A stretch of 64,000 nucleotides of DNA from contig OY282369.1 of assembly GCA_958295735.1 (NCBI GenBank), forward strand, positions 1,844,161-1,908,160. Reading direction: 5' to 3'. The translations under genes and the position numbers were made by a program. Origin of the DNA: an uncultured Candidatus Cenarchaeum sp. Its GTDB lineage: Archaea > Thermoproteota > Nitrososphaeria > Nitrososphaerales > Nitrosopumilaceae. This document shows, piece by piece, positions 1 through 64,000 of the stretch (the stretch's first letter is position 1; the number at the start of each line of letters is the position of its first letter). The notes beneath the pieces were generated by a model that was given only the letters and a program-made list of their open reading frames with translations, had not been told where the DNA came from and made no database searches.

Positions 1-1
1 G

Positions 2-583
2 CCCGCCCCCCCAAAGCCCGCCCCCCCAAAGCCCGCTGCCGCCAAAAGGCCCCCCCCACCCGCCAGGAAGGCGCCGGAGCCCGCCAAGCCGCCGGAGTTC
101 GAGAGCGGCATGGTCGACAGGATCACCGAACGGTTCGGCGACAGGGCAAAGCCCGCATTCGTCCAGCCGAACCGCATAGGCATCCGCACCGGAAAAGAGG
201 ACGTGCTGCAGGTGGCCGGGTTCATCCGGGACGAGCTCCACTTCGACCACGCCGAGTCCGTATCCGGCGTGGACTATCCGGCGGACGGCGAGATAGAGGT
301 GGCCTACCACCTCGGCTCCTACCTGGATCCCGCCCTCTCCAAGCAGGTCCTCGCGCTGTACGTCCGGGCCGCCCGGGAGGAGTCGCCCGATCCGGGGAAC
401 GACTCGACGCGCCTGCCCAGCCTCCGCGACGTGTTCTACAGCGTGGAGTTCCACGAGCGCGAGTGCTTTGAGATGCTGGGCGTCTATTTCGAGGGCCACC
501 CCGACAACCGCCGCCTCTTGCTGCCGGAGGACTGGGCGGACCTGCCGCCGCTCCGGAAGGACTTTGCGATAAAGGGGAGATAG
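2..583 (+). CDS. nuoC: Complex I subunit C (NuoC), 5' end cut by window
   Basis: 30-kDa-type subunit of the peripheral arm of archaeal complex I, which works without the NADH-binding EFG module in ammonia-oxidising archaea (family knowledge). The frame is open from base 2, so the gene starts before the window. The first 36 visible residues are rich in Pro, Ala and Lys (PAPPK occurs twice in tandem), a low-complexity N-terminal extension ahead of the conserved domain. The ATG at 110 (MVDRITERFG) only begins the conserved part. The C-terminus carries the family signature: HERECFEMLGVYFEGHP, then LPEDW and LRKDF. The gene ends one base before nuoD, so they are surely co-transcribed. Identification is secure; the true start is not visible. 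Confidence 0.93.
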   Translation, partial: PAPPKPAPPKPAAAKRPPPPARKAPEPAKPPEFESGMVDRITERFGDRAKPAFVQPNRIGIRTGKEDVLQVAGFIRDELHFDHAESVSGVDYPADGEIEVAYHLGSYLDPALSKQVLALYVRAAREESPDPGNDSTRLPSLRDVFYSVEFHERECFEMLGVYFEGHPDNRRLLLPEDWADLPPLRKDFAIKGR

Positions 584-1801
584 GTGCGGGGATTGGACGG
601 CACCGTGGGAGCAGCATCGGCCTCCGCCGCCGCGCCGCCGTCCCCCGCCGGCGCGGGGGCGCCGGCCGGGCGGCTCCCGCCGGGCCTGTCCGTGGAGAGG
701 ACGGACGAGCGCATAATGACGCTCAACGTGGGGCCGCAGCACCCCGGCTCGGGGCACATGCGGCTCGTCATACAGGTGGACGGGGACTACATAGTGAACT
801 GCGATCCCGACCCCGGATACGTCCACCGCGGCGAGGAAAAGATGGCCGAGTACCGCAACTACGTGCTGAACATACCGCACCTGGAGCGCCCCGTCATACA
901 CGACTCGTGCAACGTGCTGTACCCGTACTGCCTGGGGGCCGAGGACATACTGGGCGTCGAGGTGCCCGAGCGCGCAAAGTACGTCCGGGTGATAGCCTCG
1001 GAGCTCAACAAGTGCATATACATCCAGTACTGGCTCGCCATATACGGGATATTCCTCGGCCACTCCACCATGTTCATGTGGCCGGCCGGCGACCGCGAGC
1101 TGCTCATCGACCTGATGGAAAAGCTCACGGGCGCCAGGGTGACCCACGCCTACTTCGTCCCCGGCGGGGTCCGCAACGACCTTCCCGCGAACTTCGAGGA
1201 CGCCTGCCTGCGCCAGGTCGGGTACTTTGAGAAGCGCATAAAAGAGTACGCCGACATCTTCTACGACAACCCCATACTCGTGTCGCGCACCGCCGGCACG
1301 GGGGTGCTGTCCAGGATGGACGCCGTCCGGTTCGGCACGACGGGATCCGTCCTGCGCGCGAGCGGGGTGGACTTCGACCTCCGCAAGAGGGAGCCGTACG
1401 ACGCGTACGGCGAGATGGACTTTTCCACGCCCGTGCTGAAGGACGGCGACTCGTACGCCCGCTCCCGCGTCCCGTGGCTGGACATGATGGAGAGCTGCCG
1501 CATAGTCCGCGACGCGCTGGCCAAGATGCCAAAGTCCGGCTCCGTCCGGACCAAGCTAAAGCCGAACCCCAAGGGCAAGCTCCCCCACGAGGAGGTCTAC
1601 CGCCGCGTGGAGTCGGGCAGGGGCTCTCTGGGCTGCCACATCGTCTCCGAGAAAAAGCCCGAGCCGTACCGCGTCAAGATGAGCGTCCCCTCCTTCCGCA
1701 ACCTCATATGCATGCCCAACCTGCTGCGCGGCGAAAAGCTGGGCAACATGCCGGCGGTCTACTGGAGCCTCAACTACTGGCCCGTGGAGGCGGACCGCTG
1801 A
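584..1801 (+). CDS. nuoD: Complex I subunit D (NuoD, 49 kDa type)
   Basis: Peripheral-arm subunit that forms much of the quinone site together with NuoB. The conserved domain begins at MTLNVGPQHPGSGHMRL (about residue 45), with the hydrogenase-large-subunit-like fold expected for the family. The C-terminus ends in NMPAVYWSLNYWPVEADR, a typical NuoD ending. The GTG at 584 directly follows the nuoC stop and would add about 44 residues of Ala/Gly/Pro-rich leader. A shorter start nearer the conserved domain is possible, but no in-frame ATG precedes MTLNV, so GTG584 is kept. The stop overlaps the nuoH start (TGATG). Confidence 0.94.
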   Translation: MRGLDGTVGAASASAAAPPSPAGAGAPAGRLPPGLSVERTDERIMTLNVGPQHPGSGHMRLVIQVDGDYIVNCDPDPGYVHRGEEKMAEYRNYVLNIPHLERPVIHDSCNVLYPYCLGAEDILGVEVPERAKYVRVIASELNKCIYIQYWLAIYGIFLGHSTMFMWPAGDRELLIDLMEKLTGARVTHAYFVPGGVRNDLPANFEDACLRQVGYFEKRIKEYADIFYDNPILVSRTAGTGVLSRMDAVRFGTTGSVLRASGVDFDLRKREPYDAYGEMDFSTPVLKDGDSYARSRVPWLDMMESCRIVRDALAKMPKSGSVRTKLKPNPKGKLPHEEVYRRVESGRGSLGCHIVSEKKPEPYRVKMSVPSFRNLICMPNLLRGEKLGNMPAVYWSLNYWPVEADR

Positions 1802-3099
1802 TGTCGGTGATAGCCCCCAAGTTCCGCCTGGGGTACTTCCTAAAGTCGCTCACCGACAACGCCTTCTGGTCCGTCGTGCTGCTCACGCTGGTGGGGGTGC
1901 CCATAATCCAGATCGTCCTGTTCTACGTGGAACTGCCCGTCGTGGACGGCGAGCTGGTCAACCCGTTCCTCGCCCTCACGTGGCTCTCCCACCCCGAAAG
2001 CATCGTGCCGCTGGTCAAGGCGCTCCTGTACACGGACGTGTTCCGGATCGCGGTGTTCCCGGGGTTCGGCTTCGCGGCCCTGGTCGCGGCGGGGACCATA
2101 TTCGTGGAGCGCAAGATGCTCGCGAAGATGCAGCTCCGCGTGGGCCCGTTCTACTGCGGGAAGGTGGAGGGCATACTGCAGCTCATGGGCGACGGCCTGA
2201 AGCTCATCTCCAAGGAGATCATCGTGCCGGCCCGCGCGGACAAGCCGCTGTTCATAGTGGCCCCGCTCCTGTTCGTGGGGACGGCCGCCGCGCTCGTGGC
2301 GCTCATACCGGTCGCCCCGGGCTGGGTAGTGGCCGACGTGGACATGGGCCTGCTGGCCGCGTTCGCCGTCATCGGGTTCTTTCCCATAATCACCATACTG
2401 TCGGCATGGTCCGCGAACAGCAAGTTCCCGTTCATCGGCGGCATACGGGCCCTCCACCAGATGGTCTCGTTCGAGATCCCGCTCATACTCTCGTGCCTGG
2501 GGGTGGTCATACTCACCGGCACGCTCAACCTCTCCGAGATAGCCGCCAGCCAGGCCTTCTTCCCGTGGATCCTGTTCCTGCCCGTCGGGGCCATCGTCTT
2601 CTTCGTCTGCGCGCTGGCCGAGCTGGAGCGCATCCCGTTCGACCTGCCGGAGGCCGAGAGCGAGATAGTGGCCGGCTGGCTCACGGAGCTCTCCGGCATG
2701 ATGTACGGGCTGGTCCAGCTGGGCTCGTACGTAAAGCTGTACGCCTTCGCCGCGCTGTTCGTGGTCCTGTTCCTGGGCGGCTGGAGCGGCCCGCTTCTCT
2801 GGCCCCCGCTGGACGAGCAGCTCATAAACGACGGCATAAACGCCGGCCCCGTGTCGGCGGCCGTGCCCGGCCTGCCGCTGTTCTCCATGGAGTTCTTCAG
2901 CGCCGTCATATGGTTCGTCCTCAAGACGGCCGCCGTCATATTCTTCATACTGCTGCCCCGCGGCGTGTTCCCGCGCATCCGCATCGACATGCTGCTGCAG
3001 ATAGGCTGGTACCGGCTGATCGGCCTGGCGTTCGTTAACATCTTTATAGCGCTCGGCTTGGTCTACGCCGGCGTGATCGGGCCCGGGGGTGTGATCTGA
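1801..3099 (+). CDS. nuoH: Complex I membrane subunit H (NuoH)
   Basis: Membrane subunit linking the peripheral and membrane arms and contributing to the quinone channel. The 432-residue protein begins MSVIAPKFRLGYFL at the ATG overlapping the nuoD stop. Multiple hydrophobic segments are evident. Family landmarks include VERKMLAKMQLRVGP and the acidic loop ERIPFDLPEAESE, which is characteristic of NuoH and its Fpo/Ndh relatives. The length exceeds the roughly 330 residues of bacterial NuoH because of an extended N-terminus and an insertion before the last helices. The stop overlaps the nuoI start by one base (TGATG). Confidence 0.95.
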   Translation: MSVIAPKFRLGYFLKSLTDNAFWSVVLLTLVGVPIIQIVLFYVELPVVDGELVNPFLALTWLSHPESIVPLVKALLYTDVFRIAVFPGFGFAALVAAGTIFVERKMLAKMQLRVGPFYCGKVEGILQLMGDGLKLISKEIIVPARADKPLFIVAPLLFVGTAAALVALIPVAPGWVVADVDMGLLAAFAVIGFFPIITILSAWSANSKFPFIGGIRALHQMVSFEIPLILSCLGVVILTGTLNLSEIAASQAFFPWILFLPVGAIVFFVCALAELERIPFDLPEAESEIVAGWLTELSGMMYGLVQLGSYVKLYAFAALFVVLFLGGWSGPLLWPPLDEQLINDGINAGPVSAAVPGLPLFSMEFFSAVIWFVLKTAAVIFFILLPRGVFPRIRIDMLLQIGWYRLIGLAFVNIFIALGLVYAGVIGPGGVI

Positions 3100-3596
3100 T
3101 GGGTACCGCCAGCGGGATAATCAGGGCGCTCAACTCGGGAGTGAAGCACTTGGCAGTGAAGCGGTTCACCCTGCGGTACCCAGAGGAAAAGCTAAAGTTC
3201 GTGGGCGACGGCTACCAGTTCGACCCCACGGTGGGGGTCGGGATCGCGGGGCTCAAGGGGAGGCACATGCTGTTCCACGACCACTGCACCGGCTGCCAGC
3301 TCTGCTCGATAGCCTGCGAGGGCGTGGCCGAGGCCATCGCCATGGTCAAGGTGCCGGAGGGCTGGAAGCACAACAAGAAGTCGATAATGCCCCAGATAGA
3401 CTACGGCAAGTGCGTGTTCTGCGGGCTGTGCGTCGACGCGTGCCCGTTCTACGCCCTGTACATGACCAACGACTACGAGCTGTCCTCGTTCACGAAGGAG
3501 GGCCTCATATACACGCCCGCGCAGCTGCAGGTCAAGCCGGACGTCCGGCAGGACTCCGAGATAGTGATAGACGAGCGGGGTGCCACGCATGGCTGA
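3099..3596 (+). CDS. nuoI: Complex I iron-sulfur subunit I (NuoI)
   Basis: Ferredoxin-like subunit carrying two 4Fe-4S clusters that pass electrons towards the quinone site. Two cysteine motifs are visible in the 165-residue protein: HCTGCQLCSIACEG at about residues 64-77 and CVFCGLCVDACPF at about residues 104-116. The first lacks the proline that normally follows the fourth cysteine (CE instead of CP). The protein overlaps nuoJ by 8 bases. In lineages without NuoEFG, reduced ferredoxin or another carrier is presumed to be the electron donor or acceptor; nothing here decides which. Confidence 0.94.
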   Translation: MGTASGIIRALNSGVKHLAVKRFTLRYPEEKLKFVGDGYQFDPTVGVGIAGLKGRHMLFHDHCTGCQLCSIACEGVAEAIAMVKVPEGWKHNKKSIMPQIDYGKCVFCGLCVDACPFYALYMTNDYELSSFTKEGLIYTPAQLQVKPDVRQDSEIVIDERGATHG

Positions 3597-4182
3597 TGCC
3601 GCGTTCGTGGCCCTTTCCGTGCTCACCGTGGGATCGGCCATAGCCGCCCTGGAGCTGCGCTCCATGATATACGGCTCCATCGCGCTCATGGGGACGCTGG
3701 GCGGCATCGCCGGGTTCTTCTTCCTGCTCGACTCGCCGTTCGTGGCCCTGTTCCAGATCGCCGTGTACGTGGGCTCCATAGCCGTCCTCATACTGTTCAC
3801 GGTGATGCTGGTCCGCCGCGAGCTCATATTCAAGAAGGTGGAGGATCCGCGCAGGAGGCTGGCCGGCATCGGCCTGATGCTCGTGTTCATGGTGGCGGTC
3901 GGGGCGGTCGTCCTGGACTCGGGGATAAAGCAGGTGTCCGCCGGCGGGCCGCCCGTCGAGTTCACCGAGATAGGGGAGGACTTCCTCACCTACTACTGGC
4001 CGGCCCTCGTGCTGATGGCCCTGGTGCTGGCCGCCTCGGTCACGGGCGCGCTGGTGCTGGCGAGGCGCGAGGAGCCGGACGGGGCCGCGGCCGCCGCGGA
4101 GATCCCGGCGGCGGCGGGGGAGGGCCCCGGCGCCGGGGAGGCGGGGGCGGAGGGTGTGGAGCATGGGCAACGAGCTGGTTGA
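3589..4182 (+). CDS. nuoJ: Complex I membrane subunit J (NuoJ)
   Basis: Small membrane-arm subunit of the proton-translocating module. The ATG at 3589 (MADAAFVALSVL) is preferred over the in-frame GTG at 3580. It begins with a predicted helix and overlaps nuoI by 8 bases. About five hydrophobic segments are visible. The second and third include the conserved stretch ALFQIAVYVGSIAVLILFTV typical of NuoJ. The C-terminal 40 residues are an Ala/Gly/Glu-rich low-complexity tail, a style shared with NuoC and NuoM here. The end overlaps nuoK. Confidence 0.92.
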   Translation: MADAAFVALSVLTVGSAIAALELRSMIYGSIALMGTLGGIAGFFFLLDSPFVALFQIAVYVGSIAVLILFTVMLVRRELIFKKVEDPRRRLAGIGLMLVFMVAVGAVVLDSGIKQVSAGGPPVEFTEIGEDFLTYYWPALVLMALVLAASVTGALVLARREEPDGAAAAAEIPAAAGEGPGAGEAGAEGVEHGQRAG

Positions 4183-4468
4183 CTTTGCGCTGGTGTCCGT
4201 GGCGCTGCTCGGGATCGGCATATACGGCCTGGCCGTAAAGCGCAACTTCATCCGCATGCTCTTCGCCGTCGAGATAGTGATAAACGCGGCCAACCTGAAC
4301 CTGGTGGCGTTCGCCAGGTTCCTCCCGCACAGCGGCGGGCAGACGCTGGCGCTGTTCTCCATAGCGATAGCCGCCGCCGAGGTGGCCGTCGGGCTCTCCC
4401 TCATAATAGTGGCCTACCGCATGTACCGCAACGTGGACGTGGCCGAGTTCCGGAGCCTGAGGGGGTGA
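4163..4468 (+). CDS. nuoK: Complex I membrane subunit K (NuoK)
   Basis: Mrp/antiporter-related membrane subunit with three helices. The 101-residue product starting at ATG 4163 (MGNELVDFALVSV) has the expected length and contains the conserved membrane glutamate segment (LFAVEIVINAANLNLVAF). The GTG at 4154 would add three residues and lies further into nuoJ, so ATG 4163 is chosen. It overlaps the nuoJ end by 20 bases and is followed four bases later by nuoM. Confidence 0.93.
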   Translation: MGNELVDFALVSVALLGIGIYGLAVKRNFIRMLFAVEIVINAANLNLVAFARFLPHSGGQTLALFSIAIAAAEVAVGLSLIIVAYRMYRNVDVAEFRSLRG

Positions 4469-4472
4469 GGTG

Positions 4473-6089
4473 ATGGAGTACGCGCTGCTCCAGGCGGTCT
4501 TCTTGCCGCTGCTGCTCTCGCCCCTGGCCTACGTCGTGGGCCGCCGCGCGGGCGCCGGCCCCGCCGCCTGGGTGACCTTCGGCATACTGCTGTACGGCAC
4601 CGCGCTGGTGGTGCTCGCGGCCGCGCAGGACGGCACGTACGAGGAGCGCTACCCGTGGACGGAGATGTTCGGCGAGTTCGGCCTGCTGATGGACGGCCTG
4701 GCGGCCCCGTTCGCCATCATGATATACGCGATCAGCGCCATCCTGGCCCTGTACTCCAGGCCGTACATGGAGCACAAGTTCCGCCAGATGTACGCCGGGC
4801 GCCGCCGGGCCGCGGTGCTGGAGCTGGAGGCCGGCGGGGGCGCGGCGGGCGGCGGCGGCGCCGCCGGGGACGGGGAGGGGGAGGGGGGCGCCCACGGCGC
4901 GGCGGGCGCCGATCCGGAGTTCGACAGGTACGCCCGCTCGCAGTCCGGCCTGTACTTCGCGCTGTTCCTGGTCTTCGCCATGGGCATGCTGGGGACGATA
5001 CTGGCCACGAACCTGATCGAGTTCTACGTGTTCTTCGAGGTCATGCTGATACCCGGCTTCTTCCTGGTGGCGTTCTGGGGCGACGGGCCGCGCCGCCGCA
5101 TAGCCCTGATGTTCCTGTTCTGGACGCACGTGGGGGCCGTCGTGCTGCTGCTGGGCTTCCTGGCCCTGGGCCTCAGCGTGGGCAGCTTTGACTTTGCGGA
5201 CATCAAGGGGGCGGACATACCGCCGGACGTGGCGTTCCTGGCCGCCGTCGCCATAGCCCTGGGCCTGGGGGTGAAGCTGGCCGCGTTCATGTTCCACGTG
5301 TGGCTGCCCTGGGTGCACGGCGCCGCGCCCACCCCGATAAGCGCGCTCCTCTCCCCCGTGATGATAGGGATAGGCGCGTACGGGATATTCAGGCTGATAG
5401 TCGAGTTCCTGCCCGCCCAGTACGGCGAGCTGTCCGTGTGGTTCCACGTGTGGGGGCTGGCCACCATGATATACGGGGGGGCCATGGCGCTCATGCAGGA
5501 CGACCTCAAGCGCATGCTCGCGTACTCGAGCGTGAGCCAGATGGGGTACCTGCTGTTCGGCATAGGCACGCACTCGGCGCTGGGGCTGGCCGGCGCCGAG
5601 ATGATGTACGTCACCCACGCGCTGGGCAAGGGCCTGCTGTTCATGGCGGCCGGCGTCATAATAGTGCAGGTGGGCACGCGCAGCATCTCAAAGCTGGGCG
5701 GGCTGGCAGGCAGGATGCCCATAACGGCCGTGTGCGCCGTGATAGGCGCCCTGACCATAATGGGGGTGCCGCCGACCAGCGGGTTCATGGGGGAGTGGAT
5801 AATGTTCTACGGGGCGCTGGAGACGGCGGTGGCCGAGGACTCGGCGCTGCGGTACGCCACGTTCGGGCTGGGGCTGGTGGCCACCGCCCTCACCATGTCG
5901 TACATGCTGTGGATGCTCAAGCGCGTGTTCTTCGGGAAGACGCCGGCGGGCCTGTCAGGCGTGAGGGAGGCCGGGTGGCACATGACCGCCCCCATGATGG
6001 TGCTGGCCGGGTTCACGGTGGTCCTGGGCATATACCCGGACATATTCCTGGAGGGCATAGTGCCCTACATGAGCGGGGTGCTGGGGTAG
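4473..6089 (+). CDS. nuoM: Complex I antiporter-like subunit M (NuoM)
   Basis: One of three antiporter-like proton-pumping subunits. Family landmarks: the glutamate-containing helix IEFYVFFEVMLIPGF, the lysine-bearing segment GLGVKLAAFMFHVWLPWVHG, and LAYSSVSQMGYLLFG. The ATG at 4473 follows a GTG at 4470; either start works. Unusual: residues about 110-150 are an inserted Gly/Ala/Glu-rich low-complexity loop (an arginine cluster, then long Gly/Ala runs) between predicted helices, absent from typical NuoM. Its codons are almost pure G+C, in line with slippage-driven growth of a loop. Confidence 0.94.
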   Translation: MEYALLQAVFLPLLLSPLAYVVGRRAGAGPAAWVTFGILLYGTALVVLAAAQDGTYEERYPWTEMFGEFGLLMDGLAAPFAIMIYAISAILALYSRPYMEHKFRQMYAGRRRAAVLELEAGGGAAGGGGAAGDGEGEGGAHGAAGADPEFDRYARSQSGLYFALFLVFAMGMLGTILATNLIEFYVFFEVMLIPGFFLVAFWGDGPRRRIALMFLFWTHVGAVVLLLGFLALGLSVGSFDFADIKGADIPPDVAFLAAVAIALGLGVKLAAFMFHVWLPWVHGAAPTPISALLSPVMIGIGAYGIFRLIVEFLPAQYGELSVWFHVWGLATMIYGGAMALMQDDLKRMLAYSSVSQMGYLLFGIGTHSALGLAGAEMMYVTHALGKGLLFMAAGVIIVQVGTRSISKLGGLAGRMPITAVCAVIGALTIMGVPPTSGFMGEWIMFYGALETAVAEDSALRYATFGLGLVATALTMSYMLWMLKRVFFGKTPAGLSGVREAGWHMTAPMMVLAGFTVVLGIYPDIFLEGIVPYMSGVLG

Positions 6090-6090
6090 G

Positions 6091-8184
6091 ATGGCGGCGG
6101 GCGAGGCGGCCGCGGCGGGGCTGCTGCCGGCCGCGGCGGCCGCGCAGGCAGCCTGGCTCGTGTGGGTGCTGCCGTTCGCCGCCGCCCTGATAATGCCGGC
6201 CGCCGGCCGCGCCGCCCCCAGGGCGGCGGGGTACGCGGCGATCGCCTTCGCGCTGGCCAGCGCCCTCCTGGCCGCATCCCTCCTGCCCGGGGCGCTCTCG
6301 GCCTCGGAGGTGCACGACCAGATCGGGTGGATAGACGCCATCGGCCTCAAGGCGGGGGTGCTGGCCGACCCGCTCGCGGTCATAATGGCCAACGTGGTGG
6401 GGTGGATCTCCTTCCTCATCATAATATACAGCACCGGCTACATGAAGGGGGACCGCAGCCTGGTGCGGTTCTGGTTCTGGATGATGTTCTTCATCGGCTC
6501 CATGCAGCTCATCGTCCTGTCGGACAACCTGCTGCAGCTCTTCTTCGGGTGGGAGGGCGTGGGCCTGGCCTCGTACGCGCTGATCAGCTTTTGGTACCGC
6601 GACAAGAAGAAGGACCACGTGGGCCGGGAGGGGCGCAGGGCGCTCGGGCTGCTCGACTACTATTCCCCCACGCACGCCGGCATGAAGGCGTTCATCATGA
6701 CGAAGGTCGGCGACGTCATGATGATAGCCGGCATGCTGCTGATATTCGCGTTCGCCGGCACCTTCGGGTTCAAGGAGCTGGCCGGCGACACCGCGTGGGC
6801 CGCGGACATGGCGGCCGCCGGGCTGCTCGTCCCGGCCGCCGTGCTGCTGTTCGGCGGCGCCGTCGGCAAGTCCGCCCAGTTCCCGCTCAACGAGTGGCTG
6901 CTGGAGGCGATGACCGGCCCCACGGCGGTCTCGGCCCTCATACACGCGGCCACCATGGTGAAGGCCGGCGTGTTCCTGGTGGCGAGGCTCGGCCCACTGT
7001 TCTTCGCCCTCGGGGCGGCGGGGATACTGGCCGACCAGTTCTTCGAGGTGGTGGCCTGGGTGGGGGCCGTGACCGCCCTGCTGCTGGCCACCCAGGGGAT
7101 GGTGAACCCGGAGATAAAGAAGGTGCTGGCGTACTCGACGGGCTCGCAGATAGGCTACATGATGATGGCCCTCGGCATAGCGGGCCTGTCCGACCGGTTC
7201 ACCGACGGGTACACGGCCGGCTTTTTCCACCTGATGTCGCACGCGATGTTCAAGGCATCGCTGTTCATGGCCGCCGGCTCGCTGCTCCACGCGGTCGGCT
7301 CGCGCTTCATGACCGACATGGGGGGGCTCCGCCGCAGCATGAAAAAGACGTACGCCTTCATGTGGGCCGCCGGCCTGGCCCTGATGGGCGCCCCGTTCAT
7401 AACCACGGGGTTCTGGAGCAAGGACGCCATATTCGCGGCGGTGTACGAGTCGGGGAACGCGTGGGCCGCCCCGATATTCGCCATCGCCGTGCTGACCGCC
7501 GTCATCACCGCCTTCTACACGACGAGGATGATCGGCATGGTCTTCTTCGGGCCCAAGAGCGCCCACGTCCTGAGGATGGAGTCGGCCGGCCGCCTCGTGC
7601 GCGAGGCGCCGCTGTCCATGTGGGCCCCGTACGGCATACTGGCCGCGCTCACCATCGGGATAGGGATAATCGGCTTTTCCGTGGAGGGCGGCATGCACCA
7701 CCTGTTCGTCGAGTACCTGGACCACTCGTTCGGCATACGGGACGCCGAGGACCACGCGGTCGCCGCGTCCGCGCTGCCCGGGCCCCTCGCGGGGCTGAAC
7801 CCCGTCGCGCTCGGCGCCTCCGTCGCGGCCTTTTCGGTAGGGATAGGCCTGGGGTACGTGTTCTACGTCGGCCGCTGGGCGGATCCGGCGCGGTTCGTCG
7901 CGTCCAGCCCCGTGTTCTACGGGATCCACAAGCTCCTCCTGAACCGGTGGTACCTCAACGCGATGGTGTACTGGGGCTTCGTCGTGGCCCCGCTCTGGCT
8001 CGCCCGCGGCGTGTTCCGGTACTTTGAGCGCACCGCCATAGACTACGGGATGAACGCGGGGCTGGAGAAGGCGGTGGGCTGGAGCGCCCGGGTCGTGCAG
8101 GGCACGCAGACCGGGGTGGCCCAGTCGTACCTGTTCGTGTTCGGCGCGGGAATACTGTTCGTGGCGCTGGTGCTGCTGGTGTGA
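6091..8184 (+). CDS. nuoL: Complex I antiporter-like subunit L (NuoL)
   Basis: Largest antiporter-like subunit, with a long amphipathic lateral helix near the C-terminus in known complexes. The 697-residue protein starts at ATG 6091, one base after the nuoM stop. Landmarks: LFFGWEGVGLASYALISFWY, VGKSAQFPLNEWLLEAM followed by GPTAVSALIHAATMVKAGV, and VLAYSTGSQIGYMMMALG. The membrane-embedded Lys and Glu residues of the family are in place. The first 30 residues are Ala-rich. A 64-base gap separates it from nuoN. Confidence 0.95.
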   Translation: MAAGEAAAAGLLPAAAAAQAAWLVWVLPFAAALIMPAAGRAAPRAAGYAAIAFALASALLAASLLPGALSASEVHDQIGWIDAIGLKAGVLADPLAVIMANVVGWISFLIIIYSTGYMKGDRSLVRFWFWMMFFIGSMQLIVLSDNLLQLFFGWEGVGLASYALISFWYRDKKKDHVGREGRRALGLLDYYSPTHAGMKAFIMTKVGDVMMIAGMLLIFAFAGTFGFKELAGDTAWAADMAAAGLLVPAAVLLFGGAVGKSAQFPLNEWLLEAMTGPTAVSALIHAATMVKAGVFLVARLGPLFFALGAAGILADQFFEVVAWVGAVTALLLATQGMVNPEIKKVLAYSTGSQIGYMMMALGIAGLSDRFTDGYTAGFFHLMSHAMFKASLFMAAGSLLHAVGSRFMTDMGGLRRSMKKTYAFMWAAGLALMGAPFITTGFWSKDAIFAAVYESGNAWAAPIFAIAVLTAVITAFYTTRMIGMVFFGPKSAHVLRMESAGRLVREAPLSMWAPYGILAALTIGIGIIGFSVEGGMHHLFVEYLDHSFGIRDAEDHAVAASALPGPLAGLNPVALGASVAAFSVGIGLGYVFYVGRWADPARFVASSPVFYGIHKLLLNRWYLNAMVYWGFVVAPLWLARGVFRYFERTAIDYGMNAGLEKAVGWSARVVQGTQTGVAQSYLFVFGAGILFVALVLLV

Positions 8185-8248
8185 TGGGGATGGGCGCGGG
8201 AACGGGCACTGCGGGAGAGGCGGCGGCGCGGGGCGCGGGAGGGGCGGC

Positions 8249-9751
8249 ATGATAGATCCCGGATCGACGCCGATGATCGTCGTCGCCCTGCTGGGCACGG
8301 TCGGGGTCGCCCTGCCGCTGATCAGCGTGGCACGCGGCGAGCGCGGCTCCAACTCGTTCTACGCGGCCATATCGCTCGGCGCGCTGGCCGCGGCCATCGG
8401 CTACGTGGGGTATCAGGCGGCGGCCGGGAACGTGGCGCCCGGCGCGCTGCTCTCCGCGGACGTCGTCTCGGACGACGCGTTCGGCGGGTTCTTCGCGATA
8501 GCGATGCTGGCCGTGGCCATAATGACCACGGCCGGCTCGATAAACTACATGCGCAGGATGCAGCACCACGCCGTGTACTATTCGCTCATACTGCTCTCCG
8601 CGATAGGGATGGTGCTCGTGGCGTATTCCACGGATCTCGTGATGCTGTTCGTCGCCTGGGAGCTGATGAGCATACCCACGTACGTCCTCGCCGGCTTCCA
8701 CAAGAGGAACCCCTCGTCCAACGAGGCGGCCATCAAGTACTTCCTGTTCGGCGCGCTGGCCTCGGCCGTCATAATATACGGCATATCCATAGCGTACGGG
8801 CTCACCGGCTCGACCAACATAGCCGAGGTGGTGCGCGGGTTCGCGGCGCTCGATCCGTCGATGGTCCCCCTGGCCCTGCTGGCCGCCGGCCTGTTCATAG
8901 CCGGGTTCGGCTTCAAGATGGGGCTGGTGCCGTTCCACATGTGGCTGCCGGACGCGTACGAGGGCTCGCCCCCGCCCGTCGCGGCCCTCCTGGCGGCCGG
9001 CACCAAGAAGGCCGGGTTCGCCGCCGCGCTCCGCGTCGTGGTGATGGGCGCCGTGGCGCTGAACCTGGACTGGACGCTGGCCCTCGGGATAATCGCCGTG
9101 ATGACCATGACCGTGGGCAACGTGGCCGCCATCATGCAGCGCAACCTGGCGAGGATGCTGGCGTACTCCAGCATCGGGCACGCCGGGTACATCCTCATAG
9201 GCCTGGCGGTGGCCCCGTTCTCGGCAACCGGCTCGACGGGGGCCATGTTCCACGTGCTCAACCACGCCGTGATGAAGGGGGCCGCGTTCATCGCGGTAGC
9301 CGGGATAGTGACCACGCTGGCCGTCACCCACCTGGACAAGCTGAAGGGGCTGGGCCGGCGCATGCCGATCACGGCCCTCGGGCTCACCGTCTCGCTGCTG
9401 GCGCTGGCCGGCGTGCCCCCGCTCAACGGGTTCTGGAGCAAGCTCGTGCTGTTCGGCAGCGCGATCGACGCCGGCTCGGCCTCGGCGGCCGCCTCGTGGG
9501 CGCCGTGGCTGGCGGTGGCCGGCGTCCTGAACAGCGCGCTGTCCCTGGCGTACTACGGCTGGATCATACGCAAGATGTACTTTGAGGGCGAGGAGGAGAA
9601 GCGCGTCCGCTCGGAGCCCCGCTCCGTCGTGGCCGTGATGGTCTTCTCGATGCTGTTCATGGTGGGGTTCGGCGTGTACCCCGATCCCATAATACAGTTC
9701 GCCGAGTTCGCCGCGCCCGCCTTTTCGGCCGGCGCCGGAATCGTGCCCTGA
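8249..9751 (+). CDS. nuoN: Complex I antiporter-like subunit N (NuoN)
   Basis: Third antiporter-like subunit and last gene of the nuo operon. The 500-residue product starts MIDPGSTPMIVVALLG. Landmarks: LFVAWELMSIPTYVLAGF, GFKMGLVPFHMWLPDAYEG and LAYSSIGHAGYILIGLA. No closer in-frame start lies in the 64-base gap after nuoL. The last codons and stop (coding FSAGAGIVP) reappear downstream as the seed of a repeat array (see 9722-10210), so the 3' end has been copied repeatedly while the coding frame stayed intact. Confidence 0.95.
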   Translation: MIDPGSTPMIVVALLGTVGVALPLISVARGERGSNSFYAAISLGALAAAIGYVGYQAAAGNVAPGALLSADVVSDDAFGGFFAIAMLAVAIMTTAGSINYMRRMQHHAVYYSLILLSAIGMVLVAYSTDLVMLFVAWELMSIPTYVLAGFHKRNPSSNEAAIKYFLFGALASAVIIYGISIAYGLTGSTNIAEVVRGFAALDPSMVPLALLAAGLFIAGFGFKMGLVPFHMWLPDAYEGSPPPVAALLAAGTKKAGFAAALRVVVMGAVALNLDWTLALGIIAVMTMTVGNVAAIMQRNLARMLAYSSIGHAGYILIGLAVAPFSATGSTGAMFHVLNHAVMKGAAFIAVAGIVTTLAVTHLDKLKGLGRRMPITALGLTVSLLALAGVPPLNGFWSKLVLFGSAIDAGSASAAASWAPWLAVAGVLNSALSLAYYGWIIRKMYFEGEEEKRVRSEPRSVVAVMVFSMLFMVGFGVYPDPIIQFAEFAAPAFSAGAGIVP

Positions 9752-10210
9752 TCCCGCGCGGCGAACTACGTGGCGCTGTCCCTGCGCGGCGATTTTCGGC
9801 CGGCGCCGGAATCGTGCCCCGATCCCGCCCCGCCGGCGCCTAGATCTGGCGCGTCGATCCGCCCCGCCGGCGCCGGAATCGTGCCCCGATCCCGCCCCGC
9901 CGGCGCCTAGATCTGGCGCGTCGATCCGCCCCGCCGGCGCCTAGATCTGGCGCGTCGATCCGCCCCGCCGGCGCCGGAATCGTGCCCCGATCCCGCCCCG
10001 CCGGCGCCTAGATCTGGCGCGTCGATCCGCCCCGCCGGCGCCGGAATCGTGCCCCGATCCCGCCCCGCCGGCGCCTAGATCTGGCGCGTCGATCCGCCCC
10101 GCCGGCGCCGGAATCGTGCCCCGATCCCGCCCCGCCGGCGCCTAGATCTGGCGCGTCGATCCGCCCCGCCGGCGCCGGAATCGTGCCCTGATCCCGCCCC
10201 GCCGGCGCCG
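9722..10210. repeat. Tandem array derived from the nuoN 3' end
   Basis: Two alternating units of about 33-34 bases share the core CCCCGCCGGCGCC. Unit B continues GGAATCGTGCCCCGATCCCG and is a copy of the nuoN terminus including the stop context, with TGA changed to CGA in most copies. Unit A continues TAGATCTGGCGCGTCGATCC. From about 9793 the order reads B-A-B-A-A-B-A-B-A-B-A-B, and the last B (about 10165-10197) again has the TGA form. No gene is visible between nuoN and the prenyl synthase (9752-10294); the array fills nearly all of it. Confidence 0.9.
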
Positions 10211-10294
10211 CAGCCCCGCCCGCGGGCCGCCAGGCGCGGCGGGGCCCGCGGGCGGCGCGGACGAGGCGGGCGCGCCCTTCCCGGAGGCGGCAGC

Positions 10295-11155
10295 CTACCC
10301 GTTCAGCACGGTGAGGTCTATGAGCGTCTCCAGGCCGCGCTTGGCCTTCCCGTCGGGGACCCGGCGCAGCCCCGCCCCCGCCTTGGACGAGTAGTCCCTC
10401 AGCATGCCGTCCATCCTCTCGAACACGCCCCTGGGGTTCTTGCTGCCCCTCAGCAGCGTGTTGAACACCTTGTCCTCGTTCTTCCAGTCGGTAAGATCGT
10501 CCCGTATCTGGTAGGCTATGCCCAGGTTCCTGCCGAACTCGGTGAAGGCCTCTACCTGCTCCTGCGTGCCCCCGCCCATCACCGCGCCTATGCGCGCGGC
10601 CACCTCGAACGCGGTCGCCGTCTTGTACTCGATGACCCTCAGGTAGTCGTCGAACGTGACGTCCCCGCCCCTGCCCAGCCGCATCTCGATCATCTCGCCC
10701 TCGCTCATCAGCATCGCGGTGGTGGCGAGATCCTTGGTGATCCTCGGGTCGTTCAGCTTTGAGGATATGTTCAGTATGAGGCCCAGCACGAAGTCGCCCG
10801 TCAGTATGCCCGCGTCCCGGCCGTACTTTGCGTGGAACGGCTTGCCGCCCCTGCGCACCGTCTCGTCGTCTATGATGTCGTCGTGTATGACGGACTCGGT
10901 GTGCAGGAGCTCCACCGCGCACGCGGCGGTGTACGCGTTGCCGTCGGCCCGGCCGCCCCTGACGCACTCGGCGGCGAGCGCCAGTATGACGGGCCTTATC
11001 CTCTTGCCCCCCGCGACGGCGTGCCTGAGCGGCTCCACGAGCTCCGATCCGGAGTACATCCGGAGCTCGGACTCTAGTGCCGCGTTGATCCTACCCACGT
11101 ACTCGCCGTACGCGCCCAAAAGCGGAACCGCTTCGGCGCCGCTGCCATTATCCAA
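10295..11155 (-). CDS. idsA: Geranylgeranyl/farnesyl diphosphate synthase-like prenyltransferase
   Basis: Trans-isoprenyl diphosphate synthase that makes the C20 (or longer) precursor of archaeal ether lipids. Motifs in the 286-residue product: first Asp-rich motif HDDIIDDETVRRGGKP, basic GGKRIRP near the N-terminus, and second Asp-rich motif RDDLTDWKNEDK. The TTG at 11155 is chosen because a TATA-like element (reading TTTAATTA on this strand, about 11188-11197) lies the usual distance upstream. Longer readings would run into the tRNA-Glu gene. Product chain length cannot be told from the sequence by eye. Confidence 0.88.
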   Translation of the reverse strand: MDNGSGAEAVPLLGAYGEYVGRINAALESELRMYSGSELVEPLRHAVAGGKRIRPVILALAAECVRGGRADGNAYTAACAVELLHTESVIHDDIIDDETVRRGGKPFHAKYGRDAGILTGDFVLGLILNISSKLNDPRITKDLATTAMLMSEGEMIEMRLGRGGDVTFDDYLRVIEYKTATAFEVAARIGAVMGGGTQEQVEAFTEFGRNLGIAYQIRDDLTDWKNEDKVFNTLLRGSKNPRGVFERMDGMLRDYSSKAGAGLRRVPDGKAKRGLETLIDLTVLNG

Positions 11156-11201
11156 CCGCAGGCCCGGCGGGGACGGCCCGCCGTTGCTAATTAAACCTTG
11201 G

Positions 11202-11292
11202 TGCTCCCGCCGGGACTTCCATCTGGGGATTTTGGACCCGGGATCACTGCCTTGAAAGGGCAGTATGCTTGACCGGACTACACCACAGGAGC
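11202..11292 (-). tRNA. tRNA-Glu (anticodon UUC) with a non-canonical insert in the T arm
   Basis: On the minus strand the acceptor 5' strand GCTCCTG pairs with 3' CGGGAGC (one T-G wobble), followed by discriminator A; CCA is not encoded. The anticodon stem is CTGCC/GGCAG around loop CTTTCAA, giving anticodon TTC. The T stem CCGGG/CCCGG is present, but 22 bases instead of 7 lie between its strands. Removing about 15 bases (AAAATCCCCAGATGG) restores a 7-base loop. This is best read as a non-canonical archaeal tRNA intron. The boundary is inferred, and the mature loop would read TCCAAGT, which lacks the usual T55. Confidence 0.88.
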
Positions 11293-11313
11293 ACGGTGGC
11301 CCCCGCCGGGCTC

Positions 11314-11323
11314 CATATTTAAA
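11314..11323 (-). promoter_or_regulatory. TATA box of tRNA-Glu
   Basis: Reads TTTAAATATG on the minus strand, centred about 27 bases before the first base of the tRNA, the standard archaeal spacing. Confidence 0.7.
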
Positions 11324-11575
11324 GCGGTACGGGATCCGCGCGCGCCGCCGCATCGGAAAAACCGGAGCCCGCGCGCCGCCCGCCCGCGCGCCCCCTGACT
11401 GCGAGGCCGGGGCGCGGCGGCTCCGCGCTCCTCCCGCCGGTCCCCCCGGGACCCGCCCGCCTGCCCGCGCCGCCCGGCGCCCGCCGATGCGGCGCGGCCT
11501 GGCGGCATCAGCCGTCCCGCCCGCCGGCAGCCCGCCCACGGTTCTGGGCGCGTCCGGCGGATGCTTGTCGGCAAG
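11324..11575. other. Intergenic, no feature seen
   Basis: About 250 bases of G+C-rich sequence between the tRNA-Glu promoter and the CADD-like gene promoter. No convincing ORF, tRNA or repeat family member was recognised. Confidence 0.5.
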
Positions 11576-11605
11576 ATTTTATTACCGCTGGCCTGCCGGC
11601 CGCGC

Positions 11606-12259
11606 ATGGGACGCTCGCTGGCGGACAGCATAGACCTCATGGTGGAGCGGCGGAGCCTCCTGGACCACCCGTTCTACCAGAAATGGTCGGAGGGCACCCT
11701 GCCCGTGGAGGCGCTGGCGCTGTACTCCCGCGAGTACTACCTGCTGGTGAGGGCGATTCCCGAGATGATGTCGCCGATCATAGCCGCGGCCCCGGCCTGC
11801 GCGGTGGCTGAACTCGAGGCCAACCGGCAGGAGGAGCACGATCACATACGCCTGTGGGAGGAGTTCGCCGGATCGCTGCACGTGGGCCGCGACGAGCTGC
11901 GCCGCGGCGGCGGGCTGGAAAAGACCGTGCGGGCAGTGGCGGACCTCAGGGCCCTCGCGGCCACCTGCATCGGCGGCGCCTGCGCCATGTACGCGCTGGA
12001 AAAGGAGATACCGAAGATCAGCGCCGCAAAGCTGGACGGGCTGGCCAAGTTCTACGGGATAGACGGCGAGCGGGAGACCGAGTACTTTAGGCTGCACACG
12101 GAGGCCGACGTCAGGCACGCCGCCTCGTGGCGGGCGCTCATAGGCGACGCGGAAGCGGGCGGCGGGCCGGAGGCGGCGAGGCTGGGCGAGGATGCCGCAT
12201 CGAGATCCATCTCGGCGCAGCACCTCCTGCTTGACTCGTGCCTCGAGGCCGGTTGCTGA
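11606..12259 (+). CDS. TenA/PqqC/CADD-like heme-oxygenase-fold protein
   Basis: All-helical protein of the heme-oxygenase-like superfamily. Visible family features: HPFYQKWSEGTLPVEALALY near the N-terminus, an E-x-x-E-E-H-D-H stretch (about residue 70), and a late HTEADVRHA. These acidic and His residues match the metal ligands of CADD/PqqC-type iron enzymes. CADD of Chlamydia and a Nitrosomonas homologue supply p-aminobenzoate; TenA members act in thiamine salvage. Which applies here is undecided. The ATG at 11606 is preferred because a TATA box (TTTTATTA, about 11577) lies 27 bases upstream, so earlier in-frame starts would not be transcribed. Confidence 0.72.
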   Translation: MGRSLADSIDLMVERRSLLDHPFYQKWSEGTLPVEALALYSREYYLLVRAIPEMMSPIIAAAPACAVAELEANRQEEHDHIRLWEEFAGSLHVGRDELRRGGGLEKTVRAVADLRALAATCIGGACAMYALEKEIPKISAAKLDGLAKFYGIDGERETEYFRLHTEADVRHAASWRALIGDAEAGGGPEAARLGEDAASRSISAQHLLLDSCLEAGC

Positions 12260-12352
12260 GCCCGGCCGGGGCGGCGCGGCAGCGGGCGCGCGCGCAGGCC
12301 CGCGCCCGCCGTTGCCGGGCGCGGTTCCGGCCCGTACGCGGGCGCGTGCGCA

Positions 12353-12364
12353 TAAATTTTATAC
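12353..12364 (+). promoter_or_regulatory. TATA box of tRNA-Met
   Basis: AT-rich TAAATTTTATAC in otherwise G+C-rich sequence, centred about 28 bases before the tRNA 5' end. Confidence 0.7.
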
Positions 12365-12386
12365 CGAGCGGCGCCCCGAGCGCGCG

Positions 12387-12460
12387 GGGCCCGTAACTCA
12401 GCTTGGTAGAGTAACCGACTCATAATCGGTGAGCCGTGAGATCGAAGCTCGCCGGGCCCA
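12387..12460 (+). tRNA. tRNA with CAU anticodon (Met, possibly Ile2)
   Basis: 74-base cloverleaf: acceptor GGGCCCG pairs with CGGGCCC, discriminator A. The D arm includes CAGCTTGGTAGAG, the anticodon stem ACCGA/TCGGT encloses loop CTCATAA (anticodon CAT), and the T arm reads GCTCGCC after ATCGA. No intron and no encoded CCA. CAU tRNAs can be elongator Met, initiator Met or lysidine/agmatidine-modified Ile; identity elements were not resolved by eye. Just upstream (about 12305-12345) is a partial copy of dispersed repeat family 1. Confidence 0.92.
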
Positions 12461-12498
12461 CCCACACGCTCTTGGAGCCTTCCGCCGGCGCGCGCTCC

Positions 12499-12508
12499 AT
12501 ATTTAACG
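12499..12508 (+). promoter_or_regulatory. TATA box of predicted C/D box sRNA
   Basis: ATATTTAACG centred near 12503, about 27 bases before the expected sRNA 5' end near 12530. No protein gene begins at that distance (the only ATG opens a 7-codon frame), so a non-coding transcript is the natural product. Confidence 0.55.
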
Positions 12509-12525
12509 CGCCGCCCCCGCGCGGC

Positions 12526-12590
12526 ACGGCCGCGATGAAGAATCAGAGTTATGTCTGATGCGTGATGTGAAGGCATTTGTCTGAGCTGCC
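12526..12590 (+). ncRNA. Predicted double-guide C/D box sRNA targeting 23S rRNA
   Basis: Box order fits an archaeal C/D guide: C box GCGATGA (12532-12538), D' CTGA (12555-12558), C' GTGATGT (12562-12568), D CTGA (12581-12584). The C'-D spacing is the canonical 12 bases. Sequence flanking the boxes can pair (GGCCGC with GCTGCC, one mismatch). The D guide GAAGGCATTTGT is complementary over 10 bases to 23S at 43153-43162. The D' guide is complementary over 9 bases to 23S at 43129-43137. By the N+5 rule the predicted 2'-O-methyl sites are A43156 and A43130 (window numbering). Confidence 0.7.
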
Positions 12591-12650
12591 AGACGATCGG
12601 CCGGCGCGCGCCGCGCGGGGCCGCCCGCGCGGGGCCGCGAACCGGCCAGC

Positions 12651-12690
12651 CGCAGGCGCGAAAGCGCCACAGCTGATCCGGATCCGCCCC
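12651..12690 (+). repeat. Dispersed repeat family 2 copy
   Basis: Contains GCGCGAAAGCGCC and CTGATCCGGATCC, the family 2 core also seen at 19350, 32691, 39048, 44382, 58083, 60951 and 62605. This copy leads straight into the 33-base tandem array. Confidence 0.6.
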
Positions 12691-12834
12691 CGGGGCGGGC
12701 TGCCGCCCCCGCACGGCCGCCCCCGGGGCGGGCTGCCGCCCCCGCACGGCCGCCCCCGGGGCGGGCTGCCGCCCCCGCACGGCCGCCCCCGGGGCGGGCT
12801 GCCGCCCCCGCACGGCCGCCCCCGGGGGCGCGCC
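12687..12834 (+). repeat. 33-bp tandem repeat, about 4.5 copies
   Basis: The unit runs CCCCGGGGCGGGCTGCCGCC and then CCCGCACGGCCGC, with copies starting at about 12687, 12720, 12753, 12786 and a partial at 12819. Copies look identical. The array lies between the C/D sRNA and the zinc-ribbon gene. Confidence 0.85.
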
Positions 12835-12884
12835 GGGCCCGCGCCGGCGGTTTCATATAGCTTGGTGTCCTACCGCAGGGCGTG

Positions 12885-13169
12885 ATGGAGCCGAAGAGGA
12901 TATGCAGCGGGCGGTGCAAGGAGTTCCGCGTCAAAAAGCCCGTGGGCCTCGGAAGGTACGAGACCGGCCAGGGGCGCTGCCAGACGTGCGACATATGGAT
13001 AGACCACCACGGGGCGCACCTGAGGGACGGTAGCGCTGCCACGAAAGGATCGGAGGGCTGGTTCTGCAACTGCTGCAACTACCGCGTGAGGCGGAACCCT
13101 AGGAACAAGAAATACAAGGAGAAACTCAGGTCGGCGGCGGCGAGTCTATCACGGAAGCGGGCAGCTTGA
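12885..13169 (+). CDS. Small Cys-rich zinc-ribbon protein
   Basis: 94-residue basic protein with paired cysteines: CSGRCKEF near residue 8, CQTC near 32, and CNCC near 66. Two zinc-binding sites can be built from these. The C-terminus is basic (RRNPRNKKYKEKLR). A TATA-like CATATAG about 30 bases upstream supports ATG 12885 over the in-frame GTG at 12882. This resembles conserved hypothetical proteins of ammonia-oxidising archaea; nucleic-acid binding is inferred only from the zinc sites and charge. The region coding NKKYKEKLRSA is duplicated just downstream. Confidence 0.75.
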   Translation: MEPKRICSGRCKEFRVKKPVGLGRYETGQGRCQTCDIWIDHHGAHLRDGSAATKGSEGWFCNCCNYRVRRNPRNKKYKEKLRSAAASLSRKRAA

Positions 13170-13171
13170 CC

Positions 13172-13224
13172 GGGAACAAGAAATACGAGGAGAAGCCCGG
13201 GTCGGCCTCCGGGCAGGGCGCCTG
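13172..13224 (+). repeat. Diverged copy of the preceding gene's 3' region
   Basis: A 35-base stretch (from AACAAGAAATACGAGGAG) matches 13104 onwards with about five differences. Translated it would read NKKYEEKPGSAS and end at TGA 13222-13224. It lies 71 bases after the original, so it is out of phase and not part of the gene. Confidence 0.75.
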
Positions 13225-13308
13225 ACATGCGCCCCACGGCCGGCGGCAGGCAAGCAATTAATCACGGCCGGCCCCCCGGCGCCCGTTGAAGCCAGGGAGG
13301 CCCGCCCG

Positions 13309-14412
13309 GTGATCGGCGCCGTCGGCGAGGAGGCGATAGCCGTGGTCACCTCCGAGTTCAGGGTCGACGCGATAGGCAGGACGCCGAAGAACATCCAGTT
13401 CCGCATACTGGACGAAGGCTCGTTCAAGCGCAGGTTCGCCGACCTGGCGCGCAGGCTGGAGGCCAAGGACTTCCTGTGCAGGGCAGAGGTGGTGAACGGG
13501 CGCCTGTTCGTGCAGGTGGTGCGCATGAAGCCGGGGGGGTCAGGGAGGAGGAGGTGGCTCGCCGGGGCGTGGGTGCCGCGGCTGCTCTTCGCGGCGGTGG
13601 TGGCGTTCGTGATGGTGGACGGCTACTACCGGACGCTGGACGCGAACGCGGTGGTGCACGTGGGCGATCCGCTGGAGATGGCCGCCGCGTACACGCTGGC
13701 GCTGCTGGGCATACTGGGGGCGCACGAGGCGGGGCATCTGGCCGCCTCCAGGCTCCACGGCATAAGGACCTCGTGGCCCTACTTCATACCGGGGATCCCC
13801 GTGGTGGCGATACCGACGTTCGGCGCGTTCATCAGGTCCCGGAGCCTGACCATAAACCGCGAGATACTGTTCGACATAGCCGTGGCCGGCCCCGTGGCGG
13901 GGCTGGCGGTCGCGGTGCTGGTCGCCCTCTACGCCGCGCACGAGGCACCCGTGATACCTCCCGAGCTGGCCGCCCTGCCTCCGGGGGAGTCTGGGCTGGC
14001 GGAGTGGTCGCACGGCCAGCCCCTCCTGATGGCGGCCGCGCTGGCCGCTTTCGGCAAGGGCGGGGAGGGCCAGGACGTGCTGTTCACGCCCCTCATGTTC
14101 GCCGCGTGGCTGGGCTTCCTCATAACTTTCCTCAACATGCTGCCGGCGTGGCAGCTGGACGGCGGCCACATGGCGCGCACCATGATGGGGGAAAAGCGGC
14201 ACCGATACGCGACGTTCGCCAGCTTGGGCGTGCTGGTGCTGCTCAACTACTGGATGATGGCCCTGCTCATACTGGCGCTGAGCGCCCGCAACCCCGCCGC
14301 GCGCCCGCTGGACGACGTGTCGCCGCTGCCGCGGGGGAGGCGCAGGTCGTACGCGGCGGTAGTGGCCATGGCGGTGCTGTGCGCCCCGCTGCCCTCGTAC
14401 GTCCTACCGTAG
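13309..14412 (+). CDS. Site-2-protease-like membrane metalloprotease (M50 family)
   Basis: Intramembrane zinc protease. The HExxH motif is in LGAHEAGHLAA (about residues 140-150), and the second metal motif is NMLPAWQLDGGH (about 280). Several hydrophobic segments surround them, with the first around residues 85-105. The N-terminal 80 residues form a soluble domain beginning IGAVGEEAIAVVTSEF. GTG 13309 is the only reasonable start, because a TATA-like CAATTAATC sits about 50 bases upstream and no in-frame ATG lies between them. Substrates are unknown. The gene converges with the LarA-like gene, overlapping it by 9 bases. Confidence 0.88.
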   Translation: MIGAVGEEAIAVVTSEFRVDAIGRTPKNIQFRILDEGSFKRRFADLARRLEAKDFLCRAEVVNGRLFVQVVRMKPGGSGRRRWLAGAWVPRLLFAAVVAFVMVDGYYRTLDANAVVHVGDPLEMAAAYTLALLGILGAHEAGHLAASRLHGIRTSWPYFIPGIPVVAIPTFGAFIRSRSLTINREILFDIAVAGPVAGLAVAVLVALYAAHEAPVIPPELAALPPGESGLAEWSHGQPLLMAAALAAFGKGGEGQDVLFTPLMFAAWLGFLITFLNMLPAWQLDGGHMARTMMGEKRHRYATFASLGVLVLLNYWMMALLILALSARNPAARPLDDVSPLPRGRRRSYAAVVAMAVLCAPLPSYVLP

Positions 14413-15522
14413 GAGCAGGCGGGCTCCGTCGGCCACCACCGCCACCTTCTGCCTCTGCCCCATGGTGCGCAGTATGTGGTCCATGGCCCGCTTTGCGCCG
14501 CCGAGCGGGACCATCCCCAGCCCCTTCGCGTAGAACTCGGGCAGGGCGGAGACCAGGCCTATCTGGAACCCGCGGCCGGCCGCATCCCGAAGGAACAGAA
14601 GGTCCTCCATCCCGTCCGTGTAGCGCGCCGGGCTCTCCAGGCCTCCCAGGCCGTCCTCCCACCCCTCGGCCCGCGCCCTGAGCGCCGCCGAGCCCAGGCC
14701 CCCGCCGGACTCGGCCAGCAGCACCGCGATCCCCCCTCCCTTCGAGGCGTCCACCGCCCCCTGGCAGCTCCACAGGGAGTTGAGGGCGCGCGAGAGCGTC
14801 GAGCTGCTGGCCTCCTTGCCGGTGCTGATCACGACCGCCCTGTGGCGCCCCGCGTCGCGGACGGCGGACGCCTCCATCTCCGTGCGCAGCGAGGCCGTCT
14901 CGGAGGGGTGGCCCACCGCCAGGCCGGCCAGCCCGCCCGGGCCGCCCAGCGCCTCCACGCAGCGCACCTCGAAGCGGCCCGCGAACGAGGCCGCCTCGTC
15001 CAAGCTGGGGACGGCGGCCCCGGGGGCGGGCGCGTTGCCGGCGCGCTTGGCGTACGCGGCCAGCATGTACTCGCCGCCGCCGAAGCGGCGCAGCAGCCTG
15101 CTGGCCACCGTCTCGTACCCGAACAGCCCGTCCATCTCCATCTCGGCCAGGAACACGAGCCTGCCCTCGGGGAGGGCGCCGCCCCCCTCCCCGCCGCCGA
15201 TCTCGCCCGCGGCCGCCCCGCCCGGGAAGGCCGGCCCCCCGCGCGCGGCGGCCCCGTCCGCCAGCACGCGGGGGCGGGGCGCCGACTTACGCTCGCACAT
15301 CGCGAACAGGCGCTCCGCTACCTGCCGCACGGCCGGGGTGTCGTGCAGGACGGCCAGCTCCAGCGGCTCCCCGCCGGGCTCCACGAGCTCGGACAGCTTC
15401 TCGTCGGCCAGCCCGCCGTCCATTCCCTTCCCGTCCTCCAGGCCCACGGTCGCCCCGAGGTTCTCGGCCTTGACGTCCAGCACGACGTCGGCCGCCCCGT
15501 AGTTGAGCCAGATCTCGGGCAT
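14404..15522 (-). CDS. LarA-like (lactate racemase fold) protein lacking clear catalytic residues
   Basis: 372 residues. The N-terminus (IWLNYGAADVVLDVKAENL) resembles the opening strands of LarA, which read roughly YG...L.I...N. The C-terminal 150 residues align by eye with the LarA C-terminal domain: VVISTGKEASSSTLSRAL, then GGGIAVLL, then IGLVSALPEFYAKG and KVAVVADGARLLL. LarA needs His ligands and a cofactor lysine. Here the SDHTRP motif is reduced to LHDTPA, and no GGRK-type lysine motif is apparent. It may therefore be a non-racemase paralogue. ATG 15522 has a TATA box (TTTATTTT) about 25 bases upstream. Assignment is tentative. Confidence 0.5.
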   Translation of the reverse strand: MPEIWLNYGAADVVLDVKAENLGATVGLEDGKGMDGGLADEKLSELVEPGGEPLELAVLHDTPAVRQVAERLFAMCERKSAPRPRVLADGAAARGGPAFPGGAAAGEIGGGEGGGALPEGRLVFLAEMEMDGLFGYETVASRLLRRFGGGEYMLAAYAKRAGNAPAPGAAVPSLDEAASFAGRFEVRCVEALGGPGGLAGLAVGHPSETASLRTEMEASAVRDAGRHRAVVISTGKEASSSTLSRALNSLWSCQGAVDASKGGGIAVLLAESGGGLGSAALRARAEGWEDGLGGLESPARYTDGMEDLLFLRDAAGRGFQIGLVSALPEFYAKGLGMVPLGGAKRAMDHILRTMGQRQKVAVVADGARLLLR

Positions 15523-15608
15523 CGCGGCCCCGGCGCCGGCGGGAAAATAAACCCACGCGCGCTTGGCGGGGCAACACAGATAAGTTTGAAGGGGCGCCTT
15601 TCGCAGGC

Positions 15609-16103
15609 ATGCAGGCCAACCCGAGGCGCGTGGGCCGGTGCGCCATAAGGCGCGTCGAGCCGGGAGACCTCATACCGGTGATAGAGATAAACCTGAGGAC
15701 GCTGCCGGAGCACTATTCGGACTACTTTTACGAGAGCCTGCTGGCCGAGATGCCGGAGGCGTTCCTCCTGGCCGACATGGCCGGCCGGCCGGCCGGGTAC
15801 ATCATGTGCAAGACCGAGTACGGCTTTTCCAACTTCAAGCGGCTGGGATTCGTCAAAAAGGGGCACTTGGTGTCCGTGGCCGTCTTGCCGGATCTGAGGC
15901 GGCAGGGGATCGGCACGGCGCTGGTGGAGGAGGCGATGGCCGGCGTGCGGTCCAGGAAGTGCGTGGAGTTCTACCTGGAAGTGCGGTGCAGCAACAACGA
16001 GGCGGTCGGCATGTACGACAGGATGGGGTTCTCCACGCGCCAGAAGCTCAAGTCGTACTACCGCGACGGCGAGGACGCCTACCTCATGGCCATAGAGACC
16101 TGA
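15609..16103 (+). CDS. rimI: GNAT-family N-acetyltransferase (RimI/Ard1-like)
   Basis: 164-residue acetyltransferase. The acetyl-CoA binding motif appears as VSVAVLPDLRRQGIGTALVE (V-x-x-x-x-R-x-x-G-x-G/A), and the C-terminal strand-helix reads LEVRCSNNEAVGMYDRMGF, as in archaeal N-terminal protein acetyltransferases. A TATA-like GATAAGTTT is centred 26 bases before ATG 15609. The promoter region is shared with the divergent LarA-like gene (starts 86 bases apart). Protein N-terminal acetylation is the family role; the substrate range is not visible. Confidence 0.88.
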   Translation: MQANPRRVGRCAIRRVEPGDLIPVIEINLRTLPEHYSDYFYESLLAEMPEAFLLADMAGRPAGYIMCKTEYGFSNFKRLGFVKKGHLVSVAVLPDLRRQGIGTALVEEAMAGVRSRKCVEFYLEVRCSNNEAVGMYDRMGFSTRQKLKSYYRDGEDAYLMAIET

Positions 16104-16183
16104 CGCCGGAACCCGCCCCCCCGCGGCGGCCCGGCCGCCCCCGGCAAGGGGGCCGACGGCCAATGGCGGCACGGCGCCGGAAT

Positions 16184-16314
16184 CCCCCCCGCGGCGGGCG
16201 CGCTGCCCCGAAAGCGGCGATCCCCCCCGCGGCGGGCGCGCTGCCCCGAAAGCGGCGATCCCCCCCGCGGCGGGCGCGCTGCCCCGAAAGCGGCGATCCC
16301 CCCCGCGGCAGCGC
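16184..16314. repeat. 38-bp tandem repeat, about 3.5 copies
   Basis: The unit contains CCCCCCCGCGGCGGGCGCGC followed by TGCCCCGAAAGCGGCGAT. Three near-identical copies and a partial lie between the acetyltransferase and the small membrane protein. Confidence 0.85.
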
Positions 16315-16384
16315 CTCGTGCAAAAACAAGTATGCCCCCGCGGCTGAACAGTTAATACGTGACCCGGGCGATGGGGCACGTACG

Positions 16385-16606
16385 ATGGACGGGCGCAAGG
16401 CTGCGGGGGTCGCGATATTCGCGCTCTGCATGGCCGGCTTCGTGGCGTACGCGTACCTGCTCATGATGTCCGAGTGGAGTCCGATCGTGCTGCAGCTGTC
16501 GGTGCTGATGATCGTCGGCGGGGTGCTGGGGGTCGTCTCGTGGATAGGCTATTCGATGGCCACGACGCGGCCGGCGCGCTCGTCCGTGGTGGCCGAGGAC
16601 GCGTAG
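16385..16606 (+). CDS. Small two-helix membrane protein
   Basis: 73 residues with two hydrophobic segments (about residues 8-28 and 37-58) and a short basic then acidic tail (TTRPARSSVVAEDA). The sequence resembles a small membrane protein family conserved among ammonia-oxidising archaea. Function unknown. A TATA-like GTTAATACG lies 30 bases upstream of ATG 16385. Its 3' end overlaps the convergent Trm5-like gene by 58 bases. Confidence 0.68.
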   Translation: MDGRKAAGVAIFALCMAGFVAYAYLLMMSEWSPIVLQLSVLMIVGGVLGVVSWIGYSMATTRPARSSVVAEDA

Positions 16607-17454
16607 GGCGCCGCGGGGCCTCCGCCGGGCGGGGCGGTCCTGGCATCGACCACCGTCTGGTAGTAGCGCGGCCCGACGGCCCTCACCGTCCTGGAGAAGA
16701 GGATCTCCGAGCCGGCGGGGCCCACCTCCGCGTAGTGCAGCTCGGAGAGCTTGCGGGCGGCCCCCTTGGACGGGGCCCCCACGTGCGAATAGTAGTGTAT
16801 GGTGCCGCCCCCCCTGGTGGCCTCGGCGGCCGCCCCGAGGAACCGGTCGGAGTCCTCCGGCAGCGGCATGAGCGTCCTGTCCGAGGCGCCGCGCAGCCGG
16901 GCGCGCACCACCTCGGCCGCATCGCCGCAGATCGAGATCACGGTGCCCTTCGTCTTGTTCCTTTCCGCGTTTATCCCGCACAGCCTCGCCGCCTCGGGGT
17001 TCGAGTCTATGCTGTACACGGTGCACCTGCTCCTCCTGGCGGCCGCGAGGGAGAACGCCCCCACCCCGCCGAACATGTTCACTATGGTCTCGCCGTCCCC
17101 CGCCAGCTCCGCTATGCGGAGCCTCTCGGCCGAGAGCCTAGGCGTGAAAAAGACGCGGGCCACGTCGACCGCCATCCTGCAGCCGTTCTCCACGTACTCC
17201 GTGACGGTGCAGTCCTCGCCGGCCAGCAGCTCCAGCCCCCTGGTCCGGTAGTCTCCCCGCACGTCGGTGGCCTGGCGGTACACCGACCTGGCCGGCTTGA
17301 CCGCATCGAGCAGGGCGCGGCCTATGGCGGCCCCGCGGCCGGCCAGCTCTTCGGGCACCCTCACCACTATGATGCCGCCTATCTGGTCGAAGGAGGAGAA
17401 CAGGGCGGCGCGCTCCCCCGCGGTGAGGACGCCGGCCAGCGCCCTGCTGAGCAT
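16549..17454 (-). CDS. trm5: Trm5/Met-10-like tRNA methyltransferase
   Basis: Class I SAM-dependent methyltransferase, probably m1G37 (Trm5) or a wybutosine-pathway relative. In 301 residues: N-terminal IGGIIVVRVPEEL (about 28-40); the family segment TEYVENGCRMAVDVARVFFTP (about 85-105, no longer than 21 residues); SAM motif IVNMFGGVGAFSLAAA; and acidic motif YSIDSNPEAARLCGINAERN. The ATG lies 5 bases after the ABCE1 stop, so the two are an operon. The last 30 residues are a low-complexity tail that overlaps the convergent small membrane protein gene. Confidence 0.83.
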   Translation of the reverse strand: MLSRALAGVLTAGERAALFSSFDQIGGIIVVRVPEELAGRGAAIGRALLDAVKPARSVYRQATDVRGDYRTRGLELLAGEDCTVTEYVENGCRMAVDVARVFFTPRLSAERLRIAELAGDGETIVNMFGGVGAFSLAAARRSRCTVYSIDSNPEAARLCGINAERNKTKGTVISICGDAAEVVRARLRGASDRTLMPLPEDSDRFLGAAAEATRGGGTIHYYSHVGAPSKGAARKLSELHYAEVGPAGSEILFSRTVRAVGPRYYQTVVDARTAPPGGGPAAPYASSATTDERAGRVVAIE

Positions 17455-17459
17455 CCTGG

Positions 17460-19277
17460 TCAATCGCGGTAGTAGTACCTGCCGGCCCGCTTTTGTTCCT
17501 TGTCCAGCCTGCTTCCGGCCTTGTTGACCCTCGGCCTGCCCGAGCGCTCGTCGCGCCTGAACGTCATGCCCAGCGACCCGAGGAAGGCGTTCATGGCCCC
17601 GGACTTGGGCATGGGGGGCGAGGCCCTGCCCGACTTGCCCGGCTCGCCCCCGAACACGACCATCGAGTCCGAGACCAGGTCCACGAGCTGCACGTCGTGG
17701 TCTATTATCACGACGGCCCTGCCGTGCGAGCGGGCGAACTTCTGGACGAACCTGGCCAGGGCTATGCGGTCCTCCACGTCCATGAACGCCGATGGCTCGT
17801 CCAGGGCGTAGGCCCCCGCGTCGCGCAGCAGGCACGCGCACACGGCGACCTTCTGCAACTCGCCGCCGGACAGGCCGCTGAGCGGCCTCTCGTACAGCCT
17901 CTTCACGCCCATGTGGTCCACGACCTGCTCCTCCTTGAGGCTCCCCTCCACGGGGGCGCCGGCGGCCCCGTCCAGCAGCGCGGCCACAGTCGCATCCGAG
18001 TCGCCCCGCAGGTACTGCGGCTTGTACGATATGCTGGCCGCCTTGCGGACGGGATCCGAGCCGGGGCCCGGCTCCTCGACCCCGGCCAGCATCTTCATCA
18101 TGGTGGTCTTGCCCAGCGAGTTGGCGCCGACCACCCCGACGACCTCGCCCTTCCTGACCGCGCCCGCCCCCACCTCCAGCGAGAACCCCGGGTAGGACTT
18201 TTTCAGCGCGCCGTACGAGAGGGCCTCGTCGGCGGCCCCGAACTGGTCGCCCCCGCCGCCGGCCTGGGACGAGGTGGCGCCCAGCGCGGCGCGCCTGTCC
18301 CTGAACCTGACGTTCTCGGCGGGCAGGTACCCGTCCAGGAACGCGTTTATCCCCACCTTCGTGGACATGACGCCCGAGGCTATCCCGTACGCCGCCGGCT
18401 CGCCGTACAGCACGTCCACGCGGTCGCTGAGGTAGTCCAGCAGGGTCATGTCGTGCTCGACGACCATCACGCTCTTGCCCTCCGCGGCCAGGCCGCGGAT
18501 CACCCTCGCCACGGCGGCCCTCTGGAACGCGTCGTTGTACGAGGACGGCTCGTCGAAAAAGTAATAGTCCGCGTCGCGGGCCGCCGCCGCCGCCACCGCG
18601 GTGCGCTGCAGCTCCCCGCCGCTCATCTCGCCGAGCCGCCGGCCGGCCGCGGCCCCCGCCAGGCCCAGCTCCTCCATGAGCTCCCCGCCCCTGCCCCTCT
18701 CGTCGTACCTTTCCACGAGCTCGGCCCCCGTCCCTCCGAACGCCGACGCTATGCCGCGCACCTGCTGCGGCTTTATGGACGCCCTGGCGCGGCCGTCCCT
18801 GACCGCCTCGAAATGGGCGCCCGTCTCGGTCCCCGCGTAGCGCCGCACCACCTCGTCCCATCCCGGCCCCTCGCCCTCGCCGTACCTGCCTAGGTTGGGC
18901 CGCAGGGAGCCCGACAGTATGTTCACTATGGTGCTCTTCCCCGTGCCGTTGCGCCCTATGAGCCCGACCACCTCGCCCTTCCTGGGGGACGGGAGCCTGT
19001 ACAGCCTGAACGAGTTGGGGCCGTACTGGTGCACCTTTTCCGCGGCCATCTCGGCCGCGAGGTTGACCACCGTGATGGCATCGAACGGGCAGACCTTCAC
19101 GCATATGCCGCACCCGTTGCACAAGTCCTCGTCGATGCGGGCCTTGGCGTCCCCGTCCTCCTCCAGCGCGATGCAGTCGGATCCCGTCTTGTTCACGGGG
19201 CAGTACTTTACGCACTCGAGGCCGCATTTCCTGGGCTGGCAGTCGTCCTTGTCCAGCACCGCGACCCGGTGCGTCAT
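17460..19277 (-). CDS. abce1: ABCE1 (RLI) ribosome-recycling ATPase
   Basis: Splits 70S-type archaeal ribosomes after termination. The 605-residue protein has two N-terminal 4Fe-4S motifs (CGLECVKYCPVNKTG and CNGCGICVKVCPFDAI). It has two ABC domains: Walker A GRNGTGKST with signature MSGGELQR, then Walker A GANSLGKTT with signature LSGGELQK, and Walker B/D-loop ALDEPSAFMDVEDR. ATG 19277 (MTHRVAVLDKDDC) matches the family start and has a TATA box (GGTATAAGG) 25 bases upstream. Longer in-frame upstream sequence is low complexity and excluded. Confidence 0.97.
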   Translation of the reverse strand: MTHRVAVLDKDDCQPRKCGLECVKYCPVNKTGSDCIALEEDGDAKARIDEDLCNGCGICVKVCPFDAITVVNLAAEMAAEKVHQYGPNSFRLYRLPSPRKGEVVGLIGRNGTGKSTIVNILSGSLRPNLGRYGEGEGPGWDEVVRRYAGTETGAHFEAVRDGRARASIKPQQVRGIASAFGGTGAELVERYDERGRGGELMEELGLAGAAAGRRLGEMSGGELQRTAVAAAAARDADYYFFDEPSSYNDAFQRAAVARVIRGLAAEGKSVMVVEHDMTLLDYLSDRVDVLYGEPAAYGIASGVMSTKVGINAFLDGYLPAENVRFRDRRAALGATSSQAGGGGDQFGAADEALSYGALKKSYPGFSLEVGAGAVRKGEVVGVVGANSLGKTTMMKMLAGVEEPGPGSDPVRKAASISYKPQYLRGDSDATVAALLDGAAGAPVEGSLKEEQVVDHMGVKRLYERPLSGLSGGELQKVAVCACLLRDAGAYALDEPSAFMDVEDRIALARFVQKFARSHGRAVVIIDHDVQLVDLVSDSMVVFGGEPGKSGRASPPMPKSGAMNAFLGSLGMTFRRDERSGRPRVNKAGSRLDKEQKRAGRYYYRD

Positions 19278-19349
19278 GGGCGCCCGCCCGCCCGTTACCT
19301 TATACCTCTTTGTATGGGCGGGGCGCGCGGGGCCGCGCGCGCGCCGGCC

Positions 19350-19391
19350 GCGGGCGCGAAAACGGCCCCGCCGATCCGGATTCGCGCCCGC
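19350..19391. repeat. Dispersed repeat family 2 copy (near-perfect palindrome ends)
   Basis: GCGGGCGCGAA (19350-19360) is the exact inverted complement of TTCGCGCCCGC (19381-19391), enclosing the family core with CCGCCGATCCGGA. The best-preserved copy of this family in the window. Confidence 0.75.
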
Positions 19392-19584
19392 GGGCCGGGG
19401 GCGGCCGGCCCCGCGCGGCGGGGCGCGCCGCATCCCCGAGGCCGCCCCGCGCGGCGGGCCGCGGGCGCGCCGGCGCCGCGCCGGGAGCCCTGGGCATCCG
19501 CCCGCCGCGCAGGCCTGGAGGGCGGAGGGGCGGCAGCCCGCGGGCGCGCTCCGGGCGCCCGCTCCCGCGCGGGGCCCGCGCGCT

Positions 19585-19595
19585 ACATTAATAGA
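19585..19595 (+). promoter_or_regulatory. TATA box of 5S rRNA
   Basis: ACATTAATAGA centred near 19590, about 27 bases before the 5S 5' end. Confidence 0.65.
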
Positions 19596-19616
19596 TGGCA
19601 GCGCGGGCGGCCGCGC

Positions 19617-19734
19617 AAGCCGGCCATAGCGTCAGGGCGCGACCCAACCCCGTTCCGAACTTGGAAGTCAAACCTGGCGTCGCTGTTGTGCTACTAAGAT
19701 GCGAGAGCTCTTGGGAAGCAACAGTGCTGGCATC
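19617..19734 (+). rRNA. rrf: 5S ribosomal RNA
   Basis: Helix I is formed by GCCGGC (19619-19624) and GCTGGC (19726-19731). The conserved core CCGTTCCGAACTTGGAAGTC and the loop D/E region GATGCGAGAGCTCTTGGGAA are present. About 118 bases, the usual length. It is unlinked to the 16S-23S operon 20 kb away, as is usual in this phylum, and has its own promoter. Ends are approximate. Confidence 0.93.
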
Positions 19735-20240
19735 TTCCAATCATCTGCCGCGGGCCCGGCCGCCGTCCCGCCCTGCTGTGCCGGCGGTTCCCGCGCGCCC
19801 GCGTACGGCAACGGTCGCCCGATGCGCGCAGCCCTTGCCAGCGCCACGGACACTCCTCGACCGCGGGGCGGCGCCGGTCCCCGAGCCGGGCCCGGCCGCG
19901 GCGGCGGCAACGGGGGCCCGGCCCCCGATCACTTTCGGGCGCCGTTGCGGACGCCCCCGTGCCTTCTGGCCAGGATCGGTCCTGTTGCCAGCAGGGGGGT
20001 GCCGTGGAGCGCTTGCGGGACAGAATTGGTGCGAGTGGCGTAGCTGGAAAAGCCCGCTTCCGTGACCGATTCGGGCGCCCGCATCTGCGCCACGGCCCAC
20101 ACGAGATCGCTCACCGCGACGGCGACCGGCAGGCTGTACGAAAGTCCCGACGCGAAGATCAGGCCTAAACCCAAATAAAAAAGGGAGGAGCGCACACCGC
20201 CGCTCGATCCCACAAGCATCCCGCTTCCCAGACAGCACGC
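19735..20240. other. 500-bp region without an assigned gene
   Basis: No convincing coding gene. A minus-strand frame at 19929-20219 (96 codons, two hydrophobic stretches) has low third-position G+C compared with all neighbours, so it is doubtful. The region has several strong inverted repeats (for example GGGGGCCGGGCCCCCG read on the minus strand) and TTTTTTATTT near 20180, which could be a minus-strand TATA box. A structured RNA (RNase P or SRP RNA) was considered, but the diagnostic motifs were not found in a consistent order. Confidence 0.35.
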
Positions 20241-20277
20241 GTGAAAGGACTATAAGCGCTGCACGCCGCCGCCGGGC

Positions 20278-20412
20278 GTGTCAGCGGGCAGGTGCGCCGT
20301 GTGCGGGGAGGAGTTCGGGGACGATGCGCGGTTCCTCAACCACATGATGGAGCGGCACGGGTTCAGGAACCCCGGCGCGGGGACGCCCGACCGGAACAGC
20401 CGCGGGTACTGA
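20278..20412 (+). CDS. 44-residue C2H2-type zinc-finger protein
   Basis: GTG start at 20278. The frame reads MSAGRCAVCGEEFGDDAR, then FLNHMMERHGFRNPG, and ends in SRGY before TGA. One C2H2 finger is evident (C-x2-C, then H-x4-H). A TATA box (ACTATAAGCG, about 20249-20258) is 25 bases upstream, giving a leaderless transcript. Similar one-finger proteins are common in archaea; function unknown, probably a small nucleic-acid or protein binder. It converges with the aminopeptidase gene 10 bases downstream. Confidence 0.78.
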   Translation: MSAGRCAVCGEEFGDDARFLNHMMERHGFRNPGAGTPDRNSRGY

Positions 20413-20422
20413 GCGGCCCTTC

Positions 20423-21916
20423 CTAGCGACCCGCGACCCGCGACCTGAGGTACTCCAGCACCAGCCTGACCCCGAACCCCGTGGCCCCCTTCGGGTTGTA
20501 CGGCCTCTTCCTGGTGGCCTCCTGCGTCCAGGCGGTGCCGGCTATGTCCAGGTGCGCCCACGGCGTGTCGCCGACGGCCCCCCTGAGGAACGCGGCGGCG
20601 GTGATGGCCCCCGCCGCCCTTCCGGCCCCGACGTTCTTCACGTCGGCCACGTCCGACTTTATCATGTCCATGTGGTCGTCGTTCAGGGGCAGGCGCCACA
20701 CCTCCTCGCCTGTCCTGGATCCCGCCCCGGCGATCCCGGAGGCCAGCGAGTCGTCGTTGCTCACCATGCCGGCCACGTTGGCGCCGAGGGCCACCACGCA
20801 CGCGCCGGTCAGCGTGGCCAGGTCGATCATGGCCGCCGGCCTGTACTTGGCCGCGCCGTACGCCAGCGCGTCTGCCAGTATCAGCCTGCCCTCGGCATCC
20901 GTGTTCACTATCTCGGCCGTCCTCCCGCCGTACAACTCCACCACGTCGCCCGGCCTGTACGCGCCGCCCCCGGGCATGTTCTCCACGGACGGGACCAGCC
21001 CCACCAGGTTGACGGGGAGGCGCATGCGGGCAGCCGCGCTCACTATCCCTATCACCGCGCAGCCGCCGGCCTTGTCGAACTTCATCTCGTCCATCCTGGC
21101 TCCCGGCTTCAGCGATATGCCCCCCGTGTCGAACGTCACCGCCTTGCCGACCAGCACCACCGGCCTCCCTGCCCTGCCCGCGCCGGAATGCTCCATGACG
21201 GCCAGCCTCGGCCCGTTCCTGCTGCCGCCGCCGACGGCGAGGATGCCGCCGAACCCGCGGCTCTCCAGCTCGGCGCCCTTCAGCACCGAGCAGCGCAGCT
21301 TGCCCGCCTTTCCGCCGCCCCGCGCGCACGCCTTCCTGGCCTGCGAGGCCACCTCGGCGGGGGGGCACGCGTTGGGCGGCATGTTGGCCACGTCGCGCGC
21401 CAGGATCGTCCCGCCCGCGGCGGCCTCGGCGATCCGGACCGCGTCCAGGACGGCGGCGGCCCTCGGCGCCATCACGTCCATCGCGGCCGGCGCTGCCTTC
21501 TCCTTCCTGCTCCTGAACCTGTCGAAGGCGTACAGGGCCAGCGCCGCGCCCTGCACCACGGCCGCCGCGCCGGCCGCCGCGTCAGCTCCCCCGGGGACGG
21601 CGGCGGCGAACCTCGGCAGCCCCATCTCGCGAACCGCCTTGGCGGCGCTCCCCGCGGCCGACATGAGCGCATCCGCGCCCGCCGGCCCGGCGCCCGTCCC
21701 CGCCACCACCACGGCGCCGGCCGGGGCGGTGTCGAGCGACTCGATCACGCGGACGGCGCCGGCCCTGCCGCCGACCCTCTCCGCCGCCGCCTCGACGGCC
21801 TCCTCCAGCTTGGGGCCCCCTGCCGCGTAGCCCGCGGCGCCGCCCTCCGGAACGAACAGGCACAGGGCCGGCGTCCTCTTGCGGGCGGGCGGGGTGGAGT
21901 CGACGGCGATCTTCAT
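20423..21916 (-). CDS. pepA: Leucyl aminopeptidase (M17)
   Basis: Two-metal cytosolic aminopeptidase. The C-terminal catalytic domain shows the metal-binding segments VGKAVTFDTGGISLKPG, MKFDKAGGCAV and NTDAEGRLILADALAY, the hallmark of M17. The N-terminal 150 residues are the variable M17 N-domain, here Ala-rich. ATG 21916 (MKIAVDSTPP) is chosen over ATG 21934 because the TATA box (CCTATAACC, centred near 21944) is 28 bases from the former but only 10 from the latter. The product is 497 residues, the usual length. Confidence 0.95.
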   Translation of the reverse strand: MKIAVDSTPPARKRTPALCLFVPEGGAAGYAAGGPKLEEAVEAAAERVGGRAGAVRVIESLDTAPAGAVVVAGTGAGPAGADALMSAAGSAAKAVREMGLPRFAAAVPGGADAAAGAAAVVQGAALALYAFDRFRSRKEKAAPAAMDVMAPRAAAVLDAVRIAEAAAGGTILARDVANMPPNACPPAEVASQARKACARGGGKAGKLRCSVLKGAELESRGFGGILAVGGGSRNGPRLAVMEHSGAGRAGRPVVLVGKAVTFDTGGISLKPGARMDEMKFDKAGGCAVIGIVSAAARMRLPVNLVGLVPSVENMPGGGAYRPGDVVELYGGRTAEIVNTDAEGRLILADALAYGAAKYRPAAMIDLATLTGACVVALGANVAGMVSNDDSLASGIAGAGSRTGEEVWRLPLNDDHMDMIKSDVADVKNVGAGRAAGAITAAAFLRGAVGDTPWAHLDIAGTAWTQEATRKRPYNPKGATGFGVRLVLEYLRSRVAGR

Positions 21917-21997
21917 GCCGCTCCCCTCAGGCATCCGGGTTATAGGTCTACGGCGCGGCTCCGGGCCCGCCCGCCCCCCACGGCCGCGGGGCCCCCC

Positions 21998-22455
21998 GCC
22001 CGCGCGCCTGAGGGGGGTATACTAGTTTTGGGACAACACGCCCCCCGCCCGCGCGCCTGAGGGGGGTGTACTAGTTTTGGGACAACACGCCCCCGCCCGC
22101 GCGCCTGAGGGGGGGGGGGGTGTACTAGTTTTGGGACAACACGCCCCCGCCCGCGCGCCTGAGGGGGGGGGGGGTGTACTAGTTTTGGGACAACACGCCC
22201 CCGCCCGCGCGCCTGAGGGGGGGGGGTGTACTAGTTTTGGGACAACACGCCCCCCGCCCGCGCGCCTGAGGGGGGGGGAGGGGGTATACTAGTTTTGGGA
22301 CAACACGCCCCCCGCCCGCGCGCCTGAGGGGGGGAGGGGGTATACTAGTTTTGGGACAACACGCCCCCCGCCCGCGCGCCTGAGGGGGGGAGGGGGTATA
22401 CTAGTTTTGGGACTACGCTGGGGGGTGTACTGGTTTTGGGACTACACGCCGCCCG
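21998..22455. repeat. ~50-60-bp tandem repeat with variable G tracts, about 9 copies
   Basis: Each unit reads CGCCCGCGCGCCTGA, then a run of G, then TATACTAGTTTTGGGACAAC (or TGTACTAG) and ACGCCC. The G run varies from 6 to at least 11 and in later copies is split by an A. The last copy is degenerate (TGTACTGGTTTTGGGACTAC). The C-rich and G-rich ends can pair as a hairpin. Copies carry a TATA-like TATACTAG. The array lies upstream of both pepA and the zinc-ribbon gene. Confidence 0.9.
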
Positions 22456-22517
22456 CGCCTACCGCCGCGCTCTAATACGGGGGCGCCGTCCGCCGCGCGT
22501 GGGGGGAGACGCGGGCA

Positions 22518-22811
22518 GTGGCTAGGACCAGGAGGGCCAACCGCTACTGCGTGGACTGCGGGGCGAGGCTCACGTACCACTCGCTACTCTCCAACCCGCG
22601 CGCGCCCAACGAGCACAGGACGCTGGTGTATTCCTGCATAGACTGCACCAGGGCCCTGGGAAGGCCAAAGATGCTGGCGATCCGCCGCCGCCGCTCGGAG
22701 GATCCGCTCGGGGACCTGGAGGCCGAGGCGGCCAGGCAGCGCGCCAGGCGGCCCCGCCGCCGGCCCGGCAGGCCCCCCGCCGCGGGGGGCGGGGGCGCGC
22801 CCGGCGGCTAG
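22518..22811 (+). CDS. Small zinc-ribbon protein
   Basis: 97 residues from GTG 22518. Zinc knuckles: CVDCGARL near residue 10 and CIDC near 40, followed by a basic Arg/Pro-rich tail of about 35 residues that ends in Gly/Ala. A TATA-like CTCTAATACG (22470-22479) is about 43 bases upstream, so a short leader is likely. Function unknown. Its stop overlaps the convergent JAMM gene by 4 bases. Confidence 0.65.
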   Translation: MARTRRANRYCVDCGARLTYHSLLSNPRAPNEHRTLVYSCIDCTRALGRPKMLAIRRRRSEDPLGDLEAEAARQRARRPRRRPGRPPAAGGGGAPGG

Positions 22812-23236
22812 CCGTCGGCGACGACCAGCCTTATCCTGTCGCCGCCGCTGTTCCAGGCGTATATGTCGCCCTCCCCGTACGGCGCCTTCACGATGAGCGA
22901 TATGAGGCCGAAAAAGTTGTTCAGGTCGGTCAGGGAGGGCCTGGCCGACCCGCTCGGGTGCGAGTGGACTATCCCCACGTAGCTCATGTCGAGGGGGAGG
23001 AAGCTGTGCGGGAACCCCGCGAAGGTGGGGCCCGTCTCTGAGAACGGCGGGATGACCAGCCCGTCCACCGCGACGTCCCCCCGCCTCGCCCTGCCCTTCA
23101 GCACCAGGATCCCCTCGTTCGGGTGCTTCATCTTGCAGAAGGACAGTATGCCGTCGCGCGCCTCCCTGGTTATGGAGACTACCCTCCCCGAGTCGTCCCT
23201 CTTTTTCCTCCCGCCCAGCCCGAACAGCCCCGCCAT
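22808..23236 (-). CDS. JAMM/MPN-domain metalloprotease
   Basis: 142 residues with a complete JAMM motif: upstream Glu in HPNEGILVLKG, and H-x-H-x7-S-x2-D as HSHPSGSARPSLTD. In archaea JAMM proteins remove ubiquitin-like SAMP modifiers; that role is inferred from family. ATG 23236 has its own TATA-like TTCTTAAGG about 29 bases upstream, lying over the 3' end of the coiled-coil gene. The two genes sit 24 bases apart on the same strand. Confidence 0.85.
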   Translation of the reverse strand: MAGLFGLGGRKKRDDSGRVVSITREARDGILSFCKMKHPNEGILVLKGRARRGDVAVDGLVIPPFSETGPTFAGFPHSFLPLDMSYVGIVHSHPSGSARPSLTDLNNFFGLISLIVKAPYGEGDIYAWNSGGDRIRLVVADG

Positions 23237-23260
23237 GCGACGGCGCCCGCGGGGCCGCCC

Positions 23261-24574
23261 TTAAGAATTCTCGATCCGCACGGAATAGCGCACCGGCGAG
23301 ATCTCCCCGAGCGCCTTCTCCATGCCGGCGGCCATCCTGGGGATCCGCCCCGCCGCCTCGGCCACCTCGCCCCTGAGCCGCGCTATCCGCTCCGCCGCGT
23401 CGCGCCTTTCCGCCGCGTTCCGCCCCAGCTCCGACTCCGCCGCATCCACCTCGCCCGTGTCGATGCGGGAGATCCGCCCCTCGACCTCTGCCCTCCTCCG
23501 GGCCATCTCCTCCTTGCGCCCGGCGATCTCCGCGGCCTTTTTGGCCGCCTCGCTCAGCAACTGGGCCGCCTTCGCGGGATCCTTGACCGACACGGCGCCG
23601 GCCAGCACGCCCTTCTTGGTGGCCTCCAGTATGCCGACGGCCGCGCCGGGGTTCCCCGCGGCGACGGCCCCGTACGGGTCGTCTATCATGGCGCGCAGTA
23701 GCGCCATGCTCTCCTTGTCCAGCGCCGAGACGTGCTCGTAGCGGCCCAGCGGCCTGGATATCCTCGTGAACCAGTCCCTGTACTCCCGCCCGGCCGCCTC
23801 CTCCTCCCCCGCCAGCCGCTCCGCGCCGGCGCGCGCCCGCCGCAGCTCCGCGTACTCCCCCGAGGCCCTCGCCTTTTCGGCGCGCGCCTCCAGGAGCGCC
23901 CCCTCGCCCTCCAGGGACCGCAGGGACGACTCGAGCTCCGCGATCCTGGCCGACTTTTTCCGCGCCTCCTCCACCATGCCCGCCGCCGCGGCCGCGTCGG
24001 CCCTTATCGCGGCCGATGCGGCGCGCGTCCTGGCGTGCTCGTCGATGAGGGCCTGCAGGGCGTCCCGGTCCTCCTTGAGCCCCGCCAGCGCCGACTTTAT
24101 CCCCCCGACGTGCCGCCTGGCGAAGTGGTGTATGATGCGGGAGTGGCGGCCCAGCACGTCGCCGGATCTCTTGAGCGTGCGGTTCAGCCTCGCGCCGAGC
24201 TCCTCGGCCTCCTCGGCCGTGCCCACGCCGGGGATCTCGGCGCGCGCCTCCTCCCCTATTATCCCCGACACCTGGGCCTTGCCCCTCTCCACGGTGCTCT
24301 TCAGGCGCCTGTCGAACTCGTCGGCGTCCAGGTCGTCCCCCGCGAGATGCTCCGCCAGCCGCCCCAGCTCGGCCAGCCGCGGCCCCGCCTTGTCCCGTAT
24401 GGCGGCCGCGCCGGCCACCAGCGCCCGGCCGCGCGCCTCCTCTATCCCGTCGAGCACGGATCCCACGCCGCCCAGCGTCGTCACCTCCGCCTGCGCCGGC
24501 TCCCCCCCCGCGGCCGGAGCCTCGGCCCCGGCCGCCGCTCCCCCGCCCCTGCGCCTCCTTCCCCAGCCGAACAC
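23261..24574 (-). CDS. Coiled-coil protein of unknown function
   Basis: 437 residues, rich in Ala, Glu, Arg and Lys. Long heptad-like stretches lie at about 155-240 and 330-420 (for example MVEEARKKSARIAELESSLR), flanking a less repetitive central part near 250-300 (YRDWFTRISRPLGRYEHVSA). No catalytic motif is recognised. GTG 24574 has a TATA box (CATTTAATCC) about 27 bases upstream. It lies directly upstream of the JAMM protease, so a shared complex is possible but unproven. The 5' promoter is 20 bases from the insertion sequence, so the insertion spared it. Confidence 0.7.
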   Translation of the reverse strand: MFGWGRRRRGGGAAAGAEAPAAGGEPAQAEVTTLGGVGSVLDGIEEARGRALVAGAAAIRDKAGPRLAELGRLAEHLAGDDLDADEFDRRLKSTVERGKAQVSGIIGEEARAEIPGVGTAEEAEELGARLNRTLKRSGDVLGRHSRIIHHFARRHVGGIKSALAGLKEDRDALQALIDEHARTRAASAAIRADAAAAAGMVEEARKKSARIAELESSLRSLEGEGALLEARAEKARASGEYAELRRARAGAERLAGEEEAAGREYRDWFTRISRPLGRYEHVSALDKESMALLRAMIDDPYGAVAAGNPGAAVGILEATKKGVLAGAVSVKDPAKAAQLLSEAAKKAAEIAGRKEEMARRRAEVEGRISRIDTGEVDAAESELGRNAAERRDAAERIARLRGEVAEAAGRIPRMAAGMEKALGEISPVRYSVRIENS

Positions 24575-24616
24575 CGCTCATCTCCCGCGGCCCCGCGGAT
24601 TAAATGTGTAGGTGCG

Positions 24617-24624
24617 CCTCCCGC
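24617..24624. repeat. Left target-site duplication of the IS66-like element
   Basis: CCTCCCGC immediately outside the left terminal repeat, identical to 26757-26764. Confidence 0.85.
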
Positions 24625-24898
24625 GTACACACTTACCTCCCCCCCCCTCCCGGCGCCCCCCGCGCGCCCGGGCTGCCCCGATCGGCGCGCGCCGCGCGAT
24701 CGCGGCCGGAGCGGGGATCTTTCGGCGGGCGGGCGCCGCCCCCCGCGCGCCCGGGCTGCCCCGATCGGCGCGCGCCGCGCGATCGCGGCAGGGTTCGTGG
24801 CATTTTCGGCGCGCGGCCGCCCCGGTACGGCGCTCCGTCCCGATGCCTGACGCGGGCTGACGCCGCCCGCGCGCGCCCGGCAGATCCGCTGGGGCCGG

Positions 24899-26629
24899 TC
24901 AGGCGGACGCCGCTGCCGGAGCCGGCGCCCGCCCCGCCGCGGAGCCGGGCGGGCGCACCAGCCCGGATGCGGGGTCATCGAAGACGCACCAGTCGGGCCC
25001 GGCCCACGGGCCGGGGTCGAACATTTTCCAGTCGCGATTGCGGGCGATCTCGGTGAAGGCCCTGCCCGGGAACATGCCGTTCATGCGGGCGGTGCCCCCG
25101 ATCGTGACCAGCTCGGAGAACGTCTTGCGCCCCTCCGGCGTGGAGATCTTGTGGTGCGCATTGCGCTGCGTCACTATGAGGTCGCGTATGGCGAGCTCGG
25201 CGGGGTTGTTGTGGGGCGGCATGCCGCGGAATCCCATGAACGTGAGCACGTGCGGCTCGGCGTTGGCGAGGTGCGTCTTCAGCTTGCCTTCCGGGTACGC
25301 CGACACGGCGTCGTGGAACTCCTTGGCCAGGTACGTCACGGTGAACGGCGCCAGCGTCTTGATGCCGTGTATCTTGTGGTAGTACCCCTGCATCCAGTCG
25401 TGCCTCGCCTCGTCCCCCGGGTCGCCGTCCACGGCGACGGCCTCGCCCTTGGCGAGCAGGTGCCTGCAGCATCTCTGCAGATGCTGGAACCACGCGCGGT
25501 ACGCCGGCAGCCCGTCGGCCACCACCGCCCTGCGGGACAGCCAGCCGAAGTGCTCCCTCAGGACCGCCGCCCCCCGGGTGGGCGCGAAGTGCACCCACAC
25601 GGCGTTGCCCACGACGGCCACCCGGGCGCAGCCGGTCTTGCCCAGCACGCCTATCTTGAACCCGGTCTCGTCCATGTGCACGAACATGCTCTCGCTGAAC
25701 GCCCACTTGATCTCCTCCAGCTGCTTCTTCGACGCGCCCGCCATGGCCCTCCTGGCCTTCGCCACGGCCGCCTCCGAGATGCGGAAGTAGAACGTGGACT
25801 CGATAAAGCCGGCGATCCTCGCGTCCGTGCAGCCCATCTCGAACAGCGCCATTATGAGGCCGAGCGCCCTCGGGCCGCACGAGGTGCCCTTCGGAAACGG
25901 CGCCTGGGCCTCGTAGTACTTCTCGCACTTGCCGCACCAGCCCGTCTCCACCTCGATCATCGCGGTGACCACGCGCCAGAACTGATCGAAGTCGTTGACC
26001 AGCTTTCGCCACCTGTCGAACTTCTCCAGGGGGCCGCAGCACACGGGGCACGTCAGGATCCCGCACTTCATGGTGAACTCGGGCTTGTTGCAGTGCGAGA
26101 CGCCCTTGTGCCCTTGGGGCGGGCCCATCTTGCGCGGGGCGCCGCCGTCCGGAGCGGGCTTGCCGTCGGATCCGGCCCCGTCGCTCCCCTTGTAGCCCCG
26201 CTCCTTGCGCCAGGCGTTCCGCCGGGGGCCGTACGTGGTGAGGGACGACGAGGGCGCGTTCGGGCCGTCGCACACGGCAAGCCTGACCGCCTGCTCGGCG
26301 GCCTTGGCCTTCAGCCCGGAGTTCTCGGCTTCCAGCCCGGCGATCTTTTCCAACGCGGCCGCCAGTTCCTTGCGCAGCAGCGCCTGCTCCGTGGACTTGG
26401 CCTTCAGCATCGCGATCTCGGCCGCCCGCTCCGCGGCCTCGGCTTCCAGCCCGGCGATCTTTTCGAGCGAGGCCGCAAGTTCCTTGCGCAGCAGCGCCTG
26501 CTCCGTGGACTTGGCCTTCAGCATCGCGATCTCGGCCGCCCGCTCCGCGGCCTCGGCTTCCAGCCCGGCGATCTTTTCCAACGCGGCCGCCAGTTCCTTG
26601 CGCAGCAGCGCCACCCCGGATTCCGCCAT
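24899..26629 (-). CDS. IS66-like DDE transposase
   Basis: 576 residues. The N-terminal ~120 residues form a coiled coil made of a 38-residue unit (LLRKELAAALEKIAGLEAE...) present 2.5 times. Next come a Cys zinc finger (CPVCCGPLEKF and CGKCEKYY) and the DDE domain: HMDETGF, ADGLPAYRAWF with QRCCRHLL, and HNNPAELAIRDLIVTQRN with the catalytic Glu. The ATG at 26629 (MAESGVALL) is chosen because a TATA-like TTGTATAATTG is centred about 28 bases upstream; the longer start at 26662 would overlap it. The frame is intact, so the element may be active. Confidence 0.92.
   Translation of the reverse strand: MAESGVALLRKELAAALEKIAGLEAEAAERAAEIAMLKAKSTEQALLRKELAASLEKIAGLEAEAAERAAEIAMLKAKSTEQALLRKELAAALEKIAGLEAENSGLKAKAAEQAVRLAVCDGPNAPSSSLTTYGPRRNAWRKERGYKGSDGAGSDGKPAPDGGAPRKMGPPQGHKGVSHCNKPEFTMKCGILTCPVCCGPLEKFDRWRKLVNDFDQFWRVVTAMIEVETGWCGKCEKYYEAQAPFPKGTSCGPRALGLIMALFEMGCTDARIAGFIESTFYFRISEAAVAKARRAMAGASKKQLEEIKWAFSESMFVHMDETGFKIGVLGKTGCARVAVVGNAVWVHFAPTRGAAVLREHFGWLSRRAVVADGLPAYRAWFQHLQRCCRHLLAKGEAVAVDGDPGDEARHDWMQGYYHKIHGIKTLAPFTVTYLAKEFHDAVSAYPEGKLKTHLANAEPHVLTFMGFRGMPPHNNPAELAIRDLIVTQRNAHHKISTPEGRKTFSELVTIGGTARMNGMFPGRAFTEIARNRDWKMFDPGPWAGPDWCVFDDPASGLVRPPGSAAGRAPAPAAASA
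26300..26615 (-). repeat. 114-bp tandem repeat inside the transposase gene
   Basis: The phrase TTCCTTGCGCAGCAGCGCC recurs at 26366, 26480 and 26594, exactly 114 bases apart, encoding the repeated 38-residue coiled-coil unit. Copies are almost identical in DNA, so the expansion is recent. Confidence 0.88.
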
Positions 26630-26756
26630 GCCGGCAGGCCCAAACTCGCCACAATTATACAAATCGACCCTTAGGCCAGCCTAAGCTTGCGCGGCGCGCG
26701 GGCCCGCCCGGGCGGCCAAGTCGCGGCGGGAGGGGGGGGGGGAGGTAAGTGTGTAC

Positions 26757-26764
26757 CCTCCCGC
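26757..26764. repeat. Right target-site duplication of the IS66-like element
   Basis: CCTCCCGC immediately after the right terminal repeat, identical to 24617-24624. Confidence 0.85.
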
Positions 26765-27035
26765 CGTTTCCCGCGGCGGCCGGAACGCCCCGCGCCCCCG
26801 CCGCGCCGGGGGCCGCCCCGGGCGGCGCCGGGCGGGGCCGCCCGCCGGGAAGTTGCGGAATTCGGCCCGGGGATCCCCCGCCTTCCGGCAACCGCGCACC
26901 CTGCCTGCGCTCTTGTGCCGGGAGGGGCATTGCCGCTGCCCGCCCGCGCGCGCGGCCGCCGCCGCGCGGGGCGGCCCCGGGGCGGAACGGCCGATGCCCG
27001 CCATGCGTAAATACCTCCCCCGCCCTCCCCGCCGC

Positions 27036-27404
27036 GTGAGCGACACCAGGTTCACGCTTGCGGGAATCGGCGCCGTGTTCGCCGGGTTCACCGTGCTGGC
27101 CGCATTCGGCGGCCAGTTCGGCACCGCGGCGGTCGAGGCGGAGGAGTTCGGCGACTGCCACGCGTACGGCGAGGGCATGCATCCGCGGCCCGTCCCGTGC
27201 GAGGACGTCGAGAGGGCGAGGATCGCGTTCTTTGCGCTGGTCGTCGGCCTGGTCGCGGCGGGCGTGCTCGCGCTGGTGCGGGGCATGCGCGGCGACTGGG
27301 ACCAGCGCGTCAAGCCCGGCGACATGCTGGGCCCCGGGCGCGGCGGAGGCGCCGGCGAGGCGGGCACCGGCGGCGGATCCGAACCGGGCGGGGGCAGCCG
27401 GTGA
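27036..27404 (+). CDS. Two-helix membrane protein of unknown function
   Basis: 122 residues from GTG 27036, 26 bases after a TATA-like CGTAAATACC, so a leaderless start. Hydrophobic helices lie at about residues 7-27 (FTLAGIGAVFAGFTVLAAFG) and 62-82 (IAFFALVVGLVAAGVLALV). The loop between them has two cysteines (GDCHAYGEG, PVPCEDVER), which could form a disulfide on the outside. The C-terminal 30 residues are Gly-rich. Longer in-frame readings begin inside G+C-rich non-coding DNA and are rejected. Confidence 0.62.
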   Translation: MSDTRFTLAGIGAVFAGFTVLAAFGGQFGTAAVEAEEFGDCHAYGEGMHPRPVPCEDVERARIAFFALVVGLVAAGVLALVRGMRGDWDQRVKPGDMLGPGRGGGAGEAGTGGGSEPGGGSR

Positions 27405-27483
27405 CCGTTGGGGACGTCCCCCGCGCGGGGCGCCCGCGCCCCCGCGGGAACCCGAGCGTGGCGGGGGCGGCCGGAGCGGACTA

Positions 27484-27560
27484 GGGCCCCGGCCGAAACC
27501 GCGCCCGGCGGCGGCGTGCCGCCCCACGATCCCGCGCCCGGATCGCGGCGGACCCGGGCC
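27484..27560 (-). repeat. Dispersed repeat family 1 copy
   Basis: Reads GGCCGAAACCGCGCCCGGCG, a GC hairpin, then CGATCCCGCGCCCGGATCG on the plus strand, which is the minus-strand orientation of the family. The inner hairpin CGATCC/GGATCG is intact. Confidence 0.7.
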
Positions 27561-27614
27561 TGCCGGCCGGCCGGTGATTGTTAGCCTTAAATTATGGACT
27601 CCCCGCCGCGGCCC

Positions 27615-27857
27615 GTGGTGGAGCAGGATCCCCTAGGCGCGATGGCCCGGCCGGGGCAGGATGGCCTTTCCCTGCCGGTTGCGAGCGCCGACGGCGAGCC
27701 GCAGGAACGCCTCGAGGTGTTCTACTCGTGCCTCCGTTGCGGCACGTCCGTGCCCAACGCCGAACTGATCCGCCTGCCCGAGATAAAATGCATCTGCGGG
27801 TTCCGCGTATTCACAAAGGTCCGCCCGCCCCTGGTAAAGTCGGTAGACGCGGTATAG
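27615..27857 (+). CDS. rpo12: RNA polymerase subunit Rpo12 (RpoP)
   Basis: Small zinc-binding RNA polymerase subunit. The conserved part reads YSCLRCGTSVPNAELIRLPE and KCICGFRVFTKVRPP, with C-x2-C and C-x-C zinc ligands as in archaeal RpoP/eukaryotic Rpb12. The ATG at 27594 lies only 8 bases from the TATA-like CTTAAATTA, while GTG 27615 is about 30 bases from it, so the GTG start (80 residues) is preferred. Either start leaves an N-terminal extension of about 30-37 residues before the zinc domain. Confidence 0.9.
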   Translation: MVEQDPLGAMARPGQDGLSLPVASADGEPQERLEVFYSCLRCGTSVPNAELIRLPEIKCICGFRVFTKVRPPLVKSVDAV

Positions 27858-27876
27858 CGTGGCGCGGCCGGCCGCC

Positions 27877-28290
27877 CTAGCCGCGCTTGGCCTTCTGCGC
27901 GTCCCAGCAGCCGCGGCACAGTTCCCTCCCAACCATGTTCCACTTCGGCTTGGGCCTGTACCGTATGAAGCCCATCTTCGCCCCGCACATGGCGCAAAAA
28001 CTCCTCTTCCTGGCGAACCCCTCTTCTTTCGAGTCAAAGCACCCCTTGCACAAAAGCCCCTCCATGTCCCACTGCCAGCGCGGCTCCCACAGGTCGGTGA
28101 TCTTCCTCACGGCCCCGCATTCGGCGCAGGGGCGGCTCATCCTGCCCTCGTGGTATTCCTTGGCCTTGTCGACGTGGCACTCCCCGCACAAAAGCCCCTC
28201 CATGCCCCACTCCTTCCTGGGCCGGTGCCGGTGCCCCAGCTCCGCGCCGCATACCGCGCAGCGCTCCGGCTTGCGGGAGAACAGCCCCAT
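27877..28290 (-). CDS. Triple zinc-knuckle protein
   Basis: 137 residues built from three similar units, each with a C-x2-C pair, a W-x-M-E/V-G stretch and a second C-x2-C: CAVCGAEL...WGMEGLLCGECH, CAECGAVRK...WDMEGLLCKGCF, CAMCGAKMGF...WNMVGRELCRGC. ATG 28290 (MGLFSRKPERC) has a TATA-like AACATATTTG about 27 bases upstream. The N-terminal MGLFSRK resembles the MGLFGRG start of the zinc-finger protein at 30991. Function unknown; probably a structural or nucleic-acid-binding zinc protein. Confidence 0.75.
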   Translation of the reverse strand: MGLFSRKPERCAVCGAELGHRHRPRKEWGMEGLLCGECHVDKAKEYHEGRMSRPCAECGAVRKITDLWEPRWQWDMEGLLCKGCFDSKEEGFARKRSFCAMCGAKMGFIRYRPKPKWNMVGRELCRGCWDAQKAKRG

Positions 28291-28340
28291 GGGGCCGGGG
28301 GGCCGCCTGCGCTCAAATATGTTGCGCCCCCGCCCCGGTG

Positions 28341-28429
28341 CAGACTCACGTCCATCGTGATCTGGGCGCGAGATCATGAGGTGGCTTGCCGTTGCTGGGC
28401 GCGGTTCCGGTTTGGACGTAAGTCTACAC
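28341..28429 (+). repeat. Dispersed repeat family 1 copy
   Basis: Includes CGTCCATCGTGATCTGGGCG and CGAGATCATG, giving the TGATCT/AGATCA hairpin, then TTGCTGGGCGCGGTTCCGG and GGACGTAAG. The least G+C-rich copy in the window. Confidence 0.7.
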
Positions 28430-28510
28430 CCGCCCGCGCGGACCCGCCGGCGGGCGGGCCGGGCCCGCGCGGGACGCAAGGGATATTAGAACAGGCGCCG
28501 GCGGGGCGGC

Positions 28511-28642
28511 ATGGAAAAGAGATCCATCCCCGTCTGCCTCACGGCCGGCCAGTACGAGGCGGTCCGCCGGCACGCCGCCGCGCGCGGCATGCTCGACGCG
28601 GGCCAGGCCGTAGAGGCCATGCTCGAAGAGTCGCGCGGCTGA
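28511..28642 (+). CDS. 43-residue protein resembling a short ribbon-helix-helix or helical regulator
   Basis: ATG 28511, preceded by a TATA-like GGATATTAG about 26 bases upstream. The product begins MEKRSIPVCLTAGQYEAVRR and continues HAAARGMLDAGQAVEAML. The strand followed by two helices (IPVCLT..QYEAV...A...G....GQAVEAML) recalls ribbon-helix-helix DNA-binding proteins. It is too short for firm assignment, and a homology search would settle whether it is conserved. Confidence 0.6.
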   Translation: MEKRSIPVCLTAGQYEAVRRHAAARGMLDAGQAVEAMLEESRG

Positions 28643-28947
28643 CCGCGCGCGCTTCGGCGCCTCGCGGCCGCGCCCCCTCCGGGCCGCCGGGGCCCGCATC
28701 GCTCCCGCGCATCCGGGACCCGCGCACGGCCCGCATGCGGCCGCGCCTCCCCCCGCGGCGCGGCCCGTCCCGCAGCCGCGCACGCGGCGGCAGCGGCGCG
28801 GCGGTTTCTTGCGCCTAGGATCCGGGCCGCGGCGCGGGCCGGCGGGCGCGGACTTGCGTCCGCCGTGATCCGCGCGCGGGATCGGAGGGCGGCCTGCCGC
28901 CGCCGGGCGCGGCTTCGATGCGGGCCCGGGCCTTCACGCCGGCGGCG
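28643..28947. repeat. Intergenic block with repeat family 3 remnant and a family 1 copy
   Basis: No gene seen. At 28757-28815 a family 3 remnant shows CCCGTCCCGCAGCCGCGC and GCGGCGGTTTCTTGCGCC. At 28850-28930 a family 1 copy shows GTGATCCGCGCGCGGGATCG, where the hairpin is GATCC/GGATC, a compensated change relative to TGATCT/AGATCA in other copies. Confidence 0.65.
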
Positions 28948-28984
28948 CGGAAAGGTATTTTGTTGGGAGCCTCCCCGGCGGCGC

Positions 28985-29581
28985 ATGGCGGCGGCCGCCG
29001 CCGCGGCGCCGGAGCGCAGGGCGCCGCGGGGCAGGATGATCCAGGTGCTCGTGGTGGGGCACAACGCGGGCAGGCAGTGCACCGCGGCCCACCGGCGGCT
29101 CGCGTACGAGGCGGGCGCCGAGGTGGCGCGGTCCGGGGCCGTCCTGCTGACGGGGGGGATGGGCGGGGTCATGCGGGCCGCCTCGCGGGGGGCGCGCGAG
29201 GCGGGAGGGCTGGTGGTGGGCATACTTCCGCAGCCCGAGCACTCGCACGCCAACGAGTTCTGCGACATCGTCATTCCCACGGGGCTCGGGCTCTCGCGCG
29301 ACTTCGTGAATGCCCTGTCGGCAGACGGCGTGGTGGTGATAGGCGGGGGGGCCGGGACGCTCTCCGAGGTCTGCGCCGCGTACATGCACGGCCGGCCCAT
29401 GGCGGCGGTGCGGGGAAGCGGGGGGACCGCCGACAGGTGCGCCGGCGGCTTCGTCGACGGCCGCCGCACCGTGCGGGTGGAGGGGGCCGACACGCCGGCC
29501 CAGGCGGTCTCCGCGGTGCTGGGAATGATCGGGAGGCGGCGCCGTCAGAGCAGCGCGGCCAGGCCGGGATCCGGCTCGTAG
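28985..29581 (+). CDS. LOG-like / TIGR00725-type nucleotide-binding protein
   Basis: 198 residues, Rossmann-like. Motifs: VLLTGGMGGVMRAASRGARE (PGGxGT-like first loop) and VVIGGGAGTLSEV, the GGxGTxxE motif of lysine-decarboxylase-like LOG proteins. LOG enzymes release cytokinin-type bases from nucleoside monophosphates; many prokaryotic TIGR00725 proteins are uncharacterised. The first 17 residues are Ala/Arg-rich. ATG 28985 has a TATA-like AGGTATTTTG 28 bases upstream. Its 3' end overlaps the convergent dehydrogenase gene by 37 bases. Confidence 0.8.
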   Translation: MAAAAAAAPERRAPRGRMIQVLVVGHNAGRQCTAAHRRLAYEAGAEVARSGAVLLTGGMGGVMRAASRGAREAGGLVVGILPQPEHSHANEFCDIVIPTGLGLSRDFVNALSADGVVVIGGGAGTLSEVCAAYMHGRPMAAVRGSGGTADRCAGGFVDGRRTVRVEGADTPAQAVSAVLGMIGRRRRQSSAARPGSGS

Positions 29582-30687
29582 AACCGGCCGTGCGCGGCGG
29601 CCAGCCGCTCCAGCTCCGACAGCACGCGGGCCTTTCCCGCCGCGGCGGCAGTCTCGGACAGCGTCGCCCTGAGCCCGAGCCCTAGCCTCGCGGCCTTTTC
29701 TATCTCGGGCATGTCGCTGGCCCCGTTCGTGACTAGCCACGCGGCGTTGTTCATGACGCCCGCTATGAGCGGGAGGGGGTCGAACCTCTCGGCCAGCCCC
29801 TCGGAGAGGTCCACCCTCTCGTAGTTGCCGCCCCCGTACCGGTAGAACCCGCCGCCCGACTTTTGCCCCAGCCTGCCCTCCCCGAACAGCCTGCCCACCT
29901 CGGGGTGGGGCCTGACCACGCCGCGGTCGCGCTTCCGCATCTCCTCGGTCGCCTTGTGCACGACGTCCAGCCCCGTAAAGTCGGCGAGCTCGAATATTCC
30001 CATGGGGAAGCCCATGCGGAACTTGACGGCCGAGTCGACCTCCTCCCGCGCCGCGCCGGCGCGCTCCCTGGCGTGGCAGGCCTCGTGCACCATGGGTATG
30101 AACAGCCTGTTCACGATGAACCCCGGCACGTCCTTCCTGCACAGCACGTCCTGCTTGCCGGCCGACCTGACGATCTCCCTGGTGAGCCGCACGGTCTCCC
30201 CGGACGTCCGCTCCCCCGGTATGACCTCCACGAGCTTCATGAGCTGCGGCGGGTTGAAAAAGTGCACGCCGACGAACCGCTCCGGCCTGGACGTGGATGC
30301 GGCCATCTCTGTTATCGGCAGGGTGCTGGTGTTGGACGCGAACACCGCGTCCTTCGGGGCAGCCGCGTCGAGCTCCGCGTAGACCTTCCTCTTCAGGTCC
30401 ATCACCTCGGGGACCGCCTCTATGACCATCTCGGCATCCTTCACGGCCGGGCCAAGCTCCACCTCGGGCGTTATCCTGGACATGACCTCGCCCGGCCCGC
30501 CCTCCGGGATCCTCCCCTTGGCGGCCATCTTGTCGAGGCTCCACTTTATCTTGGTAAGCGCCGCGTCGACCAGATCCCGCCTGATGTCCCTCAGCACCAC
30601 CTCGTGGCCGGCGGTCGCCATCACCTGGGCTATGCCGTGCCCCATGATGCCGGATCCCAGGACGGTCATCCTCCTGCCGCCTTCCAT
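29545..30687 (-). CDS. 3-hydroxyacyl-CoA (3-hydroxybutyryl-CoA) dehydrogenase
   Basis: Oxidises 3-hydroxybutyryl-CoA to acetoacetyl-CoA. In ammonia-oxidising archaea this is a late step of the 3-hydroxypropionate/4-hydroxybutyrate carbon-fixation cycle (pathway knowledge). The 380-residue protein has the NAD-binding GSGIMGHGIAQV at the N-terminus, FASNTSTLPITEMA, and HFFNPPQLMKLVEVI, the catalytic His segment. Two C-terminal helical domains are visible: VKFRMGFPMGIFELADFTG and a second, LPLIAGVMNNAAWLVTNG. ATG 30687 has a TATA box (GTATAAGAG) 27 bases upstream. Confidence 0.92.
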   Translation of the reverse strand: MEGGRRMTVLGSGIMGHGIAQVMATAGHEVVLRDIRRDLVDAALTKIKWSLDKMAAKGRIPEGGPGEVMSRITPEVELGPAVKDAEMVIEAVPEVMDLKRKVYAELDAAAPKDAVFASNTSTLPITEMAASTSRPERFVGVHFFNPPQLMKLVEVIPGERTSGETVRLTREIVRSAGKQDVLCRKDVPGFIVNRLFIPMVHEACHARERAGAAREEVDSAVKFRMGFPMGIFELADFTGLDVVHKATEEMRKRDRGVVRPHPEVGRLFGEGRLGQKSGGGFYRYGGGNYERVDLSEGLAERFDPLPLIAGVMNNAAWLVTNGASDMPEIEKAARLGLGLRATLSETAAAAGKARVLSELERLAAAHGRFYEPDPGLAALL

Positions 30688-30724
30688 GCGCGCGGCGGCC
30701 GCGGCGCCCCTCTTATACCATGCT

Positions 30725-30958
30725 GCGGCGCGGCGGCGCAGGACCGGGTCCGGGCCGGAGCCGCGCCCGGATCGCGGCGCCGCATCGGGCCCCGCCGGCC
30801 CGCGGGGGTTTCGGCCGCGGGGCGGCGCGCCCCGGCGCGGCCCGGGGCGCACGCGCGCCGCGCCGGCGGCCGGGCGGATGGGCGATCCCGGCGGCCCGAA
30901 TCCCGCGGCGGATCCCGGCGGCCCGCGCCCTCCCGCCCGCCCGCGCCGCCGATCAGCA
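30725..30958. other. Intergenic G+C-rich spacer with a partial family 1 repeat
   Basis: Between divergent genes. A partial family 1 match (CCGGAGCCGCGCCCGGATCG, about 30755-30775) is the only recognisable element; no gene is seen. Confidence 0.45.
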
Positions 30959-30990
30959 TGGCTTATAATCGAGGCGTGCCCGGCCCGGCC

Positions 30991-31158
30991 ATGGGACTGT
31001 TCGGAAGGGGGAACAAGGGCGACGCCGGGACGAAGTGCGAAAAATGCGGCACGGAGCTCCACGACTCGGAGCGCCTGAAGCGGCACATGAAAAAGGCGCA
31101 CGGCAACGTGCCGGCCAAAAAGCCCGATGCCCACGGCTCGGACGGCGGCATGTGGTAG
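30991..31158 (+). CDS. 55-residue C2H2 zinc-finger protein
   Basis: ATG 30991, with a TATA box (CTTATAATCG) 26 bases upstream. The product MGLFGRGNKGDAGTKCEKCG... has one classical C2H2 finger, C-x2-C-x12-H-x4-H (CEKCGTELHDSERLKRHMKK, then AH). The basic tail is short. Single C2H2 proteins of this size are frequent in thaumarchaeal genomes; the role is unknown. Confidence 0.82.
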   Translation: MGLFGRGNKGDAGTKCEKCGTELHDSERLKRHMKKAHGNVPAKKPDAHGSDGGMW

Positions 31159-31172
31159 CGGCGGGGCGCGCG

Positions 31173-31508
31173 ATGGAGGTCAGCGACGGCAGAAAGTACG
31201 GGGCCATATTCGGCGGGGCGCTGGTCGCCGCCGGACTGGTGCTCGCCACGGTGGTGTTCCCGTTCTGGAACCTCGTCCGGGAAGACGTGTACGAGGAGGC
31301 GCTGGTGCTGAGCAACGAGGGCGGAATCTGCTACGTGGAGACCTCCGACGACATACCCAAGACCGTACAGGAGTGCTCGGCGCAGCCGGGCCAGACCGTG
31401 GCCGTGCGGTTCGGCGAGGGGCTGGCCTGGGCGGTCATATTGGACGGGCCGGACGGGGGCGGCCCGCCCGCCGGGGAAGGGGGCGCGGGCGGCCCGCCCG
31501 CCGAATAG
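31173..31508 (+). CDS. Membrane-anchored protein of unknown function
   Basis: 111 residues, ATG 31173, 14 bases after the zinc-finger gene, so perhaps co-transcribed. One transmembrane helix near the N-terminus (about 10-31, AIFGGALVAAGLVLATVVFP), then an extracytoplasmic domain of about 55 residues with two cysteines (GGICYVETSDD, VQECSAQPG), and a Gly/Pro/Glu-rich tail. Resembles small anchored proteins of ammonia-oxidising archaea; no function assigned. Confidence 0.62.
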   Translation: MEVSDGRKYGAIFGGALVAAGLVLATVVFPFWNLVREDVYEEALVLSNEGGICYVETSDDIPKTVQECSAQPGQTVAVRFGEGLAWAVILDGPDGGGPPAGEGGAGGPPAE

Positions 31509-31513
31509 CAGTT

Positions 31514-31963
31514 ATGCGGGCCGCGCCGCCGGGGGGCGTGGAAGGGTGCGTGTTCTGCGGCATCGCGGCGGGGCGCGTGGAGGCCAGGGTGGTCGCCGAG
31601 ACGGATCTGTCGGTGGCGTTCATGGATGCCTTCCCGCTCGCCGAGGGCCACTCGCTGGTGATACCAAAGGCGCACTACGGGAGGGTGCAGGACGTGCCGC
31701 CCGCGGAGAGCGCCGACCTGTTCGAGACGGTGCGGCGGCTCATCGGGCGGGTCGACGAGCTGGGCGGATCCACGCTGCTGGCGGTGCACAACGGGCCTGA
31801 GAGCGGGCAGGAGGTGCCCCACGTCCACGTCCACCTCATACCGCGCAGCGGGGGCGACGGCGCGGGGCCGGTCCACTCCATGTTTCCAAAAGAATCGAGG
31901 CCGAGCGGCGGCGCCGCGCCCGACGCGTACCGCGTGCTGAGGGGCGGCCCTCAGAGCGGGTAG
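31514..31963 (+). CDS. HIT-family nucleotide hydrolase
   Basis: 149 residues. N-terminal CVFCGIAAGRVEARVV and the histidine triad HVHVHLIPR (about residues 103-111) are clear. HIT proteins act on nucleoside phosphoramidates, AMP-lysine or dinucleoside polyphosphates. ATG 31514 lies 5 bases after the preceding stop. It overlaps the convergent DnaJ-ferredoxin gene by 13 bases. Confidence 0.92.
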   Translation: MRAAPPGGVEGCVFCGIAAGRVEARVVAETDLSVAFMDAFPLAEGHSLVIPKAHYGRVQDVPPAESADLFETVRRLIGRVDELGGSTLLAVHNGPESGQEVPHVHVHLIPRSGGDGAGPVHSMFPKESRPSGGAAPDAYRVLRGGPQSG

Positions 31964-32616
31964 AGCCTCCGGCCCTCGCCGCGGTCCTCCACAATTATGG
32001 CCTTGGTGGGGCACGTCTCGGCGGCGTTCATTATCTTGTTGCGGCCCTCGCCCCTCATGTTGATCACCCTGGACTTTGGATTCAGGTTGGAGTTCTTGTC
32101 TATGGAAAAGACCCCCGGCGCTATGGTCTCGCAGCTCTGGCACGCTATGCACAGGGACGGATCCACGTCCACGAACAGGTCGGGGCGCGGCCCCCGCTCT
32201 TTCGCCTTTTCGTACTCGCCGTTGCGGCCGTCCGCGTTTACGGTCTTCTCGTACTCCTTCCAAAAATTCCTCTCGTACTCCTTCCAGAACCCCGGGTTCC
32301 CCTCCTCGAACTCCCTCGTGTGCCTTGACCAGTCCTGCTCGGGAGGGCTGCCCCCTCCCCCGCCGCCGGGCGGCCTCCGGGCCCCGCGCTCCGGGGGCGG
32401 CGGGGGCGGCCGCGGCCGCGGCGCGGCCTCCTCCCGCCCGGCGCCCTTGAGCACGCGGTACGCCTCGTTGACCCTGCTGAACTTCTCGCCCCCGTCGTCC
32501 GCGCCGCGCCGGTCGGGGTGGATCTCCAGCGCCAGCCTCCTGTACGCGGCCTTCACCTCCTCCTGCGCCGCGCCGCGCCCCAAGCCGAGCACGCGGCGCG
32601 CCTCCTGCGCGTCCAC
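31951..32616 (-). CDS. DnaJ-ferredoxin fusion protein
   Basis: 221 residues. The N-terminal J domain (about 5-60) has the HPD motif in LEIHPDRRG, able to stimulate an Hsp70. A Pro/Arg/Gly-rich linker follows, then a stretch with repeated FWKEYE. The C-terminal ferredoxin domain is DPSLCIACQSCETIAPGVF with a later CPTKAI, binding one cluster. This architecture is the DnaJ-Fer family known from Thaumarchaeota and green plants/algae, for which gene transfer from a plastid lineage has been proposed. GTG 32616 has a TATA-like TTTTAACTG about 25 bases upstream. Confidence 0.9.
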   Translation of the reverse strand: MDAQEARRVLGLGRGAAQEEVKAAYRRLALEIHPDRRGADDGGEKFSRVNEAYRVLKGAGREEAAPRPRPPPPPPERGARRPPGGGGGGSPPEQDWSRHTREFEEGNPGFWKEYERNFWKEYEKTVNADGRNGEYEKAKERGPRPDLFVDVDPSLCIACQSCETIAPGVFSIDKNSNLNPKSRVINMRGEGRNKIMNAAETCPTKAIIVEDRGEGRRLYPL

Positions 32617-32953
32617 GGCGCCCGGCGCAACCGGTCAGTTAAAAACAGTTCCCGATGCGCTAGGCGCGGGGTCGGCGACCCCCGCTCCCCGGGCGTGAAC
32701 CCGGATCAGCGAAGGCGTTTTCGCGCCCGTGGCTGACGGGCACGTGACCTCGTACTGCGCCAGTTTCTCATAACCGCGCCCACGGCGGCAGCCGCGGAGC
32801 GGTTTTTCGCGCCTGAAGCCCGAGTTGTGGTGTGGACTGCGATGCGCGGCCGGCCCGCGGCCGCGCCAAAAAACCGCCCGCAGGAGCCGGCGCCTCCGGC
32901 CCCGGCCCCTGGCGCGCTTCCCGCGGGGGCGGCCGGGCCGGCGCCCGCCCCCG
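32617..32953. repeat. Intergenic region with family 2 and family 3 repeats
   Basis: No gene seen. Family 2 (reverse orientation) at about 32691-32733: GGATCAGCGAAGGCGTTTTC then GCGCCCG. Family 3 at about 32755-32840: TTTCTCATAACCGCGCCCAC, GGTTTTTCGCGCCTGAAGCC and CGAGTTGTGGTGTGGACTG. The two families are adjacent here, as at 39048-39190. Confidence 0.7.
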
Positions 32954-34153
32954 TCACTCGTCGGGGATGGAATGCCACACCCTGGGCATCAGGAACTGCT
33001 TTATGACTAGGGCGGTGGCCGCCAAGTACAGCGAGACGCAGACCGGCTCCACCCAGTTGGCGTTTCCCGCCCCCGCCGCCACGCCCAGCGCCGGCTCGAC
33101 CGCGTACAGGAGCAGCAGCCCCGCCACCAGCGGCGCCACGCCCACGAAGAAGAACATCAGGGTGAACGAGTCCCGCGCCGCCCTGGCAAAGTCCCTGGCC
33201 GTCCCGCGCCGCCTCCACCTGCCAGGACCCGTCCACGTCTGCATGCCGCCGGCGTACCAGTGCGTCATGCCGTGGAACAGCATGCCGCCGATTATGTTGC
33301 CCAGCGTGACCGGCACCAGGTTGTTGAACCACGCCTCGCCCCACGTGTACTCGCCCCCCGCCCATATGCCGGCCGACAGCGCGAAGTGGTTCACGATGCT
33401 GTGCTCGAATCCCGTCGCGAAGAATATCGAGACCGGCGCGGCTATGATCAGCATCTTGGCCGTCGTGCTCTTCACGCGAAAGCCGCCCCACACGCCTATG
33501 GCGATGAGCCAGTTGGCCAGTATCCCCCGGTAGAAGAGCTGATCCCACGGGAGGCCGTACACCTTGTCGGTGCCGATGCTCGCCAGGTTCTCCGTCAGCA
33601 TCGAGCCGACGGGGCCGGCCTGGGATGCGCCGGCTATGATGATCCACGCGATGGTGCAGCCGCCCATCCAGTGCCCCGCGTGGGTCACCGTCCACGACCA
33701 CAGCACCTCCCGCCACCTCGCCTGCCTGGTCATGAGCGATATGCCCGCGATCATAAAGTCGCCGGTCACGGCGTTGGATCCGTGCAGTATGATCATCACC
33801 CTGCCGCAGAGGCCGAACATGCAGAAGGCCATGAACATGGCCAGGCCGACTGACAGATCTGCGGAGACCGTCGCCATTATGGCCCACGTCAGGAACGCGG
33901 CGAACGAGAGGTACGCGGCGGACTGCCACCCCATTATGATTCCCTGCGCGGGGTTTATCTTGGACTTGGAGAGGCCCAGCGCGCTCAGCGCCCTCAGCGT
34001 GCTGGCGAGGCCCAGCATGCCGGGGCCCAGCACCGACGGCGGCGGCTCGCACGACTGCATGTCCGGCGCCAGCGCATCCTCCCCGCCTGGGGCCTCATCT
34101 TCCCCAGGAGCGCTGCTGATCCCCGGCGCGGCGCTCTCGTCGTCCCGCGCCAT
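32954..34153 (-). CDS. Formate/nitrite-transporter-family channel
   Basis: 399 residues, FNT fold. Landmarks: FCMFGLCGRVMIILHGSNAV in the first half, VSIFFATGFEHSIVNHFAL and NNLVPVTLGNIIGGMLFHG in the second, matching FNT pore motifs. Substrate in an ammonia oxidiser could be nitrite export or uptake of a small anion; not decidable here. The N-terminal 45 residues are a soluble acidic extension. The C-terminal helix pair (LLLLYAVEPAL..., LYLAATALVIKQFL) makes it longer than the typical ~280-residue FNT. ATG 34153 has a TATA-like CCTTTATTGG about 27 bases upstream. Confidence 0.9.
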   Translation of the reverse strand: MARDDESAAPGISSAPGEDEAPGGEDALAPDMQSCEPPPSVLGPGMLGLASTLRALSALGLSKSKINPAQGIIMGWQSAAYLSFAAFLTWAIMATVSADLSVGLAMFMAFCMFGLCGRVMIILHGSNAVTGDFMIAGISLMTRQARWREVLWSWTVTHAGHWMGGCTIAWIIIAGASQAGPVGSMLTENLASIGTDKVYGLPWDQLFYRGILANWLIAIGVWGGFRVKSTTAKMLIIAAPVSIFFATGFEHSIVNHFALSAGIWAGGEYTWGEAWFNNLVPVTLGNIIGGMLFHGMTHWYAGGMQTWTGPGRWRRRGTARDFARAARDSFTLMFFFVGVAPLVAGLLLLYAVEPALGVAAGAGNANWVEPVCVSLYLAATALVIKQFLMPRVWHSIPDE

Positions 34154-34230
34154 GCGCGCACGACGCCCGCATGTTCCAATAAAGGTATCTTTCCCAACCG
34201 CGCGCCCGGGTCATCCGCGGGGGCCCGGGC

Positions 34231-34400
34231 CGCGCCCTGCCCGCTAGATCCTCGCCGTCACGTGATCGTCATCACCGCGCCGGTCCCCGCGCACGCGTGC
34301 CGCGCCCTGCCCGCTAGATCCTCGCCGTCACGTGATCGTCATCACCGCGCCGGTCCCCGCGCACGCGTGCCGCGCCCTGCCCGCTAGATCCTCGCCGTCA
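34231..34400. repeat. 70-bp tandem repeat seeded by the cupin gene 3' end
   Basis: CGCGCCCTGCCCGCTAGATC then CTCGCCGTCA starts at 34231, 34301 and 34371, exactly 70 bases apart. The third copy contains the real stop codon of the minus-strand cupin gene (CTA at 34384-34386). The 40 bases between copies (GTGATCGTCATCACC...) are also repeated. Confidence 0.9.
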
Positions 34401-34818
34401 CCCTGCTCTTGAAATCGGACTCGTACCACGCCGTCTCCGGTTCCGCGCCGCCGGCGAAAAAATTCACCGCCACGTGCGCGAACCATTTTCCGCCCGATCC
34501 GTGCGCGTGGAGGACCCCGGGCGGCACGTGCGCCGCCCCGCCGACCTCGAGTTTTTCCTCCCCGATCTTCCTTATTCCGAACTGCCCCGCGCCCCTTCCC
34601 TTCCTCGCGAACAGCTCCAGCACGCCGGCGCCCCTGATCGGGATGAGCGCCTGCGCGCCCGTGTGCGCGTGGATCTTCGTGCGGGCGCCCGGCGCGAACC
34701 TCACGCGGTACGCCTTGCACGCCGCCCCGGACCATCCGGACGACAGCTCCTCAAGCGAGACCTTTCCGGCAAAATAGCCCGGCCTCGCCGCCTGCGCCGC
34801 GCTCCCCGCCCCCGTCAC
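34384..34818 (-). CDS. Cupin-fold protein
   Basis: 144 residues. Cupin motif 1: GARTKIHAHTGAQALIPIRG (H-x-H ... G). Motif 2: VPPGVLHAHGSGGKWF. The two metal-binding His of motif 1 and one of motif 2 are present. The barrel is a single domain; substrate unknown. GTG 34818 overlaps the stop of the SHOCT gene (GTGA), so translation is probably coupled. Its own 3' end is copied twice downstream. Confidence 0.8.
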   Translation of the reverse strand: MTGAGSAAQAARPGYFAGKVSLEELSSGWSGAACKAYRVRFAPGARTKIHAHTGAQALIPIRGAGVLELFARKGRGAGQFGIRKIGEEKLEVGGAAHVPPGVLHAHGSGGKWFAHVAVNFFAGGAEPETAWYESDFKSRVTARI

Positions 34819-35159
34819 ACCTCGTCCAGAAGCTTCTTCTTTTTCGCCCTGAACTCGGCATCGGTGATCACCTTCGCCTTGCGGAGCTCGCCGAGCTTCG
34901 CGAGTGCCTCGAGCGCATCCGTCCGCCCGCTGCTCCCCGCCCGCCTCTCCGAGATTATCCTGGAACTTTCTTCCTTGGCCCTCTGCCTCAGGCCGGCGCT
35001 CCTCCTCTGGGCCTCTGCGGCCGTCATCTTTCCGAGCACCACGGCGTTGTCCAGTATGTCGTCGGCCTTTTCAATGCCCTGCTCGAGGGCCGAATCGATC
35101 GCCTTTTCGGCCTTCTTCAGGAATCCTCCTATGTGCCCGGCCCCTTCCCTCCTTGCCAC
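34815..35159 (-). CDS. SHOCT-domain protein
   Basis: 114 residues, mostly helical. The C-terminal SHOCT motif reads ALAKLGELRKAKVITDAEFR then AKKKKLLDEV (L-x-L-x4-G/A-x-IT-x2-EF-x2-KK-x2-LL). The upstream half is amphipathic, possibly coiled coil (AQRRSAGLRQRAKEESSRII). GTG 35159 has a TATA-like CAATAATACTC about 27 bases upstream. It forms an operon with the cupin gene. SHOCT is a short oligomerisation or recruitment module; the role here is unknown. Confidence 0.78.
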   Translation of the reverse strand: MARREGAGHIGGFLKKAEKAIDSALEQGIEKADDILDNAVVLGKMTAAEAQRRSAGLRQRAKEESSRIISERRAGSSGRTDALEALAKLGELRKAKVITDAEFRAKKKKLLDEV

Positions 35160-35259
35160 GCTTGAGGCCGCCCGCGCCGAGTATTATTGCTTTCTCTTGC
35201 CTGCTTCCCGGCCCCGGTTCAGGGCGGGAATGGCCGCCGCGGCCGCGCGGGGCCGCATC

Positions 35260-35452
35260 CGGATCGGGGCCGCGCCCGGCCGACGCGCCTGCCGGCGGAT
35301 CCGGCCGCCGCGCCCCTCCCCGCCCGGCCGACGCGCCTGCCGGCGGATCCGGCCGCGCCTGCCAGGCGCCGCTCCGCCCCACCCCGCAGCCGCGCCCGCA
35401 ACGGCCCCGGCGGGGCGGCCTTTCGCTCCTAAAATCCGAGTTGTGGGACGAA
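35260..35452. repeat. Short duplications and a degenerate family 3 repeat
   Basis: CGGCCGACGCGCCTGCCGGC followed by GGATCCGGCCG occurs at about 35277 and 35327. A degenerate family 3 copy follows (about 35385-35452) with GGCCTTTCGCTCCTAAAATC and CGAGTTGTGGGACGAACTG. No gene is seen in 35200-35463. Confidence 0.65.
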
Positions 35453-35463
35453 CTGCCCGGCTA

Positions 35464-35540
35464 GTCTATCTCATAATCGCGCCTACGGCGGCCCCGGCGG
35501 GGCAGTTTTTCACGCCTAAAATCCGAGTTATGAGATGGAC
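35464..35540. repeat. MITE-like palindromic element (repeat family 3, best copy)
   Basis: 77 bp. Starts GTCTATCTCATAA and ends TTATGAGATGGAC, inverted repeats matching at 12 of 13 positions, extendable outward (CCCGGCTAGTC / GACTATGCCCGG). The interior reads CGGCCCCGGCGGGGCAGTTT then TTCACGCCTAAAATCCGAG. Related copies: 28757, 32755, 35385 and 39128. Too small to encode anything; could be a non-autonomous element or a structured transcript. Confidence 0.8.
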
Positions 35541-35597
35541 TATGCCCGGCGCGAATCTTATAAGCAAGCGCCGCACAGGCATAGCGGTGCAGGCTGG

Positions 35598-36446
35598 ATG
35601 AGAGTTGCGAAGGGCGGCCCTGCCGCCGGGAAACGGAGGGCGGGCAGGAAAAAGCCGTTCGTGCGGGGGGAGGCAACGGCCCGGGCGGAGCCTGCCGCCG
35701 GGAAACGGAGGGCGGGCAGGAAAAAGGCCGGCGCCCAGGGGCCGGACGGGGGGAGGCTGGTGGTGCTCATTCCCGTCTTGGACGAGGAGGACGCGCGCGC
35801 CATAGTGGAGAAGAAAAAGGCCGGCGCCTTTACGAGGCTCATGGTGGTGCGGCCAAAGGCCGAGCTGATCCGCGTCCACAAGATCGAGATGTTCCTGGAG
35901 GCGTTCGTGCTGGTGTCCGCAAAGTACAGCGCGGACTACTACAGGAAGGCTTCGCACAAGGTAAGCGTAGGCCCCGGCGTGCGGGAGGTCGTGCTGGGCG
36001 GCCTCACGTTTCCCGCAAAGTCCAAGTCGCGATCCATATCCGAGATGTTCTCGCGCGGGAGGGCCAAGGGCGAGGTGAGGCTTGGCATGGAGGAGCACGT
36101 GTTCGTGGAGAACCGCGCCACGGCGTGCCTCGACTGCCACGGCCAGGACGCCCGCGTCCCGTTCAAGCTCGACAAGGCGGCGGCCGAAATCAACCCCGAA
36201 TCGGCGCTCGCGGCGGCCGGCGGCATGGTGAGGCGGCCGGAGGTGTCCGCGGGCGAGGCGCTGAAGGGCCTAAAGTCGCGGCTCATGCCGGACATGGGAA
36301 AGGAGCAGATCCGCGACCTGAACGACATGTTCGAGGCCACCGAGGCGGCCGAGGTATACGTGCCGGTCTTCGAGGCGCGGCTGGTGGGCCCGAGGGGGCG
36401 GATCGCCGTCATGCGGATCAACGGGTCCTCGAAGGCCGTCATGTGA
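35598..36446 (+). CDS. Conserved-looking protein of unknown function with basic N-terminal repeats
   Basis: 282 residues from ATG 35598; a TATA-like CTTATAAGC is about 38 bases upstream. The first 45 residues are very basic and contain the same block twice (PAAGKRRAGRKK), a 72-base-spaced duplication in DNA. The body begins RLVVLIPVLDEEDARAI and continues through VVRPKAELIRVHKIEMFLEA; a single C-x2-C (CLDCHG, about residue 177) follows. No known domain is recognised. The 3' end with its stop codon is copied about 70 bases downstream. Confidence 0.6.
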   Translation: MRVAKGGPAAGKRRAGRKKPFVRGEATARAEPAAGKRRAGRKKAGAQGPDGGRLVVLIPVLDEEDARAIVEKKKAGAFTRLMVVRPKAELIRVHKIEMFLEAFVLVSAKYSADYYRKASHKVSVGPGVREVVLGGLTFPAKSKSRSISEMFSRGRAKGEVRLGMEEHVFVENRATACLDCHGQDARVPFKLDKAAAEINPESALAAAGGMVRRPEVSAGEALKGLKSRLMPDMGKEQIRDLNDMFEATEAAEVYVPVFEARLVGPRGRIAVMRINGSSKAVM

Positions 36447-36536
36447 TCGCCGCCGCCAGCCACACAGCGTTTCCGCCGCCAGCCGTCTTTTTGGGGTCCC
36501 CGAAGGCCGCCGTGTGATCGCCGCCGCCGGCCTACC
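36421..36536 (+). repeat. Duplication of the 3' end of the preceding gene
   Basis: The gene end (GGGTCCTCGAAGGCCGTCAT, stop TGA, then TCGCCGCCGCCAGCC) recurs at about 36496 as GGGGTCCCCGAAGGCCGCCG, TGTGA and TCGCCGCCGCCGGCC, with about five differences over 40 bases. Confidence 0.8.
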
Positions 36537-37386
36537 TCATGATCCGATCGAACCTCTCGTCGCCGGCCAGCGCGCCGAACGCCTTCTCCGCCTTGGCCCA
36601 CTCCTTTACGCTCTTCTTGTCCTTGTCCAGCGCCGCCTTGAGCGCCTTGATGGCGCCGTCGTGCCTGCCCATGAACGCCAGGCTGCGCGCCTTCGCGTAC
36701 AGCACGTAGGCGATCTCCCCGTGCTCCTCAATGATCCCGTCGAAGATGCCGACGGCCTCCACGTGCCTCCCGAGCTCCGCCATCTCCAGCCCCTTGTGGA
36801 ACGCCGAGTCGGCGTGATCGGGGTGGGCCGCGCACACCATCGAGAAGCAGTTGAGCGCCTCCTCGTGCCTCTTCATCTTGGCCAGCACTACCCCCCTGTA
36901 GAACTTTGCGTTGGGTTTTGACGGGTCCACTTCTATGGCCCTGCCGAGCGAGGCGAGCGCCTCCTCGTGGTCCCCCAGCCGGTCGTGCAGCACCCCGATG
37001 TTGAAGTGCGCCGCCGCGTATCCGGGGTCGGCAGCGACGGCATTCCTGTAGCTTTCCATGGCTGACACGGTGTCGCCGAGCTCGGCCTGCGCTATGGCCC
37101 TGCTGTTGAGGGACGGCGCGTCGGCGGGATTGGCCGCAAGGCAGGTATCGAAGCACGTTATGGCGTCCGAGTACCTTCTGGCCTGGTTGAGGGCGAGCCC
37201 CTTGTGGTACATGGCGGCGCTGCTCGACGGCTCCATCTTGAGTGCCCTGTCGAGCAGGCCTATGGCTTCCTTGGCCTTGGCCCCGGCCTTGGCCCTGTCC
37301 GTGCCCTTGTACTCGTGGAGCACGGCGACGGCCTTGCATATGAGATCCTCGGGGTGGCCGTCCCTGCCGCGGGAAAAGAACCGCAC
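36532..37386 (-). CDS. TPR-repeat protein
   Basis: 284 residues with about six tetratricopeptide repeats. Clear units: ALKMEPSSSAAMYHKGLALN, YRNAVAADPGYAAAHFNIGV, LGRAIEVDPSKPNAKFYRGV and FSMVCAAHPDHADSAFHKGL. It likely serves as a protein-binding scaffold. GTG 37386 (VRFFSRGRDGHPED) is preferred over GTG 37404 because the TATA-like AGATTGATTA is about 28 bases from the former and 10 from the latter. Confidence 0.88.
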   Translation of the reverse strand: MRFFSRGRDGHPEDLICKAVAVLHEYKGTDRAKAGAKAKEAIGLLDRALKMEPSSSAAMYHKGLALNQARRYSDAITCFDTCLAANPADAPSLNSRAIAQAELGDTVSAMESYRNAVAADPGYAAAHFNIGVLHDRLGDHEEALASLGRAIEVDPSKPNAKFYRGVVLAKMKRHEEALNCFSMVCAAHPDHADSAFHKGLEMAELGRHVEAVGIFDGIIEEHGEIAYVLYAKARSLAFMGRHDGAIKALKAALDKDKKSVKEWAKAEKAFGALAGDERFDRIMR

Positions 37387-37474
37387 GCGGGCCCGCGCCC
37401 GCACCGAGTAATCAATCTTGGCACCTGCCCCCCGCGCCCGCCCTCCGGCCGAGCCCGCGCGGACGCCCGCCGCG

Positions 37475-38788
37475 CTACGGCGCGGACGCCGAGAACCTCT
37501 CCGAGGCGCGCACCAGCGAGCGGATGTCTCCCCGGGTGTGGGCCGCGGAGGCGGCGCCCATCTTGCTCGGCAGGAAGAATATGCCCTCCCTGGCGATCAG
37601 CTCAAAGTGGTACCTGCGCAGCATGTCCGCGTCGCATCTCGCCGCATCGGCCCCGCCGCGCACCTCGTGCACGCCGTCGCGGAGAAAGTGCGCCATGAAC
37701 AGCGACCCCTTTCCGGTGACCGCGGCCTTGCCGTCAAAGGCGCGCGCCAGGCCCCTCCTGGCCTCCTCCCCGAGCCTCGCGATCTTCGGGTATATGCTTC
37801 CCCGCCCGCTCCGCAGCTCGTCCAGCGTCGCCGCGCCGGCCGACATGCTGGCCGGGTTCGCCGAGAATGTCCCCCCGCCTATGTACGACCTGTCGGCCCT
37901 CGCCGGCCCCCCCGGCCCCGTGTCCGACAGCCCCATGATCTCCTTCCTCCCGCACACGGCGCCTATCGGGAAGCCTCCCCCGATTATCTTGCCCAGCGCC
38001 ACGATGTCCGGATCCAGGCGCATCTCCGGGTACGCGCAGCCAAACCTGAACCTGAACCCCGTCACTATCTCGTCCAGTACCAGCAGCGCGCCGCTGCTGC
38101 GGGCGAACTCCTGAATGCCCCTCATGTAGTCCGGCTCGGCCGGAACGCACGCGCCCCCGAGCAGCGGCTCCGCCACTATGCACGCGAGGTCCTTCCGCAC
38201 GCCCCGGAGCGCATCCAGCGAGCCCTCCAGATCGTTGTACGGGACGGACACGACATTCTCGGCCCCTGCCAGCCCGCTGCCCTCCGCGACGTCGAACGGC
38301 CAGTTGACCGACTTTAGCAGATCCGATGCGTACCCGTGCCACCCGCCGTCGATCTTTGCTATCGTGCGCCTGCCCGTGCGCGAGCGGGCCAGCCTCGCCG
38401 CGTACATGACGGCCTCCGTTCCCGACGTCACGTAGCGGATCTTCTCGGCGGCGCGCACCGACTTTTGCAGCGCGGCCGAGAGGCGCATGGTGGGCTCGCT
38501 CACCGTCCCGTGCATCCAGCCGTCCGCAATCTGCGCCCGCACCGCGGCCCTTACGGGCGCCGGCGCGTGGCCGAGGATCATGCTCCAGTGGCCCATCCAA
38601 TAGTCGACGTACCTGTTCGAGTCGACGTCCACCAAGTGCCTTCCCCCGGCGGACCTCGTGACGAACGGGTACGGCTCGAAGAACCTGATGTTGTGGTGAA
38701 CGCCGTTGACATGGAGCCTCCTGGACCTGGCGAAGATCTTGGCGGACACCGTGGTCTTGTGCCTGTACTCCGCCTCCGCGTCGGGCAT
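37475..38788 (-). CDS. Glutamate-1-semialdehyde-aminomutase-like class III aminotransferase
   Basis: 437 residues, PLP-dependent. Motifs: [49 protein letters not shown] (PLP Asp), and [18 protein letters not shown] with the Schiff-base Lys. Closest by eye to HemL of tetrapyrrole synthesis, but the family also includes other amino-group transferases. No other heme genes adjoin, so the substrate is not fixed. ATG 38788 has a TATA box (CAATAAATTA) about 26 bases upstream. Confidence 0.85.
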
Positions 38789-38823
38789 GCCGCGCCTCCC
38801 GCGGGCCGTAATTTATTGAGATC

Positions 38824-39003
38824 GCGCTAGGCCGCCTCCGGGCCCCGCGCCTCCCGGCCGGCCGCCTCCGGGCCCCGCGCCTCCCGGCCGGCCGCCTCCG
38901 GGCCCCGCGCCTCCCGGCCGGCCGCCTCCGGGCCCCGCGCCTCCCGGCCGGCCGCCTCCGGGCCCCGCGCCTCCCGGCCGGCCGCCTCCGGGCCCCGCGC
39001 TAG
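38824..39003. repeat. 30-bp tandem repeat, 6 copies
   Basis: Unit GCCGCCTCCGGGCCCCGCGC then CTCCCGGCCG. Copies appear identical. The array is bounded on both sides by CGCGCTAGG, as if it arose inside one copy of that sequence. Confidence 0.9.
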
Positions 39004-39047
39004 GACCTTGACGGACGCGGGCCTGCGCGCGGAGCGCGCCCCCTGTA

Positions 39048-39190
39048 GCGGGCGCGGAAGCGCCCCACCGATCCGCATTCGCGCCTGGCTGGGAGGAGGA
39101 CGGCCACGCGCGAAGCCGTCGCGGCCCGTCCCGCAACCGCGGCGCGGCGGTTTTTCGCGCCTGAAACCCGAGTAGCGGGAAGGATCGAGC
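39048..39190. repeat. Family 2 and family 3 repeats upstream of the rRNA operon
   Basis: Family 2 at 39048-39087 (GCGGGCGCGGAAGCGCC, then CCGATCCGCATTCGCGCC). Family 3 at about 39128-39190 (CCCGTCCCGCAACCGC, then GCGGTTTTTCGCGCCTGAAA and CCGAGTAGCGGGAAGG), whose ends pair imperfectly. Confidence 0.7.
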
Positions 39191-39200
39191 TGCCATAATG

Positions 39201-39210
39201 GTTTATATAG
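39201..39210 (+). promoter_or_regulatory. TATA box of the rRNA operon
   Basis: GTTTATATAG in a locally AT-rich stretch, about 210 bases before the mature 16S. Transcription would start near 39230. Confidence 0.7.
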
Positions 39211-39229
39211 ATACGCTTTGCACAGACAG

Positions 39230-39409
39230 GCGTACGTAACGCAAGAGCGGCGCTTGTGATGAAGCTTGGTGTTGAGCCATTTTATGATTCGCAGGCCTCC
39301 AGTTACGCATACAACATGAGGGTCTGATCAACCGGTCAGATCTGATGCGTGAAGATTACGTGCATTCCGATCAATTCCAAAGTACGCAAGTACTTCTATA
39401 ATCCAAGAG
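39230..39409 (+). other. rRNA operon leader with 16S processing stem
   Basis: Much less G+C-rich than the surrounding genome. GCATTCCG (about 39362-39369) is exactly complementary to CGGAATGC just after the 16S (about 40889-40896), so the two can form the precursor-16S processing stem. Confidence 0.65.
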
Positions 39410-40882
<1,473 letters not shown>

Positions 40883-41055
40883 GACACACGGAATGCGGAG
40901 TGCACGGGTCCCCGCGGCTAGCGCCGCGGGGGCCGATCTTCGCGCGGACCATCGAATGCAATGCGCCACGAAAGTGGCGTATGAAGGATGTAGCGCCCCC
41001 CAGCGTGGGGGCGCGATGATCATCGCGCATAGTCGTGTAATATGTGGCTGAATAT
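40883..41055 (+). other. 16S-23S internal transcribed spacer without tRNA
   Basis: About 170 bases. A strong hairpin CCCCGCGGCTAGCGCCGCGG lies near 40911. No tRNA-Ala or other tRNA is present, as in other group I.1a archaea. GTGGCTGA (about 41043-41050) pairs with TCAGCCAC after the 23S (44111-44118), extending the 23S terminal helix into a precursor stem with an ATAT bulge. Confidence 0.8.
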
Positions 41056-44110
<3,055 letters not shown>

Positions 44111-44541
44111 TCAGCCACTTACATAGAGACTATGCGCGATGATTCATTTTACTACCCCTAGCGGACGCTAAGCTCCGCCGGGCGGCCCCCGCGCCGCTCC
44201 CGGCCGAGGCGCCCCGCCGGGCGGCCCCCGCGCCGCAGGAGTGCGCCCTGTTCGCGCGCGCGTCCGGCCCGCGCCCGCCCACGGCGGTCGGCTTGTGGAG
44301 ATCTCCGCGCCGATCCGCGCAAGCGCGGCACCGCGCGCGGGACCTCCCGCGTTGCGGGGATTGGGCCACGCACCCGTGTCGCTGACGCGGAAGCGCCCCC
44401 GCTGATCCAGATTCGTGCACGGCTGGGGGTGGGGTGGGGGATGTGGAAGGCCTGGCCCAAAAGGCCTAGTCGTCATGACGTCCGACGGCTGGGGGGGGGG
44501 GGTGTGGACGGGGCGGCCGGCCCGCCTGCCCGCAACCGCAA
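44111..44541. repeat. Post-rRNA spacer with direct repeats and a family 2 copy
   Basis: After the precursor stem, TCATTTTACTACC (about 44143) may serve as the rRNA terminator. CGCCGGGCGGCCCCCGCGCC occurs twice (about 44176 and 44216). A family 2 copy is at 44382-44424 (GACGCGGAAGCGCC..., CTGATCCAGATTCGTGC). No gene seen. Confidence 0.6.
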
Positions 44542-44574
44542 AGAAATAATTTAACGTGATGCGGCCGTACGGGC

Positions 44575-45231
44575 ATGGACAAGGAGCCCGCGGACGTCGT
44601 GGACGGGATCAACGAGCTCCTGAAGCTGGGCGTGGGCGACCGGTACAGGCTGGAGCACATCAAGCTGGCATACGTGGAGAACAAGAGCGTCTGGGAGAGC
44701 GACAAAAAGTACCTCGCCCACCTGAAGGAAAAATACATCGACACCAAGAAGGCCGAGCCGGTAGACACGGAGGAGGTCCCGGTGAAGGGGGGCCCGGTTG
44801 CGGCGGCGACGGCCGACTATGCGCAGGACGCGGCTACCATGTACTGCTGGTCGTGCGGCAAAAAGAACCTGCTGAAAGCGAACTTTTGCATGAAATGCGG
44901 CGCCCTCCTGTTCGAGGTGGGCGCCGAGGAGGGGGCCGCGGCGGCCGCGGCATCGGCCCCCGCTTCGCCCCCTGCGCAGAGGCGCGCGGCCCGCGCTAGG
45001 CGCGGCGCCGGCGCGCGGGGTGGGCTGGGGAAGAAGAAGATACTGATCGGCGTGGCGGCGCTGGCCGCCCTGTTGCTCGTGACGGGTATGGTGCAGGGCG
45101 GGCTGGAGATCACCATCGGCGATGCCGGGGAAAAACCGGGAGCCGGCGAGGGCAATTCCACCCACTCAAAATGCGGAAGCGGGACGGTGTTCGATAACGC
45201 GACTAACGCCTGCGTGATACAACTCACGTAG
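44575..45231 (+). CDS. Membrane-anchored zinc-ribbon protein
   Basis: 218 residues from ATG 44575, with a TATA-like AATAATTTAAC about 27 bases upstream. The N-terminal 80 residues are helical and charged (DVVDGINELLKLGVGDRYRL...). A zinc ribbon follows (CWSCGKKNLLKANFCMKCGA, about 98-117), then an Ala/Arg-rich linker, one transmembrane helix (about 157-176, ILIGVAALAALLLVTGMVQG) and an outer tail with two cysteines (SKCGSGTVFDNATNACVIQL), likely a disulfide loop. Function unknown; the layout suggests a cytoplasmic sensor tied to the membrane. Confidence 0.65.
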   Translation: MDKEPADVVDGINELLKLGVGDRYRLEHIKLAYVENKSVWESDKKYLAHLKEKYIDTKKAEPVDTEEVPVKGGPVAAATADYAQDAATMYCWSCGKKNLLKANFCMKCGALLFEVGAEEGAAAAAASAPASPPAQRRAARARRGAGARGGLGKKKILIGVAALAALLLVTGMVQGGLEITIGDAGEKPGAGEGNSTHSKCGSGTVFDNATNACVIQLT

Positions 45232-45376
45232 GCGCGCCTTCTTTGGGCGGGGGCGGCGTCCGACAGAGCGGCGGCATCCTGTGCAGCTGGGTGGCCGGCG
45301 GGCGCGCGGCCCGGATGCGGCCGTTCGTTGCGCGGCGCCGGCCCGGGCGCGCGTCCCGGCCGCAGCCGCCCGCACG

Positions 45377-46384
45377 TCACCCGCCCAGTTCGACGTGGCA
45401 GGCGGCCGCCCTGTCCCCTCCCACGTCCCGCAGATCCGGCTCGGCGGCGCACTTGTCCACTGCGTACGGGCACCTTTCCATGAACCTGCACGCCCCCGCC
45501 GCCGTTGCCGCCCCGGGCCCTCCGGCCGCCCCGGGCTCCAGGATCCTCACGGTCCTGCGCCCGTGCAGGTTGTCCGGGTCGGGCTCTGGTATGGCGTCGG
45601 TCAGCGCCTGCGTGTAGGGGTGCCGCGGCCGCAGCAGGACGTCGGCGACGGGCCCCGTCTCCACTATGCGGCCCCCGTACATGACGGCGATCCTCTTCCC
45701 GAAATGCCGCGCCGTGGCCAGGTCGTGCGTTATGTACAGGAACGAGACGGAGAGGCTCTCCCGCAGCTCGGACATCAGCCCGAGCATCTCGGCCCTGATG
45801 GACACGTCCAGCATGGACACCGGCTCGTCGGCTATTATCACCCTCGGCCTGACGGCCAGCGCCCTGGCGAGCACCACCCTCTGCCTCTGGCCTCCCGACA
45901 GCATGTGCGGATGCATGGACGCGATCGCCTCGGCCGGCTCCAGCCTGGCCTCCCTCAGCGCCTCGAGCATCCTAGACCTCCTGGCCCCCGCATCCCCCCC
46001 GCCGGCGCGGTGTATCTCGAGCGGCTCGGCGACTATCTGCGCCACCCTCATGCGCGGGTTTATCGAGTCGTACGGGTCCTGGTGGATCATCTGGCACTGC
46101 GACCTCACGCGCCGCAGGCCCTCCTTGCCGCCGCCCGGGATCGCCTCGCTTCCGTCGAATACCACCTTCCCCGAGTCGGGCGCGACGGCCCCCAGGATCA
46201 TCCTGGCCACGGTGGTCTTGCCGGATCCGGACCCGCCTGCCAGCACCAGGACGTCGCCGCCGCCGCCCAGCGAAAAGGAGACGCCGTCGGCGGCCCTCGT
46301 GCCGGCCCCCCCGCCCCGCCGCAGGAACCCCCCGGTGCGGAATGTCTTGGTCAGCCCCTCGACCCGGAGGATCTCGCCGGCCAC
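45377..46384 (-). CDS. Oligopeptide/dipeptide-type ABC transporter ATPase
   Basis: 335 residues, DppF/OppF-like. Walker A GGSGSGKTT, signature MLSGGQRQRVVLARALAV, Walker B VIIADEPVSML. The C-terminal oligopeptide-ABC extension has RHPYTQALTDAIPEP and CRFMERCPYAVDKCAAE, whose cysteines bind an Fe-S cluster in some homologues. No permease, binding protein or DppD partner occurs in the window, so it is an orphan here. GTG 46384 has a TATA-like TGATATACGG about 25 bases upstream. Confidence 0.9.
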   Translation of the reverse strand: MAGEILRVEGLTKTFRTGGFLRRGGGAGTRAADGVSFSLGGGGDVLVLAGGSGSGKTTVARMILGAVAPDSGKVVFDGSEAIPGGGKEGLRRVRSQCQMIHQDPYDSINPRMRVAQIVAEPLEIHRAGGGDAGARRSRMLEALREARLEPAEAIASMHPHMLSGGQRQRVVLARALAVRPRVIIADEPVSMLDVSIRAEMLGLMSELRESLSVSFLYITHDLATARHFGKRIAVMYGGRIVETGPVADVLLRPRHPYTQALTDAIPEPDPDNLHGRRTVRILEPGAAGGPGAATAAGACRFMERCPYAVDKCAAEPDLRDVGGDRAAACHVELGG

Positions 46385-46480
46385 GGGGCCGCGCCGCCCG
46401 CGCCGTATATCAACGGTAGGCGCCCCGCCGGCGCCCGCCCCGCCCGCGGGCCGCGGCCACGGGGCCGCGCCCGCCGGCGG

Positions 46481-47803
46481 CTAGGCGTCGCGCGCGCATC
46501 TGAACCCGCAGAACATCCACCGCTCGCCGAGCCTGAAAAAGTTGCGGCAGGTCCCGCGTATCGACGCGGACGGCGTCCCGAACGAGCCGCCCCTGAGGAC
46601 TTTCTGGCCCGTGAACCACTTGTCGTTGTATTCCTCGAACCCCGTCCTGAACCCCGGGTACCCGGCAAACTCGGAGGACGTCCATTCCCACACGTCGCCG
46701 ATCATCTGCAGGCATCCGGACGGGCTGGCCCCCGCGGGGTACGAGCCGGCCGGCGCGCACCCCCACAGGCGGGACTCGAGGAGGTTGGCCCTCTCCGGGG
46801 TCGGCCCCCCGTCGCCCCACGGGAACCGCCTCTTCCTCCCGTTCCCCTCGTCCCACAGGGCGGCCTTTTCCCACTCCGCCTCGGTGGGGAGCCTCTTGCC
46901 GGCCCAGCGGCAGTAGGCGTCCGCCTCGTAGAAGCTCACGTGGCGCACGGGCTCGGAAGGGTCCACGGCGTGCTTCCCGGCAAAGTCGTCCACCTGCCAC
47001 CCCTCCCCGTCCCTCTCCCAGTACATGGGGGCATCCCAGCCGTTCTCCTTCACGCTTTCCCAGCCGTCGGCCAGCCAGTGCCTGTAGTCCGAGTACCCGC
47101 CGTCCTCGACGAACCTCGCGTACTGGCCGTTGGTCACGGGAAGCCTGTCGATCGCGTAGTCCTCCGTGTACACGGCATGCTCGGGCATCTCGATGTCGTA
47201 GGCGAACCCGCCGCCGGGGTGGCCCAGGCGGTACAGGCCGCCCCCGACGCGCGCCTCTCCGGCCGCGCCGGGATCCGCGGGGGGCGGGGGCGCCGCCTTG
47301 CCGCCGGCCGGCTCGTACCTTCCCCCGAGCATGTGCTGCAGGTCGTACGCGAGGAGCTCCTGGTGCTGGCACTCGTGGTGGATGCCGATCTCGAGCAGCC
47401 TGGCCTGCGCCTCGTCCAGGCTGCGCGAGGCCACGAACTCGGCGACCCTTCCGCTCGTGGCCCTGAAGTAGCTGAGCACCTCGTCGGTAGTGGGCCGCGA
47501 AAACGTCCCCCTCCGCCCCTTCTCGCCCGGCTCGCCGAACCGCTGGTAGTACGAGTTGAGGTACCCCGAGAGATCCTCGCGCTGGGAGCGGTACCCGGGA
47601 TCGATCCTGCCCATGACCACCTCGTAGATCCAGCTCACGTGCCCCACGTGCCACTTTGGCGGGCTCGTGTACGGCGCGGTCTGCACCACGAAGTCGTCCC
47701 CCTCGAGGCCGTCCACCATCTCCATGGTCATGGCGCGTGTCGCCGCGAACTGCCCCATGAGCGTCCCGGGGTCCGGGGCTGCCGGGGAGCGCGGATCGCC
47801 CAT
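46481..47803 (-). CDS. egtB: EgtB-like sulfoxide synthase (ergothioneine pathway)
   Basis: 440 residues: N-terminal DinB-like helical domain (about 10-155) and C-terminal formylglycine-enzyme-like domain (about 190-440). Iron-binding His are visible in WHVGHVSW and HHECQHQELL. The second domain has DRLPVTNGQYARFVEDGGY, KRLPTEAEWEKAA, GDVWEWTSSEF and VLRGGSF, the FGE-sulfatase pattern. EgtB joins hercynine to a thiol donor using O2. No EgtD methyltransferase is in the window. ATG 47803 has a TATA box (GTATTATACC) about 27 bases upstream. Confidence 0.88.
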   Translation of the reverse strand: MGDPRSPAAPDPGTLMGQFAATRAMTMEMVDGLEGDDFVVQTAPYTSPPKWHVGHVSWIYEVVMGRIDPGYRSQREDLSGYLNSYYQRFGEPGEKGRRGTFSRPTTDEVLSYFRATSGRVAEFVASRSLDEAQARLLEIGIHHECQHQELLAYDLQHMLGGRYEPAGGKAAPPPPADPGAAGEARVGGGLYRLGHPGGGFAYDIEMPEHAVYTEDYAIDRLPVTNGQYARFVEDGGYSDYRHWLADGWESVKENGWDAPMYWERDGEGWQVDDFAGKHAVDPSEPVRHVSFYEADAYCRWAGKRLPTEAEWEKAALWDEGNGRKRRFPWGDGGPTPERANLLESRLWGCAPAGSYPAGASPSGCLQMIGDVWEWTSSEFAGYPGFRTGFEEYNDKWFTGQKVLRGGSFGTPSASIRGTCRNFFRLGERWMFCGFRCARDA

Positions 47804-47859
47804 GCGGCCGGCCCGCCCGCGCCGGTATAATACCCATGCGCAGCCCGCGCGGCGCGGGC

Positions 47860-47940
47860 TCGGGTCCGCCGTGATCTGGGCGTGAGATCAGGGGGCGGCT
47901 CGCCGCCGGGCGTGGCTTCCGTTTGAACCCGGGCCCACGC
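47860..47940 (+). repeat. Dispersed repeat family 1 copy (reference copy)
   Basis: CGGGTCCGCC, then hairpin TGATCT-GGGCGTG-AGATCA, hairpin GGCGGC-TC-GCCGCC, then GGGCGTGGCTTCCGTTTGAA and CCCGGGCCC. Both hairpins are perfect in this copy. Confidence 0.75.
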
Positions 47941-48452
47941 GCCAGCGCCGCGATCGCGGCAAGCCCGGCGATCTTTCCGGGCGCGGCCGCCGGCCTCGCG
48001 CGCGCCGCCGCCCCGTGTTCCGCAGCGGCGTCAGCCAAGAACGCCGCGGGCCGAGCCCGCCAGCCCGGAGGATCCCGCGACCCTGCCGCGATCGCGGCCC
48101 GCGGGCCCGATCAGGGCGGCCGCGGGGCGCGGCGGGACGCGGGAGGCAGGCGCCCCCCGGCCGAAGATCTCTGTTTCGAACATGCCAGACCTTCAAGCGC
48201 GGCGGGACGCGGGAGGCAGGCGCGCGCCCGGCCGCGGCGCCGTGCGGGCCGAATGCGGGGAAGGGGGGAGGGGGCCCGTCCGGGAGCGCCCGCCATTTTT
48301 CCGCGCGCGCCTGCAGTCTTCCTCGAATGCGGCGCGCCGCCTGCCGCTGGCCGGGAACGTCCCTCCCGTTTCCCGCGCCCCCGATCCGGCCGGCGCCCCC
48401 CGCCCCGCGTCGGGCGCCTCGGGCATTGCGCCGTCGGCATGCCCCGCCGCGT
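47941..48452. other. Intergenic, contains a 28-bp direct repeat
   Basis: GGCGCGGCGGGACGCGGGAG followed by GCAGGCGC occurs at about 48127 and 48196, 69-70 bases apart. CGCGATCGCGGC occurs twice. No convincing gene: frames here are G+C-driven and lack recognisable domains. It separates the divergent-looking EgtB promoter from the 3' end of the secreted protein gene. Confidence 0.5.
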
Positions 48453-50141
48453 TCACCGGCCGCCGCCCGCCGTCATGATCCCGCTGCCCACGAGGAACTG
48501 CAGCGCCGACACGAACTCAGAGTCCGACGTGTCCCCGGCCACCCAGTGCCCCGCCGTGGCCTTCAGCCACTGCGGGACGGCGGCGCCGCCCGCCGCGGGG
48601 GCGGCCGGATCGCCGGACGGCGGCGGCACCACCACCACGCCTTCGTTTATGAGGTACTGGATCGCGTCGACGAACTCCGAGTCCGACACGGCGCCGTCCA
48701 CCCAGTAGCCCGTGGACGTGCGCACCCACCCGGGGACCGTCGCGCCCGCCGCCGGCTGCGGCGGGGCGGGGCCGATCTCGATCATGGCGGAGCCGATTCC
48801 GGCGTGCGCGGGATCGTAGTCGATGCCGGTCCCCAGCACCCTGACGTCCAGCCTGTACGCGCCGGCCTCGGGGAGCGTGACGGTCTGGTAGTCTATCCCC
48901 TCCACGGAAAGCAGGCCTATCCCGCCCGGATCGCCCGCGTCGGTGCCGGCCTCGGCGATCACCCCGCCGCCGTCGGGGTCGATCAGGTAGTACGCGTACC
49001 GCACGTCCTTGAGCAGGCTCCTGCCCTCGCCGAAGAAGGTCATCTCGAATGGTATGGGATCGCCCGCGGCTAGGGCGCCGTCCCAGGCCACGCTGACCGC
49101 GGCGGGCTTTTGCTCGAACGTCCGCGCGTCCACCAGGAAGAACTCCACCGAGTTGACCGCGGCCTCCGGCCGGGGGACGATCCTGAACGACATCTCCTTC
49201 CTGTCCTCGTGGTCGGGGCCCAGCACCTGGTTTATCCGCCGCAGCTCGGCGCCGCCGACCAAAAAATGCGCCACGTTGGTGCCCTCTATGGAGTACGGGT
49301 CGAGCAGGAGTACCCGCCGGTCCACCTCAACCCCGTCCACGTACCCGCTGAACTGCATCCCCGCGTACGGGGCGAACTCCGCCGGGAACTGGAGCTCCTC
49401 GTGGACCATCGCCACGTGCTCTATGTAGTCGGGCGACCAGTCGAAGGGCATGTCGAACGAGACCGAGTCGTCGGCGGGGTCGTAGCGCACGTTCTCCACG
49501 TCGTCGTAGTACGTCTTTATCACGAGCGGGACGGCCGCCTCGGCAGTCTGCAGCGAGAACGCCTGCTCCTGCGCCACGCTGACGAACGTGTCGTAGCTGA
49601 GCCGCTCGCTGAGCAGCGTCTTGGGGCTGGTCGCCCCCTCTATGTCGACGCGTATGTTGTACAGCCCGCCCTTGTCGAATATCGGGCCCGTTATGGAGGG
49701 CCGGCCCCCGCCCTGCGCGTACAGGGCGCCGGGCGCGCTGGGGTGCTCCGAGCCGCCGTACGTGCTGCACCGCCACAGGTCGGGCTCGGCGCAGTCCAGC
49801 ACGGGCTTCACCTCCACGTCGAGCAGGCCGTCGTCGTCGAAGAACGCGTTCCTGGCGAGCAGTTCGCCGCTCCTCCACACCTCCACGCGGTACGTCACCT
49901 GCTCCAGCGTCCGGTTCTCGTCCGCGTCGAAGAAGCGTACGGCCATGTTGGCCGAGTCGACGTCGCCCGCCGTCATGTCGGAGGGATCGAGCCGCGTGCT
50001 GACCGTCACGTTCATGTCGCCGAAGCTGATCGGCGGCGCCACGTCGATCCCCCTGCCGTGGGCGTCGGCCGCCGGCAGGGCGGCCGCGGACGCGGCAAGA
50101 ACGGCGGCAAGAACGGCGGCCAGCGTCGCGGTCGGGCGCAA
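48453..50141 (-). CDS. Secreted protein with thaumarchaeal tryptophan-rich C-terminal repeats
   Basis: About 562 residues. The N-terminus is a signal-like hydrophobic stretch ([21 protein letters not shown]) followed by beta-rich domains ([16 protein letters not shown]...). Two C-terminal repeats of about 50 residues read [20 protein letters not shown] then [14 protein letters not shown], and [20 protein letters not shown] then [14 protein letters not shown]. This W..G..SD.EF..AIQ.L...G motif is frequent in exported thaumarchaeal proteins. TTG 50141 is 26 bases from a TATA-like GTTTAAATACG; the upstream ATG 50159 lies only 8 bases from it, so it is less likely, though it would add just six residues. 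Confidence 0.78.
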
Positions 50142-50240
50142 TGCGGCGTTTTGGCCCATTCCGTATTTAAACGGGCGATCGGCCCCCGGGCGCGCGCTTG
50201 CCTCCCCGCCCCTCCCGCGGCCCCCCGGCGGATCCGCGCG

Positions 50241-51704
50241 CTAGTAGCCGCGGGCGAACACGGGCCTGTGGCGCGCGCGGCCGCCGCACACGGCGCACGC
50301 CTCCCCCCCGGACGCCTCCCCGGCGGCGCCGCGCGGTATGACGCGGATCTCCGCGCCGGCGCCGTCCTTCACCTTCCTCTCGCACTCGGGCGAGCCGCAC
50401 CACGGCGCCGAGATCAGGCCGCCCCCGCCCTCCGCCGCGCCGCGGATCTCCCCGTACGTGGACGCGCTCGACGACAGCTCCGCGTGCCTCTTCCTGGCCG
50501 CCTCCAGCATGCCGGCCTGGATCTCCTCCAGCATCTCGCCCACGCGCGACATGTCCCCGAGGGGCACGTCCTCCTTGGCGCCGCCGGTCCTGCGCGCCAC
50601 CGCCGCCGTCCCGCTCCTGACGTCCCTCGGGCCCACCTCGATCCTCAGGGGGACCCCCCTCATCTCCCAGTCGTGGAACTTGAAGCCCGGGGTGACCTCC
50701 TCCCTGGAATCGACGTGGACCCTCACGCCGCCCTCCTCCAGGAGGGCGGCCGCCCCCTCGGCCGCCTCGACCACCGCCCGCCTGTCCTCCCCGGAATAGT
50801 ATATGGGGACCAGCACCGCCTGCACGGGGGCCACCCGGGGCGGCAGGACCAGGCCCTTGTCGTCCCCGTGCACCATCACCATGGCGCCTATGAGCCTCCA
50901 CGAGACGCCCCAGGAGGTCTGCCAGGCGAACCTCTCGGCGTTGCTCCTGTCCAGGAACCTGACGTCGAAGGCCTTGGAAAAATTCTGCCCCAGAAAGTGC
51001 GACGTCCCCATCTGCAGCGCCTTCCCGTCCGGCATCACGGCCTCGATGGCCGACGTGTACACGGCGCCGACGAACTTTTCGGCGTCGCTCTTCCTCCCCG
51101 CCACGACCGGGACGGCCAGCACCTCCTCGGACACCTCCCTGTACACGTCCAGCATGGCCTCGGCCTCGGCCTCGGCCTCCTCCCTCCCGGCGTGCGCCGT
51201 GTGGCCCTCCTGCCACAGGAACTCGGAGGTCCTGAGGAACGGCTTGGTGGCCTTTATCTCGGCGCGCAGCGCCGTGTTCCAGAAGTTCATCCGCAGCGGG
51301 AGGTCCCTCCAACTCTTTATCCACTTGGAGTACATCGAGTACGCCAGCGCCTCGGAGGTGGGCCTGAGCGCCAGCCTGTCGCCCACCTCGCTCCCCCCCG
51401 CGCGGGTGACCCAGAAGACCTCGGGGTCGAACCCCGCAAAGTGCTCGCCCTCCCTCTTCAGCAGCGACTCGGGTATGAGCACCGGCAGGAAGCCGTTCCT
51501 CACGCCCCGGCGCGAGAGCCTGCCGTCCAGCGCCTTCCTCACCGACTCCCACACGGAGTAGCCGTCGGGCCTCAGCACTATGGCGCCCTTGACCGGGGCG
51601 TAGTCGGCCAGGCCTGACTTTACCACCGCTTGCGTGTACCACTCGCTGAAGTTGTCCCCCTTGCGGACGGTGATCCCGACGTCCGCCGGCCCCTTGCCGC
51701 CCAA
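50241..51704 (-). CDS. proS: Prolyl-tRNA synthetase (archaeal/eukaryotic type)
   Basis: 487 residues, class II. Motif 2 region RPTSEALAYSMYSKWIKSWR then LPLRMNFWNTALRAE; GTSHFLGQNFSKAFDVRFLD; motif 3 GVSWRLIGAMVMVHGDDKGL. The C-terminal anticodon-binding domain and a zinc-type tail (CGSPECERKVKD, CAVCGGRARHRP) end in GY, as expected for the archaeal type where the C-terminal Tyr matters. TTG 51704 is 27 bases after a TATA-like CACATTTAGCC, a leaderless TTG start. Confidence 0.96.
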   Translation of the reverse strand: MGGKGPADVGITVRKGDNFSEWYTQAVVKSGLADYAPVKGAIVLRPDGYSVWESVRKALDGRLSRRGVRNGFLPVLIPESLLKREGEHFAGFDPEVFWVTRAGGSEVGDRLALRPTSEALAYSMYSKWIKSWRDLPLRMNFWNTALRAEIKATKPFLRTSEFLWQEGHTAHAGREEAEAEAEAMLDVYREVSEEVLAVPVVAGRKSDAEKFVGAVYTSAIEAVMPDGKALQMGTSHFLGQNFSKAFDVRFLDRSNAERFAWQTSWGVSWRLIGAMVMVHGDDKGLVLPPRVAPVQAVLVPIYYSGEDRRAVVEAAEGAAALLEEGGVRVHVDSREEVTPGFKFHDWEMRGVPLRIEVGPRDVRSGTAAVARRTGGAKEDVPLGDMSRVGEMLEEIQAGMLEAARKRHAELSSSASTYGEIRGAAEGGGGLISAPWCGSPECERKVKDGAGAEIRVIPRGAAGEASGGEACAVCGGRARHRPVFARGY

Positions 51705-51756
51705 GCGACGCGACCGCGGGATCCGGGCTAAATGTGCCTTTTGATCCGGGGGCGCG

Positions 51757-51839
51757 TGCGGGCCAGGGCCGAAACCGCGCCGGCGGCGGCGGGCCGCCCC
51801 CCGATCCCGCGCCCGGATCGCGGCGGATCTGGGCCCGCG
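51757..51839 (-). repeat. Dispersed repeat family 1 copy
   Basis: GGGCCGAAACCGCGCCGGCG, GC hairpin, CGATCCCGCGCCCGGATCG and GGCGGATCTGGGCCCGCG on the plus strand (reverse orientation). It abuts the stop codon of the next gene. Confidence 0.72.
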
Positions 51840-51840
51840 C

Positions 51841-52128
51841 CTAGAGGTCGTTGCCCTTGCAGAGCACCGTGCCCCTCACCCTGCTCTGGAAGTTGGAGCA
51901 CACGAAGCACCTGACGAACTGCGTGTCGGCGCCGAGTACGGGGCAGTCGACGTACTCGCTCTTCATCTTTTTGAGCATCTTTGGGCTGACGCCCTTTATC
52001 TTCAGCTTTCCCTTCTCGTCCACTACTCCCGCATCCTTCAGCTCCTCCTTCACGGCGCCGGTCAGCCTCTGCATCTTTTCGGCCGCCTTCACCTCCACCT
52101 CGTACTTGTGCTCTAGTTCAGCTTCCAC
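51841..52128 (-). CDS. Small protein of unknown function with Cys pairs
   Basis: 95 residues from GTG 52128, 25 bases after a TATA-like CAATAAATCG. The N-terminal half is helical and charged (HKYEVEVKAAEKMQRLTGAV). The C-terminal half has four cysteines (VDCPVLG, FVRCFVCSNFQSR, VLCKGNDL) that could bind zinc or a cluster. It resembles conserved hypothetical proteins of ammonia-oxidising archaea. Function unknown. Confidence 0.68.
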   Translation of the reverse strand: MEAELEHKYEVEVKAAEKMQRLTGAVKEELKDAGVVDEKGKLKIKGVSPKMLKKMKSEYVDCPVLGADTQFVRCFVCSNFQSRVRGTVLCKGNDL

Positions 52129-52276
52129 GCCCGGCCCCTTTCCGCGGCCGATTTATTGCTAACGATCCGCCGCCGCGAAGCCGCGGGCGGGCCGGCCCCC
52201 CGGCCGCGCGCCGGGCGGCGGGATCGCGGATCCGCGGGCCAACCTTAAAATAATTACCGCCGCGGCGCCCGGCCAG

Positions 52277-52927
52277 TTGCTGGCGATCTTCGACGTCGAG
52301 GGCGTCCTTTTCGACGCCGAGTACCTCCCCATTCTGGCAGAAAAACTCGGAAAGGAGGACGAGATATGGGAGATCACGAAAAAGGGGATCCAGGGGGCGA
52401 TCGACTGGGAAGAGGGGCTCCGCGCCAGGGTCGATGCGCTGAGGGGGCTGGACTACGCCACCTGCAAGGAGGTGGCCGACGCCCTGCCGATAATGACCGG
52501 CGCCAGGGAGGCCTGCCGCGCCCTCAAGGACGCGGGCTGGCGCCTCATGGCCGTCTCCGGCGGGTTCACCATAATGACCGACAGGCTCAAGGATGAGCTC
52601 GGCCTGGACCACGTCTTTTCCAACGAGCTCGTGTTCCGCGGCGCCCGGCTTGACGGCGTCCTGGTGAGCGTCGATGCCGACAAGGCGAAGACGGCGGCGG
52701 CCAAGATACGCGAGTGGGGCCAGAGGCGCGAGGAGATCGTGGTGGTCGTGGACGGCGCCAACGACGTAAAGCTGTTCGACGTGTGCGGGCTGGGGATCGC
52801 GTTCCGCGCGCAGGACGTGGTGAAGGAGCTCGCCGACTTTGTGCTGGAAAAGAAGGACCTGGCGGGGATACTTCCCGTCATAGCCGGGCGCTACGGCGTG
52901 CCGCTGAAGGCCGCGGCCCCCGCGTGA
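52277..52927 (+). CDS. serB: HAD-family phosphatase, SerB-like
   Basis: 216 residues. HAD motif I reads FDVEGVLFD, so the second catalytic Asp (DxD) is replaced by Glu. Motif II is AVSGGF, motif III Lys lies near DKAKTAAAKI, and motif IV is VVDGANDVKLF, close to the GDGAND of phosphoserine phosphatase. Serine synthesis is therefore likely but not certain. TTG 52277 is about 27 bases after a TATA-like CTTAAAATAATT. The stop overlaps the cofE start (TGATG). Confidence 0.78.
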   Translation: MLAIFDVEGVLFDAEYLPILAEKLGKEDEIWEITKKGIQGAIDWEEGLRARVDALRGLDYATCKEVADALPIMTGAREACRALKDAGWRLMAVSGGFTIMTDRLKDELGLDHVFSNELVFRGARLDGVLVSVDADKAKTAAAKIREWGQRREEIVVVVDGANDVKLFDVCGLGIAFRAQDVVKELADFVLEKKDLAGILPVIAGRYGVPLKAAAPA

Positions 52928-53721
52928 TGCCGGCAGCCGCCCCCGCCCCCCCCCGCCCGCGCGCGGGCGGCGCGGCCGTGGAGGTGATCCCGCTGGGGGC
53001 GCCGGAGGACGTGGGGCCAGGCGACAGCATAGCGGCCGCGGCGGTCGCGTCGGCCGCCCGGCGCGGGGGCGTGCGCGACGGGGACGTGCTGGTGGTCTCG
53101 CAAAAGATCGTCTCCAAGCAGGAGGGGCGCGTCGTGCGCCTGGATGCCGTCTCCCCGTCGCCGCTGGCCGCCGGGATCGCCGCCGCGTACGGGAAGGACC
53201 CCCGGGTGGTGGAGCTGGTGCTGTCCGAGGCGAGGCGCATACTGCGCATGCGGGACGGGGTCATAGTGACGGAGACGCGGGCCGGGCTGGTGTGCGCCAA
53301 CTCCGGGGTGGACGAGAGCAACGCGGGACGCGGCGGCGGGCTGGCCGTCCTCCTGCCGGAGGATCCCGACGCGTCGGCGGAAAGGCTGCGCCTCGAGGTG
53401 GAGCGGCTGTCGGGCGCGCGGATCGCGGTGGCCGTGTCCGACACGTTCGGCCGGCCCTTCCGCGCGGGGCAGGCCGACTGCGCCATCGGCGTGTCCGGGC
53501 TCGGCCCAGTGCTCGAGTACGCGGGCCGCGCCGACGCCTACGGCCGGCGGCTGCGCGTCACGGCGGTTGCCGTGGCCGACGAGCTGTGCGCCGCGGCCGA
53601 GCTGGTCAAGGGCAAGTCGTCCGGCACGCCGATGGCCCTAGTGCGCAACTACGCGTTCGAGCCGGGCCCCGGCTCGGCGCGCGGCATGCTGCGGCCGGAG
53701 GGGCAGGACCTGTTCCGGTGA
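52927..53721 (+). CDS. cofE: Coenzyme F420-0:L-glutamate ligase (CofE)
   Basis: Adds glutamate to F420-0. 264 residues with VLVVSQKIVSKQEGRVV, CANSGVDESNAG, SDTFGRPFRAGQADCAIGVS (20 residues) and VADELCAAAELVKGK, all characteristic of CofE/FbiB. The first 15 residues are Ala/Pro-rich. It is translationally coupled to the HAD phosphatase, so the two are co-expressed. Why a SerB-like protein precedes CofE is unclear; a phosphatase role near F420 metabolism is a possibility. Confidence 0.93.
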   Translation: MPAAAPAPPRPRAGGAAVEVIPLGAPEDVGPGDSIAAAAVASAARRGGVRDGDVLVVSQKIVSKQEGRVVRLDAVSPSPLAAGIAAAYGKDPRVVELVLSEARRILRMRDGVIVTETRAGLVCANSGVDESNAGRGGGLAVLLPEDPDASAERLRLEVERLSGARIAVAVSDTFGRPFRAGQADCAIGVSGLGPVLEYAGRADAYGRRLRVTAVAVADELCAAAELVKGKSSGTPMALVRNYAFEPGPGSARGMLRPEGQDLFR

Positions 53722-53817
53722 GCGGCCGGCGCCTCCCCGCGGGGCGGCGGCCGTGCCGCGGCCCGGTTCCCGGGCGCGAGAAGCCGCGGGCGCGGGACGG
53801 GCCGCGCCGCGCAGGCT

Positions 53818-53898
53818 CGGGCAGGCCGAAGCCGCGCCCGGCAGCCGCGAGCCGCTCCCCGATCCCGCGCCCGGATCGCGGCGGACCCGAACCCGCGC
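53818..53898 (-). repeat. Dispersed repeat family 1 copy
   Basis: GGCCGAAGCCGCGCCCGGCA, CGATCCCGCGCCCGGATCG and CGGCGGACCCGAACC on the plus strand (reverse orientation). It lies between cofE and the PHP gene promoter. Confidence 0.72.
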
Positions 53899-53949
53899 GC
53901 CGCGCGCGGGCAAGGGTTAATGTATGGCGCGCCGGCGCCGTGGCGATCC

Positions 53950-54867
53950 ATGGATCTGCTGCGGGCCGAACTGCACTGCCACAACTCGTTCTCCAACTTC
54001 CACGGCGCCGGGGACGACACGCCGTACGACTGCGGCGTGGGGATCGCCGAGCAGCTCGAGCGCTCCCTGCGGCTCGGCCTGGACTGCCTGTTCGTCACCA
54101 ACCACAACACGCTGGACGGCCACGCCCAGATCCTCGAGTACCAGAGGGACCACCCGCGGTACGCCGGGATACTGGTCCTCCCCGCCGAGGAGGTCACCAC
54201 GGCCGAGGGGGCCCACCTCATAGCGTACGGCCCGCACGAGGAGATAAGGCCGGGCATGACGTTCGAGGAGACGCTCGACGAGGTGCGGAGGCAGGGGGCC
54301 GTGTCCTCGGCGCCCCACCCGTTCGGCCTCCTCGATGCCCTCCGCGAGAAGGCCGGCTCGTGCGACCTGGTGGAGGTCTTCAACAGCAACAACGTGGACG
54401 TGCTGGCCAACGCCAGGGCGGCGGAGTTCGCCGCCGAGCGCGGCATCGCGGGCGTGGCCGGAAGCGACTCCCACATCCTGTCCACGCTGGGCAGGTGCAC
54501 CAACGCGGTCGAGGCGGAGGCGGGGCTGGACTCCGTGCTGGACGCGCTGCGGCGGGGCCGCGTCTCGATAGCCGCCACGGGGTACGCCACGCCGCGCGAG
54601 ACGCTGGAGCACTTTAGGTACAAGGTGGACAACTCGGCCGAGTACATATCCGACTACGTCTCGCGGGTCTATCCGCACTCGCGCGCCCTGTTCGCCGTCC
54701 TCCTGCGCATATTCGAGCGCGATCCGGACAGCTACCTGTGGATACTCCTGTACAAGATGGGGCTGGCCGCGATGAGGCGCATATCGCGCAAGGTGAACTA
54801 CGGCTCCGCCAACCCGTCGTTCATGAAGGACAGGAACCTGTACGACATGTTCAGGGCCGCCCTGTAG
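53950..54867 (+). CDS. PHP-domain metal-dependent phosphoesterase
   Basis: 305 residues. PHP metal-ligand motifs: ELHCHNSFSNFHG (H-x-H), TNHNTLDG, LPAEEVTTAEGAHL, SSAPHPFG and GVAGSDSHI. The C-terminal 70 residues (about 235-305) are an added helical region. Members hydrolyse phosphodiesters or nucleotide phosphates; the substrate is unknown. ATG 53950 (MDLLRAELHCH) is about 30 bases after a TATA-like GGTTAATG; the in-frame ATG at 53920 lies inside the promoter region. Confidence 0.85.
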   Translation: MDLLRAELHCHNSFSNFHGAGDDTPYDCGVGIAEQLERSLRLGLDCLFVTNHNTLDGHAQILEYQRDHPRYAGILVLPAEEVTTAEGAHLIAYGPHEEIRPGMTFEETLDEVRRQGAVSSAPHPFGLLDALREKAGSCDLVEVFNSNNVDVLANARAAEFAAERGIAGVAGSDSHILSTLGRCTNAVEAEAGLDSVLDALRRGRVSIAATGYATPRETLEHFRYKVDNSAEYISDYVSRVYPHSRALFAVLLRIFERDPDSYLWILLYKMGLAAMRRISRKVNYGSANPSFMKDRNLYDMFRAAL

Positions 54868-54874
54868 GCGGGGC

Positions 54875-54915
54875 GCCGCCGGGCGCGGCTTCGGCTTGGA
54901 CGCGGGTCCACGCGG
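54875..54915 (+). repeat. Partial family 1 repeat
   Basis: CGCCGGGCGCGGCTTCGGCT and TGGACGCGGGTCC, the right half of the family. Confidence 0.55.
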
Positions 54916-54960
54916 GCGCCGATCCCCACGGTATATAGGGAAGCGGCCAAGCCGCGGGCC

Positions 54961-55191
54961 GTGCCCGAGCCGGAGAAGCGCCTGGATGCCAGGGGCCTGT
55001 ACTGCCCGGAGCCCGTGTTCCGGACCAAGATCGAGGTGGAGCGCATGCAGCCGGGCCAGGTCATCACGGTGCTGGCGGACGACCCCGCCGCCGAGGACGA
55101 CATATCGAGCTGGGCGGACCGCAGCGGCCACGAGATGCTGTCCGTGAAAAGGGACGGCGGCGCGGTCGAGATGTCGATCAAAAAGAGGTAG
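54961..55191 (+). CDS. tusA: TusA/SirA-family sulfur carrier
   Basis: 76 residues. N-terminal LDARGLYCPEPVFRTKIEVE carries the CPxP motif whose cysteine holds sulfur as a persulfide. GTG 54961 is 27 bases after a TATA box (GGTATATAGG). TusA-like proteins pass sulfur to tRNA thiolation, molybdopterin or sulfur-oxidising partners; here it adjoins thioredoxin reductase, Thi4 and a rhodanese within 6 kb. It converges with trxB, 27 bases apart. Confidence 0.92.
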   Translation: MPEPEKRLDARGLYCPEPVFRTKIEVERMQPGQVITVLADDPAAEDDISSWADRSGHEMLSVKRDGGAVEMSIKKR

Positions 55192-55218
55192 CCCGCCCGC
55201 CGGGGGCGGCCGCCCCGG

Positions 55219-56259
55219 TCAGGCCCCCTTCTGCCGCCTCTCCGTGAGGTGCCTGTCGGCCTCCAGGGCCGCCATGCAGCCGTAGCCGGCCGCGGTCACG
55301 GCCTGCTTGTAGTGCCGGTCGTGGACGTCGCCGGCGGCGAACACGCCTTCCACGCTGGTCATGGCGGTCCCGTTCCGCAGCGCCACGTACCCGTCCCCGT
55401 CCGTCTCTACCTGGCCCCCGAGCATCGCCGTGTTCGGGTCGTGCCCTATCGCCACGAACACGCCCCCGACCCTCAACTCGCTCTCCTCGCCCGTCCTGGA
55501 ACTGCGCAGCGTCACCGACTCGACCCTCCCGCCCCCGCGGATCTCCTTGACCTCGCACGACATGTGCATCCTTATCTTCGCGTTGCCCCTGGCGCGCTCC
55601 TGCATCACCCTGCTGGCGCGCAGCTCGTCCCTCCTGTGCACCACGTGGACGGCCGAGGCGAACTTTGTCAGGAACGTGGCCTCCTCCATCGCCGAGTCGC
55701 CGCCGCCCACCACGGCAAGCTCGGCCCCCCTGAAGAACGGGCCGTCGCACGTGGCGCAGTACGAGACCCCCTTGCCGGCGAGCGCCTCCTCCCCGTCCAG
55801 TCCGAGCTTGCGGGGGCTGGCGCCCGTGGCTATTATGACCGCATCCGCCTCGTACTCCTCGCTGGCGGTGAGCACCTTGAACGGCCTCCTCCTCAGGTCG
55901 ACGTTGACCGCCTCCTCGTCGACGATGGAGGCCCCCGAGTTCTTCGCCTGCTCCCTCATGTCGGCCATGAGGTCGGGCCCCATGACCGCCTTCGGGAACC
56001 CCGGATAGTTCTCCACCTCGGTGGTGTTGACGAGCTGCCCGCCCGGCAGCAGGCCCGAGAGTATGAGCGTGCGGCGCCGCGCCCTGGAGCAGTACACGCC
56101 GGCCGTGTACCCCGCGGGACCGGCCCCGATTATGACCACCTCGTACGCCGTGCCTCCCCCGGCCGGCCCCGGCCGCTCGCCTCCTCCCGGCCCGCCGGCG
56201 GGATCGCCTCCGCGCCTCTCGACGAGCACCGCCCCGGACGAGGCCCCGCCCGCCATCAT
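55219..56259 (-). CDS. trxB: Thioredoxin reductase
   Basis: 346 residues, flavoprotein. FAD motif VVIIGAGPAGYTAG, redox-active CATC in VSYCATCDGPFF, NADPH motif LAVVGGGDSAMEEATFL and a second FAD motif GVFAAGDVHD. About 35 Gly/Ala-rich residues precede the FAD domain. ATG 56259 (MMAGG) is chosen because a TATA-like CTTAAATTG is about 27 bases upstream; the TTG 56283 start would be inside it. It maintains thiol redox balance and may supply electrons to sulfur-transfer reactions. Confidence 0.94.
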   Translation of the reverse strand: MMAGGASSGAVLVERRGGDPAGGPGGGERPGPAGGGTAYEVVIIGAGPAGYTAGVYCSRARRRTLILSGLLPGGQLVNTTEVENYPGFPKAVMGPDLMADMREQAKNSGASIVDEEAVNVDLRRRPFKVLTASEEYEADAVIIATGASPRKLGLDGEEALAGKGVSYCATCDGPFFRGAELAVVGGGDSAMEEATFLTKFASAVHVVHRRDELRASRVMQERARGNAKIRMHMSCEVKEIRGGGRVESVTLRSSRTGEESELRVGGVFVAIGHDPNTAMLGGQVETDGDGYVALRNGTAMTSVEGVFAAGDVHDRHYKQAVTAAGYGCMAALEADRHLTERRQKGA

Positions 56260-56412
56260 GCGCCCGCGACGGGGGCGCAACAATTTAAGTCATTTCAAGC
56301 GCGGCCCCTCCCGCCGCCCGCCCCGGCCCGGATCGGCGGGCGCGCCGCCCCGCGCCCGCGGCGGGGCGGCCCGCGGGGCCGGGAATCCGGAGCCGGCGCG
56401 GCCCCCGCCCCC

Positions 56413-57201
56413 CTAGCCGGCCCCCGCCCTCCGGAGGGCCGCGGCGTGCCGCCCGCAGAGCCGGCCGGACTCCACCTGCGCGCGCAGCAGTTCCTCCTGC
56501 CAGTGCGCGTTGTACAGCCTGCAGTCCCTGTCGCCGCAGAACGCCTCGCCCGTGGCGTAGTACGCGACGGCCTGCAGGGCGTACCCCTCGGCCGCGGCGG
56601 CCATCCTCGGGTCCCCGCGCTCCAGGTACCTCCCGGCGTACCTTTCCGCCGCGCGGCCCGCGTCCCCGCCCAGCGCCGCCGCGCCGATGAGGTCGACGTA
56701 GTACTGCCTCGGCCTGGCGGGCGCCTCGACCATCCCCGGCGCGGAGATCAGGGCCGGGTTCGACCCGATGAGCGCCCTGCCGTGGTACCGCATGTCCCCC
56801 TCGTCCTCGTAGGTGCAGGTGAGCCGGCCGGTGATCACTATGTGCAGGACGTCCCTTTCGGCCTCCGCGCGGGGGATCATCCCCGCCACCGCGCGCTGCA
56901 TCTCGAACCCGTCGTAGCACGCGGCGCCCGGCGCCCGGCCGGCCGCCCCCGCGCGGATCCCCCCGGAGATCTCCTCGTCGATCTCGCGCGGATCCGGCCT
57001 GCGCCTCCTGAACGGCCTCGCCGTGCTGCCCACCCTGCACGAGGCCAGCGCGGCGGCCTGCGCCGCCGTCATGCCCTCGAAGATGCCGCCGGACGGCGCG
57101 GCGGGGGCCCCCGTGCAGCCGCGCAGGAACGAGGCGAGCGCGCCCGCGCTCACCTCGGGGACCGCCGCATCCCCGTACACCGCCACGCGCGATATCCTCA
57201 A
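56413..57201 (-). CDS. Archaeal DUF6775-like protein
   Basis: 262 residues. Conserved-looking core: CYDGFEMQRAVAGMIP, HIVITGRLTCTYEDEGDMRY, GSNPALISAPGMVEAP, ARPRQYYVDLIGA, and a C-terminal CGDRDCRLYNAHWQEELLRA. This pattern recalls an uncharacterised archaeal family (DUF6775, by memory). TTG 57201 (reading LRISRVAVYGD) is 19 bases after the thi4 stop, so it is the second gene of that operon. Cys and His residues suggest metal binding; function unknown. Confidence 0.65.
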   Translation of the reverse strand: MRISRVAVYGDAAVPEVSAGALASFLRGCTGAPAAPSGGIFEGMTAAQAAALASCRVGSTARPFRRRRPDPREIDEEISGGIRAGAAGRAPGAACYDGFEMQRAVAGMIPRAEAERDVLHIVITGRLTCTYEDEGDMRYHGRALIGSNPALISAPGMVEAPARPRQYYVDLIGAAALGGDAGRAAERYAGRYLERGDPRMAAAAEGYALQAVAYYATGEAFCGDRDCRLYNAHWQEELLRAQVESGRLCGRHAAALRRAGAG

Positions 57202-57220
57202 GGCCGGGGGCGCCTAGGGG

Positions 57221-58042
57221 CTAGTCCCCGCCGGCGCGCAGATCCTTCATGCCGGCGGCGGCCACTTCGGCCGCCTTTTTGCCGGAGAACAGCATGGAGC
57301 CGAAGGTGGGGCCCATCCTGGCCAGCCCGTGCGTCTCGGTGACCGACATGCCGGCGGCCACCAGCCCCGGGAAGACCTCGCCGGTCATGCGGACGACGCT
57401 GTCCTCCCCGCCGTCCACGTGCATCGGGTCCATGCCCTTCCACTCGGCCAGCCCCCTGTCCGCGAGGCGCTTGACCGCCACCGAGTCGTGCCCCGAGGCG
57501 TCTATCACCATCCCCGCCTCGAGGGCGACCGGATCCACGCACGTTATGTTGCGCGGCAGCGCCGAGACGGGCATCCAGTTCACCACCACGCCCGCGACGC
57601 GCCCGCCCTTGAGCACGAGATCGTCGAACTTCGTGAGGTTGAGGAACTTGACGCCCGCATCGCACGCGCCCGCTATGAGCTTCGACACCGCGTGGGGGCC
57701 GGGCGTCAGGTACAGGCCCTCGGCCGCCTTCTTGTACGGGATGCCGAGCTCGTCCCAGACCTTCTGGGCCGGCTCCCTCACCGTGACGGGGTTCATCATG
57801 TACCCGCCCAGCCAGTAGCCCCCGCCCAGGTAGTTGTTCTGCTCCACGACGAGCACCCTGAACCCCATGAGCGCCAGCTCGCGCGAGGCCGTCAGGCCGG
57901 CGGGCCCCGCCCCCACCACGATGACGTCGGAGACGGCCCTGTCCATGAGGACGGAGTTGAACTCGGAGGCGATGGCCCTGGTGATCTCCGCCTCGCCGAC
58001 CGGCTCGAATATCCGCCCGGCCCGGCCCTCGGCCTTCTGCAT
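57221..58042 (-). CDS. thi4: Thi4-type thiazole synthase with a Cys at the sulfur-donor position
   Basis: 273 residues. FAD/NAD motif VIVVGAGPAGLTASRELALM, GGGYWLGGYMMN, VVVNWMPVSALPRNITCVDP, IDASGHDSVAVKRL, and the C-terminal GLARMGPTFGSMLFSGKKAA. In yeast Thi4 the Cys directly before MDP gives up its sulfur (single turnover); many methanogen enzymes have His there and use sulfide. This protein has Cys before VDP, suggesting the suicide type. ATG 58042 has a TATA box (GTATTAATCA) 26 bases upstream. Confidence 0.92.
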   Translation of the reverse strand: MQKAEGRAGRIFEPVGEAEITRAIASEFNSVLMDRAVSDVIVVGAGPAGLTASRELALMGFRVLVVEQNNYLGGGYWLGGYMMNPVTVREPAQKVWDELGIPYKKAAEGLYLTPGPHAVSKLIAGACDAGVKFLNLTKFDDLVLKGGRVAGVVVNWMPVSALPRNITCVDPVALEAGMVIDASGHDSVAVKRLADRGLAEWKGMDPMHVDGGEDSVVRMTGEVFPGLVAAGMSVTETHGLARMGPTFGSMLFSGKKAAEVAAAGMKDLRAGGD

Positions 58043-58082
58043 GGGCCCGCTGGCCGCCGGTCGTGATTAATACCTTGTCTTT

Positions 58083-58125
58083 CCGCGGGCGCGAATCCGG
58101 ATCGACGGAAGCGCTTCCGCGCCGG
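58083..58125 (-). repeat. Dispersed repeat family 2 copy
   Basis: CGCGGGCGCGAATCCGGATC, then GACGGAAGCGCTTCCGCGCC, lying between the divergent thi4 and siroheme reductase promoters. Confidence 0.65.
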
Positions 58126-58191
58126 CGGGCGCGCGGCCCGAACGCCGGAGCGAGACTCAAATTTATAACCGCGCGCGGCGCACCGTGCGCG

Positions 58192-60060
58192 TTGGACGAG
58201 AATCGGCCGGCCGCCGGCGGGGCGGCAGCCGCGCAGGAGGAGGCCCGCCCCCGGGATCCGCGGCCGGAGGCCGGCTGGTCGCACGCCGGGGAGGCCGACA
58301 GTTTCGCACATACCGTGAAGCTGTTCCGGCAGGGCCGGTACGACGCGGACAGCTTCAGGCGGTTCAGGCTCCAGAACGGGGCGTACGGCACGCGCATGAC
58401 GGGGGACTACGCCATGGTGCGCATAAAGATCCCCGCGGGGCGGCTCCTCCCCTCCCAGATGGAGATGGTGGCCCAGCTGAGCGAGGCATACTCGATAGGC
58501 GGCGCCCACCTCTCCACGCGCGAGAACGTCCAGCTGCACTGGGTAGTCCTGGAGGACGTCTCGGAGATAATGCGCGGGCTGGCCGAGGTGGGCCTGACCT
58601 CGCGCGAGGCGTGCGGCAACACCGTGCGCAACGTCATGTGCAGCCCCCTGTCGGGGGTGTGCGGGGAGGAGGCCTTCGATGCCACCCCGTACGCGCTGGC
58701 CACCGCCAAGTTCTTCCTGCGCAACCCCATGAACCAGAACCTACCGCGCAAGTTCAAGTTCAACTTCACGTGCTGCGAAAAGCACGGCATGGTGCGCATG
58801 GTCGACGTGGGCCTGCTCCCGCTGGCGCGCCCCGCCCCGGACGGGGGAGGGGGCTCCCAGCGCGGGTTCAAGGTCTTCCTGGGCGGCGGGCTCGGGAACA
58901 GGTCGTTCGTGGGGCACCAGCTGGAGGACTTCACTCCGGAGGAGGAACTCCTGCACACCTCGATCGCCGTCCTGCGGATATTCGACAGGCTGGGCGACCG
59001 CAAGAACATGGCCCGCAACCGCATGCGGTACATGGTGAACGAGATGGGCTGGGAAAAGTTCCGGAACCTCGTCCTCAAGGAGCGCGCCGTGGTAAAGTCC
59101 ACGCAGTCGGTCGCGGCGAGGCTGGACGTGGGCCGCGGCGGGGATCCGCCGCCGCGCCCCCCCCCGGTGCGGGTGGAGGCGGACGTGGGCGGCGGCCCGC
59201 CGGCCGGCTTCGCCAGGTGGAAGGCCGCCAACACGCTGGCCCAAAAGCAGCCGGGGTACAGCGCCGCCTTCGTCACGCTGGAGGCGGGCGACATCACCGC
59301 CGGGCAGCTCCGCTCGATGGCCGCCGCGTGCAGGGAGTTCTCGGCCGAGGCGTGCGCCCGCAACGGCTTCTCCCAGGACATGGTGGTGCGCCACGTCCGC
59401 GATGCCGACCTGCCGGCCCTGTACTCGCGGCTGCTCGGCGCGGGCCTGGCGCGGCCCGGCGCGCTCACGATGGCCTCGCCCGTCGGCTGCTCGGGGACGA
59501 CGTCGTGCAACCTGGCCCTGACCAACTCCCACCGCCTCGCCAAGGAGATACAGCGCAGGTTCCTGGAGGAGGGGCTGGACGCCGACGCCGACCTGGCCGG
59601 CGCCACGATAAAGATCAGCGGGTGCCCCAACTCGTGCGGCCAGCACGGCATAGCCACCATCGGGTTCAACGGCGGGGGCTCCAAGGCGCGGGGGCGCATG
59701 TACCCGGTGTACCAGATGTCCGTCGGCGGCCGGTTCGACGGGCAGACCGCCCTGGGAGTCAACTGCATGAGGATGCCGGCCAAGCGCGTCATCCCCGCCG
59801 TGCTCAGGGTGATAGAGCTGTTCAGGCGCGACAAGGAGGCCGCCGGCGGGGCACCGCAGGCGGGCACCCTGGCGTCGTGGGCCCACGGCGTGGCCGCGGG
59901 GACCGGCGCCGGCGCCGTGCGCACTGTGGCGGACTTGAAGAGGGAGCTGGCCCCGCTGGCCGAGCCGCCGGAGTTCGGGGACGATCCCGGATTCTATTCG
60001 GACTACGGGAGCGACGGCGGCTACCACGCGCGCACGGGCCGGGGTGAATGCGCCGCTTGA
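58192..60060 (+). CDS. Siroheme-dependent nitrite/sulfite reductase
   Basis: 622 residues, two ferredoxin-like repeats. Siroheme/4Fe-4S ligands: VGCSGTTSCNLALTNSHR (C-x5-C) and ISGCPNSCGQHGIATIG (C-x3-C). First-half landmarks: GAHLSTRENVQLHWVVLED and GNTVRNVMCSPLSGV. Ferredoxin is the likely electron donor; whether sulfite or nitrite is reduced is not settled. Nearby sulfur genes favour sulfite. TTG 58192 is 26 bases after a TATA box (TTTATAACC), a leaderless start. A Gly/Pro-rich insertion occurs near residue 315 (GRGGDPPPRPPPVRVEAD). Confidence 0.9.
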   Translation: MDENRPAAGGAAAAQEEARPRDPRPEAGWSHAGEADSFAHTVKLFRQGRYDADSFRRFRLQNGAYGTRMTGDYAMVRIKIPAGRLLPSQMEMVAQLSEAYSIGGAHLSTRENVQLHWVVLEDVSEIMRGLAEVGLTSREACGNTVRNVMCSPLSGVCGEEAFDATPYALATAKFFLRNPMNQNLPRKFKFNFTCCEKHGMVRMVDVGLLPLARPAPDGGGGSQRGFKVFLGGGLGNRSFVGHQLEDFTPEEELLHTSIAVLRIFDRLGDRKNMARNRMRYMVNEMGWEKFRNLVLKERAVVKSTQSVAARLDVGRGGDPPPRPPPVRVEADVGGGPPAGFARWKAANTLAQKQPGYSAAFVTLEAGDITAGQLRSMAAACREFSAEACARNGFSQDMVVRHVRDADLPALYSRLLGAGLARPGALTMASPVGCSGTTSCNLALTNSHRLAKEIQRRFLEEGLDADADLAGATIKISGCPNSCGQHGIATIGFNGGGSKARGRMYPVYQMSVGGRFDGQTALGVNCMRMPAKRVIPAVLRVIELFRRDKEAAGGAPQAGTLASWAHGVAAGTGAGAVRTVADLKRELAPLAEPPEFGDDPGFYSDYGSDGGYHARTGRGECAA

Positions 60061-60851
60061 GCGGCGGGCGCGTGACGATAGACGCCGACTCGCTCCGGTC
60101 GGAGGTGCGCGACTCGAGCATCAGGGTCGTGGACGTGCGCAGGGAGGACGAGTACCGCCGCGGCCACGTCCCGGGCGCGGTCAGCCTCCCCCTGGGGGGG
60201 CTGCTCTCGGACGACAGCCCCGAGGGGACCGGCCGGCTGTTCGGCTCCGTGGGCATCGACGAGCGGGTGCCGGTGGCCGTCTACGACGACACCTTCGGCG
60301 CGCTCGCATCGCGCGCGGCGTGGGCGCTGGAGCACATGGGGCACCGGCAGGTCTCGCTGCTGGACGTCACGTATTCCGGGTGGGCCTCGATGGGGATGGA
60401 CAGCGAGGAGGGGGGGCCGCCGGACGTGGCGGCGCGGCGCCCCGGGGTGGAGCCGCGCCCCGACATGGCCGCATCCGCGGAGCGCGTGGAGTCGGCGGCC
60501 GGGGGCGGCGGGGCCGTCCTGGTGGACAACAGGGAGCGCCTGAACTACCTGGACCAGCACATACCGGGCGCCGTCAGCATCCCGTACAGGATGCTCGCCT
60601 CGCCCGACCGCATACTGCTCCCCCCCGGCAGGATGCGGCGCCTGCTGGAGAACAGGGGCGTGTGGGGGAGGGATGCCATAACGTACTGCGGCAGCGTGGG
60701 GACGCTCTCGGGGCTCGCGTACTACGCGTTCCGCTCCGCGGGCATGGAGGGCGTGAGGCTGTACGCGCGCTCCTTCAAGGAGTGGAAGAGCCTGCAAAAG
60801 CCGGTGGAGAGGCAGGAGCACGCCAACTACTGGGACCTCTCCGCCGAGTGA
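60048..60851 (+). CDS. Two-domain rhodanese (thiosulfate sulfurtransferase)
   Basis: 267 residues. The first rhodanese domain (about 10-115) has VVDVRREDEYRRGHVPGAV but an Asp-Asp (VYDDTFGA) instead of the catalytic Cys loop. The second domain (about 155-260) has LVDNRERLNYLDQHIPGAVS and the active-site loop ITYCGSVGTLSGLAYYAFRS. The start overlaps the reductase gene by 13 bases, so they are co-transcribed. It probably moves sulfane sulfur; linkage to a reductase suggests sulfite/thiosulfate handling. Confidence 0.92.
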   Translation: MRRLSGGRVTIDADSLRSEVRDSSIRVVDVRREDEYRRGHVPGAVSLPLGGLLSDDSPEGTGRLFGSVGIDERVPVAVYDDTFGALASRAAWALEHMGHRQVSLLDVTYSGWASMGMDSEEGGPPDVAARRPGVEPRPDMAASAERVESAAGGGGAVLVDNRERLNYLDQHIPGAVSIPYRMLASPDRILLPPGRMRRLLENRGVWGRDAITYCGSVGTLSGLAYYAFRSAGMEGVRLYARSFKEWKSLQKPVERQEHANYWDLSAE

Positions 60852-61128
60852 GCGCGGGCCGCCCGCCCGCCCGCCGCCGCGGGCGGCGCCGCCCGGAATC
60901 CGGCGCGGGAACTCCGGGTCGCGCGGCATAAAATCGCGCGCCTGCCGGCCGCGGGCGCGAAAACGACCCCGCTGATCGGCATTCGCGCCTGAAGCTGGCA
61001 TTGCTGACCTCGTGCGTCGCGCGGCGGCGCGCCTCCCGGCCGCGGCTTTCCGCGCCGCCGGGAATCCGGCGCGGGGACCGCGGGGCCCGCCCCCCGGGGC
61101 GCCGACCGGGGCATCCGCGGCCCGCCGG
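60852..61128. repeat. Intergenic spacer with family 2 repeat
   Basis: Family 2 copy at 60951-60992 (GCGGGCGCGAAAACGACCCC, then GCTGATCGGCATTCGCGCC). CCGCGCCGCCGGGAATCCGG-type sequence occurs twice (about 60888 and 61050). No gene seen. Confidence 0.55.
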
Positions 61129-62292
61129 TCACGGCACGCCGCTGCGCAGCTGCTTGGTGACCGCCGTCTCGACGTTCTCGAAGACGCTGAGCATCTTTTT
61201 CCTGTTGTCCAGCAGAAAGTCCGCCCCGTGGTCGCTGAGCCTTATCTTCCAGAGCCTGATGTCGCGGTGCTCCTCGAAGAACTGCTCTATCATGTGGCTG
61301 CCGTGGAGCTTTGGGTCTATGAGCTTGTCGAAGCCGGCGGTTATCCTCCCGACGTCCCCGTCCTCGATGGCGGCCCGCGTCTCGTGGACCGTCCTGCCGA
61401 GGTCCTTCAGGTCCCTGATGGCGCCGGGGAGCCCCTTCTTGGGCCTGCGTATGCCCAGCAGGCCCCTCTTTTCCGTGCCCACCCTCTTCGCGATGTCGGG
61501 CGCCAGGTCGTACGTGGGTATCTTGTGCAGCCCTTCCCTCTTTTCATGCCGCACGAGCAGGCCCTTTTCCAGCAGCTTGGCCAGCGCGTCCTCCGCGTCG
61601 GCCCTGTCGAGGAAGGTGGTCCACACTATGGCGCCTATGGTGTGGTAGCCCTGCCTGACCGACTCCAGCACGACCACCTCGATTATCCTCCTGAACCCGT
61701 CCTCCACGCGGACGTTGATGAAGTCCCTGTCCTTCACGGCCTTTTTGGCGTTGTGCACGTCGATCTCTATGGAGCGCTTGAGGGCCGCGACGGCCTCGGG
61801 GATCTGCATGAGGAGGGAGAGGTAGCAGGCCTTGTTGTACCAGGCCATGCCGTACGTGGGATCCGAGTCGACGGCCTTTTCGACGCAGTCCAGCGCCTTG
61901 GCGAAGTTCTTCTGCTCGTAGTGCACGAGTGATCTCAGGTTCCACGTCTCGGCATCGGTGACGTCGATCTCCAGTATGCGGTCGTACGCCCTGAGCGCCT
62001 CGGCGTGGTCGCCCAGCTGGAATTTCGCGTACCCGAGCTTGAGCAGCACCTCCACGCTGTCGGGGTCCAGCCTGAGGGCCTGCTCGAACGCCTCGGCGGC
62101 CTCCTCCAGCTTTTCGTCCGCCATGAGGTTGACGCCCCTCTTGAACAGCTTTTTCCGCTGGTAGTCGGCATCGGTGAGCTCCGAGCCGGGCTTCGCGGGC
62201 CCGGCGCCTTCTGCCCTCGCGGGAAGGCCGGCCTTTTCCGGGGCGCCGCCCCCCGGCGCGCCGTCCTGGCCTTCCCCGGGCGGCCCGCTCAT
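61129..62292 (-). CDS. TPR protein with C-terminal winged-helix-like region
   Basis: 387 residues. N-terminal 40 are Gly/Pro/Ala-rich; about four TPRs follow (FEQALRLDPDSVEVLLKLGY, YDRILEIDVTDAETWNLRSL, VEKAVDSDPTYGMAWYNKAC, LKRSIEIDVHNAKKAVKDRD). The C-terminal half includes IGAIVWTTFLDRADAEDALA then KLLEKGLLVRHEKREGLH, resembling a winged helix. ATG 62292 has a TATA box (GTATTTATCC) about 27 bases upstream. Function unknown; possibly a scaffold or regulator. Confidence 0.82.
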   Translation of the reverse strand: MSGPPGEGQDGAPGGGAPEKAGLPARAEGAGPAKPGSELTDADYQRKKLFKRGVNLMADEKLEEAAEAFEQALRLDPDSVEVLLKLGYAKFQLGDHAEALRAYDRILEIDVTDAETWNLRSLVHYEQKNFAKALDCVEKAVDSDPTYGMAWYNKACYLSLLMQIPEAVAALKRSIEIDVHNAKKAVKDRDFINVRVEDGFRRIIEVVVLESVRQGYHTIGAIVWTTFLDRADAEDALAKLLEKGLLVRHEKREGLHKIPTYDLAPDIAKRVGTEKRGLLGIRRPKKGLPGAIRDLKDLGRTVHETRAAIEDGDVGRITAGFDKLIDPKLHGSHMIEQFFEEHRDIRLWKIRLSDHGADFLLDNRKKMLSVFENVETAVTKQLRSGVP

Positions 62293-62324
62293 GCGGGCGT
62301 CGGCGCTCCCTTTGGATAAATACC

Positions 62325-62685
62325 ATTCCAAGCGCCGCCCCCGCCGCCCCCCCCCCGCGCGCCGGAAGATCCGGGACGCCGCATCGCCGCCCCCGCCGCC
62401 CCCCCCCGCGCGGCCGCGCGGGCGGCCGCGGGGACGCGATGCGGGCGGCCGCGGGGAAGTGGGGCGCCGCCGGGCAGGCCGGCACGGGCCGCGGCGGGGC
62501 GGGCCGGCGCACGGGAGGCCTGCGGGGCCGGCCGCGCCCCGCAGCCCGGCCGCGGGGCGGGCGCATCCTGGCCGGCGCTGCGCGCGCGGAGCCGCCCGCT
62601 CCGGGCCGGGCGCGGACCAGGATCCGCGGGGGCGTTCCCGCGCCCGCGGCTGCCGGGCGCGAGTACCCGCGCGGCAGCATCTTGA
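62325..62685. other. Intergenic G+C-rich spacer with a family 2 repeat
   Basis: CGCCGCCCCCGCCGCCCCCC-type runs occur twice at the start (about 62336 and 62387). A reverse family 2 copy lies at 62605-62652 (CCAGGATCCGCGGGGGCGTT, then CCCGCGCCCGCGGCTG). No gene seen. Confidence 0.55.
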
Positions 62686-62700
62686 AAATACAGAAATACT
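62686..62700 (+). promoter_or_regulatory. TATA region of the collagen-like gene
   Basis: AAATACAGAAATACT in otherwise G+C-rich DNA, centred 27-34 bases before TTG 62723. Confidence 0.55.
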
Positions 62701-62722
62701 TCGTGGTGAGTACCCGGGCGGG

Positions 62723-64000
62723 TTGGATGCGGCCAGAATGGTGAGGGTGCAGGGGGCGGCGCCGTTCAGCCAGCCCGGCGTGTTCGAGGTGGTGATCTCC
62801 CTCGCCGCGCAGCGGCCTCCCGCCGCCGGCATAGATGCCAAGAACTTTCCCGTCCTCTGGAGCGACCGCTTCCACCTGCGCGTGAAGGACGGCCGCTTCG
62901 ACGAGGTGCTCGGAAGCGCGGAGAACCCGATCCCCGACTCGGTGTTCGCGCTGCGCACCGCTTGGGTGGTAGTGACCGACCAGTTCTCTACCACGCATTC
63001 CGTATTCGACATAGTGGTGCCCGATGCCGCCCCGCAGCCGGCGCCCCCGCCCGCCGCCCCGCAGCCGGCGCCCCCGCCCGCCGCCCCGCAGCCGGCGCCC
63101 CCGCCCGCCGCCCCGCAGCCGGCGCCCCCGCCCGCCGCCCCGCAGCCGGCGCCCCCGCCCGCCGCCCCGCAGCCGGCGCCCCCGCCCGCCGCCCCGCAGC
63201 CGGCGCCCCCGCCCGCCGCCCCGCAGCCGGCGCCCCCCGCCTGGCAGTCGCCGCCAAGCGAGAGGGGGCGGCAGGGCCCGCCAGGCGACAAGGGCCCGAG
63301 CGGCCAGCCGGGCGAGAGGGGGCGGCAGGGCCCGCCAGGCGACAAGGGCCCGAGCGGCCAGCCGGGCGAGAGGGGGCGGCAGGGCCCGCCAGGCGACAAG
63401 GGCCCGCCAGGCGACAAGGGCCCGAGCGGCCAGCCGGGCGAGAGGGGCCAGGCCGGCCAGTCGGGACCCTCGGGCGACAAGGGGCCGCAGGGCCAAAAGG
63501 GCCTGACCGGCGACAAGGGCGACAGGGGCGACAAGGGCCAGTCGGGCCCGATCGGCGAAAAGGGCGAGCGGGGCCCCTCGGGACCCCAGGGCGACAAGGG
63601 CCCGCAGGGCCCGCGGGGCCCGATCGGCGAAAAGGGCGAGCGGGGCCACTCGGGACCCCAGGGCGACAAGGGCCCGCAGGGCCCGCGGGGCCCGATCGGC
63701 GAAAAGGGCGACACGGGGCCGACCGGCCAGCTTGGCGACAAGGGGCTTACCGGCGAGCGGGGCCCGTCAGGCTCCAAAGGCGAGACGGGCTCGGCCGGGC
63801 CCCTCGGCGACAAGGGCATACAGGGCCCCGCCGGCCCGCCCGGCGACAAGGGAACCGTCGGACCTCCCGGCGAGAACGGCCCCGCCGGCCCGCCGGGGCA
63901 ACAGGGCAAGGACGGGCCCGCGGGCCCCCAGGGGCTCTCGGGCGACAAGGGCCCCGCCGGTCCCACCGGCCCGCTCGGCGCGAAGGGCCTTACGGGGCCG
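62723..64000 (+). CDS. Collagen-like protein, 3' end beyond the window
   Basis: The frame is open to the last base: 426 residues visible, no stop. TTG 62723 (LDAARMVRV...) lies at the leaderless distance from AT-rich promoter sequence; ATG 62738 is the alternative. Residues 1-101 form a compact, probably beta domain (NFPVLWSDRFHLRVKDGRFD, EVLGSAENPIPDSVF, LRTAWVVVTDQF) that resembles head domains of bacterial surface and fibre proteins (W-S-D...V-x-DG-x-F...LGS..P-I-P...VF). Residues 102-173 are eight 9-residue repeats AAPQPAPPP. From residue 182 (base 63266) there are 81 complete Gly-X-Y triplets with no break, rich in GDK, GER, GEK, GPP and GPQ. No Cys and no obvious signal peptide. Likely a trimeric triple-helix fibre; location unknown. 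Confidence 0.92.
   Translation, partial: MDAARMVRVQGAAPFSQPGVFEVVISLAAQRPPAAGIDAKNFPVLWSDRFHLRVKDGRFDEVLGSAENPIPDSVFALRTAWVVVTDQFSTTHSVFDIVVPDAAPQPAPPPAAPQPAPPPAAPQPAPPPAAPQPAPPPAAPQPAPPPAAPQPAPPPAAPQPAPPPAAPQPAPPAWQSPPSERGRQGPPGDKGPSGQPGERGRQGPPGDKGPSGQPGERGRQGPPGDKGPPGDKGPSGQPGERGQAGQSGPSGDKGPQGQKGLTGDKGDRGDKGQSGPIGEKGERGPSGPQGDKGPQGPRGPIGEKGERGHSGPQGDKGPQGPRGPIGEKGDTGPTGQLGDKGLTGERGPSGSKGETGSAGPLGDKGIQGPAGPPGDKGTVGPPGENGPAGPPGQQGKDGPAGPQGLSGDKGPAGPTGPLGAKGLTGP
63026..63241 (+). repeat. 27-bp tandem repeat, exactly 8 copies, inside the collagen-like gene
   Basis: Unit GCCGCCCCGCAGCCGGCGCC then CCCGCCC, encoding AAPQPAPPP. Only the last unit differs (ending CCCGCC, Ala instead of Pro). It forms a rigid Pro-rich stalk between the N-terminal domain and the collagen region. 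Confidence 0.92.
63266..64000 (+). repeat. Gly-X-Y collagen region with internal duplications
   Basis: 245 codons in perfect Gly-X-Y register. An 18-residue block GRQGPPGDKGPSGQPGER is repeated at the start (63266 onwards), and a later block GPQGDKGPQGPRGPIGEK occurs twice (about 63581 and 63656), showing growth by in-frame duplication. Confidence 0.9.

Follow-up and report, generated by a model that had tools for sequence, protein, structure and literature searches.

The collagen-like protein described here is a new, family-defining archaeal variant of this class of proteins. It seems to be a vertically inherited core protein of the Nitrosopumilaceae, hereafter Nitrosopumilaceae collagen, and apparently was undescribed before; we found no description of this protein family in openly licensed PubMed Central papers. 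The protein studied here is the local orthologue. We see about an even chance that the core protein is produced and folds within the cytoplasm as a trimeric collagen rod, which would act as an intracellular spacer or scaffold. Its gene starts near the end of the window, i.e., the whole 64,000-nucleotide stretch that was analysed (G000:C1:1844161-1908160 of a single-contig 3.17-Mb genome). It combines the features by which we define the family: the head domain, in single copy, a locus with Thi4, NirA, sulfurtransferase, and TPR genes, the C-terminal hairpin, and the promoter box.

Architecture of the protein

The gene continues for 1,035 bp beyond the window end, up to a normal stop in the whole-genome sequence. 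The initial annotation had recommended reading on to see how the protein ends, and about 1 kb further it does so properly, with a predicted helical hairpin. The complete gene lies on the plus strand and encodes 770 amino acids, from a TTG at 62723 to the stop at G000:C1:1909195 (L009:5035, equivalent to window position 65035). Its features are as follows.

62686..62701, plus strand: promoter box AAATACAGAAATACTT, near-invariant in the 5' flanks of about 65 loci, at the BRE/TATA position for a leaderless start
62723..64000, plus strand: part of the collagen gene within the window, with a TTG start; 770 amino acids overall
62738..63025, plus strand: N-terminal beta-sandwich-like head domain (pLDDT 95.9, pTM 0.87); the ATG at 62738 is an alternative start
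63026..63265, plus strand: Pro/Ala stalk, about eight perfect copies of AAPQPAPPP plus WQSPPSER; lineage-specific
63266..64000, plus strand: first 81.7 of 185 Gly-X-Y triplets; the remainder is at L009:4001-4930
L009:4931-5032, plus strand: predicted helical-hairpin C-domain of 34 amino acids, past the window and after the tract

The protein thus consists of a beta-type head (residues 6-101 approximately, about 97 amino acids), the stalk (102-181), 185 Gly-X-Y triplets without interruption (182-736), and a C-terminal domain with the sequence (M)PDAQKAMFKDLLEALTAKSVITTEEQIRLMSYLY. By sequence, it is collagen-like: it matches the Pfam Collagen model PF01391 in six stretches (4e-86), and the 283 bits obtained exceed the curated cut-off of 27.2. 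In 20,000 residue shuffles of the tract, the longest run of triplets was 16 or fewer, against the 185 observed. Charged triplets are favoured, with 15 GDK, 11 GEK, and 9 GER among the 185. The initial annotation, which had reported at least 81 uninterrupted triplets, a preference for such charged pairs, a Pro/Ala stalk, and a small beta-type N-terminal domain, was therefore accurate on the part of the protein that it covered.

Only two traits are specific to this lineage. The long and perfect Pro/Ala stalk was not seen in relatives, and, in a comparison of 49 distinct complete proteins, this tract is the longest, with 185 triplets versus 84-142 in the others. At the DNA level, the stalk is made of a 27-bp unit in 7.9 perfect copies, the expanded tract contains tandem units of 54, 72, and 135 bp, and the coding sequence has a GC content of 79%. 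Both traits are consistent with the growth of repeats in a GC-rich genome; taken alone, they are no argument for a role in interactions with a host.

The two terminal domains were modelled with AlphaFold as single chains. The head is predicted to have six strands and two short helices. The annotation had proposed structure prediction and profile searches for this domain, and these gave a confident fold without a significant relative: no significant match was found in solved structures (best E 0.29) or in viral models (Foldseek against PDB and BFVD), nor at the sequence level in Pfam, PHROGs, NCBIfam, and PDB. The C-domain is a predicted two-helix hairpin (pLDDT 94.9). It resembles SHOCT (PF09851) in being a two-helix hairpin of similar size with an L..L...K/G..IT..E pattern. 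Membership was not established by profile comparison: hmmscan against Pfam gave no match, and one hhalign comparison gave a P value of 0.009 and a probability of 4.6%.

Distribution and genomic context

The head profile (HMM A3), which matches this protein at 1.2e-38, was searched in 398 genomes of the phylum. It occurs in single copy in 60 of the 63 Nitrosopumilaceae genomes and in none of the 335 others; the three family genomes without it are multi-contig drafts. Among the relatives, 36 of 37 Nitrosopumilaceae genomes have one head each, and the 24 genomes that belong to other families of the order have none. When named genomes were scanned, 46 loci came up, and all those named below the phylum level belong to the Nitrosopumilales: Nitrosarchaeum, marine and limnetic Nitrosopumilus, Nitrosotenuis chungbukensis MY2, and Nitrosotalea devanaterra and bavarica. 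The remaining loci come from environmental assemblies labelled just Thaumarchaeota or archaeon. The absence of the gene from independent assemblies had been named as a possible refutation, and it is present in dozens of them.

Complete homologues keep the same order of head, linker, 84-185 triplets, and C-terminal hairpin. The exception is L082, which is spread over several frames, with apparent breaks within the tract. The hairpin profile (HMM A4) matches this protein at 4.0e-20 and, at significant E-values, is confined to this protein family. Conservation of the tract climbs toward its C-terminal end, where specific residues are kept, and the N-terminal end is variable in sequence; a near-invariant GPRGPPGPPG closes the tract just before the C-domain. 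Close pairs of homologues are under purifying selection: where pairs are in register, pN/pS is mostly 0.03-0.2, with a range of 0.05-0.26 for the head and of 0.03-0.24 for the stretch made of the final 40 triplets and the C-domain (3 of 13 pairs were left out in the head, and the pair L013/L012 in the C-terminal stretch, because they are out of register).

The locus is conserved as well. On the 5' side, the order is a thioredoxin-reductase-like gene, cluster 5, Thi4, a NirA-like gene, a sulfurtransferase, a divergent TPR gene, and the collagen gene; on the 3' side, there follow, often, a small gene of 93 amino acids, and then a GTPase, a phosphatase, and ArgRS. These neighbours are housekeeping genes. 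About 37 named loci share this order, and nearly all loci show it where the stretch is long enough. It is also found here (window 55219-64000 plus L009), except for the small gene. The latter is no obligate partner of the collagen, since it is absent here and in a genome of the same genus and occurs in other families that lack the collagen. Further downstream, at L009:5547-6569 on the minus strand (window-equivalent 65547-66569), a 42-bp unit is repeated about 20 times and reads as a basic repeat (KRPTNGRRASTATKK); other frames are also open. In the corresponding position, Nitrosotalea and Nitrosarchaeum have basic repeats of the APKRRS type, which perhaps belong to an H1-like protein.

The gene also has a promoter element of its own. 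Across about 65 loci, with few exceptions, the near-invariant 16-bp box AAATACARAAATACTT begins 34-35 bp upstream of the start codon. Archaeal promoters place the BRE/TATA element in this way for leaderless genes, and the position of the box fits such an element. The second AAATAC of the box lies 26-27 bp upstream of the start in most relatives and 29 bp upstream of the TTG at 62723 here; because of this spacing, we favour the TTG over the ATG at 62738. The box at 62686-62701 is the sole exact copy in this genome and was retained despite the GC-rich surroundings. When up to one mismatch was allowed, most matching family genomes had one box at the collagen gene and few elsewhere.

The genome itself leaves little room for an artefact. 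It was feared that this contig end might be bacterial, viral, or chimeric, and such an origin is ruled out, since the window is internal to the one 3.17-Mb contig that makes up the genome (completeness 96.75%, contamination 0.44%), and this genome encodes an archaeal AmoA (1.7e-118). This AmoA, together with close relatives that are Nitrosopumilaceae, also shows that the initial annotation was correct in assigning the sequence to an ammonia-oxidising archaeon. The genome, with about 70% GC in the window, is unusually large (3.17 Mb, versus 0.8-2.2 Mb in the other family members sampled); its only genus-mate in our collection is a single-contig genome of 2.0 Mb. Within the window, GC drops to 0.56 at 40001-44000, with a GC skew of +0.14, in surroundings mostly at 0.66-0.74. 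Elsewhere in the genome, another PF01391 match (L079, G000:C1:2470918-2471073) is just a repeat of low complexity (GIRGARGIRG) for which several frames are open, and is probably no collagen.

These data bear on two readings proposed for the protein in the initial annotation. The first is a fibre derived from a virus or a contractile system, which we now regard as very improbable. Like the collagen tail fibres of phages (PHROG 6320 and 5073), the protein has a Gly-X-Y tract that these families match and lacks a signal peptide; phage fibres likewise have none and fold inside the cytoplasm. However, the PHROG matches come from the Gly-X-Y repeat only: the head and the C-domain match no phage family, the head has no match among viral structures at E<=0.001, and none of the 2.9 million viral contigs scanned yielded a relative. 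The gene is instead a cellular, syntenic, single-copy core gene among housekeeping neighbours, and in the flanks compared no gene was recognised as viral or as part of a contractile system; for these reasons a phage-fibre origin is unsupported.

The second is a sponge-symbiont protein that mimics or binds host collagen. A sponge link of this lineage is plausible. Sponges are known to harbour high-GC archaea of the Nitrosopumilaceae (PMC6697440), and it is in this lineage that the longest tract and the unique Pro/Ala stalk are found. Yet the suggested comparison of sponge-associated and free-living relatives revealed homologues throughout the family, outside sponges as well as in them, including Nitrosotalea devanaterra and Nitrosotenuis chungbukensis. 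The named relatives are mostly free-living, in habitats that include soil, groundwater, lakes, and the ocean, and their proteins have no export signal. A sponge-specific role is thus unsupported, because free-living species share the head, the promoter, the neighbours, and the C-terminus, and this is an ancestral core gene there too. As the function of the family, host interaction is largely refuted, and we find it extremely improbable.

Export signals and cellular location

The initial annotation was puzzled by the lack of a visible signal peptide. This lack is genuine and extends to the complete homologues: in none of the 49 distinct proteins could a signal peptide, a membrane span, or an LPXTG motif be recognised. 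Only 2-8 codons separate the start codon from the head in relatives, and about one third of the loci have a stop in frame just 6-9 codons ahead of the head, making a signal peptide impossible there. The first 60 residues hold no strongly hydrophobic segment (the highest 17-residue hydropathy mean is 1.16), and no Gly-X-Y tract of a complete homologue contains a cysteine.

Bacterial collagen-like proteins described so far are mostly surface or spore proteins, and the cell surface is the usual place of prokaryotic collagens in general. The same trimeric rod could therefore be exported without a classical signal, through an unknown secretion system, in vesicles, or by lysis, and serve on the S-layer or cell surface as a fibre, an adhesin, or an envelope stiffener. 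We consider this somewhat unlikely, given the absence of signal peptides, membrane spans, and LPXTG motifs in the complete homologues.

The published data that touch on this question come from Ca. N. chungbukensis. According to an ISME J 2026 article (PMC13037477), surface genes including an "LPXTG-anchored collagen-like adhesin" are upregulated in dilute medium; collagen-like adhesin genes are reported as upregulated under low salinity in strain MY2, and one such adhesin was detected in the proteome. The orthologue may be the protein meant; in that case, its authors put it at the surface, apparently from annotation. We found two collagen genes in MY2, the orthologue and an apparent collagen adhesin with a signal peptide. 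The orthologue is the more similar to the SclB model NF038329 (167 bits versus 49 and 44), which is why the name may refer to it. However, the second collagen/repeat adhesin, with its signal peptide, could equally be the one, neither protein reaches the cut-off of 325 bits, and the LPXTG motif is absent from both in the available sequence. This apparent second gene (L077 and L078) is split over two contig ends and encodes DDAAKKAA and FG-GAP/VCBS-like repeats.

Cross-linking by lysyl oxidase was also considered. Thaumarchaea, Nitrosopumilus among them, have been reported to possess this enzyme (PMC4448552, PMC6452851). In our data, PF01186 was found in only 2 of 37 family genomes (L148 and L149) and not in this one, so lysyl oxidase is not linked to the presence of the collagen gene.

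Comparison with known systems and possible function

The streptococcal collagen-like proteins Scl1 and Scl2 (NF038330, NF038329) have a globular N-terminal domain followed by a long uninterrupted Gly-X-Y tract, stabilised by charges without hydroxyproline, and this layout is shared here. The repeat scores 290 bits to NF038329, which is below the equivalog cut-off of 325 (relatives score 303, 208, and 167). Unlike Scl1 and Scl2, the protein has no signal peptide and no LPXTG, its head lies outside the NCBIfam models, and it carries a conserved C-terminal helical hairpin and is encoded by a single-copy core gene. By the tests made, Nitrosopumilaceae collagen does not qualify as an Scl-type adhesin or as a phage fibre. 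Other collagen-like proteins of the Nitrososphaeria (L077/L078 of Nitrosotenuis, and L080 and L081 of other families) are also archaeal Gly-X-Y proteins, but they have a hydrophobic N-terminal segment, lack the head and the hairpin, and carry other domains, such as FG-GAP/VCBS-like repeats and, in L081, CxxCH motifs.

How could such a protein work? From these features we infer trimerisation, a direction of folding, a triple helix, a cytoplasmic location, and a spacer role. The conserved C-terminal hairpin would trimerise three chains and bring them into register. The GPP-rich end, with the near-invariant GPRGPPGPPG acting as a clamp beside the hairpin, would nucleate the triple helix, which would then zip from the C to the N terminus. 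At its N-terminal end, the rod would carry three beta-sandwich heads, attached through a linker that is flexible or rich in Pro. Being stiff and about 70-160 nm long, it could keep the partners bound by the heads apart from whatever the C-terminal end binds. At 0.286 nm per residue, the computed rod length is about 160 nm here and about 72-122 nm in the other proteins.

The charged rod or its heads could alternatively bind an intracellular polymer rather than space partners, as a nucleoid- or ribosome-related accessory protein. The cytoplasmic-type sequence, the strongly conserved promoter, and the basic H1-like repeat frame found downstream in several species, including this one, would be compatible with such a role. 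We nevertheless hold it to be improbable: there is no direct sign of nucleic-acid binding, and the basic repeat frame is not seen in every locus.

Near-universal presence in single copy and an unusually conserved private promoter suggest that Nitrosopumilaceae collagen has an important housekeeping role. Collagen-like proteins are usually viewed as components of the animal matrix, of bacterial surfaces and spores, or of phage fibres, and to our knowledge cytoplasmic collagen is hardly known in prokaryotes except in phage and spore assembly. Here, a signal-less collagen with a structurally unmatched head is a near-universal single-copy gene of a family that is among the most abundant archaea on Earth. 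We tentatively propose, with slightly less than even confidence, that it is the core intracellular collagen of the Nitrosopumilaceae, a cytoplasmic triple-helical rod used as a cytoskeletal strut or scaffold. If true, a dominant archaeal family would share a core collagen strut or scaffold inside its cells.
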